Source of the DNA: a virus
Direction: 5' to 3' (one strand)
IMG/VR virus record: IMGVR_UViG_3300005536_000288
Location: 1 to 40,136 of that record
Length of the DNA: 40,136 bases
Shown here: piece by piece, positions 1-40,136 of the stretch
How the letters are laid out: each line of letters begins with the position of its first letter
Numbering within the stretch: position 1 is the stretch's first letter
Made by a program: the position numbers and the translations under genes
Notes under the pieces: generated by a model
What the model was told of the DNA's origin: nothing
Database searches by the model: none
What the model saw: the letters and a program-made list of their open reading frames with translations, nothing else

Positions 1-468
1 ATGCCTGACCAAACAACCACATTGCCGACTGCGGATCGCCCGACCCCCCAATTTGAAGTCCATGAGCATTGGTTCGTTTCCGGGCCGAGAAGCACAGCGG
101 GTTACCGTAACGGAAAGTGGACTGAGCCGAAGTTCACTCACTCGCATCCAGGCGGCGGCGTTCCCCATCGTCATCCGAATACCGGCCCGTCGTTCTACGG
201 CCATCGCAAGCCCAAAGTCACGAAACGACCGACTGGTGAACAGTTTGAGTTGGTCGCGATGACCGAAGAGGAATCGAGTTTCGAGCTGGTGATTACCGAT
301 TCTGCCATAAATGGCGCGTGGGATGGCCGCCGGATAGTCAAGTTCCCCGCCAGCGACACGCCGATTGAGGACATCCACATGCCTGCTGCCGAGCGCATGA
401 AAGTCGGATCGCGGCTGAAGTGCATCGTGCGCGACGAACGCGGCAAAAAGCCGAAGAGGTCAGCATGA
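1..468 (+). CDS. Hypothetical phage protein (possibly 5'-truncated)
   Basis: The reading frame opens with ATG on the first base of the window, so the true start may lie upstream. The product is about 155 residues and I recognise no family. The N-terminus carries LPTADRPTP, repeated almost exactly at the start of the next protein. The middle is rich in His, Gly and Pro (HSHPGGGVPHRHPN around residues 47-60). The C-terminal half looks like a small beta-rich domain (FELVITDSAINGAWDGRRIV) and ends in a basic tail (KKPKRSA). The stop overlaps the next start as ATGA, indicating translational coupling in an early or accessory phage operon. Function unknown. Confidence 0.6.
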   Translation: MPDQTTTLPTADRPTPQFEVHEHWFVSGPRSTAGYRNGKWTEPKFTHSHPGGGVPHRHPNTGPSFYGHRKPKVTKRPTGEQFELVAMTEEESSFELVITDSAINGAWDGRRIVKFPASDTPIEDIHMPAAERMKVGSRLKCIVRDERGKKPKRSA

Positions 469-698
469 ATTTGCCGACTGCGGATCGTCCGACTCCCTTC
501 GCAGCCGTCATCGGGGACGGTTCAGAAAGCCTCTGCGCCGTCCTCGAAGTTCCCTTCTATGAGCCCATGTTCTGCGAACGCTGTTTAGGGCAATCTCTGT
601 TCGTGTTTGAAGTCGCGCTCGAAGCCGGGTATCTGGGGCAGTGCACCGAGTGCGGCGACCTGGAGTGGAAGGAGTTCACCCGGAGCGTGGGGGAATGA
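465..698 (+). CDS. Small zinc-ribbon-like protein
   Basis: 77 residues. The ATG at 465 was chosen because it forms an ATGA overlap with the preceding stop and has a GAAGAGG ribosome-binding site about 7 bases upstream. Two CxxC knuckles (CERC and CTEC, about 21 residues apart) suggest one structural zinc. The first residues (NLPTADRPTP) duplicate the N-terminal segment of the preceding protein. It is coupled to the methyltransferase-like gene by another ATGA overlap at 695. The role is unknown. Zinc ribbons of this size in phage early regions often bind DNA or host proteins, but nothing here shows which. Confidence 0.7.
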   Translation: MNLPTADRPTPFAAVIGDGSESLCAVLEVPFYEPMFCERCLGQSLFVFEVALEAGYLGQCTECGDLEWKEFTRSVGE

Positions 699-1582
699 CA
701 GCGATAGCGAGATCCTTCCCGGTCGAGGTCCTGTGGTGTCCCAATAGCGGCAAGGGCCGCTCGAATCGCTGGAGTTTTCCGCCGAACGTCGAGAAATTGT
801 TGCGCCGCGAAACCGAGGGCAAGCGCGTGCTTCATCCCTTCGGCGGCCGAGCGAAGTGGGGCGTGCGCATGGATATCGATCCCATCGTGCGGCCGGACGT
901 AATCGCCGATGCCTGGATGCCGCCCTTCGGCCGCGACAGCTTCGATGTGGTGATTCTCGATCCGCCCTATGTCCACTTCAACGCGCAAATGAAAGTGGCG
1001 CTCTTCCGCGCCTACTGTTGGATCGCCCGCGAGCGGGTGATCTGGTTTCACACGCAATGGTCGAGCACCTATGGCGGGGTGAAGCACGAAAAGGCTTACC
1101 TGGTGCGCGTGGGCGACAACTGCCACGTGCGCTGCCTGCAATTTTTCACCCCGCGTGAGCCGAAGCGGCCGCCGTTTCGCCGATTTCTGCGAGGTCCAGG
1201 CATCAAGTACAACCGCTGGTTCGCGGGCGAGATGCCGCTGCCGTTTTTCGAGAATGATCCCGTGGTGCAGGCGGTAGAGAAAGCAGATCCGCATGATCTC
1301 GAACTTCCTCTTGCTGGCCCGCTTCTTAAATCACCGTCTTGCTGCGCACCGGACTCGGCCCCGCCTTCGCAGCTCTCATCCTGGCCGAATTTTGGAGTCA
1401 CCGTTATGCCCAAAGTCATCGTCCGCGTCAGCTGTTCCTGGTGCCAGGAATTCAACGAAGTTCTCGCCGAGCGCAAGACCTGGTGCTTCAGTTGCGGGCA
1501 CCGCGCCGACGTGCCTCGAATCGAGTGTGATTGTCCGCAGTGCCGCGCCGCGCACGCCAAAGAGCGAAGACGGCAGGAGTGA
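695..1582 (+). CDS. DNA methyltransferase-like protein with C-terminal zinc module
   Basis: 295 residues from the ATG at 695, which overlaps the preceding stop. Residues about 45-95 carry a possible AdoMet-binding segment (LHPFGG, residues 46-51, then an acidic MDID strand end) and a clear DPPY motif at 89-92. This pattern fits the N6-adenine or N4-cytosine DNA methyltransferase superfamily. Residues about 238-295 form a Cys-rich tail with CSWC, CFSC and CDCPQC, a likely zinc-binding module. An internal ATG at 1406 with GGAG upstream could also produce that tail alone. There is no cognate restriction gene nearby, so an orphan phage methylase protecting phage DNA is likely. Superfamily fairly sure; target base unknown. 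Confidence 0.7.
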   Translation: MTAIARSFPVEVLWCPNSGKGRSNRWSFPPNVEKLLRRETEGKRVLHPFGGRAKWGVRMDIDPIVRPDVIADAWMPPFGRDSFDVVILDPPYVHFNAQMKVALFRAYCWIARERVIWFHTQWSSTYGGVKHEKAYLVRVGDNCHVRCLQFFTPREPKRPPFRRFLRGPGIKYNRWFAGEMPLPFFENDPVVQAVEKADPHDLELPLAGPLLKSPSCCAPDSAPPSQLSSWPNFGVTVMPKVIVRVSCSWCQEFNEVLAERKTWCFSCGHRADVPRIECDCPQCRAAHAKERRRQE

Positions 1583-1587
1583 GCCGC

Positions 1588-1797
1588 ATGAGCGTGCAAG
1601 AGAAAACCCGCATCCCCATCACCGCGCCCGAGATCGCGGCCCAGCTGGCCATGATCTGCCCGGAAGACTTGTATCCCGCACTCAAACTTCTAGCCGCCCA
1701 CGTCTACCAAGCCCGGCTGAGAAATGGCTCGCGAGTTTTAGACGCCAGCGATTGCAAGGAGTGGCTGGAAGAGCTGGCCGAGGAGGCGAAACGGTGA
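1588..1797 (+). CDS. Small helical hypothetical protein
   Basis: 69 residues from the ATG at 1588, preceded by GGAG at 1575-1578. The sequence is mainly helical and acidic (CPEDLYPALKLLAAHVYQAR, then a C-terminal DCKEWLEELAEEAKR). No motif or family is recognised. The stop overlaps the GTG start of the next gene, so it belongs to the same coupled operon. An adaptor or regulatory role is possible, but the sequence does not show it. Confidence 0.6.
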   Translation: MSVQEKTRIPITAPEIAAQLAMICPEDLYPALKLLAAHVYQARLRNGSRVLDASDCKEWLEELAEEAKR

Positions 1798-2231
1798 ATG
1801 CGTCTTTTCATCTTGCGCCGACCGGCCCGCCCGCGCCTTGCGGGTATCCCGGCTGCATGCTGGAAGATTTTCACGAGGGCGATCATCTCTTCGCCGAAAA
1901 GCCCCGCGAGTTAAAGATCGGCGCACGCTACTACCGCTGCGTGATTTGCCAGCGGCCAACCGTGGTCTACGGCGAAAGAATTCCTGGCTCGAAAGAGTTG
2001 TGCGCTTCGCCGAATTGCTTGCTGATTTTCTGCGCCCGCGAAACCGTCGCGATTCCTCTGGCTTGTCCCTGCCGTCAACGTCCTTACGCGCACGATCTCA
2101 GCGTTCACCTGGAACTTCGCCACGAGTCTTATAACCCGGCGCTCCGCCACGTGTGGCCGTGGTCGTTGCGACTGAGTTCGCGAATTCAGCCGAGCGCGGA
2201 AACGGAAATAGAGTTGAGGGCGTTCGCATGA
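1794..2231 (+). CDS. Cys/His-rich zinc-binding-like hypothetical protein
   Basis: 145 residues. GTG at 1794 is the start: a strong AGGAGG lies at 1781-1786 with ideal spacing, and the start overlaps the preceding stop. The protein has a CGYPGC knuckle followed by His/Asp residues (EDFHEGDH). Further Cys pairs follow (CVIC, CASPNC, CPCRQR) and then a His-rich stretch (HDLSVHLELRHE). The spacing suggests two zinc sites. The ending is HExxN-like but not a confident protease motif. Neighbours are other zinc-ribbon genes, and ATGA overlap couples it to the next one. Function unknown. Confidence 0.65.
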   Translation: MNASFHLAPTGPPAPCGYPGCMLEDFHEGDHLFAEKPRELKIGARYYRCVICQRPTVVYGERIPGSKELCASPNCLLIFCARETVAIPLACPCRQRPYAHDLSVHLELRHESYNPALRHVWPWSLRLSSRIQPSAETEIELRAFA

Positions 2232-2416
2232 CCCAGCACTTCACCCGTCTCACTTACTCCGCCGCCTTCTACTGCTCGAAATGCGGGAAATCCACTCAGC
2301 ACCGGATCGACGATACCCGCAAAGGCCCGTGTCTGGAGTGCATCGCACGGCTAGAAAAAGCTCACAACGAATCTTCGGCGGTCGAGCCGGAGAAGCAGCG
2401 GGAATTGTTCGCATGA
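2228..2416 (+). CDS. Small zinc-ribbon protein
   Basis: 62 residues. The ATG at 2228 was chosen because it overlaps the preceding stop (ATGA). CSKCGKSTQH followed by CLEC about 19 residues later is a compact zinc ribbon. It resembles the many tiny ribbon proteins of phages that read 'YCSKCGKSTQH...GPCLEC'. The C-terminal tail is charged and probably disordered (EPEKQRELFA). It sits in a run of coupled small genes and overlaps the next start. DNA, RNA or protein binding is plausible; no specific function can be assigned. Confidence 0.65.
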   Translation: MTQHFTRLTYSAAFYCSKCGKSTQHRIDDTRKGPCLECIARLEKAHNESSAVEPEKQRELFA

Positions 2417-2706
2417 AGTACGTCGCAATTTTTCTGTGGCTGGCGATGCAAGCGCACATCGACTTTCTTGCGCCTTGCAATCAGCCGGGCATTCCGCCGG
2501 ACCAAGCGTGCATAATTGTCGAACCGCTTGACGTGCCTGCGATCCAGATAGAAGTACCTCCGCCCCATCCCTGCAATATCCCAACCGGAACCTTAGCCTG
2601 CGTAACCGGGCCGGAGAAGCATTGGACCTGCGGCGATAAGTTCCGCGTTTTGGAGCACGATGAGTATGATCCGCCGCATTGGTGGTGCCGCAAGGTGCAG
2701 CCGTGA
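2413..2706 (+). CDS. Putative exported Cys-rich small protein
   Basis: 97 residues from the ATG at 2413, which overlaps the preceding stop. The N-terminus MKYVAIFLWLAMQA looks like a short signal peptide or membrane anchor. The rest is Pro-rich and has exactly six cysteines (APC, QAC, HPC, LAC, WTC, WWC). An even cysteine number after a signal-like segment is consistent with disulfides outside the cytoplasm. No family is recognised. It may act in the envelope of the infected or lysogenic cell, but that is inferred only from the signal-like start. Confidence 0.55.
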   Translation: MKYVAIFLWLAMQAHIDFLAPCNQPGIPPDQACIIVEPLDVPAIQIEVPPPHPCNIPTGTLACVTGPEKHWTCGDKFRVLEHDEYDPPHWWCRKVQP

Positions 2707-2783
2707 AACGACTTTTCGCTCGCTCCCCTCATCCCCCGTCCACTCCACTAACCCCTAACCCGGATAACAAAAGGAGCACTGTG

Positions 2784-2999
2784 ATGAACGAGAACACGAA
2801 AGTGCCGATCACTGTAATCACCCGAGGCTTCCAAAGACTCACCGGCCAGGCCAAGACGGATGAGTCCAAGGGCTGCCTCTACCTGACGGCCAACGCTCTG
2901 GCCCACACCATCAACTCCCAAGACAACACCGTCGGCGTCGAGGAATTCCTCCTCGCCTGCGGCGTTCAACCCAACTGGAAACAGCTGGCCGCGGCCTAA
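2784..2999 (+). CDS. Hypothetical small phage protein
   Basis: 71 residues from the ATG at 2784. AGGAG at 2772-2776 with a 7-base spacer decides the start; an in-frame GTG at 2703 exists but adds a Pro-rich, non-conserved-looking leader. The product reads as a small alpha/beta domain (VPITVITRGFQRLTGQ, then LTANALAHTINSQDNTVGVE). No recognised family. It starts a new short transcription unit segment after a 77-base gap and is followed by a hairpin at 3011-3036. Confidence 0.6.
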   Translation: MNENTKVPITVITRGFQRLTGQAKTDESKGCLYLTANALAHTINSQDNTVGVEEFLLACGVQPNWKQLAAA

Positions 3000-3010
3000 C
3001 CTGGGAAAAA

Positions 3011-3036
3011 GCGGGGATCACCAGCCAGGTCCCCGC
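3011..3036 (+). promoter_or_regulatory. Stem-loop upstream of a small gene
   Basis: GCGGGGA at 3011-3017 pairs perfectly with TCCCCGC at 3030-3036 around a 12-base loop. No U-tract follows, so it is not a classical terminator. It lies between the stop at 2999 and the start at 3056, where it could stabilise message ends or influence translation of the next gene. Confidence 0.35.
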
Positions 3037-3055
3037 CGTGAAAGAGGACAAAACG

Positions 3056-3325
3056 ATGGCCTACCGCGAACAGAACGGACAGGTGGTGCTCACCATGAGC
3101 CGGGAAGATTTCTACATTCTACTTAGGTTGCTTGGCGGCGTGCTGAGCTTTGAGCGCATGAATCCCGGTCGAACCATTCTGCCGTGGGAGAAACAGGTGG
3201 AATTTTTGAACCGGCTCAACGAGGGCAACCCGCACTACACGCCCTATGCCACGCAAACCGAAAAAAGCGTAAGAAGCCCCAGATGCTCTGGGTGCGCACC
3301 ACTGAATCCAGACATGGGTTGCTGA
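3056..3325 (+). CDS. Hypothetical protein
   Basis: 89 residues from the ATG at 3056, with AGAGGA at 3042-3047; an in-frame GTG lies at 3038. The first two thirds look like a real small helical protein (LTMSREDFYILLRLLGGVLS, then PWEKQVEFLNRLNEGNP). The last 20 residues (after TQTEKS) look less natural. A run of six A at 3261-3266 precedes another plausible reading frame (KKPQMLWVRTTESRHGLLIE), so the natural C-terminus may lie in the -1 frame. Family unknown. Confidence 0.5.
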   Translation: MAYREQNGQVVLTMSREDFYILLRLLGGVLSFERMNPGRTILPWEKQVEFLNRLNEGNPHYTPYATQTEKSVRSPRCSGCAPLNPDMGC

Positions 3326-3363
3326 TCGAGATCCAGAGGACGAGAAAACGCTGATGTGCTTGA

Positions 3364-3642
3364 AGATGGAATTGCCGGGCGGAGGATTCGGTATTATTTG
3401 CGGCGTTCGCTCGAAGCCCAGGGTACTGCGCCTGTGGCCGAGCCGCCGATCTGCTCTGCGAGTGGAAGGTGAAAGAGAAAAAGAGCGGGACCTGCGACGC
3501 GCCGATCTGCGCGAATCACGCGCAACAAGTGGGACCGGACAAACATCTTTGCCCGCTGCACCAGAAAGCGTGGGCCGATTGGCAGAAACGTCGTCCCAGC
3601 GCGATCTTGCCGCCCGACTACGGCCAGCTATCCCTTCTTTGA
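3364..3642 (+). CDS. Zinc-ribbon protein without a normal start (disrupted or frameshifted)
   Basis: The frame is open from 3364 to the TGA at 3640-3642 but has no ATG at its head; the first GTG is internal at 3469. The content is convincing. It has YCACG, then LLCEWKV, SGTCDAPICANHA, VGPDKHLCPLHQ and AWADWQKRR. This is the pattern of a known kind of small phage zinc protein (CxCG...C...TCDxPxCxxHA...CPxH). The upstream in-frame codon is TGA, and the two other frames also read partly like protein. Either translation enters by a frameshift or alternative start, or there is an indel. Identity of the motif fairly sure; boundaries unsure. Confidence 0.45.
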   Translation, partial: RWNCRAEDSVLFAAFARSPGYCACGRAADLLCEWKVKEKKSGTCDAPICANHAQQVGPDKHLCPLHQKAWADWQKRRPSAILPPDYGQLSLL

Positions 3643-3859
3643 ATTACAGATCCTCATCGAATCCCGCCCGATCAGCTCGATCCCGCTGAAGCGATTAGCC
3701 CAACACCTGAAGTTCAAAGCACCGCGGTAACTTGCCCTGCCCCTTATTCTTCCGCAGACTTGAGCGGAGCCCGCCCTGGGCAGTTATCAGCAAGCGCCGA
3801 GCGCGCGCGAAAGCCGCTCCTATTTCAACGGGAAAAGTGCGCCCTTTAAGAGCTTACTT
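3643..3859 (+). other. Ambiguous stretch with protein-like frames but no start codon
   Basis: Two overlapping + frames read like protein but neither has a start. One gives YPFFELQILIESRPISSIPL and continues to a TAA near 3729. The other gives DPHRIPPDQLDPAEAISPTP and runs to a TAA near 3850. The first could be the continuation of the zinc protein after a +1 shift near 3638. No RNA gene or repeat was seen. I treat the stretch as decayed or frameshifted coding sequence. Confidence 0.3.
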
Positions 3860-4222
3860 ATGAGCATCCGTGTATACGGCTGGCAGAAGAACCCCGCTGT
3901 GGATCATTATTGTTATCGTCTTTCCGATTGTCGTGGCCAGCACCTACTGGAAACTCTGGCTGCCATTGAAATTCTCGACGGCGACGGCCGTCGCGCGATC
4001 CAGCTCCTCGCGCCGAGAGAGGTCCAGATCGAACAGACTCCAGGCATTGGGAATCTGATCCCATTCGGTCGATTGCGCAATCCACTGCTAACGCCTGACA
4101 AGCTGCATTACGAGATCCCGATGGCTGGCGATCGTACATGTCGGGCGCGGCACCGTCGCAGGCGCATCCGCGTGTCGTGCAGAAGTAAGTTTTCGAAGCA
4201 GCGGATCGCCAATTGCGCATGA
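3860..4222 (+). CDS. Hypothetical protein, uncertain
   Basis: 120 residues from the ATG at 3860. No good ribosome-binding site is visible. The middle reads naturally (HLLETLAAIEILDGDGRRAI, LLTPDKLHYEIPMAGDRTC), followed by a very basic segment (RARHRRRRIRVSCRSKFSK). Its stop overlaps the next gene's ATG as ATGA, which supports the frame at the 3' end. A different frame starting at GTG 3870 encodes a strongly hydrophobic stretch (LWIIIVIVFPIVVASTYW), so the 5' end could instead encode a membrane peptide. No family recognised. Confidence 0.4.
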   Translation: MSIRVYGWQKNPAVDHYCYRLSDCRGQHLLETLAAIEILDGDGRRAIQLLAPREVQIEQTPGIGNLIPFGRLRNPLLTPDKLHYEIPMAGDRTCRARHRRRRIRVSCRSKFSKQRIANCA

Positions 4223-4389
4223 ACATGCCCACGATGGACCATCGCTACGAGGCCTATGTCGATTGGTGCGCAAAGCTCGGGATGCCGCCGGCACCGTTTG
4301 ATATCTGGCGCCGAGAGCTGACGATTATCTCAGAAATGCCGCTGCCCGACGGCAAAGAGCGAACGCGGGTCCTGCTTTCGGCGAAATAA
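4219..4389 (+). CDS. Small hypothetical protein (56 aa)
   Basis: ATG at 4219 overlaps the preceding stop, and the stop at 4387-4389 overlaps the next ATG. The product begins MNMPTMDHRYEAYVDWCAKL and continues with GMPPAPFDIWRRELTIISEM. It is compact, probably helical, with aromatic and charged residues typical of a folded small phage protein. No family is recognised. Start and stop overlaps on both sides make it a real member of the coupled operon despite its size. Confidence 0.55.
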   Translation: MNMPTMDHRYEAYVDWCAKLGMPPAPFDIWRRELTIISEMPLPDGKERTRVLLSAK

Positions 4390-4559
4390 TGGTTCCCTCT
4401 GAACAATTTGAGTGCGCCAATTGTGGACATACCGGCGAGCTTGATCTCCACGGCCGTTGCGGGTGCTGTCAATCACTGGCCGTCATGTCTTTGGAGAAGG
4501 CTGAGGCTTTAATTCTCCGTACGATAGCCGCTAGCGGCTACCAGGCCGTCCCGGCATGA
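4389..4559 (+). CDS. Small zinc-ribbon protein (56 aa)
   Basis: ATG at 4389 overlaps the stop of the preceding gene, and its TGA overlaps the next ATG at 4556. The protein contains CANCGHTG, then CGCC (FECANCGHTGELDLHGRCGC), a compact four-Cys zinc ribbon. A short helix follows (SLEKAEALILRTIAAS). The perfect palindrome TAGCCGCTAGCGGCTA lies inside its coding sequence at 4525-4540 and is read as IAASGY. Function unknown; probably nucleic-acid or protein binding. Confidence 0.6.
   Translation: MVPSEQFECANCGHTGELDLHGRCGCCQSLAVMSLEKAEALILRTIAASGYQAVPA
4525..4540. repeat. Perfect 16-bp palindrome, copy 1 of 3
   Basis: TAGCCGCTAGCGGCTA reads identically on both strands. The same 16 bases occur at 37946-37961 and 38369-38384. 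This copy is inside the 3' part of a small zinc-ribbon gene and stays in frame. Confidence 0.85.
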
Positions 4560-4753
4560 ACTCTTCACAGCCAGAAACGGTTTACGCAGTCGGCGCCGCT
4601 GGCTACTGGCTACAGCATTATCGCGGCCTGAGGGGAAAACCTCGTCCTCAGCGATCCCTCTCTATTCGGCGGCAACTGTTGATCGCCTGGATCAGCGAAG
4701 TCGCGGCCATCGTAAGCGCCGGCGGAGATCCAACCCCGTCACGAACGCAATGA
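4556..4753 (+). CDS. Small hypothetical protein (65 aa)
   Basis: ATG at 4556 overlaps the preceding stop (ATGA). The product is basic and partly helical (YWLQHYRGLRGKPRPQRS, then RRQLLIAWISEVAAIVSAGG). The RRQLLIAWISEVAAIV segment resembles a helix that could pack in a small DNA-binding or adaptor domain. No family recognised. It lies two genes before the packaging module. Confidence 0.5.
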   Translation: MNSSQPETVYAVGAAGYWLQHYRGLRGKPRPQRSLSIRRQLLIAWISEVAAIVSAGGDPTPSRTQ

Positions 4754-4763
4754 GCAATGATCG

Positions 4764-5084
4764 GTGCAAAGGTTCGATCCCCTCGATAGCCAGCCGTTGC
4801 TGGTCGACTTTGACGGACAGCCATGGCTGGAATGGTGCCTCGACCTGGTCGATACAATCATGACTTTCCAGGATTACAACCAGCGAACGCAGGCGCAGAT
4901 CATTAAGGATCTCAACGCTGCACACGACAAGATCAAGGCCATGGAAAAGAGCTTAGGACGGCGTGAAGCGAAGATACAGGAACTCACCATCAAGTTGCGT
5001 CACGGATATCTCATCCGCTGGGCGCTCACAGCCGCAGTGCTCGTCCTCTGGGAATTCTTCAAGCTCCTGCTGAAGCACTGCTAA
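4764..5084 (+). CDS. Coiled-coil protein with C-terminal membrane anchor
   Basis: 106 residues from a GTG at 4764, the first start after an in-frame stop; an ATG at 4860 would give a shorter form. The N-terminus is hydrophilic. Residues about 38-80 form a predicted coiled coil (QIIKDLNAAHDKIKAMEKSL, REAKIQELTIKL). Residues about 84-101 are a single membrane helix (LIRWALTAAVLVLWEFFKLL). This architecture occurs in small phage membrane proteins of unknown role, such as superinfection or lysis regulators. It sits just upstream of the packaging genes, so no lysis role is implied by position. Confidence 0.5.
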   Translation: MQRFDPLDSQPLLVDFDGQPWLEWCLDLVDTIMTFQDYNQRTQAQIIKDLNAAHDKIKAMEKSLGRREAKIQELTIKLRHGYLIRWALTAAVLVLWEFFKLLLKHC

Positions 5085-5087
5085 GCC

Positions 5088-5648
5088 ATGGCTTCAAGAG
5101 CACTGACGATCTGCCGACAGCCTGGCTGTGGACGGAGATGCCGCGGCCGCTACTGTTCGTCCCACTCGGCCGGTAATCCCGAACAGAATGTTGCTCGCGA
5201 GCGTGAACGCAATCGCCGCGCCGCCGGTATTCGACGTCTTTACGATTCGGTCGCATGGCGGAATCGCACACGTCCTTACATCCTCGCTCGTGATCCGCTC
5301 TGCCAGATCGGCGTTCTCTGTGGCGGATCCGCTCCCAGCACGGACATTGATCACGTCATCCCCGCTGAGCAATACATCGAGATGCATGGCGGCGATTACT
5401 CCTTCTTCTACGACGAAAGTAATCTGCGAGGCGCATGCCATGCAGACCATACCCGCAAGACATCGCTGGAGCGCCACGGCCTGTGGAAAGAGCGGGACAG
5501 AGGGCTGGTAATGATCCCGGTATGCTTCCCGCCTGGCGCTATGTCAGGGGGTAGGGGGGTCGAATCTCTAAAAGCCGAACTCGCACGACCGGCTGCCTCT
5601 CACGCGCGCGTCGCCGCAGCAAAAGATTTTTTGTCCGACAACGGATAA
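5088..5648 (+). CDS. HNH endonuclease (packaging-associated)
   Basis: 186 residues. After a Cys-rich N-terminus (CRQPGCGRRCRGRYCSSH) the HNH fold spans about residues 50-125. It has LYDSVAWRNRTR, the catalytic-site pair D88-H89 (IDHVIP), N112 (ESNLRG) and C117-H118...H121 followed by KT. Placement directly upstream of the terminase genes is typical of HK97-like phages, where an HNH protein is needed with terminase and portal for DNA packaging or cleavage at cos-type ends. The stop abuts the small terminase ATG. High confidence for family and module; the target sequence is not visible. Confidence 0.88.
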   Translation: MASRALTICRQPGCGRRCRGRYCSSHSAGNPEQNVARERERNRRAAGIRRLYDSVAWRNRTRPYILARDPLCQIGVLCGGSAPSTDIDHVIPAEQYIEMHGGDYSFFYDESNLRGACHADHTRKTSLERHGLWKERDRGLVMIPVCFPPGAMSGGRGVESLKAELARPAASHARVAAAKDFLSDNG

Positions 5649-6161
5649 ATGGGTGGAAAAGGCTCAGGCGGCCATAACCGGAAGTGCACAGCGCAGAAAA
5701 AGCGCGAGGGCAACCGCGGTCATCGCAAGCTCAATGAGAAGGAACCCAAAACACCGCTAGGAGAGCCTGAGATTCCGAAGTATCTGACCTTGCGCGCCCG
5801 AATTTATTGGACTCGCCTGGTTCCAATGCTTCTAAAGATGCAGGTCCTGACTCAAGCTGATGGACACGCTCTTGGTTTGCTGTGCAACTCCCTCGCCGAG
5901 GTTGAACTCGCGCAGGGCGCGATCGACCGCTACGGTCTGGTGATCGTCACCCTTGATAAGACGCCAGGCGTCGTAATTATGAAGGCGAATCCGGCCGTAC
6001 GTATCAAGGCGAATGCCATGCGTCAGGCGAGTTCGGCTCTTGCGAAGTTTGGGCTTGATCCTTCATCGCGCTCCGGACTCAGTGTTGCTGACCTCACCGT
6101 GCCTGAAAAGGATGCGATCGAGCGGCTGATGGAAGAGGGCGACACCGAAGTCGTCAATTAA
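5649..6161 (+). CDS. terS: Terminase small subunit, P27 family
   Basis: 170 residues starting immediately after the HNH stop. The N-terminus is Gly/basic rich (GGKGSGGHNRKCTAQKKREG), as in P27-family small subunits. It is followed by the typical helical core with PLGEPEIPKYLTLRARIYWTR and a C-terminal region (VRIKANAMRQASSALAKFGL, then DPSSRSGL). The protein recognises phage DNA and recruits the large terminase to start packaging. Length and order (HNH, TerS, TerL, portal) match HK97-like packaging modules. Confidence 0.9.
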   Translation: MGGKGSGGHNRKCTAQKKREGNRGHRKLNEKEPKTPLGEPEIPKYLTLRARIYWTRLVPMLLKMQVLTQADGHALGLLCNSLAEVELAQGAIDRYGLVIVTLDKTPGVVIMKANPAVRIKANAMRQASSALAKFGLDPSSRSGLSVADLTVPEKDAIERLMEEGDTEVVN

Positions 6162-6167
6162 ACCACA

Positions 6168-7982
6168 GTGATTCAACACACTACGTCCTGGAAGACTTCG
6201 GAAGCCGAGGCGTTGCTGGCGAAGACGTCGGGGCGCATCCCGACCTTCGCGCGCTATTGTCTCGACGTCCTGACTGGCAACATAGCAGCCGGGCGCCTGG
6301 TTTTTCTGGCAATCGAACGTCACCTGAACGACTTGCGTTCAGGCGATAAGCGCGGGATCCACTTCGACCATGACGCGGCCGCAAAAATCATCAAATATGC
6401 CCGCGATTGTGCTCCCTTCAAACTCGATCCGTTCCAGCAGTTCATCGTGGGGTCCATGTTTGGCTGGAAAGGTGCCGATGGCTTCCGCCGCTTCCGAAAC
6501 GCCTATGTGGAAATGGGAAAAGGCAATGGCAAATCGCCACTGGCCGGCGGCGTCATCGGCACCTATGGACTCCTGCTCGATAAGGAGCCGGATGCGGAGA
6601 TCTATTGTGCCGCGGTCACTAAAGAGCAGGCCGGCATCGCGTTTCGCGACGCACTTATCATGCGGGATCACGCGCCAGCACTGAGAGGGCGCATCGCAAA
6701 AATGGGCAATGCCGTGAAGCCTTGGCTCGCGAATCTCTCCGTTGCTTCCACGAATTCTTTCTTCCGGCCGATTTCTTCCGAACACCGCGGACTCGATGGC
6801 AAACGGCCGCATATCGTCATCATTGACGAGGAACACGAGCACCCTTCGAACCTAGTTGTCGAGAAAATGCGCGCCGGCACCAAGGGCCGGCGCCAGGCGA
6901 TGATCTTTCGGATTACGAATTCCGGCTACGACCGGGAGACGGTCTGTTTTTGGGACCATGAGTATTCGCGTCAAATCCTCGAAGGCGCCCTGGACAATGA
7001 TTCCTGGTTCGCCTACGTCTGTCAGCTCGACGTCTGCGACGACTGCCGCGCCAAAGGGCGCGAGCAGCCTGCATGCGACAACTGCGATTCCTGGCTCGAT
7101 GAAGAGGTGTGGATCAAAGCCAATCCAGGGCTGGGCACCATCATTCAAAAGCGCTATCTCGCGGAGCAGGTTGCTGAAGCACTCGCCATGCCGGCTAAGC
7201 AGAACATCGTCCAGCGCCTGAATTTCTGTATGTGGACACAATCGGAGGAGCGCGCGATCTCCGCCGATGCCTGGAAACAGTGCGCATGGGAAGAAGGAGA
7301 TCCCGCGACCGGCGATCCTGTCGCCTGGCGCGAAGCAAAGCTCAAGCAACTCGCGGGAAAGACTTGTTTTGGCGGCCTGGATCTGGGCGTGGTCAACGAC
7401 TTCACCTGCCTGGCGCTCTTCTTCCCGACCCAAGAGGGCGTGCCCAAACCCGTGCTCCTGCCTTTCTTCTGGGTCCCGGAGAATGCCGAGCAGCATCGGC
7501 AGCTGAAGGAACGTGTTCCCTACGATCAGTGGGTTAAACAAGGGTTCCTGATCACGACTCCCGGCAATGTCACCGACTATCGCTTCGTGTTGAAGCAGAC
7601 ACTCGATTTGCGCGAGACGTTTTCGATCGAAGAAATCGCCTTCGATCGCATGTACGCGACCATGCTCGTTCAGATGCTCATGGACGAAGGGTTAAACATG
7701 GTTGAGCACGGCCAGGGCACAGTCTCGATGTCCCACCCCATCAAGGAGTTCTACCGGCTGATCACCGGACAAGAGATTGTGCATGGCTATAACCCGCCGC
7801 TGGCCTGGATGATCGACAACCTGGTGGTGAAATCGGATCCCAATGGCAACCTGCGATGCGTGAAGCCGCAAAATCCTAACTCGCCACGTAAGATCGATGG
7901 CGCAGTCGCCTCAATTATGGCGTCTGGCCGCGCAGCAGCGCATCCCGACTTGGGATCCTCCGAGGTCTTTTTCATCCAATGA
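6168..7982 (+). CDS. terL: Terminase large subunit
   Basis: 604 residues from the GTG at 6168, the only suitable start near the 5' end. The ATPase has a Walker A GKGNGKS at 117-123 and a Walker B IVIIDEEH around 216-223. The RNase-H-like nuclease half begins near 400 with FGGLDLGVVNDF (D405). It includes IEEIAFDRMYA and ends with KIDGAVASIMASGRA, typical of the HK97-like Terminase_1 family. A four-Cys knuckle (CDDCRAKGREQPACDNC) lies between the domains around residue 290. It translocates and cuts DNA at the portal. The stop overlaps the next gene's ATG. Confidence 0.95.
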   Translation: MIQHTTSWKTSEAEALLAKTSGRIPTFARYCLDVLTGNIAAGRLVFLAIERHLNDLRSGDKRGIHFDHDAAAKIIKYARDCAPFKLDPFQQFIVGSMFGWKGADGFRRFRNAYVEMGKGNGKSPLAGGVIGTYGLLLDKEPDAEIYCAAVTKEQAGIAFRDALIMRDHAPALRGRIAKMGNAVKPWLANLSVASTNSFFRPISSEHRGLDGKRPHIVIIDEEHEHPSNLVVEKMRAGTKGRRQAMIFRITNSGYDRETVCFWDHEYSRQILEGALDNDSWFAYVCQLDVCDDCRAKGREQPACDNCDSWLDEEVWIKANPGLGTIIQKRYLAEQVAEALAMPAKQNIVQRLNFCMWTQSEERAISADAWKQCAWEEGDPATGDPVAWREAKLKQLAGKTCFGGLDLGVVNDFTCLALFFPTQEGVPKPVLLPFFWVPENAEQHRQLKERVPYDQWVKQGFLITTPGNVTDYRFVLKQTLDLRETFSIEEIAFDRMYATMLVQMLMDEGLNMVEHGQGTVSMSHPIKEFYRLITGQEIVHGYNPPLAWMIDNLVVKSDPNGNLRCVKPQNPNSPRKIDGAVASIMASGRAAAHPDLGSSEVFFIQ

Positions 7983-8239
7983 GCTTGCGCGGGGCAACCG
8001 GAGAGCTGCTGTTCCGGACACTCAAAGTGAAAATCTTCACGCCGCACAACCTGAAAGCGAGGAGCTTCATTCTTCGGGCAGAAGGAAACAAGGCTTTTAC
8101 GAGAGAAGGGATCGATGCGCAGCTCGATCACATCGCTCAGCAAATCGAAGAGCAATATCCGGAACATGAATATCGCCTCATTCCCATCGGCGGCGGAATA
8201 TTCAATTTCGTTTGGCAAGCGGAGAAAGCAACGACATGA
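7979..8239 (+). CDS. Hypothetical protein between terminase and portal
   Basis: 86 residues. ATG at 7979 overlaps the terminase stop, and its own stop overlaps the portal ATG, so it is coupled on both sides. The sequence is a small alpha/beta protein (ELLFRTLKVKIFTPHNLKAR, then HIAQQIEEQYPEHEYRLIPI). It ends with GGGIFNFVWQAEKATT. No family is recognised. Position suggests an accessory head or packaging factor. Confidence 0.65.
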   Translation: MSLRGATGELLFRTLKVKIFTPHNLKARSFILRAEGNKAFTREGIDAQLDHIAQQIEEQYPEHEYRLIPIGGGIFNFVWQAEKATT

Positions 8240-9912
8240 GCATGCTTGCGCGGACGCGAGCGCAGCTGTCGTCCGTGTGGCAAAGCTTTCGGGCGGATCT
8301 CGGATTCGGCTCACCATCTCCAGATTCCGATTTCTGGTATCACCGCCCAGGGTTCAGAACGGCCGCCGGCACCTACGTTTCTCCGGAAACGGCAATGCGC
8401 CTTGCGGCCGTTTTCGCGTGCGTGCGAGTGATCTCAGAAACTATCGGTTCGCTGCCTCTGGTGATCTATCGCCGGCGGTCGGATGGCGGCAAGGAACTAG
8501 CCAAGGATCATCCTCTGTACCCGGTGCTCGGGAAGCCTAATGAATGGCAGACGGGATTCGAGTTTTGGGAAATGATGCAGGGACATCTCGAGCTGAGGGG
8601 CAACGCCTTCGCTCAAATCGTGACCGGAAACGGCCGCGCGATCGATCAGCTGATCCCCCTGCATCCCGATCGCGTGCGTGTCTACCGTCTTCCCAACGGC
8701 CGACTGCGTTATGACGTGACTTCGTACTTTGATGGAACAATTCAACGCGTCGCCCAGGATGAAATGCTTCATCTGCGAGGCCTGTCTTCAGACGGCATCA
8801 TGGGCATTTCTACGATCACCGCGGGATCCGAGGTAGTGGGAACGGGGCTCGCGCAAATGGAACATCGCGCTCGCTACTTTTCGAATCACGCCATTCCCGG
8901 ATTGGCAATCAAGAATGCCCAGAAGCTCAACGAGGAAGCCAAGGAGAACCTGCAGAACACGATTCGTGAGGGTTTTGCCTCCGCAAATGCGTTCAAGGTG
9001 CTGGTGCTGCAACCAGGCATGGAAATCCAGAGCCTTGGACTGACCAACAAGGATTCCCAGCTGATCGAAGCTGGGCAAGCTACTCGCACCGATATTGCGG
9101 CTATCTTCCGGTTGCCTCCACATAAGATCGGCGATCTCACGCGCGGGACATTCTCCAATATCGAGCAGCAGAACATCGAGTTTGCGACCGATTCCATCCG
9201 CCCACGTGTAGTCAGGCTCGAGCGCAGGATCGACGCCGATCTGATCGATCCGCTCAGCCAGGCTCTGGGAGCCGGACCGGGAGAGTATTACACCGTTTTC
9301 GACATGGATGCGCTCTTCCGCGGCGACATGAAGAGCAGATACGAGGCTTACAACCAGGCGCTGCAATTCTGGCTTACCGTCGATGAGGTGCGCATGGCTG
9401 AGGGCAAAAACCCGATGGGAGGCACCGCGGCCGAACTGATGCGTCCCGTCAATATGCAGCTGGCAAGCCAACTTCCGGTAGCTGACACAACTGCAGATCC
9501 CGAGGAGACCCAGGATACGGCGAACAGCGGCGAACCCACTCCTGATAGCCCAAACGATGAGCAGGCCCGCGCATTGCAACTTGAGGCGCTGGCCATGAGC
9601 GCCGCGGGCCGGGTAGTACGCCGCGAAGTCAAAGGTGTGCGCAAGATCCGCTCCCGCGAACTGAAAGCTGAAGACTTCATCCGCGAGATCGAAGCCTTTT
9701 ACAAGGACTTGGCCACAGTAATCTCTGACAGCCTGGTCATCTCGGAGCGGGCAGCAGTTCGCTATGCGGAAGGCCATTGTTTGCTGATTACCAGCGCGAG
9801 AATCGACGCTCTCGGATCAATCATTGATGAAATAGAGAAATCGAGTTCATCCCTTCTGGCCGATCTCGCGTTAGGGGAAAGGAAACATGAAGTACGCACA
9901 CATCATTGCTGA
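8236..9912 (+). CDS. Portal protein, HK97 family
   Basis: 558 residues from the ATG at 8236 (ATGA with the preceding stop). The portal core runs from RLAAVFACVRVISETIGSLP through ELRGNAFAQIV, LIPLHPDRVRV, DEMLHLRGLSSDG and GTFSNIEQQNIEFATDSIRP, all hallmark segments of HK97-type portals. The C-terminal about 140 residues form an acidic linker and then a basic helical extension (EVKGVRKIRSRELKAEDFIR). It forms the dodecameric DNA channel at one capsid vertex. The 3' end overlaps the protease gene by 26 bases. Confidence 0.94.
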   Translation: MSMLARTRAQLSSVWQSFRADLGFGSPSPDSDFWYHRPGFRTAAGTYVSPETAMRLAAVFACVRVISETIGSLPLVIYRRRSDGGKELAKDHPLYPVLGKPNEWQTGFEFWEMMQGHLELRGNAFAQIVTGNGRAIDQLIPLHPDRVRVYRLPNGRLRYDVTSYFDGTIQRVAQDEMLHLRGLSSDGIMGISTITAGSEVVGTGLAQMEHRARYFSNHAIPGLAIKNAQKLNEEAKENLQNTIREGFASANAFKVLVLQPGMEIQSLGLTNKDSQLIEAGQATRTDIAAIFRLPPHKIGDLTRGTFSNIEQQNIEFATDSIRPRVVRLERRIDADLIDPLSQALGAGPGEYYTVFDMDALFRGDMKSRYEAYNQALQFWLTVDEVRMAEGKNPMGGTAAELMRPVNMQLASQLPVADTTADPEETQDTANSGEPTPDSPNDEQARALQLEALAMSAAGRVVRREVKGVRKIRSRELKAEDFIREIEAFYKDLATVISDSLVISERAAVRYAEGHCLLITSARIDALGSIIDEIEKSSSSLLADLALGERKHEVRTHHC

Positions 9913-11038
9913 ATTCTATAGCCGCGTCTGGGCCTTGCGGCCGGAGAAGCTGCATGCCATCAATGAGCTGATTCGCATGCGTGCCGACGGACAGAAATTC
10001 ACCGCGGAAGAACTTCGCGAACGCATCGGCGCCGGGCCAACCAGCCCGCGGCCGCGCGCCAGCACTCCTGGGACGCTGGCAATGATTCCCGTCCTGGGAG
10101 TTATATCTCACCGCATGAACCTGATGGCCGATATCTCCGGAGGAACGTCGATCGAACAACTTACTGCCCAGATCCGCGCCGCCCTGGCCGATCCCGCGGT
10201 AAAAGCGATCGTGCTCGATGTCGATTCTCCAGGGGGAAGCGTGGATGGGGTTGCGGAGCTGGCCAGCGAAATCTTCGAGGCGCGCGGGCAGAAGAAGATT
10301 ATCGCCATCGCGAATGGAATGGCGGCAAGCGCCGCCTACTGGCTGGCCTCGGCCGCTGATGAATTCGTTGTCACGCCTACTGGCGCCGTAGGTTCGATCG
10401 GAGTTTTTGCGGCCCACCAGGATCTCTCAAAGGCTCTGGAAGCGGAGGGAGTAAAGATCTCGCTCATCTCGGCCGGCAAGTATAAGACGGAGGGCAATCC
10501 TTACGAGCCTCTTTCTGATGAAGCCCGCGCGGAGATGCAGTCGAAAGTAGACGCGTTTTACGGCATGTTCAGTAAAGCGGTCGCTCGTTACCGTGGCGCA
10601 ACGCCGGCAGACGTGCGTTCAGGGTTCGGGCAAGGCCGCATGGTCATGGCCGCCGATGCGGTGCGAGAGAACATGGCCGATCGCGTGGCCACTCTTGATG
10701 ACGTCCTAGCGAAGTATGGTGCTTCTACCACTTCTGGAACTAGCCGGCGGATTTCCGCATCATCCTCGAGTCCGAAGGCCTCGGACGCTACAGACGAGGG
10801 GGGCGCCGAATGTGTTTGCGCCTGCAGTGCATGTAAGGCATGCGATTTGAAAGACGGCGCACAATCTTCTCCGCCAGCGCCGACGCCAATCGATGATGGG
10901 GACGAAGACGACCCTCAGCAATGCCGCTGCGAATGCAGCGCTTGCAAGACTTGCGAAATGAAGATGAGCCGGCCGCAAAGCGCTGCTGAAGTACCAGCGA
11001 TCGCGCGACGTCGGCGGGAGCTCTCGCTTTATTCCTAA
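9887..11038 (+). CDS. Capsid maturation protease, S49/SppA type, with Cys-rich tail
   Basis: 383 residues. AGGAAAC just before ATG 9887 supports the start inside the portal gene. Residues about 60-275 are an S49 (SppA-like) serine protease: IVLDVDSPGGSVDG, nucleophile S148 in GMAASAAYW, VGSIGVF, and the candidate general-base lysine K198 (SAGKYKTEGNPYEPLS). Such enzymes cleave scaffold and capsid N-termini during HK97-like head maturation. Unusually, the C-terminal tail carries the motif CxCxCSACKxC twice (309-319 and 346-356), separated by a Pro/Asp-rich linker. It looks like a duplicated metal-binding or cross-linking knuckle. Family sure; tail function unknown. Confidence 0.9.
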   Translation: MKYAHIIAEFYSRVWALRPEKLHAINELIRMRADGQKFTAEELRERIGAGPTSPRPRASTPGTLAMIPVLGVISHRMNLMADISGGTSIEQLTAQIRAALADPAVKAIVLDVDSPGGSVDGVAELASEIFEARGQKKIIAIANGMAASAAYWLASAADEFVVTPTGAVGSIGVFAAHQDLSKALEAEGVKISLISAGKYKTEGNPYEPLSDEARAEMQSKVDAFYGMFSKAVARYRGATPADVRSGFGQGRMVMAADAVRENMADRVATLDDVLAKYGASTTSGTSRRISASSSSPKASDATDEGGAECVCACSACKACDLKDGAQSSPPAPTPIDDGDEDDPQQCRCECSACKTCEMKMSRPQSAAEVPAIARRRRELSLYS

Positions 11039-11045
11039 GTTTCAC

Positions 11046-11061
11046 GCGGGCCGACGCCCGC
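11046..11061 (+). promoter_or_regulatory. Stem-loop after protease gene
   Basis: GCGGGC (11046-11051) pairs with GCCCGC (11056-11061) around a CGAC tetraloop. It follows the protease stop by 7 bases and has no U-tract. It may protect or process the message between protease and capsid genes. Confidence 0.35.
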
Positions 11062-11092
11062 TAGTACGTCCTGTTCTACCTCGCGAGCATAG

Positions 11093-11114
11093 CTTTCAAT
11101 CCTTCGATTGAAGG
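11093..11114 (+). promoter_or_regulatory. Stem-loop upstream of capsid gene
   Basis: TTCAATC (11095-11101), a CTTC loop, then GATTGAA (11106-11112), extendable by a G-U and a C-G pair. It lies 45 bases upstream of the capsid GTG, within the leader of the gene that needs the highest expression. A stabilising 5' hairpin is a reasonable guess. Confidence 0.35.
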
Positions 11115-11158
11115 ACCTCCGAGAACCCCGATCAATCCCAATTCGAAGGAGCAACTCT

Positions 11159-12529
11159 GTGAAGAGCAATATCCATGCTATTCGCCAACGCAAGGCCGAT
11201 CTGGAGAAGAAAGCTCGCGCTTTGCTCGATACTGCTGCAGCGGAGAATCGCGATCTCAATGAGACCGAAGCCGCGCAGTACGATGACAACCTGAAAGCCC
11301 TGACCGCGAACGAGAAGCAGCTCGAACGCGAGGAAAAGCTGTTGGAGATCGAGCGCCGCTCCGGAACTGTGATCGACGACAATTCCACTGCCGCCGATCG
11401 CGCCGGCGCGCCAATCGATAAGAGCAAAGGCTTCACCAGCTTGGGCGATATGCTGATGGCGGTCGCCGCTTCCGCGCGCACTGACGGACGTCACACGGAT
11501 CCACGGTTGATGCTGGCCGCGGCCGCAGGCATGAGCGAAGCTGTCCCCTCCGATGGCGGCTTCCTGGTGCAGAAAGATTTTGCTCCCGAGATCCTGCAGC
11601 GCACCTACGCCACTGGCCAGATCCTGAAACGAGTCAAGAAATTGCCTCTTTCCTCGAACGCGAACGGCATGAAGCTGAACGCGATCGATGAGGACAGCCG
11701 GGCAGATGGATCCCGATTCGGTGGCGTGCTGGCCTACTGGATCAACGAGGCCGATGCTCTGACCTCAACGAAGCCCAAGTTCCGGCGCATGGAGCTGAAC
11801 CTGAATAAGCTGATCGGACTGGTCTATGGAACCGATGAGCTGCTCAGCGACGCTGCAGCGCTTGAGGCCTGGGTCATGATGAACCTCCCAGCAGAATTGG
11901 CCTTCCGTGTCGAAGATGCAATCTTCAACGGCACTGGCGTGGGCCAGCCCTTCGGCGTGCTTAACTCGCAAGCCAAGGTTCAGGTCGCCGCAGATGGGAC
12001 GGAAACAAATCACTATCCGTCGGCGAACGACGTCCTGAACATGTGGGCACGTCTGTGGGCGCCAAGCCTGGAGAACTCGATCGCCTCGATCGCAACCGAG
12101 GGCTTGACGCCAGGAAATGCCGGACAATTCCCGACCGCGGCCTGGTTCGTCGATCAAAGCGTGCTTCCCGGGCTGTTCGGTTTAACTCTCGGCGCCGGCA
12201 CAGCCGCGATACTGATCTACCACCCGCCGGGATATTTTGGGCTGCCTGGTCCTTACGGCCAGATGCTCGGTCTGCCGGTGATCCCGGTCGAGCATTGCTC
12301 GGTCGTGGGAACTGCGGGCGATATCGTCCTCGCCGATCTCAGCCAGTACGTGATGATCGATAAAGGTGCGCCGCAAGCCGCTTCCTCGATCCACGTGAAG
12401 TTCCTGACTGATGAAATGACCTTCCGCTTCGTCTACCGCGCCGACGGGCAGCCGACCTGGAAGAAGCCTTTGACTCCGAAGAGCGGCGGACCAACGCTGG
12501 CCCCGTTCGTCACCCTGGCCGCTCGGTAA
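11159..12529 (+). CDS. Major capsid protein, HK97 fold
   Basis: 456 residues. GTG at 11159 is the start because AAGGAG at 11146-11151 sits 7 bases upstream; an in-frame TTG at 11108 has no such signal. Residues 1 to about 75 form a coiled-coil delta (scaffold-like) domain (RQRKADLEKKARALLDTAAA). A linker with a likely cleavage region follows, then the HK97 body from SEAVPSDGGFLVQKDF onward. It includes VYGTDELLSDAAALEAWV, EDAIFNGTGVGQPFGVLN and a C-terminal MTFRFVYRADGQP. The upstream protease presumably removes the delta domain. Very typical arrangement. Confidence 0.94.
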   Translation: MKSNIHAIRQRKADLEKKARALLDTAAAENRDLNETEAAQYDDNLKALTANEKQLEREEKLLEIERRSGTVIDDNSTAADRAGAPIDKSKGFTSLGDMLMAVAASARTDGRHTDPRLMLAAAAGMSEAVPSDGGFLVQKDFAPEILQRTYATGQILKRVKKLPLSSNANGMKLNAIDEDSRADGSRFGGVLAYWINEADALTSTKPKFRRMELNLNKLIGLVYGTDELLSDAAALEAWVMMNLPAELAFRVEDAIFNGTGVGQPFGVLNSQAKVQVAADGTETNHYPSANDVLNMWARLWAPSLENSIASIATEGLTPGNAGQFPTAAWFVDQSVLPGLFGLTLGAGTAAILIYHPPGYFGLPGPYGQMLGLPVIPVEHCSVVGTAGDIVLADLSQYVMIDKGAPQAASSIHVKFLTDEMTFRFVYRADGQPTWKKPLTPKSGGPTLAPFVTLAAR

Positions 12530-12551
12530 AGCGGAACGAAAACAGTAGCAG

Positions 12552-12578
12552 GGGCGCTGGTCCGGAGGGATCGCGCCC
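12552..12578 (+). promoter_or_regulatory. Stem-loop after capsid gene
   Basis: GGGCGC (12552-12557) pairs with GCGCCC (12573-12578) around a 15-base loop in the 78-base gap after the capsid stop. No U-tract. It could be an attenuator or 3' stabiliser that raises capsid message over downstream genes. Confidence 0.3.
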
Positions 12579-12607
12579 GTCAAATCTTCCGATGAGGAAC
12601 AACTTCC

Positions 12608-13111
12608 ATGTTTGGTTTCAATGTCTCTGAAGCCGGTCACGTCGTAAACATCCTTCCGCCCGTGGACGTCACGGGCGGAAAGACGGCGCAGGCCTTCTCT
12701 ATGGCGGGATACAAGCACGCATCGATCATCATCCAGATCGGCGTTTCTGCAGCCGCCTTCACCAAAATCCTTCTGAACCTGTGCAGCTCCGCAGCTGGAG
12801 CTGGCGCGACTGCGATTCCCTTCTCGATCTACAAACAGGAAACCGCAGGCGCCGGCCAGGATGTTCTAGGAGCGCGCACGGCGGTCACCGCAGCCGGCTA
12901 TACGCCTTCGGCGAATGACAACATTTTCTATGTCATCGAGATCGATGCCAACGAACTCGAGGCCGCTGGCGTAGGGCTAGGCGAATCGGGAGACGATGCC
13001 TACCTACAGCTGCAGTTCACCAATGGCGCCAACAGCGTGATCGCAAGCGCTGTCGCGGTGCTCTCGGGAGCACGGTTCGCAGAACCATCGAGTCCGACTG
13101 CCACGGCGTAA
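12608..13111 (+). CDS. Putative head decoration or minor capsid protein
   Basis: 167 residues, rich in Ala, Gly and Thr and predicted to be beta-rich (HASIIIQIGVSAAAFTKILL, then AGYTPSANDNIFYVIEIDAN, then DAYLQLQFTNGANSVIASAV). There is no enzymatic motif. Position immediately after the major capsid gene and the composition suggest a decoration or cement-type protein, or a structural protein of unknown place in the virion. Good ribosome-binding site (GAGGAA) upstream. I do not recognise the family by sequence. Confidence 0.6.
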   Translation: MFGFNVSEAGHVVNILPPVDVTGGKTAQAFSMAGYKHASIIIQIGVSAAAFTKILLNLCSSAAGAGATAIPFSIYKQETAGAGQDVLGARTAVTAAGYTPSANDNIFYVIEIDANELEAAGVGLGESGDDAYLQLQFTNGANSVIASAVAVLSGARFAEPSSPTATA

Positions 13112-13127
13112 AAGGGCTCTCCATGAG

Positions 13128-13162
13128 TCAGGCGCGGGGATATATGTTTTTCCCGCGCCTGA
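13128..13162 (+). terminator. Strong GC-rich stem-loop, terminator- or attenuator-like
   Basis: TCAGGCGCGGG (13128-13138) pairs perfectly with CCCGCGCCTGA (13152-13162), an 11-bp stem with a 13-base AT-rich loop. The bases after the stem (TCTTCCTTCCC) are pyrimidine-rich but not a clean U-tract, so partial termination or mRNA stabilisation is more likely than full termination. It separates the abundant head genes from the connector genes. Confidence 0.55.
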
Positions 13163-13202
13163 TCTTCCTTCCCCGTTCCACAAAAGAGAGAGGTAAATCT
13201 CT

Positions 13203-13418
13203 GTGTATATCCGCATGCTCACCGGTCCTTATAAAGACCGAATCCGCGATGTTGTGTTTGAAGCTGCGCGCGACCTGATCAAAAGTGGCCAGGCGGTAGA
13301 AGTCGATTTTAATGCCGCCGATGCGCAGCAACAGATCGTCACTCCGTCCGTTCCAGCCACGACTTCGCCAGCGGCGCCGAGAATCGCGAAAGCGTCCCGG
13401 CAATCGAGGAAACACTAA
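13203..13418 (+). CDS. Small hypothetical head-region protein
   Basis: 71 residues from the GTG at 13203, preceded by a GAGAGG purine run; an ATG at 13215 is an alternative. The first about 40 residues look folded (LTGPYKDRIRDVVFEAARDL, then GQAVEVDFNAADAQQ). The C-terminus is Pro/Ala/Ser-rich and basic (PAAPRIAKASRQSRKH). It resembles the short beta-hairpin proteins that often sit between capsid and connector genes in HK97-like phages and carry a 'G(x)AVEV' strand. Its stop is adjacent to the next GTG. Confidence 0.6.
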   Translation: MYIRMLTGPYKDRIRDVVFEAARDLIKSGQAVEVDFNAADAQQQIVTPSVPATTSPAAPRIAKASRQSRKH

Positions 13419-14624
13419 GTGTCCTCAGTAGTTCGAACATCCATCATCGGGGCTGAACCTGTCGCCCTCGCTGACATGAAGAACTTTTTGAAAGTGTCTT
13501 CAGGCGTGACCACCGACGACATTTTGATCCAGAACCTCATCAAGGCCGCGCGGCAGCAGGCCGAGATCCTCACCGATAGCGTCTTAGTTCGCTCGACTTT
13601 TGTTCAGTACATGGATCACTTTCCATATTGGAGGATCCGCGAGCGCGGCTATTACGTGGGCCAGGTAGGGTACGCCTACGAACATCACAACGCTCACCGC
13701 GGCGAGATCCGCTTGCGGCGAACTCCGCTGATCTCGGTTCAAAGCCTGGTCTACATTGGCGCGGATGGCGAACCTCACACCCTCAACCCAGGACAAGACT
13801 TTGTCGTCGACGGTGCCCAGCAACCCGGACGGATCCGGCCGATTCCTTATACTGTTTGGCCCCTCACGCTGAGTGTTCCGAATGCGATTGCGATTTCATT
13901 CACTGCGGGGTACGCACCTGATAGCGAAGGCGTGGCGGCCGGCCAGGCGGCAATTACGGAGCCTGAGACTGTAAGCCATGACCTTAATCCCAGCTGGCAG
14001 CCGTCAACCGCGGTTCCGCAGTGGACCTTCCTGGTCGATCCCAACGGCAATATCGAAGTTCAGATCAATGCCGGCAGCCCGCTTACGGGCGCCGGTCCGA
14101 ATCCTCCAGCGTGGCCAGCGATCGGCGCGGAAGTCGTCGACGGCGCATGTCTCTTCCACAACTATGGACCACTGCGCGGTTTCTGGACTCCCGATACGAA
14201 ATACTCCGGAAACTGGATCATCTTGGATCAGAATTCGAACTTGCAGCTGCTCGTGATCCCCTCGTTGATTAGCCAGACGTCGCCGCCATCCGGCATCGTC
14301 GGATCTGTCACGCCGCCTTTTGCAAGCGAGGTGGCAGCGATCACTGTGGACAACGGCGAAAACGCCTGGCGATGCCTGGGCGCTTATAGGGGCCTTGGTA
14401 ACCAGGGCGCCTCGATACCCACGGCACCCGAGCAGCAGGCGGCATACACGATCGACTGGACGTTGCCCGATACGGTCTCGATGGCGATCATGCAGCTCGT
14501 CTCTCATTGGTATTTCAATCGCGAGCCGGTCGTGCCGGGATCTGTAAGCGAAATCCCCCTCCATATATCGAGTCTTCTCGCGACGGTTGCAGTGCCAGAT
14601 TACGCGCCCACTCCCGACAATTGA
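13419..14624 (+). CDS. gp6-like head-tail connector with inserted domain
   Basis: 401 residues starting at the GTG directly after the preceding stop. The N-terminal about 150 residues match the HK97 gp6-like connector: PVALADMKNFLKVSSGVTTD, then IQNLIKAARQQAEILTDSVL, then a beta region with RTPLISVQSLVY and IAISFTAGYA. The expected C-terminal helix appears only at about residue 350 (LPDTVSMAIMQLVSHWYFNR). Between them lies about 190 extra residues with two W(Q/T)Px(T)-headed beta modules (WQPSTAVPQWTFLVDPNGNI and FWTPDTKYSGNWIILDQNSN). These resemble repeats seen in tail fibres. It forms a ring below the portal; the insert could be displayed outward. Confidence 0.82.
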   Translation: MSSVVRTSIIGAEPVALADMKNFLKVSSGVTTDDILIQNLIKAARQQAEILTDSVLVRSTFVQYMDHFPYWRIRERGYYVGQVGYAYEHHNAHRGEIRLRRTPLISVQSLVYIGADGEPHTLNPGQDFVVDGAQQPGRIRPIPYTVWPLTLSVPNAIAISFTAGYAPDSEGVAAGQAAITEPETVSHDLNPSWQPSTAVPQWTFLVDPNGNIEVQINAGSPLTGAGPNPPAWPAIGAEVVDGACLFHNYGPLRGFWTPDTKYSGNWIILDQNSNLQLLVIPSLISQTSPPSGIVGSVTPPFASEVAAITVDNGENAWRCLGAYRGLGNQGASIPTAPEQQAAYTIDWTLPDTVSMAIMQLVSHWYFNREPVVPGSVSEIPLHISSLLATVAVPDYAPTPDN

Positions 14625-14687
14625 TTTTCGTTCCAATGAAACCACGAACAGATGAATTTGCGCCTTCGAGCGCACAAGGAGACCATC

Positions 14688-15053
14688 ATGCCAGCCAGAA
14701 CCGTACTTGCTATCCAGCAGCTGAGAGCGCTGAATCAGGCCGCTCCCACTCCGGGACAACTTGATATCACCTTCACTGCGGCCGACGTCGCCAACGGCAA
14801 TGCCTTCCCCTTCAGCGGCAGAGAAGTTCTGTTGGTCCAGAATGCCGACGGCGCGGCTGCGCATCACTTCACAGTTTCGAGCGTTGCGGACGGCCTCGGC
14901 CGGACTGGCGACATCACGGCATACACCGTGGCCTTAAGCGGCTTCTCCGCGATCGACGCGAACACGCTGCAGGGATGGCTCGAGGGAGACGGCAATATCT
15001 ATCTCTCCGGCGACAACGCGAGCATTAAGTTCGCCGTTCTGCGCCACAGCTAA
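14688..15053 (+). CDS. Structural protein, function unknown
   Basis: 121 residues. The ATG at 14688 was chosen for AAGGAG 8 bases upstream. The protein is a beta-rich small domain (RTVLAIQQLRALNQAAPTPG, LDITFTAADVANGNAFPFSG, REVLLVQNADG, then a C-terminal NIYLSGDNASIKFAVLRHS). The sequence style matches phage virion proteins found beside head-tail adaptors, possibly decoration-type. No catalytic motif. Confidence 0.6.
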   Translation: MPARTVLAIQQLRALNQAAPTPGQLDITFTAADVANGNAFPFSGREVLLVQNADGAAAHHFTVSSVADGLGRTGDITAYTVALSGFSAIDANTLQGWLEGDGNIYLSGDNASIKFAVLRHS

Positions 15054-15062
15054 GGCTCCTAG

Positions 15063-15431
15063 ATGCCGTTGCCCAGAATGAGTTTCCAGCCGCCCTCGGC
15101 GAGCGCCTATACGCCCGTGGGATCGATGTGTCATGCGATCACCTTTCTCGCGCCTGGCGATCGCGGAAACGACGGCGGCACTCAGCCTCCAAGCCCGGTC
15201 GCGAGTTCCTGGGCCGCGATCCGCGCGCTCGCCGGCCAGGAGCTCTATAAAGCGCAGCAAATCGTCGAGGAGGTCACTCACCTGGTCACGGTGCCTTACC
15301 AGCTGGGCTTGACCGAATCCATGTTGGTGAAACTCGACAACCGCATCTTCCAGATCAAGGCGATCCAGGATCCGGACGAGCGCAAGGTCGAGCTCCGGTT
15401 GCTCTGCGTAGAGCGCAATCAGAACGGATAA
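15063..15431 (+). CDS. Head-tail adaptor (head closure) protein
   Basis: 122 residues. The pattern fits the phage head-tail joining/adaptor family (SPP1 gp16-like). It has ITFLAPGDRGNDGGTQPPSP, then SSWAAIRALAGQELYKAQQI, VTHLVTVPYQLGLTESML, and the closing KLDNRIFQIKAIQDPDERK and VELRLLCVERN. The conserved 'W..I..L.G.E...A' and 'R.F.I..I.DP.ER...L.L.C' elements are all present. It closes the connector after packaging and gives the tail a docking surface. Order after gp6-like connector is canonical. Confidence 0.88.
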   Translation: MPLPRMSFQPPSASAYTPVGSMCHAITFLAPGDRGNDGGTQPPSPVASSWAAIRALAGQELYKAQQIVEEVTHLVTVPYQLGLTESMLVKLDNRIFQIKAIQDPDERKVELRLLCVERNQNG

Positions 15432-15436
15432 CTTTC

Positions 15437-15823
15437 ATGCCCATCACTCACAGATTCCAATCCGCGGTACCAGCCGGCGGCGTCGTAGGCGACGTCACCA
15501 CCGTCAATTGGAATGATAGTCACGTCTTCATCCTGTTATCGACGGCTTACAACGCGAACGCCAATGTGGCGGCGACCGCCGAGGTCCTCGAGGGAACGGG
15601 CGGATCCGGCGGGATCACGCTCACCCTGCCTTCGGCCGCGGCGAATACTGGCAAATTTTTTTACGCGATGAAAGTCGACAGCGGAGCCGGCGCCGTCACT
15701 CTCGTCGATGCTGCGGGCGCTCTATTCAATGGGGACAATTCTTATGTGCTCGAAAATCAGTGGCAGGCCGTGAAGCTGCAATCGAACGGAACCCGCTGGA
15801 ACGTGATCGGTCAGGCCAACTAA
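15437..15823 (+). CDS. Tail-fibre-like/virion surface protein
   Basis: 128 residues, Gly/Ala/Val rich and beta-structured. The core GGSGGITLTLPSAAANTGKF, then VDSGAGAVTLVDAAGALFNG and YVLENQWQAVKLQSNGTRWN, is a motif seen in phage fibre and surface domains ('TLTLPSA...G..F...V..GA.TVTL...G..I.G......L......V.L...G..W'). This suggests a small receptor-binding or fibre-associated domain. It directly precedes the block of exported proteins and could belong to it functionally. Confidence 0.65.
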   Translation: MPITHRFQSAVPAGGVVGDVTTVNWNDSHVFILLSTAYNANANVAATAEVLEGTGGSGGITLTLPSAAANTGKFFYAMKVDSGAGAVTLVDAAGALFNGDNSYVLENQWQAVKLQSNGTRWNVIGQAN

Positions 15824-15846
15824 CAAACAACTCCGGACAAATTCCA

Positions 15847-17697
15847 ATGAAGACAAAAGCGATCGCGATCGCAATTCTGCTGGTGTCTCTACTCTCGACT
15901 CTGCCGGCATTCGGTCAGGGCGGGACTGCGACTGTCGTACGTCTGGGACCCGCGCTTCCTTCGGGAGCAAAGCAGTGGCAGATGTTCATCCTTACACAGA
16001 CTTCAGGCGGCCTGCCTCCTGGCCCCTATCTTTGCGTCAACAATCCGACGTGCACATCGAACTCGCATTGGTCGGGAATGGGAACGACGTCGGCGCCGGG
16101 ATCTCCGGGGCAGCTGATCCTCAACATCGCCGGGCTGCTCGGCGCGAAGGCCGATATCTATGTCGACGCTAATGATTTCCTGAATGCTCTCGGCCTCAAC
16201 ATCAATGGCACCGGAAACTTTAGCTTGTCGGGAGCCTACGCCCTAGTGACCGATTGCACGCCGGTGTCCAGCCAATCCGAGATTTGCTTCGGGCTCGGCG
16301 GCGCGATCGAGGGATCTGAAAACGGTGACGCGATGGCGCAGTTCGGCCGCAAGGGGCTGATCACCGGCGCCTTCCTAAAGCTCGACGGAAACAATTGCTT
16401 GGCGCTCGGCACAAACGGTGACATCGGCCCATGCCGCTTGAATACCGGTGTCACCATGGACCTGGATCCCGCCAACCCGTTGCTGCCCACGAAGCACATT
16501 TTCATGAAGGATTTCACTTCCACCAATGTGTGGGAAGGCCTCTCCTGTGGACTCGACACCGTCGATAACGTTTATGTCTGCGGTTCCGATCACGGATCCA
16601 GCGGCGGATCCAACTTCCCTTTCTACATGACTGCGGGCGGAGGTACGAATCCTTTTTGGGGCGTGGTGGGCCAGGGCAACTTTGTTTGCCACACGAAGAA
16701 CCCGAACTGCGATCTCGGCTCGATCACGCTTGCGCAGCAGGTCCGCATCGAGTGGATGAATCAGTTTCTGGCGCTAAACGGCGCCGGGATCGGCCCGATG
16801 TATCTGGTCGACACCACCACGGGCGTGCAGATCGGCTTGGCCGCGAAGAGAACCTCTGACAATCCCTCGAAAGTCGTGTTACCGGCGACAACTGATACTA
16901 ATGGCGTGTTAGGCGCCGTCATTGGCCTAACGAACGGCAGCGTCACCGGAGGCACTATCGTCGCCGGCGGATCCGCCTACGTAAGTCCGACGTGCCAGAT
17001 CTCGCCCCCGTCAGGCAACACGGGCGTGACCGGTCTTTGCACTGTCCATCAGACCGCTGGCGTGATCGATTCGATCACCATTAGTAATCCCACGGGGAAC
17101 AATGGCTATCAGTTCCTGCCCACGATCACTATCAGCGATTCAGCCGGAAGTGGCGCGCAAATCATTCCTGTGGTCACCGCGAAGACGGGCAGCGCGATCA
17201 TCGCGGCAAACGGATCCCTGGTTGGCGGGATATTCGATGGCGCCGTCACCATCCGCGACCGCGTGCGTCTCTCAACCACTACCGCCGGGCAATTCAGCGA
17301 TTCAGGTATCCCCTGCGGCGCTGCGATCCCGCAGGGCTCCCAGACTTTCGGGTGTCTGAATCAGACCGGCAGCGGAAGCGGCATGACCTGGCAATTTGGG
17401 GTGCACATGCACGATCAGGAAGCCGCCATGCTGATCGACGTTGCGCCTTCGGCGACGAGCTGCCCGACGGGAGCGACGATCGGGAATACCTGCAAAGACA
17501 CGATCTCGCTCAGTCCGGCGATGTCGAGCGCCAACTATATCGCCAATTGCCAGATCACTGGAGTGACCTCGGGCGTGCCGCTGATCCAGGGCGAACTCAC
17601 GGCCGACTTCAGCGCCGGAAGTTTCAAGATCCAAGTTAGTGCCGGCAGCGCAGCTGCCGCGCAGGCTTCCACCTATCGCTGCCGAATCTCTCAATGA
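15847..17697 (+). CDS. Sec-signal-bearing large beta-rich protein (block member 1)
   Basis: 616 residues. ATG at 15847 is chosen because it yields a textbook signal peptide (MKTKAIAIAILLVSLLSTLP, then AFGQ as probable cleavage site); upstream codons in this frame run inside the previous gene. The mature part begins with a domain containing PPGPYLCVNNPTCTSNSHW. Several Cys pairs follow, then residues about 360-448 with a repeat style (SVTGGTIVAGGSAY, IDSITISNP) also found in the next protein. A C-terminal domain ends in ASTYRCRISQ. No catalytic motif is evident. The ATGA overlap couples it to the 1695-residue gene. A fibre, adhesin or exported binding protein is likely. Confidence 0.72.
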   Translation: MKTKAIAIAILLVSLLSTLPAFGQGGTATVVRLGPALPSGAKQWQMFILTQTSGGLPPGPYLCVNNPTCTSNSHWSGMGTTSAPGSPGQLILNIAGLLGAKADIYVDANDFLNALGLNINGTGNFSLSGAYALVTDCTPVSSQSEICFGLGGAIEGSENGDAMAQFGRKGLITGAFLKLDGNNCLALGTNGDIGPCRLNTGVTMDLDPANPLLPTKHIFMKDFTSTNVWEGLSCGLDTVDNVYVCGSDHGSSGGSNFPFYMTAGGGTNPFWGVVGQGNFVCHTKNPNCDLGSITLAQQVRIEWMNQFLALNGAGIGPMYLVDTTTGVQIGLAAKRTSDNPSKVVLPATTDTNGVLGAVIGLTNGSVTGGTIVAGGSAYVSPTCQISPPSGNTGVTGLCTVHQTAGVIDSITISNPTGNNGYQFLPTITISDSAGSGAQIIPVVTAKTGSAIIAANGSLVGGIFDGAVTIRDRVRLSTTTAGQFSDSGIPCGAAIPQGSQTFGCLNQTGSGSGMTWQFGVHMHDQEAAMLIDVAPSATSCPTGATIGNTCKDTISLSPAMSSANYIANCQITGVTSGVPLIQGELTADFSAGSFKIQVSAGSAAAAQASTYRCRISQ

Positions 17698-20600
17698 AAT
17701 TAGGTTTTCGTTCTACCCCGGTCGTTCTGCTACTTACAGCGGCGGCCGTGGGACAAATCGCGACCTGGAAAGGCACCTTCACCGCGAAGGGAACTTTCCG
17801 CTCGCCGGCGCCGTTGGTATTGGGCGGCACTCCGATCGCAGCCTCTTCCTGGGGCAATCACAATCACCTGCCATTAATTACCCAACCCACGATTCCCTTT
17901 GGCACCATGCGTCTCTGGGGCTCGGCAAACGGAGTCTGGAACACGATCGAGACCCAGGGCGTGGGATCGGTCACCGTGACCAATGGCGGGAGCTGCTCGT
18001 CGACGCCCATGGTTTCATTCTCCGGAGGCGGCGGCAGCGGCGCCACCGCGACCGCGAGTCTTACCAGCGGCCATGTGAGCGCGATAACCGTCACCGCTCA
18101 GGGCAAAAGTTTCTGGTCAGTTCCCAGTGTCGTCCTCACTGGAGGTAGCTGCACGGGAGTCGTGGCGACGGCCAACCTGGTTCCAGTTTTCGATTTCTCT
18201 GGAATTCAGTACTGGATCGATTACGCGAACACCCACAACGTGGACCTCTGGTTCACCTTCGGCCAGATGCCGCGCTTCGGCTCGACCATGCCGAACGATA
18301 TGCCCGGCAACTACCCGCTGCCATTCCCGGTCGCGAACAATGGGATCTCCTGGAACAATGGCGTAGTTACAGTCTCAACGCTCGTCCGCGTGAATGCCAC
18401 CGCGGCCGCGCCTAACTTCGATAGCGTCACGGTTGCCGGTGCGACCGGCTGCCCCTTCACCGTCAACAGCACCTTCACTCTCACCGGCGCGAACAATGGA
18501 ACCCCGAATGCGCCCTGGACCTATAGCTTCAATCTGCCCGCGGCGACAGGTAGCGGGACGTGCGGCGGATCCGCGATCACCTTCACCGATACGAACAAGA
18601 CGCTGAGCGATTGCAACGGCACCGGCAGCCCGCCCAACGGCCAGGGCGGAGGGTGCTACTCGCCGGCCGATATCGCGATCGATGGAACGGGGACGGATGC
18701 ATTTCTCATCAACCTCGAGACCCAGTTCCTCGCCTGGCTTTCGACGAATGATCCCAATCACCGCATGAAGTATTGGGAAATGTGGAACGAGCCGCAAGGC
18801 AAAGGATTTTTCAATGGCTCGATCGCGCAGATGGCGAGGATGCAGCTCGATACTTTCAACACCGTCGCGTCTTCCGGGCGGCCGGATATCGTCGTCACCG
18901 CTCCAGCACCCTCAGGAGGCCTCACTTCTCCTGGGAATTACCTCGGCCTTTTTGGCGCAGATCCATCGCAGCCTTTTCAGTTTGTGAAACTGATCCCATT
19001 CCACTCTTACAACTTCTCAAACAACAACGTGGCGCCGAATCCGCTCGACGTGCTCACCACCACAGCGAACGTCAAGGCCGCGATCGCCGGGCTGCCTTTT
19101 GCAGCAGGCAAACCGCTGGCCGTCTCCGAAGGTGGGTGGGGCTCGGGATTATGGGCCACGCAAGGTGCTCAGGGCCCGAACAACGGCACCGCGGCCGCTC
19201 TCAATCACGCGAACTGGATGGCGATCTGGCGCATGGGGCATATCTGCGCCGGCATGAGCAAGTATTACGACTTTGGGTGGGATCAGAACATGTTGTCCGG
19301 CGAGATCACTGGAACGACGCCTCCAATCTCGATCTTGCCGTCCGGACTTGCGGACGGATTCGCCCACGACTGGCTGGTCGGCGGAACTCTAACTCAGACG
19401 TGCTCCAAGGACACGTCGAACAACTGGACGGCGCAGATCACGCGGCCGGGCGGCTATACCGGCATGATGCTCTGGAACCAGAACCTCTCGGCCGTCGGGA
19501 GCTACACGATAACCGCTGGCGTGTGGATCGACTATCGAGATATTTCCGGAAACATTTTCACGATCCTGCCGAACCAGACCAGCGTTCCCGTTCAGGGCGA
19601 TCCTATCTTCCTCGAGTCGAAGAGCCGCGGCTCGATCATGGCGGCCCCATTCATCGCGGGAACTTTGCCCAATGGCAATGCAGGCACGAGCTATTGGGGG
19701 CCGCTCGCGGTCCTCGGCGGCGTTCCGCCTTACAGCTGGAACGATCGAATGCTTCCATCCGCGCTCACCGCGGCTGGGCTTTCGATCGATCCGGTAAGTG
19801 GGCTCGTTAGCGGCACTCCCACCGTCATTGGAACCTACAAGCCGGTGATCGGAGTGATGGATTCGACCGGGCAGACCTTCGCGACAAACTTCACTATCGT
19901 CATCAATGCGCCTGGGACCTCGTGCGGCGCTCCAACTTTCCCATGCTCGAGTCGAAGCACCGCCCCGGTCCCGAATCCGACGCCGCCTTTCTCGAGCACC
20001 ACCGCGGTGAATCATATCGCGTTCGATACGAGCTTGAATCCGTATGGGCTGAACCCATACGTGCAGGCGACCGATTCGACAACGCACAGCAATTGGTCGT
20101 GCACCGTAAGCCCGAGCGGCGGCGCGAACGACAATCTCTGGGCCACGGACAAGAGCAAGTTCTTCGGCACCTGCATAAACGGGAACTCGACGCAGAGTTT
20201 TATCTTCTTCTTCGATCCCACGAACTTCCAGATCACCGGGAAAGTCGCGGCGCCCGCGAATACCGGCGGCGGGGTAGCATTTTCGCGCACAAACCCCAAT
20301 GTCCTCTACAGCTCCAATCAGGGGACATCGGATATTTACCAGACCACCTTCACCGGAACCAGCTTCGTTCAGACCCTGTTTTATTCTCCCCGGACGAGTT
20401 GCGCCCCACTGGTTGGGACCACGGGCACGGCAGGGGTTTTATCGCTGGACGTCAATGATCTGAACTTCGAGCTCGACCAAGTCTCGGCGGGACAAAATGC
20501 GCCCGGATGGATCATGCACTATGACGTCGCCGCGAATAAGTGCGAGGTCGTCGACACCAGCACCGGAATCGTGACTCTCGAAGACGGTTCGAGCGGAGCG

Positions 20601-22781
20601 GCGGTGGGAACGGGTCTTTGCTGGCCGATCGGCGTTCACGCGGGATACATGTTCCGGAATGGCTTGTGGGGCAGCTTCTCGACCGCAGCTATCACGGGCG
20701 GCGTTTGCACCAATGCCCCTCACCACTGGCAGTTCGGAACCCGCAACATCAAACGCTGCGATGATTTTGGAAGTGGAACCTGCGGCCCGAACCATGACAC
20801 CAACGGATATGCGGTGCGGGTAATCTCGCCGACGATCACCGGCCAAGGAGGCAAGCCGCAGCTTTATTACTACAATCAAACCGACACCTTACCCCCGCCG
20901 GTCGGGCAGTTCTATGGCACCATCCCAAACCAGAATGATGAGCACTTTACCTCGTTCGGCAATGGCCCGAACATCGACACCAACCCGATAGTTGGGGAGA
21001 CCGACAAGTTACTGTGGGACGGGTCGCCATTCACCAATCCGGGCGAGGACGAAGTGTGGGCGATGGCGCGCACACCGCTGCAGCTCGCTCCCCTCATTCG
21101 CTTGGGCCACAATTTCACTTCAGGCGCCGCTCAGTGCGCGAATTGCGACTTTAGGGATCAGCAGGCGATCGGCGCGACCGCGCAAGATGGCAGCGCAATG
21201 GTGATCACCAGTGACATGGGCTTGACGATGGGTACCGACGCCCATGGCGATCCAGCCCAGCATTTATTCGTCATCGGCCTTGATAGGTTCTTCGGCTCGA
21301 GTTCCTCGGCCGCGCTCATCGCGAACAATACTCCTGGATGCACCGCGAATGGCTCGCCCGATTCCGGCTGCAACGGGGTATTTATCGGGACCGTTACCAC
21401 CGCCGGGAATACCAACGCGCAAACCAAGACGGTGAATATCGCGCCCGGCCAGGTCTCCTCGAAGCAGATTCCGAGCCTTCTCTATAGCGGATCGACGACC
21501 GCAGTCGATTGCTACTATCAGCCCTGGTTTTGGAATTCCGCCACTCCGCCTTTCACTGGCGGGTCTCCCTACAACGGGCACGTGAATATCTTTCAGGACG
21601 AATCGGCGACCGCGACGATCGCGAAGCAGGCAGCCGCCATGGTGGCCCGCGGCTGCACTGACGTGGTCTTCGATTGGTACGGCACGGATACCTTTCAGAC
21701 TTACACCCTGGCTGTGGTCAACGCCTGGGCTGCTTACCTGGTCGCCAATCCTTCCGTAGCGCTGAAGATGGCGATCATGATCGACAAGGGCGCGCTCAGC
21801 CCCTTCTGCCCCACCGGATCAACCGATCAGACCAGTTGCCTGATTACCCAGCTCGAAACCTTCTTCGACTATATCGACGCAAATTATGGACCGGGATCTG
21901 GGAAGAATATCTACGCCCTGGACGGCAGCGGCAATCCGCTGGTGTGGTACTTCATCATCAAGGCCGCCTGGAGCGGCACGAATTTCTCGACCAACTCATC
22001 CGGCGTCTATCCGCAGGTTCAGACCTACGCGCACGCCCATTACTCGAAGCCTTATCAGATCCTTGATGAGAACGCCGGCGCCTTCACCGAGCTGGGGATC
22101 GATGGCGGCTATGCCTGGCTTCAGCCACCGGTCTATTCAAACACCAACAGCTCGCAGCTCTGCTGGAACGATATCGTCGGTGAGACTTCTGGGCATCCCT
22201 GCAGCGCAACTACCGGCGTCGGCGGGGGAGTGGCTTATCTCGGAAACTTCTACTCGACCGCACGCGCCCATTCCTCAAAGCATGCGGTGGGCGCGATCTA
22301 TAAAGGCTTCGATTGGTCGATTGCGGGCTGGAAGGACGTCGAAAAGATCATCGCCCAGCAGTGCGGCAATGTCCTGCTCTTTACCTGCAACGCGATCGGC
22401 TCAGCCGGCTACTCCAGTTCTTCGCAGCTCGAGCGCGTGGGAGTCATGTGGAACGATTACGAAGAAGGCCACGCTACCGAGACGGGCATCGATAATTGCG
22501 TCCGGCCGAGCGCCTCGATCTCGAGTGGCGCGCTGTTCAGCTGGCTGGTGAACCCGACTGATACGACTTATTACTCGGTCAACACGATTGATCACTGGAC
22601 GATTTGGTACGGCCCAAACGCGAACAGCATGGCGCCGGCGCTCGATAACATTTCCCCCAGCGTGAGTTTTGAAGACCTGACCACGCTCGTGCCGCACGGC
22701 AGCTGGCAGGTCGAAGTGTGCATGACCGGCAAGGCAGAGATGGAGAACCGCTGCAGCAATCCCGTCACCCTCGTGCAATAG
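17694..22781 (+). CDS. Giant exported multidomain protein with two glycoside-hydrolase-like barrels
   Basis: 1695 residues. The hydrophobic N-terminus (FRSTPVVLLLTAAAVGQ) looks like a Sec signal. Domain order: NGG-type beta repeat (about 90-165); clan GH-A-like barrel (about 166-640) with WNEP at 364-367 (acid/base E366) and candidate nucleophile E479 (AVSEGGWG), interrupted at about 215-300 by a beta insert; He_PIG-like Ig domain (about 655-740); a beta-propeller-like region (about 765-1200); a second barrel (about 1250-1610) resembling GH71/GH99-type enzymes (VDCYYQPWF, NIFQDESA, DVVFDWYG); and a C-terminal FN3-like strand region. It probably cleaves polysaccharides. Barrel folds are inferred from motifs. 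Finding it inside a morphogenesis operon is unusual. Confidence 0.75.
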   Translation: MKLGFRSTPVVLLLTAAAVGQIATWKGTFTAKGTFRSPAPLVLGGTPIAASSWGNHNHLPLITQPTIPFGTMRLWGSANGVWNTIETQGVGSVTVTNGGSCSSTPMVSFSGGGGSGATATASLTSGHVSAITVTAQGKSFWSVPSVVLTGGSCTGVVATANLVPVFDFSGIQYWIDYANTHNVDLWFTFGQMPRFGSTMPNDMPGNYPLPFPVANNGISWNNGVVTVSTLVRVNATAAAPNFDSVTVAGATGCPFTVNSTFTLTGANNGTPNAPWTYSFNLPAATGSGTCGGSAITFTDTNKTLSDCNGTGSPPNGQGGGCYSPADIAIDGTGTDAFLINLETQFLAWLSTNDPNHRMKYWEMWNEPQGKGFFNGSIAQMARMQLDTFNTVASSGRPDIVVTAPAPSGGLTSPGNYLGLFGADPSQPFQFVKLIPFHSYNFSNNNVAPNPLDVLTTTANVKAAIAGLPFAAGKPLAVSEGGWGSGLWATQGAQGPNNGTAAALNHANWMAIWRMGHICAGMSKYYDFGWDQNMLSGEITGTTPPISILPSGLADGFAHDWLVGGTLTQTCSKDTSNNWTAQITRPGGYTGMMLWNQNLSAVGSYTITAGVWIDYRDISGNIFTILPNQTSVPVQGDPIFLESKSRGSIMAAPFIAGTLPNGNAGTSYWGPLAVLGGVPPYSWNDRMLPSALTAAGLSIDPVSGLVSGTPTVIGTYKPVIGVMDSTGQTFATNFTIVINAPGTSCGAPTFPCSSRSTAPVPNPTPPFSSTTAVNHIAFDTSLNPYGLNPYVQATDSTTHSNWSCTVSPSGGANDNLWATDKSKFFGTCINGNSTQSFIFFFDPTNFQITGKVAAPANTGGGVAFSRTNPNVLYSSNQGTSDIYQTTFTGTSFVQTLFYSPRTSCAPLVGTTGTAGVLSLDVNDLNFELDQVSAGQNAPGWIMHYDVAANKCEVVDTSTGIVTLEDGSSGAAVGTGLCWPIGVHAGYMFRNGLWGSFSTAAITGGVCTNAPHHWQFGTRNIKRCDDFGSGTCGPNHDTNGYAVRVISPTITGQGGKPQLYYYNQTDTLPPPVGQFYGTIPNQNDEHFTSFGNGPNIDTNPIVGETDKLLWDGSPFTNPGEDEVWAMARTPLQLAPLIRLGHNFTSGAAQCANCDFRDQQAIGATAQDGSAMVITSDMGLTMGTDAHGDPAQHLFVIGLDRFFGSSSSAALIANNTPGCTANGSPDSGCNGVFIGTVTTAGNTNAQTKTVNIAPGQVSSKQIPSLLYSGSTTAVDCYYQPWFWNSATPPFTGGSPYNGHVNIFQDESATATIAKQAAAMVARGCTDVVFDWYGTDTFQTYTLAVVNAWAAYLVANPSVALKMAIMIDKGALSPFCPTGSTDQTSCLITQLETFFDYIDANYGPGSGKNIYALDGSGNPLVWYFIIKAAWSGTNFSTNSSGVYPQVQTYAHAHYSKPYQILDENAGAFTELGIDGGYAWLQPPVYSNTNSSQLCWNDIVGETSGHPCSATTGVGGGVAYLGNFYSTARAHSSKHAVGAIYKGFDWSIAGWKDVEKIIAQQCGNVLLFTCNAIGSAGYSSSSQLERVGVMWNDYEEGHATETGIDNCVRPSASISSGALFSWLVNPTDTTYYSVNTIDHWTIWYGPNANSMAPALDNISPSVSFEDLTTLVPHGSWQVEVCMTGKAEMENRCSNPVTLVQ

Positions 22782-22794
22782 GAGACACCCAACA

Positions 22795-24684
22795 ATGAAA
22801 CGATTTTTGCTTGCGCCTCTCATCCTGGCGCTGGGCGCGATGTGCGCCTTCGCTCAGGGAACCTATACAGAGAATCTCACGGTCACCAACTCCCCGACGC
22901 CGATCGTAATTCATAACGGATCGACTTTTGTTCTGATCCGCGAAAATGCCGCGACTCCAACGGCCGTGTTCAGCGTCACGCCGGCCGCAGCAAACTCCGT
23001 TGCTGTCAATCTCGCGGCCGGCCAGGCATATCAGTTCTCGAACGGCTCTTTTCCCTATGCCTCGGGAACAACGCTGGGAACGATTCAGGCGACAACCGCT
23101 GGGCCATTCACTTTCGTGATCTTTGAGATGAGCGCGTTCCAAGCCTTTCCATCGGCCTCAATCATGGCAGCCGCGGGCGGGAGTTCAACCGCCAATCAAG
23201 GCACCGCTGCAGCGGCGTCGGGCGCATGGCCTACGAAAGTCACGGATGGAACTAACATTGCGGCCGTAAAACCTGCTTCAACTGCGGCCCAGGCGGCCGA
23301 CTCCGCAATCGTGGTTGCAGAGTCCCCGAATACCCCGCTGCCCCCGGGATCAAATCTGATCGGTAAAACCGGGTTCGATAATACGACGCCAGGAACGACC
23401 AATGGCGTGAGCATGGCGCAACCTTCGAGAACGACGGGCACAATTACGACGTCTGCCTCGACCGTCTCCGTTTCGTCAGCTGGATACTCGATCGCGACCG
23501 TCACTACGAACGGGACATATGCGGGCATTACGGTGAATTTTGAATTTTCGGACGATGGCGGCACGACCTGGTACAGCGACACTTGCGCTAGAACTGATAC
23601 CAATGTGTTAGAAAGCAGCGAAGCTCTGCCAAGCAATCAGACGCGAGCCTGGGATTGCTCGATTTACGCTGCGACAACCTTCCGCGTGCGATCTTCCGCT
23701 TATACGAGCGGCACCGCCAATATAGGCATCACGCTCAGTGCAGCTCCTGTTGAATCTGCTCCTACGGTACAAATGGCGTCCGGATTTACGCAGCCGGTCA
23801 GCGCTTCATCCTTGCCTTTGCCTACTGGAGCTTCCACCTCCGCAAAACAACCGGCTCTCGGAACTGCGGGATCGCCTGCGGCCGATGTGATCACTGTGCA
23901 GGGCGCAGCCTCCATGACTGCTGTAAAAGTGGATGGCAGCGCTGTTACGCAGCCCGTGAGTGCTTCATCCTTGCCTTTGCCTACTGGAGCTGCCACTTCT
24001 GCGAAACAACCCGCCCTCGGAACGGCCGGCACACCTTCCGCCGATGTGATCAGTGTGCAGGGTGCCACTTCCATGACCCCGGTAAAAGTCGACGGGAGTG
24101 GGGTCACTCAGCCAGTCAGCGGAACTGTCACGGCGAATGCCGGCACGGGAACGATGGGCGTACAAGGAGCCACAGCTTCAGGCTCGGCCGAATCGAATGA
24201 CAATCCGGTAATGCAGGGCGGTTCCGACGGAACGAACATTCAAAAGAGTCTCACGGCATCCGCCTCGAATATGGGCGGGACGCTTACCACTACGGAAAAA
24301 GGCGCACGCCTGATGGAGAAAGGCCCGCGGTGGTCTGTCTCCTCGGCTCCTGCGGCCGGATCGCAAGCCACGGCCTCCAAATCTGCGGGAGGCGCAGGAG
24401 TGCGGCACATTCTGGATTGCATCAGCTTTTCGGCGGGTTCAACGAGCGCTCCCGCGCTGACTCAGCTCTCGATCAACGTGAGGGATGGAGCATCGGGAGG
24501 AGGAAGCGTAATTTGGCAGCATACCGTGATCATTCCAGCAGCGACCGGCCAGAACGTCTCGCCTTTCGGCTTGTGCGGCCTAGGACTCGTCGGATCCAGC
24601 AATACGGCTATGACAATTGAGTTCTCCGCCTCCCTCGCCAACCTTTTTGAGTCGGTCGATATTTCCGGAACGGATGTCAACTAA
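22795..24684 (+). CDS. Sec-signal-bearing repeat protein (block member 3)
   Basis: 629 residues. The N-terminus MKRFLLAPLILALGAMCAFA is a clear signal peptide. Residues about 22-115 form a beta domain (YTENLTVTNSPTPIVIHNGS). Residues about 210-320 form a second one with FEFSDDGGTTWYSDTC. Residues 333-438 hold two exact-length 53-residue repeats (QPVSASSLPLPTGA...) plus a partial third. A C-terminal beta domain (VRHILDCISFSAG to the end) resembles phage fibre or base-plate surface domains. This repeat type is common in virion fibres. It closes the three-gene exported block and is followed by tail completion genes. Confidence 0.72.
   Translation: MKRFLLAPLILALGAMCAFAQGTYTENLTVTNSPTPIVIHNGSTFVLIRENAATPTAVFSVTPAAANSVAVNLAAGQAYQFSNGSFPYASGTTLGTIQATTAGPFTFVIFEMSAFQAFPSASIMAAAGGSSTANQGTAAAASGAWPTKVTDGTNIAAVKPASTAAQAADSAIVVAESPNTPLPPGSNLIGKTGFDNTTPGTTNGVSMAQPSRTTGTITTSASTVSVSSAGYSIATVTTNGTYAGITVNFEFSDDGGTTWYSDTCARTDTNVLESSEALPSNQTRAWDCSIYAATTFRVRSSAYTSGTANIGITLSAAPVESAPTVQMASGFTQPVSASSLPLPTGASTSAKQPALGTAGSPAADVITVQGAASMTAVKVDGSAVTQPVSASSLPLPTGAATSAKQPALGTAGTPSADVISVQGATSMTPVKVDGSGVTQPVSGTVTANAGTGTMGVQGATASGSAESNDNPVMQGGSDGTNIQKSLTASASNMGGTLTTTEKGARLMEKGPRWSVSSAPAAGSQATASKSAGGAGVRHILDCISFSAGSTSAPALTQLSINVRDGASGGGSVIWQHTVIIPAATGQNVSPFGLCGLGLVGSSNTAMTIEFSASLANLFESVDISGTDVN
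23791..24123 (+). repeat. Tandem 159-bp coding repeat (2 full copies plus partial third)
   Basis: Copies start at 23791, 23950 and 24109, exactly 159 bases (53 codons) apart. Each begins CAGCC and encodes QPVSASSLPLPTGA followed by STSAKQPALGTAG or ATSAKQPALGTAG. The third copy retains only QPVSG before diverging. DNA identity is high but not complete, showing an older duplication maintained in frame. Confidence 0.9.
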
Positions 24685-24702
24685 ATCGTTGCTCCGAACA
24701 AA

Positions 24703-25113
24703 ATGATTCTTTCCGGCCTTTACAACCTGCTGCTCGCCGATCCGGGCGTAAGTGCGATCATCGCCGCGAAAGGGGTCTACTTCACCCTTGCTGCCGAGCA
24801 AGCCGCGCGGCCGTTTGTCGTGATCCACATAGTGAGCGCTCCGCCGGCCGAGACCAGTCTCGATGGCGTAAGCGAGCTCATCAGCGGCCGCTTCCAGTTC
24901 GATTGCTATGCCGACGATCAGCTCAGCGCGCGCAAGCTCTCTCGCGCCGTGCGCGATCTGCTGAAGAACTACTCCGGAGGCCTTTCGGATGGTACCGCCA
25001 TTCAATTTACGGCCGTAAATCTGGATATGGATGATCCCTACGAAGTCGGCGGCCAGGGATTCGTGTTCCGCTCGCTCCTTGATCTCTCGGCGTTCTATAC
25101 GGAGGGCGCGTGA
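24703..25113 (+). CDS. Tail terminator/completion protein (DUF3168-like)
   Basis: 136 residues. The family pattern is clear: SGLYNLLLADPGVSAIIAAK, PFVVIHIVSAPPAETSLDGV, RFQFDCYADDQLSARKLSRA, and a C-terminal FVFRSLLDLSAFYTEGA. Such proteins cap the tail tube and join it to the head. The ATG at 24703 has only a weak purine run upstream. The stop overlaps the GTG of the first tail tube gene (GTGA). Confidence 0.88.
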   Translation: MILSGLYNLLLADPGVSAIIAAKGVYFTLAAEQAARPFVVIHIVSAPPAETSLDGVSELISGRFQFDCYADDQLSARKLSRAVRDLLKNYSGGLSDGTAIQFTAVNLDMDDPYEVGGQGFVFRSLLDLSAFYTEGA

Positions 25114-25604
25114 GCTCGACGGTTTACATGGGGCGCGGCTCGAAGCTGCAGATCAGCGCGGATGGGATCAACTTTCTGACCGTCGCACAACTCCAGAAGT
25201 TTGCCTTCAGCGGGCTCAAGACGGTCCTCGTCGACACCACCAATCTGAGATCACCGGGCAATGCTAAAGAGAATCTGCCGGTCCAGGTTGATTCCGGCGA
25301 AGTGACTTTCAGCGGCGTGCTCAATCCCCACGATGCGGTGGCTCTCGACATTCCCTCGCTGCAGTTTGGTCTCGCTCAGATTTCGGTGAAGATCATTGTT
25401 CCCGACGGAACGACGTACAGCTTTATGGGCAGCATCAGTGAATACGTCCCGGTGGCGGTCGAGTACTCGAAGGCTCTCACCTTCTCGGGAAAAATAAATA
25501 TCTCGGGCGCGCTCACCATCATCCCCGGATCGACCGGAATGACCGCTCGCGGCTTCCAGGTGCCCGGATTCCAGTCGCCGGGATTCCAGTCGGCTATCGG
25601 CTAA
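25110..25604 (+). CDS. Major tail tube protein, copy A
   Basis: 164 residues from the GTG at 25110, with GGAGGG just upstream. It starts TVYMGRGSKLQISADGINFL and continues with FSGVLNPHDA and a C-terminal KALTFSGKINISGALTI. This is the pattern of lambda gpV/HK97-like tail tube proteins. The C-terminal extension repeats QVPGFQSPGFQS. It is clearly paralogous to the next gene: the shared segments GRGSKLQ(I/T)SADG and YSKALTFSGKI/YAKAITFSGKI align. It polymerises in hexameric rings to form the tail tube. Confidence 0.85.
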   Translation: MSSTVYMGRGSKLQISADGINFLTVAQLQKFAFSGLKTVLVDTTNLRSPGNAKENLPVQVDSGEVTFSGVLNPHDAVALDIPSLQFGLAQISVKIIVPDGTTYSFMGSISEYVPVAVEYSKALTFSGKINISGALTIIPGSTGMTARGFQVPGFQSPGFQSAIG

Positions 25605-25637
25605 AACTTTCAACACTTCAACTCAGGAGAAGCAACT

Positions 25638-26057
25638 ATGACAACCGTTTCCTATCAAGGCCGCGGCTCGAAGCTGCAGACCAGCGCCGACGGCGTCACC
25701 TACACCTCGGTCGCGCAGCTCCGCAACATCAAGTTCGGCGGGCTGAAATCGACCGTCGACAAAGTAACCAATCTGGACTCTCCGAACGCGTTCGAGGAGA
25801 TCCTGCCCACCATCATCGATCCTGGCGATTGCAGCTACGACGGCGTGCTCGATCCCGCGAACCCCACGGTGCAGAGTCTGCTCACGCTGTTGCAGAACCA
25901 GACGCTGACCTTTTTTAAGGTCACTTTCCCTGGCCTCGCCAACACGATCACCTGGAAAGGCTATGTCGTTGATCACGTGCCGGCGGAGGTCGGTTACGCC
26001 AAGGCGATCACGTTCTCCGGGAAGATCATGATCACCGGCCCCGTCACTATAACTTAA
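25638..26057 (+). CDS. Major tail tube protein, copy B
   Basis: 139 residues with AGGAGA 8 bases before the ATG. It shares with copy A the start YQGRGSKLQTSADGVTYTSV, the middle YDGVLDPANPTVQSLLTLL and the end YAKAITFSGKIMITGPVTI. Unlike copy A it lacks the PGFQ repeat tail and has LLTLLQNQTLTFFKVTFPG, closer to the common lambda gpV-like form. This copy may be the main tube subunit. Copy A may be a variant ring, a tail-tip adaptor or a decoration, but the sequence alone cannot show which. Confidence 0.85.
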   Translation: MTTVSYQGRGSKLQTSADGVTYTSVAQLRNIKFGGLKSTVDKVTNLDSPNAFEEILPTIIDPGDCSYDGVLDPANPTVQSLLTLLQNQTLTFFKVTFPGLANTITWKGYVVDHVPAEVGYAKAITFSGKIMITGPVTIT

Positions 26058-26139
26058 GTTTCAGGCTGGCTTATTTTGTTTCTTCCCGAGGGCGGGATCT
26101 CCATGATCCTGCTCTTCGCGTCCATGAAAGGAGTCGTTT

Positions 26140-26565
26140 ATGGATCCGCTTCTACAGAAAGAATTGGGCGGCCTGCCGGTGAAAGCGATCATCGGCGGCC
26201 AGGAATACCAGCTCGCTTTCCCGATCAAGGCCGTCATCCTCTACAAACAGAAGATCGGCGACAACCTGTTCCAGGTAGATACTTGGAAGAAGGTAAATCC
26301 GCACGAGGATCCAGAACGCTTTCTCGCGTGCCTCTGGGCTGCGCTGCAGACCCATCACGCAGGGCTCGCAATCGAGAAGCTCGAGCAACTCGTCGACTTC
26401 GGCAATGTCGTCGCCCTCATGAAATCTCTAACCGAGGCGTTGACGTCCTACATGCCAAAGCCGCCATCCGAGGAAAAGGACCCAAACGCATCAGCGCCGG
26501 ACCAGGCGCCGGCGGATGCTCCCGAACCGGAGGCTCCGGGGTTTCGCAAACGTCCGAAGTATTAG
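26140..26565 (+). CDS. Tail assembly chaperone, gpG-like (short form)
   Basis: 141 residues. AAAGGAG with a 6-base spacer precedes the ATG at 26140. The protein has a small folded N-terminal half (LGGLPVKAIIGGQEYQLAFP, then LWAALQTHHAGLAIEKLEQL) and a Pro/Glu-rich tail. Position between tail tube and tape measure, plus an overlapping -1 frame, match the lambda G/T arrangement. It binds the tape measure protein during tail assembly and is not in the final virion. A canonical slippery heptamer at 26481-26487 allows a longer GT form. Confidence 0.85.
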   Translation: MDPLLQKELGGLPVKAIIGGQEYQLAFPIKAVILYKQKIGDNLFQVDTWKKVNPHEDPERFLACLWAALQTHHAGLAIEKLEQLVDFGNVVALMKSLTEALTSYMPKPPSEEKDPNASAPDQAPADAPEPEAPGFRKRPKY

Positions 26566-26936
26566 ACGTCCGCGAGCTGTGGGCGATCGCGCGCGGCGAT
26601 CTCGGCCTGACCGATGATGAATTTTTGTCCATGGCGCCCGCGGCTCTCGACGTCCTGATCGAACAGCAAGGGCGCAGCCGGATTTTTCCTGCGGCGATGA
26701 TTTGTGCAGCGATTTTCAACACCCACAATGACTGGACGAAGAATCCCGATGGCTGGCGGCCGCAGGACTTCATGCCGGGCGCCAAGCTCAGAAGCGATGA
26801 GGACGACATGAGGGAATTCGTTCTCGCCCTCGAGCGCGGAGACGATGTCGCGCCAACGCCAGAGGATCTCGAGCACTTCAAGCGGAACCTGCAGCAGCAA
26901 TTCAGAATTCAGGCGCCAACAAGCAATGTGGGATAA
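26140..26936 (+). CDS. Tail assembly chaperone, GT-like frameshift product
   Basis: Predicted -1 frameshift product: zero frame 26140-26487, then the -1 frame from 26487 to the TAA at 26934-26936, about 265 residues. After the slip the sequence is RISAGPGAGGCSRTGGSGVS, then a folded T-like domain (LDVRELWAIARGDLGLTDDE, MAPAALDVLIEQQ, DWTKNPDGWRPQDFMPG). The -1 frame has no convincing start of its own. In lambda-like phages a small fixed fraction of ribosomes make GT, and the ratio matters for tail assembly. Evidence is strong by arrangement and heptamer. Confidence 0.8.
26481..26487 (+). promoter_or_regulatory. Programmed -1 ribosomal frameshift site
   Basis: The heptamer C CCA AAC is in the correct phase (GAC CCA AAC in zero frame), so P- and A-site tRNAs can re-pair on CCC and AAA. 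It fits the X XXY YYZ rule exactly. The zero frame stops 76 bases downstream (TAG at 26563), while the -1 frame stays open to 26936. GC-rich sequence follows and could form a stimulatory structure. Confidence 0.82.
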
Positions 26937-27141
26937 AGGCGGCCTTCCGATCGGAGAACAGGACCTGTGTCAGCTTCTCTGCACGGTGGAGGAGATCCAC
27001 GAAGATGGGATCGTCGTCCGAATCCTCAACTCCGATATGGAACTGAAGGTATCCGCCCACTGCGACGAGGTCCTGGGCGCGGTCGCTTCGCCCGAGCTCG
27101 TCAAATACGTTCCGCCGCCCGACGAGAAGAAGAAGCCATAA
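26926..27141 (+). CDS. Small hypothetical tail-region protein
   Basis: 71 residues from the ATG at 26926, inside the end of the T-like frame. It reads as a small beta-barrel-like domain (GEQDLCQLLCTVEEIHEDGI, then VVRILNSDMELKVSAHCDEV), ending in PPPDEKKKP. Such short proteins are sometimes found next to tail chaperones. No family recognised. The stop shares its last base with the next ATG (TAATG), so it is coupled to the gp10-like gene. Confidence 0.55.
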   Translation: MWDKGGLPIGEQDLCQLLCTVEEIHEDGIVVRILNSDMELKVSAHCDEVLGAVASPELVKYVPPPDEKKKP

Positions 27142-27614
27142 TGGCTGACTCAATTACTGTCCAGATCAAAGGCTTAGATCAGCTCGGCCGCGCGCTGCAG
27201 CGGATTCCCGCGACGCTCTCGACGCGCATCATGCGCGAGGCCTTGCACGCCACCGGCGACGTGATGAAAGAAGCCGCGGAGCTGACGGCACCAGTCCGCA
27301 CTGGAGCATTGCGCGAGGACATGATCGTCAAGGTCCGCGTGAGTGGCGATCTCTCGATCAACTATGTGCTGGTGGGGCCTGGATACGATCGCAGCAAATT
27401 GCGCGCGAGAAAACATGGAAAGCTCGCCGGCACGGTCGATACGACTGTCTCGCCTGGCGTATACGGAAAGTTTCTCGAACTTGGAACCAAGAACATGCCA
27501 CCGTGGCCGTGGCTGCGTCCGGCGTTTGAAGCCTCGAAAGAAGCCGCTCTGGCCACGTTTGTGGCCTATATCCGCGCGGGGCTGCAGGCGGTGATTGCCG
27601 AAGTCAGAGGTTAA
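27141..27614 (+). CDS. HK97 gp10-like tail/neck morphogenesis protein
   Basis: 157 residues starting in a TAATG overlap. The HK97-gp10-like family pattern is clear: TVQIKGLDQLGRALQRIP, then EALHATGDVMKEAAELTAPV, RTGALREDMIVKVRV, VYGKFLELGTKNMPPWPWLR and PAFEASKEAALATF. In lambda-like phages it is a tail-completion protein that acts at the head-tail joint. Its gene usually lies before the tail tube gene; here it comes after the chaperones, an unusual order. Confidence 0.88.
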   Translation: MADSITVQIKGLDQLGRALQRIPATLSTRIMREALHATGDVMKEAAELTAPVRTGALREDMIVKVRVSGDLSINYVLVGPGYDRSKLRARKHGKLAGTVDTTVSPGVYGKFLELGTKNMPPWPWLRPAFEASKEAALATFVAYIRAGLQAVIAEVRG

Positions 27615-27630
27615 TAACTAAGGCTTAATT

Positions 27631-29784
27631 ATGTCACTCAACGTGGGATCCATCGCGGTCGGCATGAATGTCGATCTGGCCGAGTTTGAAACCGGAATGC
27701 GGAAAGCGACCGCGCTGGCGAGCTCGCACACGGCGCTGATGTCGGCCGAGATGAAGCGACAGTCGAGGGAAGGCGCGGAGTCAATGCGCCTCATCGATGA
27801 GGCAATTGGAGTGCACATTTCGCGGCCGCTCACCCGCGTTATTGCCCAACTGCCTGGGATTGGGACCGCGCTCGCGGCCTTAGGGGGGATCGGCGGCGCC
27901 GCCGGCGTGATCGCTCTAATTGGCGTCGGCTGGGAAAAAGTAGTCCCAGCAATCGAGCGCGTCGCGAAAGAATACGGGCTGCTCGCGGATTCGGCTGAGG
28001 AAATGGCGAAGTCGATGAAGCGTAGCGATCAGGAGATCGTGGCTGGCCTGCAGCGAAAGATCGAGCTGCAGGATGCATATAACAAACTCGTGCTTGGCAT
28101 GAAAGGTGCCGAGGCCGAGTCAGCACATCTCGCAGTACTGAAGCAGACGCTGGAGGTAGAAGCAAAACTTTACGAGCAGCAGGTGAGAGCGCTTCAACTG
28201 CGGAGTTTCAATCCCACCACGGGGGACTACCTAAAGGGCCTTCTGGGCTCCCTCCTCGAGTTAGAGTCCAGGAATATCTTCAGCGGGCAAGCGCCAGCCG
28301 CGATTCAGGACAATGGCTTGGAGAGATTCAAAAAGAGTCTCGAGGGGCTGAAGCCGCTCTTTGACGAGATCCGCAAATTGCAAGTGGATATCCAGAAGTC
28401 CTCGTTCTCGATCATCGCCGACGATCGCGAGAAGATTCAGGAACAGAACGAAGGCCTCCACAAGCTCGGCGACGCTCTATATAAGCTCCACGAGGCGGCG
28501 GTAGAGAAGGCGAAGCCAGCGCTCGAGCAGCTCGGCGATGAGCTTCAGAAAACGGAGCTGAAGGCTGCGGGATACTATCTCATCGTTGGGGACACCGGCT
28601 GGTATGCCAGGTTCCGGCAAAGCTATTCGCAATACATTCAAGATCTGCGCGACGCGAATACGCAGAAAGAAGCGGCTCTGCTTCTCGAGAAGGCGCTCAA
28701 AGAAGAGGCCTTCGGCAGCCCTAAAGATCGCGCAACTTCACTAAGCGGGATTTTTGCTCCTCCCATCCTTCCTACGCTCGCAACTGGCGCCAGTCCGTTA
28801 TCTGGGGCCTTCGATGAATTCGCACACAATGCCGTCGAGCAAAACAGGTTAATCGAGAAGGCTTTCCAGGATGCGCTCTCCCCGGCCGATAAGTTCAAAC
28901 TGACAATTCGGGAGCTCGATCTTGTTCTGAAGAACGCAGATGGAACTTTCAAGGCGGCCGCCGCGGGAGCGGCGGCCTATGCCGGCGCGGTACAAAAAGC
29001 CCGAGAAGAACTCTTGCATGCCGAGAGCGCGCTGGTTCGCATGCAGAATCAATTGCAGAAGCTGCTCGAGCATACCGATTCCGCAAAGGCCGGATTTCAG
29101 GCATTTCTCATTCAACTGCAGATTGATGCCGCCTCGACCGGCAGGTTTACGTTCGAGATATTGAACCGCGGGCTGCAGGGATTCGAGGATAATCTCGCGC
29201 GCACGCTCACGACGGGGCGGGCGAATTGGCGTCAGTACTTTGAAGAGATCGAGCAGCTTGCCATCAAATTCGCCCTTAATAAGGTACTGGCCGGAATCCT
29301 GGGCCACATAGGGTTCGGAAGCGCCAGCAGCGCAGCCTCGGGGGCCACACTCACAGCTGCCGGCACAACTCTTACCACCGCGGGCACTCTTCTGAATACC
29401 GCCGCGAGTCAGCTGATCGCAGCTGCAACGACGCTCAGCGCCAGCGCGGCGGGTGGATCGGGGGGAGGAGGTTTCGCCGGTCTCATAGGACTTGCTTTAG
29501 GCGGCCGCGCATCCGGTGGCGACGTTACGCCAGGCGGAACCTATTTAGTTGGAGAGAATGGTCCAGAAATCCTGAGCTTGGGCGCCGGCTCTTCCGGCTA
29601 TATCACCCCCAACTCCGACCTCGGCAAAGGCGGCGGGGATTCTTCCCATATTTATATTGATGCCCGCGGGGCGGATGCTGGAGTGGAGCAGCGCATCCAC
29701 CGCGCAATGCGGGCCTACGCGGAGGTCGCGAGCGCACACGCGGTAACGATGGTCAGCGAGAACGGCAAACGGCGGCCCAGATAA
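27631..29784 (+). CDS. Tail tape measure protein
   Basis: 717 residues. The start LNVGSIAVGMNVDLAEFETG is typical of tape measures. A hydrophobic segment follows (LAALGGIGGAAGVIALIGVG), then long helical coiled-coil regions and the C-terminal signature GGRASGGDVTPGGTYLVGEN, GPEILSLGAGSSGYI. It sets tail length and is ejected with DNA. At roughly 0.15 nm per residue the tail would be about 108 nm, fairly short for a siphovirus. No lytic transglycosylase or peptidase domain is apparent. It sits directly after the chaperone group as expected. Confidence 0.9.
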   Translation: MSLNVGSIAVGMNVDLAEFETGMRKATALASSHTALMSAEMKRQSREGAESMRLIDEAIGVHISRPLTRVIAQLPGIGTALAALGGIGGAAGVIALIGVGWEKVVPAIERVAKEYGLLADSAEEMAKSMKRSDQEIVAGLQRKIELQDAYNKLVLGMKGAEAESAHLAVLKQTLEVEAKLYEQQVRALQLRSFNPTTGDYLKGLLGSLLELESRNIFSGQAPAAIQDNGLERFKKSLEGLKPLFDEIRKLQVDIQKSSFSIIADDREKIQEQNEGLHKLGDALYKLHEAAVEKAKPALEQLGDELQKTELKAAGYYLIVGDTGWYARFRQSYSQYIQDLRDANTQKEAALLLEKALKEEAFGSPKDRATSLSGIFAPPILPTLATGASPLSGAFDEFAHNAVEQNRLIEKAFQDALSPADKFKLTIRELDLVLKNADGTFKAAAAGAAAYAGAVQKAREELLHAESALVRMQNQLQKLLEHTDSAKAGFQAFLIQLQIDAASTGRFTFEILNRGLQGFEDNLARTLTTGRANWRQYFEEIEQLAIKFALNKVLAGILGHIGFGSASSAASGATLTAAGTTLTTAGTLLNTAASQLIAAATTLSASAAGGSGGGGFAGLIGLALGGRASGGDVTPGGTYLVGENGPEILSLGAGSSGYITPNSDLGKGGGDSSHIYIDARGADAGVEQRIHRAMRAYAEVASAHAVTMVSENGKRRPR

Positions 29785-29786
29785 AG

Positions 29787-30686
29787 ATGCCGATACTCTA
29801 TCCCCTCTTCCCGCCGCCTTTACCAGGGCCGCGAAAACTAAAGTTCGCGGCTAGCAATTTGGTGGGGATCAGCTCATCTCCGTTTACGGGGCAGCAGGAG
29901 ATCCAGCAATGGCCTGGTGAATGGTGGGAGCTGGAGATCGGCCTGCCCCCCATGTTGCGAACTCAAGCGGAGCAGTGGGTCACGTTCCTGTTATCCCTGA
30001 GGGGACAAGTCGGAACTTTTCTGATCGGGGATCCTTTGGCCAATATCCCGCAAGGCTCCGCGCTGGGCGTTCCGGTGACTGGTATCGTTCCCTGGACGAT
30101 CGGGACTGCGACGAGAAGCGGCGGCATGGTCACCTGTACTCTTCCCTGGAGTTTCAACGGACGCGATCCAGCGCCAGCGGCGCCCTTCGTGATCGGCCGC
30201 TCCGCGGTAATCCTGATCAACACGGATGCTTCTTTCAACGGGACGTTCGTGCTTACCGACGTTCAACCGATCATCAATGGTGAGGTTTTTGCCGGCTGGA
30301 CCTTGAAGTGGGCGCAGGCGGGCGCCAACGCGCAAGGTGCCGGCGGGAGTGCGCTTCCAGTTGTGAACCAAGCCCAGGACAACGTACTGTGGACGTCGGG
30401 CTGGACTCCGAATCAGAGTGCCGCGCTCAAGCCTGGCGATTATGCGCAGGTGGGATCCGGCAGCACGCAGCGGCTGCACAAGGCGCTCACTATCGCGCAG
30501 GTCGACACCGCCGGCAACGCCGGCATCGATATTTTTCCCGTCATCCGCGAATCTCTCCCCGATGGGACTCCGCTGATTCTGAATTACACCGCGGGCTGCT
30601 TTCGACTGAGCGCCAACCGTCGAGAGTGGGATATCGATTATATGAAGACCTACGGAATCGATTTCAAAGCGATCGAGGCGATCTAA
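29787..30686 (+). CDS. Minor tail protein (distal tail region) with inserted beta domain
   Basis: 299 residues, starting 2 bases after the tape measure stop. The N-terminal part (FPPPLPGPRKLKFAASNLVG, QQEIQQWPGEWWELEIGLPP, then TQAEQWVTFLLSLRGQVGTF) and C-terminal part (FRLSANRREWDIDYMKTYGI, DFKAIEAI) look like one domain interrupted by about 130 residues. The insert carries SGGMVTCTLP...FNGTFVLTDVQ, a beta module common in fibres and large surface proteins. By position it is a tail-tip/distal tail component downstream of the tape measure. Confidence 0.72.
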   Translation: MPILYPLFPPPLPGPRKLKFAASNLVGISSSPFTGQQEIQQWPGEWWELEIGLPPMLRTQAEQWVTFLLSLRGQVGTFLIGDPLANIPQGSALGVPVTGIVPWTIGTATRSGGMVTCTLPWSFNGRDPAPAAPFVIGRSAVILINTDASFNGTFVLTDVQPIINGEVFAGWTLKWAQAGANAQGAGGSALPVVNQAQDNVLWTSGWTPNQSAALKPGDYAQVGSGSTQRLHKALTIAQVDTAGNAGIDIFPVIRESLPDGTPLILNYTAGCFRLSANRREWDIDYMKTYGIDFKAIEAI

Positions 30687-30859
30687 TGGAAGAAGAGATC
30701 GCGAAATGCGCGTATGAAGCTTTCATCGAATCGGCCAGGCCGTTCTTGCCCGCGGCGGAGAAGCCTTGGAGGGATCTCCCCCTCGTTCTGCGCCAGGCCT
30801 GGATCGATGGGATCAGGGCGGCTTTCGCCCGTATAGGAATAACATGCCCAGAAACTTAA
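30686..30859 (+). CDS. Small tail-region protein (57 aa)
   Basis: ATG at 30686 shares a base with the preceding stop (TAATG). The product MEEEIAKCAYEAFIESARPF, then WRDLPLVLRQAWIDGIRAAF, is a compact helical protein. It has the 'AYEAF...W..LP...RQAW' pattern seen in short phage proteins of unknown role. It overlaps the next start at 30844. Confidence 0.6.
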   Translation: MEEEIAKCAYEAFIESARPFLPAAEKPWRDLPLVLRQAWIDGIRAAFARIGITCPET

Positions 30860-31476
30860 GCTCGAGCGTGTTGGCGCAACTGACCTCTGGGAAGTTTTCC
30901 CCGGCGCTATTCGTCGAGATCATTTTCGAGAATGAAACCGTGTGGCTCTGGAGCGGCGTAGGAACGATTACGCCTGAAGGAACAGCAGGTGCCCAAACCA
31001 CGTTCCCATACGGGCAGTCCTGGATCGGGATGGGCTGGCTCGGGCAGATTCCGACGGTGCCAGAGGTCACGGACGTGATCGCTCAAAACATCACTCTCAC
31101 TCTGAGCGGTGTGCCAACCGAGCTAATTACGGATGCCATCAACTCGGTGCGTCAGAATTCGAGCGCGACGATATGGCTCGGCTTTCTCGATCCCAGCAAT
31201 GTGGTGATTGGCGATCCCACGCAGATCTTCCAAGGGCATCTCGATGTTCCCACGATCACCGAGGGCGCCTCTACTTGCACCATTTCGATCACCGCAGAAA
31301 ATCCTCTCATCGACTTGAACCGCGCTCCCAACCGGCGCTTTACCGACGTCGACCAGCAGATTAACTTTTCTGGAGATCTCGGATTTTCCGCCGTGGGATC
31401 ACTTCAGGGCCTCTATCTTGGGTGGCCCAGATATCCCCAAAAACCCAGCGGGGGAATAGGTCCAGGAAGCGGCTAA
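30844..31476 (+). CDS. Minor tail protein (DUF2163-like)
   Basis: 210 residues from the ATG at 30844. The pattern fits a known tail-tip family. It has FSPALFVEIIFENETVWLWS, GVGTITPEGT, LGQIPTVPEVTDVIAQNITL, then TLSGVPTELI, IWLGFLDPSNVVIGDPTQIF, and AENPLIDLNRAPNRRFTDVD. Such proteins belong to the tail tip that links the distal tail protein, an NlpC/P60-like protein and the gpJ-like hub. All those partners follow here in the expected order. The stop is in a TAATG overlap with the next gene. Confidence 0.8.
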   Translation: MPRNLSSSVLAQLTSGKFSPALFVEIIFENETVWLWSGVGTITPEGTAGAQTTFPYGQSWIGMGWLGQIPTVPEVTDVIAQNITLTLSGVPTELITDAINSVRQNSSATIWLGFLDPSNVVIGDPTQIFQGHLDVPTITEGASTCTISITAENPLIDLNRAPNRRFTDVDQQINFSGDLGFSAVGSLQGLYLGWPRYPQKPSGGIGPGSG

Positions 31477-31910
31477 TGGCACTCGTTCGTTTTCCAGATT
31501 GGGAGCGCCGCCTCGGGGAGTGCCTCGCCGCCGCAGCCGAGAAACCTTTCCAGTGGGGCAGCTTCGACTGCGCTCTCAGCGCGTGTGACTGCATTCAAGC
31601 GATTACCGGCATCGATCCGGCCGCGGAGATACGCGGAACGTATTCGACCGCTGAGCAGGTGCGAAAACTATTTGTCGAACATGGCGGCACTCTCGAATCA
31701 TTGGCCACATTCTTCGCATCGCGCCTGGAAATGCCGGAGGTCGGCCCTTTCTATGCTCATCGCGGGGACGTAGTGCTCGTCAACAATGAGACCCCTGATC
31801 GGGCCCTCGCTATCGTTGATTTTAGCGGACGGTTTGCCCGTTGTGCCTCTGAGAACGGCCTGGCGCGCCTCGCAATGAAGCGATGGATCCGCGCCTGGCG
31901 CGTCGGCTGA
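31476..31910 (+). CDS. NlpC/P60-like tail protein (DUF6950-like)
   Basis: 144 residues. FQWGSFDCALSACDCIQAIT carries a Cys in the position of the NlpC/P60 nucleophile (FDC). AHRGDVVLVNN follows about 75 residues later in the place of the usual His-containing strand, and a His precedes the RGD. Such tail-tip proteins are thought to cut peptide cross-links of peptidoglycan during DNA entry. The family position between minor tail protein and gpJ-like hub supports the call (compare lambda gpK). Activity is likely but not proven from these residues. Confidence 0.75.
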   Translation: MALVRFPDWERRLGECLAAAAEKPFQWGSFDCALSACDCIQAITGIDPAAEIRGTYSTAEQVRKLFVEHGGTLESLATFFASRLEMPEVGPFYAHRGDVVLVNNETPDRALAIVDFSGRFARCASENGLARLAMKRWIRAWRVG

Positions 31911-31927
31911 TTCCATTTACAAACCCA

Positions 31928-33916
31928 ATGTCTAAAACTGCTCTGGCCATCGGCGAGATCATCGGCGGCGTCGCGCTCCTCATTTTCTCCGGCCCGATTG
32001 GGGCCGCGTTCTTTCTGAGCGCACAATCGCTTCTAGCGCTACAAACGATCGCGATCACCACAATCCTAACCGGGACGATAGGCTTAATCCCTCAGCCCAG
32101 CACTCCGGTTTCGGTTGTCAACGGCTCGCTGAGCGTCAACAATCCGGTCGCTTTCCGCCGCGTGTGTTACGGCACGACTGCGATTAATGCGGGTGTCCCC
32201 ACTTTCAGTGACTACCCGATAGCTTCTGGAAACTTTCAAAACTCCGGCTACGACTACCAATGGCTGCATTTCGTTTTTACTCTCACGGGGCATCAGATCT
32301 CGCAGTTCCTGGCTGTGGTCATTGACGGCATTTTCTTCCAGATCGGGACCGACCTCGTGCTGCAGGGAAACGGATATTACGAGCTAACCTCGGCCGCAGC
32401 CGCCAGCGGCTATTTCGACGGCTCGAGTGGCTACAACACTGGCAGCCTGGTCGCATTCGAGTTCGACACTGGAGATCCATTGAACGCGGCGCAGCCTTTC
32501 CCCGGCCTCGCCGCCGCTTCGAGCACGAAGTGGACCAGTGCCTGCAAGCAACGCGGTTGTGCGAAGGTACACGTGGCATTTCGTTATTGCGCCGACCTCG
32601 CCAGCAACCCATCGAACTTATCTCCGGCACCATTCAATCCATACAACGGGAGTCGGATTCCTCGCTTGAAATTCCACTTCGTGGGCAAGCCGCTTCTCGA
32701 TACTCGCTCGCCGGTCGGGAGCGTCGGCGCGCAGACTGCAGTCAGCAGCATCAATCTTGCGAATGGCATGGTGACCTGCGGAGTCGCCGATCCCACAAAC
32801 TTCGCGGCCGGCGCCATGGTCGAAGCGGGTATTACATATGCTCTGGGATTCAATCTCGTGCGTCTACAGGGCAGCTTCCCAGTATTTCGCGTCTCCGGCG
32901 GCTCGGTAATCCTGAAAGTGCCCAACGCGAGCGGCGGAAGCGGAAGCAGCGTCGTTGGAACGCTCACCCTGCTTTCCAGCGGATATGGCGCCGCGGCCAA
33001 TCTCTCGAACCCCGCCCTCGCGGTCTATGACTATTTAACCGACACCGATTACGGCATGGCAGCCGATCCCATCAGCGTCGACATCTCGACCGTGAACGCG
33101 GCCGCGAATCTTTGCGACGAAAATGTCATTAGCGAATGGACGAACATCGGAATCGTAGAAGAGAAGCTGTATGCCTGCGACGGCATGTTCGATCATTCGC
33201 AGACGCGCGGCTCGGTCCTTAAGTCGCTGTGCGACTCAATGGCTGGATTCGCGGTGCCTCCCGGAGATCTCTGGCGGATCTATGCGGGATCCTCGTACGC
33301 GCCCAACTTCACTCTCACCGATGCGGATCTCCGGGATTCGATCAAAGGAGACTTCCGCCTTTCCCGGCGCGATATCTGCAACGGGATTAAGGGCACCTTC
33401 TTTCCCTCGAATGTGCCCATCGCCGCGAACAGCCCGCTCGCGCACTTGCCGCCTGCAGCCTGGGAGCAGACGGATTTCCCGCCCTATCAGGGGAACGGGC
33501 TGAACAAACATCCCGATTACATCACTGAGGACGGCGGCCAGATTATCTGGAAAGACATCCAGCTGCCCTTCACCGTCTCGCTTTACATGGCTCAACGCCT
33601 GGCGAAGATCACGCTGCAGAAGCTTCGGCGCCAGGTAACGCTGAATCTGGCCTGCAAAATGACGGCCTACCAGGTGCAGGCCGGGGACATCATCATATTC
33701 ATCCATCAGCGATGGGCCGCGCTGAATCCTGCTCCGCCCACCTGGTTCTTCGTGCAGCAGGTCACGCTCGTCCTCGACACCAGTAAGGAAAAGCCAGCGC
33801 TGGGCGTGGATCTGGTACTGCGAGAGATCGACAACTTCGTCTATTCGTTCCTTGCGCCCACCGGGCCGAGCGATCAAGGCGAGTACTCGCCTTACGGAAC
33901 TACCGGCTTCGAATAA
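31928..33916 (+). CDS. Central tail hub / host-specificity protein (gpJ-like)
   Basis: 662 residues from the ATG at 31928; an in-frame ATG at 31883 would overlap the previous gene. The N-terminus is hydrophobic (LAIGEIIGGVALLIFSGPIG). The body shows gpJ/TipJ-type elements: KLYACDGMFDHSQTRGSVLK, SLCDSMAGFAV, GDFRLSRRDICNGIKGTF and MAQRLAKITLQKLRRQVTLN. A beta insert around 280-375 (GMVTCGVADPTNFAAGAMVE) interrupts the expected order. The protein is shorter than lambda gpJ and lacks a long C-terminal receptor-binding part. Receptor binding may therefore be done by other proteins, for example the exported block. Confidence 0.82.
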   Translation: MSKTALAIGEIIGGVALLIFSGPIGAAFFLSAQSLLALQTIAITTILTGTIGLIPQPSTPVSVVNGSLSVNNPVAFRRVCYGTTAINAGVPTFSDYPIASGNFQNSGYDYQWLHFVFTLTGHQISQFLAVVIDGIFFQIGTDLVLQGNGYYELTSAAAASGYFDGSSGYNTGSLVAFEFDTGDPLNAAQPFPGLAAASSTKWTSACKQRGCAKVHVAFRYCADLASNPSNLSPAPFNPYNGSRIPRLKFHFVGKPLLDTRSPVGSVGAQTAVSSINLANGMVTCGVADPTNFAAGAMVEAGITYALGFNLVRLQGSFPVFRVSGGSVILKVPNASGGSGSSVVGTLTLLSSGYGAAANLSNPALAVYDYLTDTDYGMAADPISVDISTVNAAANLCDENVISEWTNIGIVEEKLYACDGMFDHSQTRGSVLKSLCDSMAGFAVPPGDLWRIYAGSSYAPNFTLTDADLRDSIKGDFRLSRRDICNGIKGTFFPSNVPIAANSPLAHLPPAAWEQTDFPPYQGNGLNKHPDYITEDGGQIIWKDIQLPFTVSLYMAQRLAKITLQKLRRQVTLNLACKMTAYQVQAGDIIIFIHQRWAALNPAPPTWFFVQQVTLVLDTSKEKPALGVDLVLREIDNFVYSFLAPTGPSDQGEYSPYGTTGFE

Positions 33917-33929
33917 GAGAGCACATTCA

Positions 33930-34502
33930 ATGACGTTGCCCATCACTCCCGAGCGCATTGCTGCGCTTCTACATTGCCCCGCGGAAAACGTGAGCAAACA
34001 CTGGCCACTGATCGAGAACGCGATCGAGGCCGTCGGGATCGGCAGCGTCCGCGTCAAGTTCGCCGTTCTCGCAACGGTACGAGTCGAGTGCCCGCCCTTT
34101 AAGCCGGTGCACGAATACGGCGGCGAGGATTATCTCAGTCACATGTATGACGGGCGAGCGGATTTAGGGAACACCTCACCAGGCGATGGCGCGCTCTACT
34201 GCGGTCGGGGCTTCGTCCAGATCACCGGGCGCAACAACTATCAGCATTATGGAGATCTCTTGGGTATCGGACTCGTCGCACACCCCGAAATCGCGCTCGA
34301 GCCGGTGACTGCAGCAGCTATTCTCGCGCTGTATTTCAAGGAGCATCGAATCGCGGCCGCGGCGGATGCAGAAGATTGGCGGAAGGTGCGACGTTTGGTG
34401 AATGGCGGGACGAATGGTCTCACCGATTTCTTGCGATATGTCGCCGCGCTGAAGGCTGAACTAGAGCAGTCACCAGCCGATCTAGAAGGGCGATCCCGAT
34501 GA
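33930..34502 (+). CDS. Endolysin, GH19 chitinase-like
   Basis: 190 residues from the ATG at 33930. Core motifs are VRVECPPFKPVHEYGGEDY (candidate acid E53 and E62), MYDGRADLGNTSPGDG and YCGRGFVQITGRNNYQHYG. This is the hallmark of the phage branch of glycoside hydrolase family 19, which cuts peptidoglycan glycan strands. There is no signal peptide, so release depends on a holin. It opens the lysis cassette, and its stop overlaps the ATG of a 31-residue membrane peptide. Confidence 0.9.
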   Translation: MTLPITPERIAALLHCPAENVSKHWPLIENAIEAVGIGSVRVKFAVLATVRVECPPFKPVHEYGGEDYLSHMYDGRADLGNTSPGDGALYCGRGFVQITGRNNYQHYGDLLGIGLVAHPEIALEPVTAAAILALYFKEHRIAAAADAEDWRKVRRLVNGGTNGLTDFLRYVAALKAELEQSPADLEGRSR

Positions 34503-34594
34503 TCTATCGCCTTCTCGTCATCGTTGGCATTCTCGCTCTCGCCGGCATCGTGGCGCTTATTCGTTTTTTCTCCAATCCGGAGAACTATCGCTGA
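34499..34594 (+). CDS. 31-residue membrane peptide in lysis cassette
   Basis: ATG at 34499 overlaps the endolysin stop (ATGA). The product IYRLLVIVGILALAGIVALI ends RFFSNPENYR. One hydrophobic helix with a basic flank is all it has. Coupling to the endolysin and position before the holin suggest a pinholin-like, antiholin-like or spanin-related peptide. Too short for family recognition. Confidence 0.5.
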   Translation: MIYRLLVIVGILALAGIVALIRFFSNPENYR

Positions 34595-34615
34595 TTTTTC
34601 ATGGAGGTAACCAAC

Positions 34616-35158
34616 ATGGGGTTCACAGAAGTTTTGAAAAAGGCTTTTCCGTTTCTCAGCGCCGCCGCCTCTCTCGGCGGCCCGCTCGGGATCATGGCGT
34701 CGGCGGCTGTGGGCAAGGCGATCGGAGCCGACAAAGTGCCCGCAAACTCCCCCGATGCCATCTCTAACGCCATCGCGACTGCTTTGGCGGACCCGGAACA
34801 GCGGGCCAAGCTGATCGAGGCCGAGCACCAGTTCCAGTTGCAGATGGCGGAGCTGGGCTACAAAGATGCCGAGGAGATCGAAGCCACGGCTGCCGCCGAC
34901 CGCGCCAGTGCCCGCAACCGGGAAATCCAGGTGCGGGATTGGATGCCGAAAGCGCTGGGACTGGGCATCGTGGCTGGATTCATGGCCGCCGTCTTTATGG
35001 TGCTCTCAGGGCACGCCAAGGCGGAATCCGTGATCGCGGGAACGCTGATCGGCTACCTCTCCGCCAAAGCGGAGCTGGTCGCATCGTACTACTTCGGCAG
35101 TTCCTCTGGCAGCGACCGCAAGACCGAGCTGATGGCCAGCGCAAACGCTTCGAAGTAA
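34616..35158 (+). CDS. Holin (3-TM type, phage holin family)
   Basis: 180 residues. ATG at 34616 is chosen because GGAGG lies 8 bases upstream; an earlier ATG at 34601 overlaps that signal. The layout is a hydrophobic N-terminal stretch (LSAAASLGGPLGIMASAAVG), an acidic helical region (IEAEHQFQLQMAELGYKDAE, then AADRASARNREIQVRDWMP), and two membrane helices (GLGIVAGFMAAVFMVLSG and VIAGTLIGYLSAKAELVAS). It ends SYYFGSSSGSDRKTE, a signature of this holin family. It forms holes that let the endolysin reach the wall. Confidence 0.82.
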   Translation: MGFTEVLKKAFPFLSAAASLGGPLGIMASAAVGKAIGADKVPANSPDAISNAIATALADPEQRAKLIEAEHQFQLQMAELGYKDAEEIEATAAADRASARNREIQVRDWMPKALGLGIVAGFMAAVFMVLSGHAKAESVIAGTLIGYLSAKAELVASYYFGSSSGSDRKTELMASANASK

Positions 35159-35187
35159 GTCAATCCTGTTCCCGAAGGGAGAATTAC

Positions 35188-35343
35188 ATGTCAGTCGCAG
35201 TGGGAGTCGTCTCAGCAGTCGCCGGTTTTGTGGCCGGCGTCGTATTTCACACGGCCGTGGTAGCAGAGGCCCAATCCGTCAAACGACACATCTCGGACGA
35301 GATCAGCAAGCTCCGTGTAAAATCAGCCGCTTCAAAGGTTTAG
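35188..35343 (+). CDS. Small membrane protein in lysis region (51 aa)
   Basis: AAGGGAG precedes the ATG at 35188. The N-terminus VAVGVVSAVAGFVAGVVFHT is one membrane helix. The remainder is a charged helix (SVKRHISDEISKLRVKSAAS). An inner-membrane-anchored small protein with a periplasmic or cytoplasmic helix is reminiscent of i-spanin-like proteins, though shorter. No family recognised. Confidence 0.5.
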   Translation: MSVAVGVVSAVAGFVAGVVFHTAVVAEAQSVKRHISDEISKLRVKSAASKV

Positions 35344-35366
35344 TTTCGCGGGTAAGATGATTGGCA

Positions 35367-35756
35367 ATGAGCCGCGAGCAAGAGCATCGTGGATGGGAAC
35401 CATCGAGCGAGTATCACGTTCATCCGCTCGACGATCCTGAGTGGTCTTTCAATGACGTGAACGAGGGATCTGGCGCGGCCTTCATCGCGTTATTGATTAT
35501 CGGAGTGCTCGCGGTCGGCGGGATGTTGCTCCTGACAAAGTGGGTCTCGCCGCCGCCAGTCGTGTTCCAGCCTCCACGCGTAGTGGAATTCCTGCCGACA
35601 CAGTTCAGCGCGCCTCAATCATGCACAACGCCGCAGGGCATGACGTCACTAAGATCGTGGGGGCCGATCCCTAGCGATTGGCACTACTCCTACCTGCGCA
35701 TCGACGAGAAGCACAAGATGGTCATGGGGAACTGCAAGGTGTATCCGACGCAGTGA
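35367..35756 (+). CDS. Membrane protein, lysis region
   Basis: 129 residues from the ATG at 35367 (a TTG at 35361 adds two residues). A charged N-terminus (REQEHRGWEPSSEYHVHPLD) is followed by one membrane helix (FIALLIIGVLAVGGMLLLTK) at about residues 38-57. A Pro-rich exported part follows with two cysteines (PPPVVFQPPRVVEFLPTQFS, then QSC and GNC). Single-pass topology next to the holin is spanin-like but not diagnostic. It converges with the lipoprotein gene, 4 bases apart. Confidence 0.55.
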   Translation: MSREQEHRGWEPSSEYHVHPLDDPEWSFNDVNEGSGAAFIALLIIGVLAVGGMLLLTKWVSPPPVVFQPPRVVEFLPTQFSAPQSCTTPQGMTSLRSWGPIPSDWHYSYLRIDEKHKMVMGNCKVYPTQ

Positions 35757-35760
35757 TTTG

Positions 35761-36423
35761 TCAAGGCGTAATCGTCAACTGAGCTTGTCCTGAAATGTCC
35801 GGCATTCCGGCACTGGAGAAGATCGCCAGCACATTTGTTGTCGTTGGCGAGATGGTTGCCTGCAATGTCAGTACGACCGGATTCCCCCCGGTCGAAAAGG
35901 AATATTCCGAAGGGGGGATATTCGTGTTCGAGAGTGCCCACGACACGGTACTGGTCACGTCGACGACACTGCCATCGCTCGTAGTTGCCCACGCTGTGTA
36001 GCCGATTTGGCCGCCAGCGCTTAGCGTTGCTGTTGCTGGGCTAACGTTTATGGCAATGATTGGGCCGCTCGTTACGGCCAAGTTGAAGTTCGCGAGGCCA
36101 GCGGCAGAGAATATCTCGACCCCTGTTATCCCCGATTTGATCCCTGTCGCCAGCCCAGCAGAATCAATGGCGGCAATCGTGGGATCTAGCACGCTCCAGG
36201 AAACGAGCGAGTTCACATTCTTGGTTGAGCCATTCGAAAACGTCCCAACAGCATTTAGCTGAAGTGTGCTGCCCGCCTGCACCACCGGCATCGCTGGCGA
36301 AACCGCCACCGAAACCAGATTCAGCTTCGACGTTTTCCGGGCGATAGAGCCGCCGCCCCCACACGAAACTGACAGCGATAAGGCAAGGGCAAGGGCAAAA
36401 ATCGCGATTGATTCCCTTTTCAT
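35761..36423 (-). CDS. Lipoprotein with two BIG2-like Ig domains
   Basis: 220 residues on the minus strand. The N-terminus MKRESIAIFALALALSLSVS is followed by Cys in a lipobox-like context (LSVSC then GGGGS). Two Ig-like repeats follow: VSVAVSPAMPVVQAGSTLQL, and IAINVSPATATLSAGGQIGY, with SVVDVTSTVSWALSN. These are bacterial Ig-like group 2 domains common on host surfaces. Opposite orientation to the late operon, inserted between lysis genes and integrase, suggests a moron expressed in the lysogen. It may alter the host envelope or block other phages. Role not shown. Confidence 0.75.
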   Translation of the reverse strand: MKRESIAIFALALALSLSVSCGGGGSIARKTSKLNLVSVAVSPAMPVVQAGSTLQLNAVGTFSNGSTKNVNSLVSWSVLDPTIAAIDSAGLATGIKSGITGVEIFSAAGLANFNLAVTSGPIIAINVSPATATLSAGGQIGYTAWATTSDGSVVDVTSTVSWALSNTNIPPSEYSFSTGGNPVVLTLQATISPTTTNVLAIFSSAGMPDISGQAQLTITP

Positions 36424-36488
36424 AAAGGCCGAGCGTCGCGAATGATCCCATCATCGATCCCGTCGCGTCAATAGCACTAACCCATCTC

Positions 36489-37220
36489 ATGAAAACCGCG
36501 GTATCTCTGACCCCTGAAGAACTGGTGCGCATCCTCGCCGCTGCCAGGGCTAGACGCTTGCGGGATTGGGTAATGATCCTGATTACGTATTGGCATGGCC
36601 TCAGGGCCTCGGAGACGATCAATCTGCGCGTGAAGGACCTGGCGGACGGCTACTTGGCAGTGACCCGGGGAAAGGGCTCGGAGGCGACGATGCAGCCCCT
36701 ACAGGAGCACACTAACCCGCTGCTGAACGAGCGGGCCGCCATCGAGACCTGGCTCTCCCAACGCGACGCCCAGGGGAAGAAAGGCGGACGCCGGAATGGC
36801 TCAAAACGCTCACCGCAGAAAATGCGACATTCTGCGGAGAGTGTTGCATTTTCGGCAGCCCGACCGATCGAGAACGAGCTTCTCTTCCCTATTACCCGAG
36901 GTCAATTCTGGCGCCTGGTCCGCGGTTATGCCATTGCTGCAGGGATCGCCGCCGGCCGACGCTACCGGACCAAACGAAAGACCCATGCCCTAAAGCACAC
37001 CATCGCCAAACACCTGATCTCCGATGGGGTGCCATTGAACGAGCTACAAGCCTGGCTGGGTTGGAAGGACATCAGAACCGCCGCGATCTACACCGTCGCC
37101 GATGAAGACGAGGTCGCGCAGCGCGTGGGTAGGACGATCCGCGACAAAACCGCCTTTCGGCGCGAGATTCAGGACGTCCTGTTTCCCAGGACCACGGAGC
37201 CATCTCAGAAACCGAACTGA
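36489..37220 (+). CDS. Tyrosine recombinase/integrase, catalytic-domain only
   Basis: 243 residues. Catalytic residues: R39 (HGLRASE), K62 (TRGKGSE), H166 and K169 in HALKHT where many relatives have HxLRH, W192 (LGWKD) in the place often held by His, and Y201 (AAIYTVADED). HxxK replaces the more usual HxxR. The N-terminal core-binding domain of most integrases is absent; the protein starts near the catalytic domain. It may integrate or excise this element. No tRNA or obvious att repeat was found nearby. No good ribosome-binding site before ATG 36489. Confidence 0.82.
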   Translation: MKTAVSLTPEELVRILAAARARRLRDWVMILITYWHGLRASETINLRVKDLADGYLAVTRGKGSEATMQPLQEHTNPLLNERAAIETWLSQRDAQGKKGGRRNGSKRSPQKMRHSAESVAFSAARPIENELLFPITRGQFWRLVRGYAIAAGIAAGRRYRTKRKTHALKHTIAKHLISDGVPLNELQAWLGWKDIRTAAIYTVADEDEVAQRVGRTIRDKTAFRREIQDVLFPRTTEPSQKPN

Positions 37221-37243
37221 TCTGTGAAGGAGAGTGTTTTCAT

Positions 37244-37474
37244 ATGAGTAAGTGTGATGATTACCTGGTCGCCGCAAAGACGGTCCTGAGCCCGGAGGAG
37301 TTCGAGCGTTTCGAATTCTATATGGGCCACTACCGTCTAATCACGTCGTGGGCTACATCTGGAAAACTTTCGACCGCGAGTTACCCCGCATGGCGGCGCC
37401 TGGCCGAATTTCTGGAAGGCGAGATGAGAGCTATCTATCCCCCTATTCCGCTCGTCCCGAGAAACCCGCTCTGA
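37244..37474 (+). CDS. Small hypothetical protein
   Basis: 76 residues with AAGGAG upstream of ATG 37244. Mostly helical (CDDYLVAAKTVLSPEEFERF, FYMGHYRLITSWATSGKLS, WRRLAEFLEGEMRAIYPPI). No motif or known family. It follows the integrase after 23 bases and probably shares its transcript. Could act as a directionality or regulatory factor, but nothing shows it. Confidence 0.55.
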   Translation: MSKCDDYLVAAKTVLSPEEFERFEFYMGHYRLITSWATSGKLSTASYPAWRRLAEFLEGEMRAIYPPIPLVPRNPL

Positions 37475-37533
37475 TTCGGTACTGATCTAATTTCAGCCAG
37501 ATCAGCACCTCTGATTCATGGCGAGACTTTAAC

Positions 37534-37725
37534 ATGCTCTGGCTTCTCCTTTTGTTGCACTCGGTCGCCTGGAATCCCGACACTCATGTATGTACAAGTT
37601 TGCTCACACAGTTCGCCGCCGACTCCGAAGCCGGATGTCTGAGCGCGTACGGTCTTTCCCTTCCCCACGATGAGATGATTTCGTTTCGTCCGCTTCCCGC
37701 TGCTGGGATCAAAACCGAGGATTAA
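37534..37725 (+). CDS. Possible small exported protein
   Basis: 63 residues. MLWLLLLLHSVAWN is a short hydrophobic start resembling a signal or anchor. The rest is unremarkable with two cysteines (HVCTSLL, AGCLSAYG). No strong ribosome-binding site is visible, and a minus frame overlaps it. Low confidence. Confidence 0.3.
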   Translation: MLWLLLLLHSVAWNPDTHVCTSLLTQFAADSEAGCLSAYGLSLPHDEMISFRPLPAAGIKTED

Positions 37726-37742
37726 CAACCAACACCATGACT

Positions 37743-37958
37743 TCATTCCCACCCCAACTCTCTTCGCGAGTGGAAGGCTGCGCGCTTGTCGTCGATCTTT
37801 TTCCAGCCTTTCTTTTTCGCGCGCGTGAGTTCATGGAAATCCCGCACGTGCTGAGTGCGTAGTTTCCGTGTGGGGAAGGGTTTACGGCAGTAGAGGCACC
37901 CGAAACCCGCGCTGGGGTCGAGGGCGACGCCACATATAGGATCTTTAGCCGCTAGCGG
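37743..37958 (-). CDS. C2H2 zinc-finger protein lacking a visible start
   Basis: A minus-strand frame runs from just after the TAG at 37959-37961 to a TGA at 37743-37745. It contains GFGCLYCRKPFPTRKLRTQH followed by VRDFH, a C2-C-x12-H-x4-H zinc finger with the hydrophobic F and L in place. A basic helical tail follows (ELTRAKKKGWKKIDDKRAAF). There is no ATG, GTG or TTG before the finger. The palindrome at 37946-37961 occupies the position where the start should be, so it may have been disrupted or uses a rare start. It is in frame with the upstream gene, separated by one stop. Confidence 0.5.
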   Translation of the reverse strand, partial: PLAAKDPICGVALDPSAGFGCLYCRKPFPTRKLRTQHVRDFHELTRAKKKGWKKIDDKRAAFHSRRELGWE

Positions 37959-37961
37959 CTA
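37946..37961. repeat. Perfect 16-bp palindrome, copy 2 of 3
   Basis: TAGCCGCTAGCGGCTA again. On the minus strand its first three bases are the TAG stop codon of the gene at 37959-38345, and the rest lies in the leader of the zinc-finger frame. Flanked by TTT on its left side. Confidence 0.85.
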
Positions 37962-38345
37962 ACTGGCTTCAGATAGCAGTGGTTGTTTCAGTACCGGCAC
38001 TTCGAGCGTCTTGTCGACCTTCGACCCTGGCATACGCCTGAGCGCGCGTTGTGGACTCACCATCTGCTCCCACGCGGTCTCCGCGATTGTTTTGTCGCGG
38101 CTCACCACGTCCTGCAGGATCCCATAGACCGCCAGATTGAAAGCACCCTCTGGAGCTGGGCCTAGCGAGATTGAGACCGCGCAGCGAATACAGAATACCG
38201 TGCGTTGCGCCCGCGATTTAATTCTCGGCCGCACGCCCACAGTGAGAGCGGAGACGAAGATGGCGATCGCTTTGTCGCCGGTGACGTTGATGCTTTGAGG
38301 GGCTTTCAGTGTGCAGCCACAGCGTACGCAGGACTGGAATTCCAT
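37959..38345 (-). CDS. Zinc-ribbon hypothetical protein
   Basis: 128 residues on the minus strand from the ATG at 38345. GGGAGG lies about 6 bases upstream; an in-frame GTG at 38366 is an alternative. The protein starts with a CVRCGC knuckle and has FCIRCAVSISLGPAPEGAFN, then LAVYGILQDVVSRDKTIAET. CxxC...CxxC gives one zinc ribbon, followed by a helical region. The sequence style is familiar from Acidobacteriota accessory regions, but I cannot name a family. The palindrome lies on both sides: 24 bases upstream of the ATG and overlapping the stop. Confidence 0.65.
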   Translation of the reverse strand: MEFQSCVRCGCTLKAPQSINVTGDKAIAIFVSALTVGVRPRIKSRAQRTVFCIRCAVSISLGPAPEGAFNLAVYGILQDVVSRDKTIAETAWEQMVSPQRALRRMPGSKVDKTLEVPVLKQPLLSEAS

Positions 38346-38368
38346 AAACTTCCTCCCGCCGTCCACTT

Positions 38369-38384
38369 TAGCCGCTAGCGGCTA
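38369..38384. repeat. Perfect 16-bp palindrome, copy 3 of 3
   Basis: TAGCCGCTAGCGGCTA, located 24 bases upstream of the minus-strand ATG at 38345. With copy 2 it brackets that gene. Flanked by TTT on its left side, as copy 2 is. Confidence 0.85.
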
Positions 38385-38490
38385 GAATTTCGACTTATCC
38401 TGAACCTAGTAAGTTAACCGGGCTTAAATGTTACCTCGGTGATGGGTTGAAGCAGAAATCAGTAGGCGGTCCACGATCTATTTCAGGAGA

Positions 38491-38769
38491 ATGACCTCGC
38501 GGAATTTTGTTATGCGCAGATCCACTCCCAAAACCGTCGCTGAACTCTATGCCGAGCATGAGGCACTGAAAGCCAAAGCGAAGGTTCTTTACGAGGAGGC
38601 GGACTCCATCCTGCGAAAACTGGTGAGGACCTGGAAGAAAAATCGCGATGCGCGGATCGACGAGAAACACTGTCTCGATATCGAAGATAACTTCCGCGGA
38701 AAAACGAAAGCCTTCGCACCCGCATTTGCTCATCGCTACAACCTGAAACCCCGCACGATCCAATCGTAG
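38491..38769 (+). CDS. Small helical hypothetical protein
   Basis: 92 residues if started at the ATG at 38491, where AGGAG is only two bases upstream; an ATG at 38512 gives 85 residues. The sequence is a likely coiled helix (KTVAELYAEHEALKAKAKVL, YEEADSILRKLVRTWKKNRD) followed by DNFRGKTKAFAPAFAHRYNL. Possibly DNA-associated, because of the basic residues, but no family recognised. An overlapping minus frame of 136 codons is less protein-like. Confidence 0.5.
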   Translation: MTSRNFVMRRSTPKTVAELYAEHEALKAKAKVLYEEADSILRKLVRTWKKNRDARIDEKHCLDIEDNFRGKTKAFAPAFAHRYNLKPRTIQS

Positions 38770-39130
38770 TTCCCGCAGTTCGTCTCGCTTTTCCCGCCGC
38801 GCGTCTCGGCAAACTCCTGCGTTCGTTCCTCCTGCTGGCACCCGGATTGCTTCGCCGCATTCACAGGCGAGTTTTTGACGTTGCTCGTCCGAAAAACGCT
38901 TTGCCGATCCGCGCCGGTTGGATCTCGCGGGCTTTTTGGGTGCGAGTGCGCGGCTCCGATGAGCCGTTGTGTTTTGTTGGGGACCCCTCTTGAATATTCA
39001 GCTCAAGTACTACCACTACTCTAAAACCCTAAAGTCAAAAGCTTCTTTGTTGGTCAATCTGACCCCCGTCCCCGTGCAAAATGAACCCGGAGTCAATCTG
39101 CACCCGGTGCAATCTGACCCCAATACCTAG
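38770..39130. other. Intergenic stretch with gene remnant and short repeats
   Basis: No complete gene. On the minus strand, 38770 to about 38985 reads in part like protein (RFSDEQRQKLACECGEAIRV, DARREKRDELRELRL) but no start codon precedes it, so it may be a decayed gene. From 39053 to 39121 there is a cluster of short repeats. AT-rich sequence at 38985-39050 (TATTCAGCTCAAG...) could hold promoters, but no clear -35/-10 pair was identified. Confidence 0.4.
39053..39121. repeat. Cluster of short CAATCTGACCC-type direct repeats
   Basis: Variants GTCAATCTGACCCC (39053-39066), GTGCAAAATGAACCC (39074-39088), GTCAATCTGCACCC (39092-39105) and TGCAATCTGACCCC (39108-39121) occur within 69 bases. This type of repeat is often seen at the edges of transposase-related or REP-type elements. 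No transposase is present in the window. Confidence 0.6.
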
Positions 39131-39208
39131 TTGGTTAACGGGCCGAGTAGTCAGGCTGTGGAAGATTTTACTTGCTTCCTAGGAAGCATCGGCGTATACA
39201 TTCGGCTC

Positions 39209-39496
39209 ATGGCAGACGGAAGCCCGGAAAAGTTCACCCCCAAGGAGTGGTCGCAACGCGGAAATGCGGCCAGAAGCCGCAAGTTAAGCCCCGAGCGACG
39301 CAAAGAGATCGCCCGTCTGGCCGCGCAAGCCCGCTGGAAAAAGAAAAACGGCGGCGGTGGTGGCGGCGGAGGCAACAACGGCGGCGGAGCGCCCGCGAAC
39401 AAACCGGACTCTCTACTTGTTATCGGACATTACACATTGTTCGACATTTCACGCTTACTCCAGACTGAGGAAAGCTCGCCGAGGGGGACAGGATGA
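39209..39496 (+). CDS. Small basic, Gly-rich protein
   Basis: 95 residues from the ATG at 39209 (an upstream ATG at 39131 adds 26 residues). FTPKEWSQRGNAARSRKLSP, then ERRKEIARLAAQARWKK is a short motif shared by many small bacterial DNA-associated proteins. It is followed by a low-complexity Gly/Asn stretch, then SLLVIGHYTLFDISRLLQT. Probably host or flank gene; possible DNA binding. The Gly run suggests length-variable sequence. Confidence 0.5.
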   Translation: MADGSPEKFTPKEWSQRGNAARSRKLSPERRKEIARLAAQARWKKKNGGGGGGGGNNGGGAPANKPDSLLVIGHYTLFDISRLLQTEESSPRGTG

Positions 39497-39620
39497 GGAT
39501 GAAGCGTACAGCACGAGCTGTGTGCGTTCATTTTTCCCACACCTTTGCACAGAACTCAAAGGTAGGACCGACCGCCCGATGTTCTAGAGAACGGCAAAGA
39601 TGGGACTCTCCAAAGCTCAC

Positions 39621-40136
39621 TCACTTTTTTTGCGGTCTGTAAGGCCGGTCACCCAGCGAAACACGCGGCGACCAAGTTGCCGGTGACGAAGTCCAATTCC
39701 AAGGAAGATCGAGTTCCCGTAAACGTTCGAAGTACTCTGGGGATGGTGGCTTCGGCTCCTCTCTCAGGGGCGCGAGAAATTCATCAGGCGGCTTGTAGTG
39801 ATGGATCAAAATGTAGTGATATATGAGCGTGGGGGCAGCGTAGATCAAACCGTTCTTCCCAAAGACACGGATCTCGGAGGTGCCGAGGAGGAGCTTTTCT
39901 CCTTTCCGTTCACCCTGATACCAGTCTCCGGACGGGCAGAATTCGCATTCGTGTATGCCCCTCGTTTGTGCGACGGAGACTTTGCAATATCGCCATACTA
40001 GATCCAACAGATCCTCGGTTGGCTGCGCCGTTTCGAACGCATAACCCTTCCCTAACCACCCGACATTCCTCGTTACCGGTCGGCAGAACATGGCACGACC
40101 GTAACTGTAATCCGAGAGATCCTCGAAATATGTCAT
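39621..40136 (-). CDS. DUF7919-like hypothetical protein
   Basis: 171 residues on the minus strand, ATG at 40136 on the last bases of the window. MTYFEDLSDYSYG, NVGWLGKGYAFET, GIHECEFC, SEIRVFGKNGLIYAAPTLIY, then HYILIHHYKPPDEFL match a widespread bacterial family of about this length, which I know as DUF7919. Function unknown; some members are found in defence, toxin-immunity or accessory contexts. The gene lies at the outer edge of the element and may be host flank. Family assignment is from memory of its motifs. Confidence 0.65.
   Translation of the reverse strand: MTYFEDLSDYSYGRAMFCRPVTRNVGWLGKGYAFETAQPTEDLLDLVWRYCKVSVAQTRGIHECEFCPSGDWYQGERKGEKLLLGTSEIRVFGKNGLIYAAPTLIYHYILIHHYKPPDEFLAPLREEPKPPSPEYFERLRELDLPWNWTSSPATWSPRVSLGDRPYRPQKK

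Follow-up and report, generated by a model that had tools for sequence, protein, structure and literature searches.

Why should a tailed phage place export signals on proteins whose genes lie in the middle of its head and tail genes? The stretch of DNA analyzed here (the window, which is the 40,136-base virus record IMGVR_UViG_3300005536_000288) carries the late operon of an HK97-type siphovirus (Table 1). The original prediction described three large open reading frames of 616, 1695 and 629 residues between the head-side genes and the tail terminator gene, each beginning with a Sec-type signal, and offered several readings of them. We asked whether the signals are likely to be real, whether they recur in other phages, and what the exported products might do.

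A signal-bearing block between head closure and tail terminator

The three genes were located with the coordinates and sizes originally given. They are co-directional and tightly packed between head closure and tail terminator: the ATG of gene 1 lies 23 nt past the stop codon of the preceding gene, genes 1 and 2 overlap through an ATGA at 17694-17697 (the coupling that had been pointed out at the outset), and gaps of 13 nt and 18 nt separate gene 2 from gene 3 and gene 3 from the terminator gene, respectively. The GC content of the block (58-61%) is no different from that of its surroundings. A search of the plus strand between 14400 and 25700 for sigma-70-like promoters, the only type covered, found none, which is compatible with co-transcription although it is weak evidence for it. 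When a genome collection was scanned, the window protease retrieved no relative and the window major capsid protein (MCP) retrieved one distant relative, in a Desulfovibrio MAG.

Table 1. Features of the late operon and neighboring genes in the window.
Feature	Position	Strand	Remarks
TerS	5649
TerL	6168
Portal	8212
S49-type protease	9887
Major capsid (MCP)	11108
Adaptor	13419
Small head-proximal gene	14652..15053	+	unsignalled in window; orthologs signalled in L004/L005, L007, L068-L070
Hc1 head closure	15063..15431	+	upstream flank of block; Pfam Phage_HCP 1.3e-14; phrog_25 6.9e-20
128-aa fibre-like gene	15437..15823	+	unsignalled; no notable family match (Pfam, PHROG)
Gene 1	15847..17697	+	616 aa; predicted Sec signal peptide; 18 mature Cys
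Gene 2	17694..22781	+	1695 aa; weaker predicted signal peptide; 33 mature Cys
Gene 3	22795..24684	+	629 aa; predicted signal peptide; 4 mature Cys
Tail terminator	24703..25113	+	downstream flank of block; Tail_completion_gp17, 1.1e-9
Major tail protein; two tail-tube paralogs	25110 / 25638
Neck	26967
Tape measure	27631
Dit	29787
J-like tip protein	31883..33916	+	short (677 aa)
Endolysin	33852
Lipoprotein gene	35761-36423		separate from block; moron-like
Integrase	36489

Signals were scored with a written-out heuristic rather than SignalP (cut-off 4.4), which 3% of shuffled N-termini pass and which, at annotated starts, selected 0 of 26 genes in the structural region of phage Tunturi_3 and 0 of 19 in the 1.5-23 kb region of Tunturi_4. 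All three proteins exceeded the cut-off, in agreement with the original reading of their N-termini, and each begins with basic residues, continues into a hydrophobic core and shows small residues ahead of the predicted cut: MKTKAIAIAILLVSLLSTLPA^FGQ for gene 1 (score 5.8), MKLGFRSTPVVLLLTAAAVG^QIA for gene 2 (4.8, the weakest of the three) and MKRFLLAPLILALGAMCAFA^QGT for gene 3 (5.6). As none of the other head and tail genes of the window passes at its own start (two further detections were at internal starts), three signalled genes in a row are well beyond chance. Together with 60 further proteins above the cut-off, which also have small residues at −3/−1, the three window proteins make up a set of 63 signalled proteins. 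It had been suggested that the signals might serve as anchors. This is unlikely and was rejected, as the cleavage sites are of the AxA type, no transmembrane anchor is evident, and a lipobox-like match was seen in just 2 of the 63 proteins, neither of them in the window.

Signatures of export and their recurrence

Four signs of export were evaluated that had played no part in picking the signalled set. First, among the 51 signalled proteins bearing cysteines, the mature Cys count was even in 45 and odd in 6, versus 34 even and 53 odd in the controls, structural proteins without signals taken from the same phages and from the Tunturi phages (Fisher p 6.6e-9). The skew persisted when the proteins were reduced to 39 homology clusters (about 28 even, 7 odd; p 5e-4); the count of gene 2 is odd (33). 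Cysteines also make up 1.85% of the signalled mature proteins versus 0.58% of the unsignalled ones, a difference of about 3-fold. Second, Gln occupies the predicted +1 position in 31 of the 63 signalled proteins versus 3.7% in the rest; a rule of Gln after cleavage is known for Bacteroidetes export (PMC5837995). Third, the family of the small head-proximal gene has both kinds of copies (28 of the 80 retrieved copies signalled), and a Cys pair at two fixed columns is present in 21 of the 28 signalled copies versus 0 of 50 unsignalled ones, although the sequences are related, with 7 changes for the signal label and 3 for the Cys pair on the family tree. Independent contrasts between signal and Cys pair pointed in the same direction or showed no difference, never the opposite (4 supported pairs, no significance).

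Fourth, judged by eye, another large signalled gene was found just downstream at 11 of 14 inspected signalled small-gene loci, whereas 15 unsignalled loci gave four detections that resembled tape-measure or capsid-adjacent N-termini rather than signals. This contrast suggests that a phage tends to have the trait throughout or not at all.

The block was then sought in related phages, and the synteny that the original prediction had proposed to look for was found. The nearest relative, L004/L005 (MCP 77% identical), has the same gene order until the contig ends, with signalled orthologs of genes 1 and 2 after Hc1 (the longer n-region of the gene 2 ortholog was read by eye). The signal of gene 1, MKTKAIAIAILLVSLLSTLPAFGQGG, and that of its L004 ortholog, MKLFKRLLQIFALLILPAIAYAQGGG, differ in their letters and keep the same form, while the mature parts are 51% identical. 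In phages L068, L069 and L070, the adaptor is followed by the small gene and Hc1, and then by two to three large signalled genes ahead of terminator and tail tube (the terminator was not called in L070). Variant positions occur as well: in L007 the signalled genes lie between adaptor and Hc1 (more exactly, from the small gene to Hc1); in L002 and L047, which belong to another capsid lineage, six signalled genes each lie between MCP and adaptor; and in L010 three follow J, which is the tail-fibre position. The adaptor comes directly after the MCP in L041 (MCP 59% identical to that of L002), and L006 and L036 are also without the block. In more distant phages, too, 2-6 signalled genes in a row separate the head genes from the tail genes, and such a run is absent from some relatives. 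A scan with a fibre-type alignment yielded 29 loci, with signalled homologs at most of them and runs of signalled genes at many, and the complete podovirus genome MW202554, from a spring virome, carries three signalled genes downstream of the portal gene.

The trait extends to cultured soil phages that had first been taken as negative controls. Tunturi_1 and Tunturi_2 are podoviruses of Tunturiibacter (Acidobacteriota) (PMC11924767), and in both, gp12, gp13, gp14, gp16 and gp17, directly after the head and tail genes, are signalled (mature Cys counts of 20, 10, 20, 1 and 32/34, respectively). Tunturi_2 gp13 is annotated as a tail fibre, and gp14 of Tunturi_2 and Tunturi_1 as a pectin lyase or tail spike. 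In the siphovirus Tunturi_4, gp113 is signalled, is annotated as a tail protein and carries a fibre-type repeat after its signal; gp114 is also signalled and is 46% identical to Tunturi_2 gp17 over about 760 residues. The trait is absent from Tunturi_3. The text of the Tunturi paper mentions neither signal peptides nor mass spectrometry (PMC11924767). Judged from these genomes, the export trait is not a one-off.

The signals in the window and in its orthologs, the parity and density of cysteines, the Gln bias and the Cys pair tied to the signal together make export look real, and the block proteins are very probably exported. It might be argued that the signals go unused, being chance hydrophobic N-termini or remnants left when genes for secreted host proteins were captured, given that the scorer is a heuristic and that gene 2, with its several domains, is similar to glycosidases that hosts secrete. 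However, cysteine parity and density, the Gln bias and the tie between Cys pair and signal speak against this notion, as does the retention of signals in diverged orthologs, and we find it barely credible. Very improbable, too, is that these are lysogenic-conversion (moron) genes for surface proteins shown by the lysogen. The window does contain an integrase gene, and its separate lipoprotein gene resembles such a moron, but the block is tightly coupled inside the late operon, where no sigma-70-like promoter was detected on the plus strand, its synteny with head and tail genes is conserved, plaque-forming isolates share the trait, and no lipid anchor is seen in genes 1-3. Both explanations are much less likely. 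Thus, of the original proposal of exported surface proteins of lysogens or infected cells, export is supported by the signals and the disulfide signature, while expression confined to lysogens is made less likely by the late-operon position and the plaque-forming isolates.

Kinship with fibres and glycosidase-like domains

Gene 1, used as the sole query, found no relative among viral contigs or phages; it contains a repeat common to phage virion proteins (phrog_460, E 2.5e-4; phrog_701, E 3.5e-3), and this PHROG repeat is present in gene 2 as well. Gene 2 is 57% identical to its L004 ortholog, a copy truncated by the contig end. Residues 356-442 in its N-terminal half weakly match a GH39 beta-xylosidase in the PDB (E 0.036), with no Pfam match for the region, and the motifs WEMWNEPQG and VSEGxWG, which would hold the two candidate catalytic glutamates (acid/base in the NEP motif, and nucleophile), are invariant relative to the only ortholog (the second Glu was assigned by eye). 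A GH71-like C-terminus, suspected by eye from the motif WNDYEEG, had no database support and was dropped. In gene 3, residues 205-336 are about 70% identical to the signalled L002:6346, with a Cys pair common to both, the C-terminal domain is 42% identical to the unsignalled L003:9785-10537, and the first half is matched by one of the three signalled post-J genes of L010 (E about 1e-9). AlphaFold models of gene 1 and of the N-terminal half of gene 2, built on two-sequence alignments, reached a pLDDT of 32 and were unusable.

Across the signalled proteins the domains are of fibre type, with glycosidase-like ones in addition (GH39-like in the window, GH16 elsewhere). An example of the latter is L002:8306-9247, a GH16-like enzyme with an ELDIAE motif (E 0.002) within the L002 block. 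Homologs lacking signals, which the original prediction had named as a point against itself, do occur: other phages have them at fibre loci or close to the head genes. Thus, unsignalled copies of the small gene share their domain with signalled ones, L002:5199 shares a domain with L002:9796 and with Caulobacter phage genes, and the signalled L087:10568 shares one with an L002 gene after the tail tip. These positions argue that the proteins are of virion type, and by such domain kinship the block proteins would be classed as fibre-type or virion-type. At the same time, the nearest diverged orthologs keep their signals and the disulfide signature accompanies the signals, which indicates that signals were added to virion-type proteins rather than mis-called. 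As export signals are present, we describe the block proteins as fibre-like and do not file them as ordinary fibres. Overall, the observation behind the original prediction is confirmed and its interpretation is partly supported.

A further hint comes from the tail tip. In the window, L069 and L070, the J-like protein has 677-713 aa and a fibre gene after J is absent (in the window, none was found between the J-like gene and the endolysin gene), whereas L006 and L036, which are without the block, have a J of 1370-1400 aa and two fibre-locus genes, one of them with PHROG tail-fibre matches. This contrast, which is one of 3 versus 2 phages and follows kinship, hints that the exported proteins may stand in for ordinary fibres. 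L002 counts against such a replacement, as it combines the block with ordinary fibre genes located downstream of the tail-tip gene. In the block proteins, we identified no domain for attachment.

A possible route to the virion and comparison with known systems

We propose that the products of the block are accessory proteins of a siphovirus, of the adhesion-fibre and depolymerase types, which would be exported by Sec and join virions at lysis; for and against, we regard this proposal as evenly balanced. Late transcription would yield the block together with the capsid and tail proteins, and the host Sec pathway would export the block proteins. Signal peptidase would then trim the signals, and folding with disulfide bonds, to which the sequence signatures point, would take place in the oxidising periplasm. 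Before lysis, a protein exported by Sec has no access to virions in the cytoplasm, and the model therefore depends on joining at a late stage: when the membrane fails, the exported parts might meet the cytoplasmic virions and complete or decorate the particle. Gene 2 would supply a putative glycan-cutting part, and genes 1 and 3 would contribute parts of fibres or linkers. The addition of the P22 tailspike in vitro is a textbook precedent for such late joining of a spike. At the level of sequence, this scheme is supported by operon position, signals, disulfide signature, conservation and kinship to unsignalled virion-type domains; its end-point, the attachment of the exported proteins to virions, could about equally well hold or fail. 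Tentatively, and as something possible rather than probable, we extend the scheme to a class of tailed phages with two-compartment assembly, in which heads and tails are built in the cytoplasm, fibres and depolymerases pass through Sec and acquire periplasmic disulfides, and the two unite at or after lysis. Some tailed phages may thus make fibres or sugar-cutting spikes outside the compartment in which the particle is built.

The main rival is that the proteins are exported and never become part of the virion, acting instead as soluble enzymes and adhesins that are synthesized late in infection and work in the periplasm or outside the cell. They could digest or coat the matrix and the envelope and so ease release and spread, or they could mask receptors, which would spare progeny from being lost on debris. 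Sec signals and the disulfide signature fit this as well, and glycosidase-like domains favor it: the weak GH39-like match of gene 2, the GH16-like enzyme of L002, and the pectin-lyase/tail-spike annotation of Tunturi_2 and Tunturi_1 gp14. There are precedents in WceF, an exported enzyme of Pantoea with a tailspike fold (PMC7949094), and in the Q-rule signal genes of Porphyromonas phages, interpreted there as envelope modifiers (PMC10367356). However, the block proteins are built of domains of the fibre or head-tail region that are found unsignalled in other phages, and their genes sit among head-tail genes or, in L010, at the post-J fibre locus. Up to six of them occur in a row, more than a simple enzyme role requires, and such a role would hardly explain why copies of the small head-proximal gene are signalled. 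Free secretion is therefore a serious but rather doubtful explanation in our view. There is also a practical consequence: signal peptides should be removed before such proteins are folded or expressed, and a reducing cytosol would be the wrong site for their production.

The block proteins resemble tail fibre, tailspike and head-fibre proteins in their repeats (TxPVS-type and the fibre-type GDVTS/NPxFTGT), glycan-lyase domains, genomic neighborhood and modular swapping between phages, and differ from them in having cleavable signals and a disulfide signature. Tailed-phage fibres are commonly taken as cytoplasmic products, and to our knowledge the known ones carry no Sec signal, being synthesized and fitted to the particle in the cytoplasm. 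Phages also encode exported envelope proteins such as Lom, Bor, Cor and Llp, some of them in or near late operons as the block is, but these are small, usually single, outer-membrane proteins or lipoproteins, not fibre-like and not in head-tail runs. WceF of Pantoea stewartii is likewise a glycan enzyme of the tailspike type that bears an export signal; however, it is bacterial, belongs to an EPS cluster, uses a Tat signal, and lies outside any phage operon or gene run (PMC7949094). The Nixviridae phages of Porphyromonas gingivalis come closest in having signal-peptide genes with Gln at +1 that use the host secretion system, but these are five genes of unknown function, and the passages on them do not connect them with fibre domains, a head-tail location or disulfides (PMC10367356). 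In a literature search that reached few subscription papers and preprints, we found no report that tail-fibre-type proteins of tailed phages carry Sec signals. New here, by comparison with these systems, is the pairing of fibre- and depolymerase-type genes with a route of export that has not been described for genes of these kinds. If exported fibre-type proteins with disulfide bonds do form a class that recurs in both siphoviruses and podoviruses, cultured phages of Acidobacteriota among them, this would mean either an extra assembly compartment or a late secreted anti-glycan arsenal, and attachment to the virion, if shown, would set these phages categorically apart from all of them.

Small head-proximal gene

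The small head-proximal gene of the window lacks the predicted N-terminal Sec signal that is present in the copy of the closest phage, L004, and it lies within, or adjoins, a mostly signalled clade. Either the signal was lost or the ancestral state has been kept.

Tail genes and the integrase flank

Paired tail-tube paralogs are common to the window, the relatives L068 and L070, and L103 (the contig of L007). Long hydrophobic stretches apparently open tail-tube paralog and post-capsid genes of relatives (L068:12794, L070:11739, L068:3756 and L069:4332); these could be start-site artefacts or extra signals on core virion proteins. The two-frame overlap before the tape measure is possibly a G/GT tail-chaperone frameshift. 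The lipoprotein-like gene adjoining the integrase is likely a moron or host flank.

Features of the window
Position	Strand	Feature	Remarks
14652-15053		small gene	without signal
25110-25604		tail-tube (major tail protein) paralog	first of adjacent pair
25638-26057		tail-tube (major tail protein) paralog	second of adjacent pair
26076-26936		ORF before tape measure	overlaps 26140-26565, other frame
26140-26565		ORF before tape measure	overlaps 26076-26936, other frame
35761-36423	-	lipoprotein-like gene	MKRESIAIFALALALSLSVSCGGGG; Big2-like repeats

Signalled protein of the Tunturi phages

Two unrelated Tunturi phages, a siphovirus and a podovirus of two host species, carry signalled proteins that are 46% identical (L057:35018-37324 and L058:18902-22744), a likeness that, judged from sequence, reflects the exchange between phages of a predicted exported adhesion or enzyme gene.
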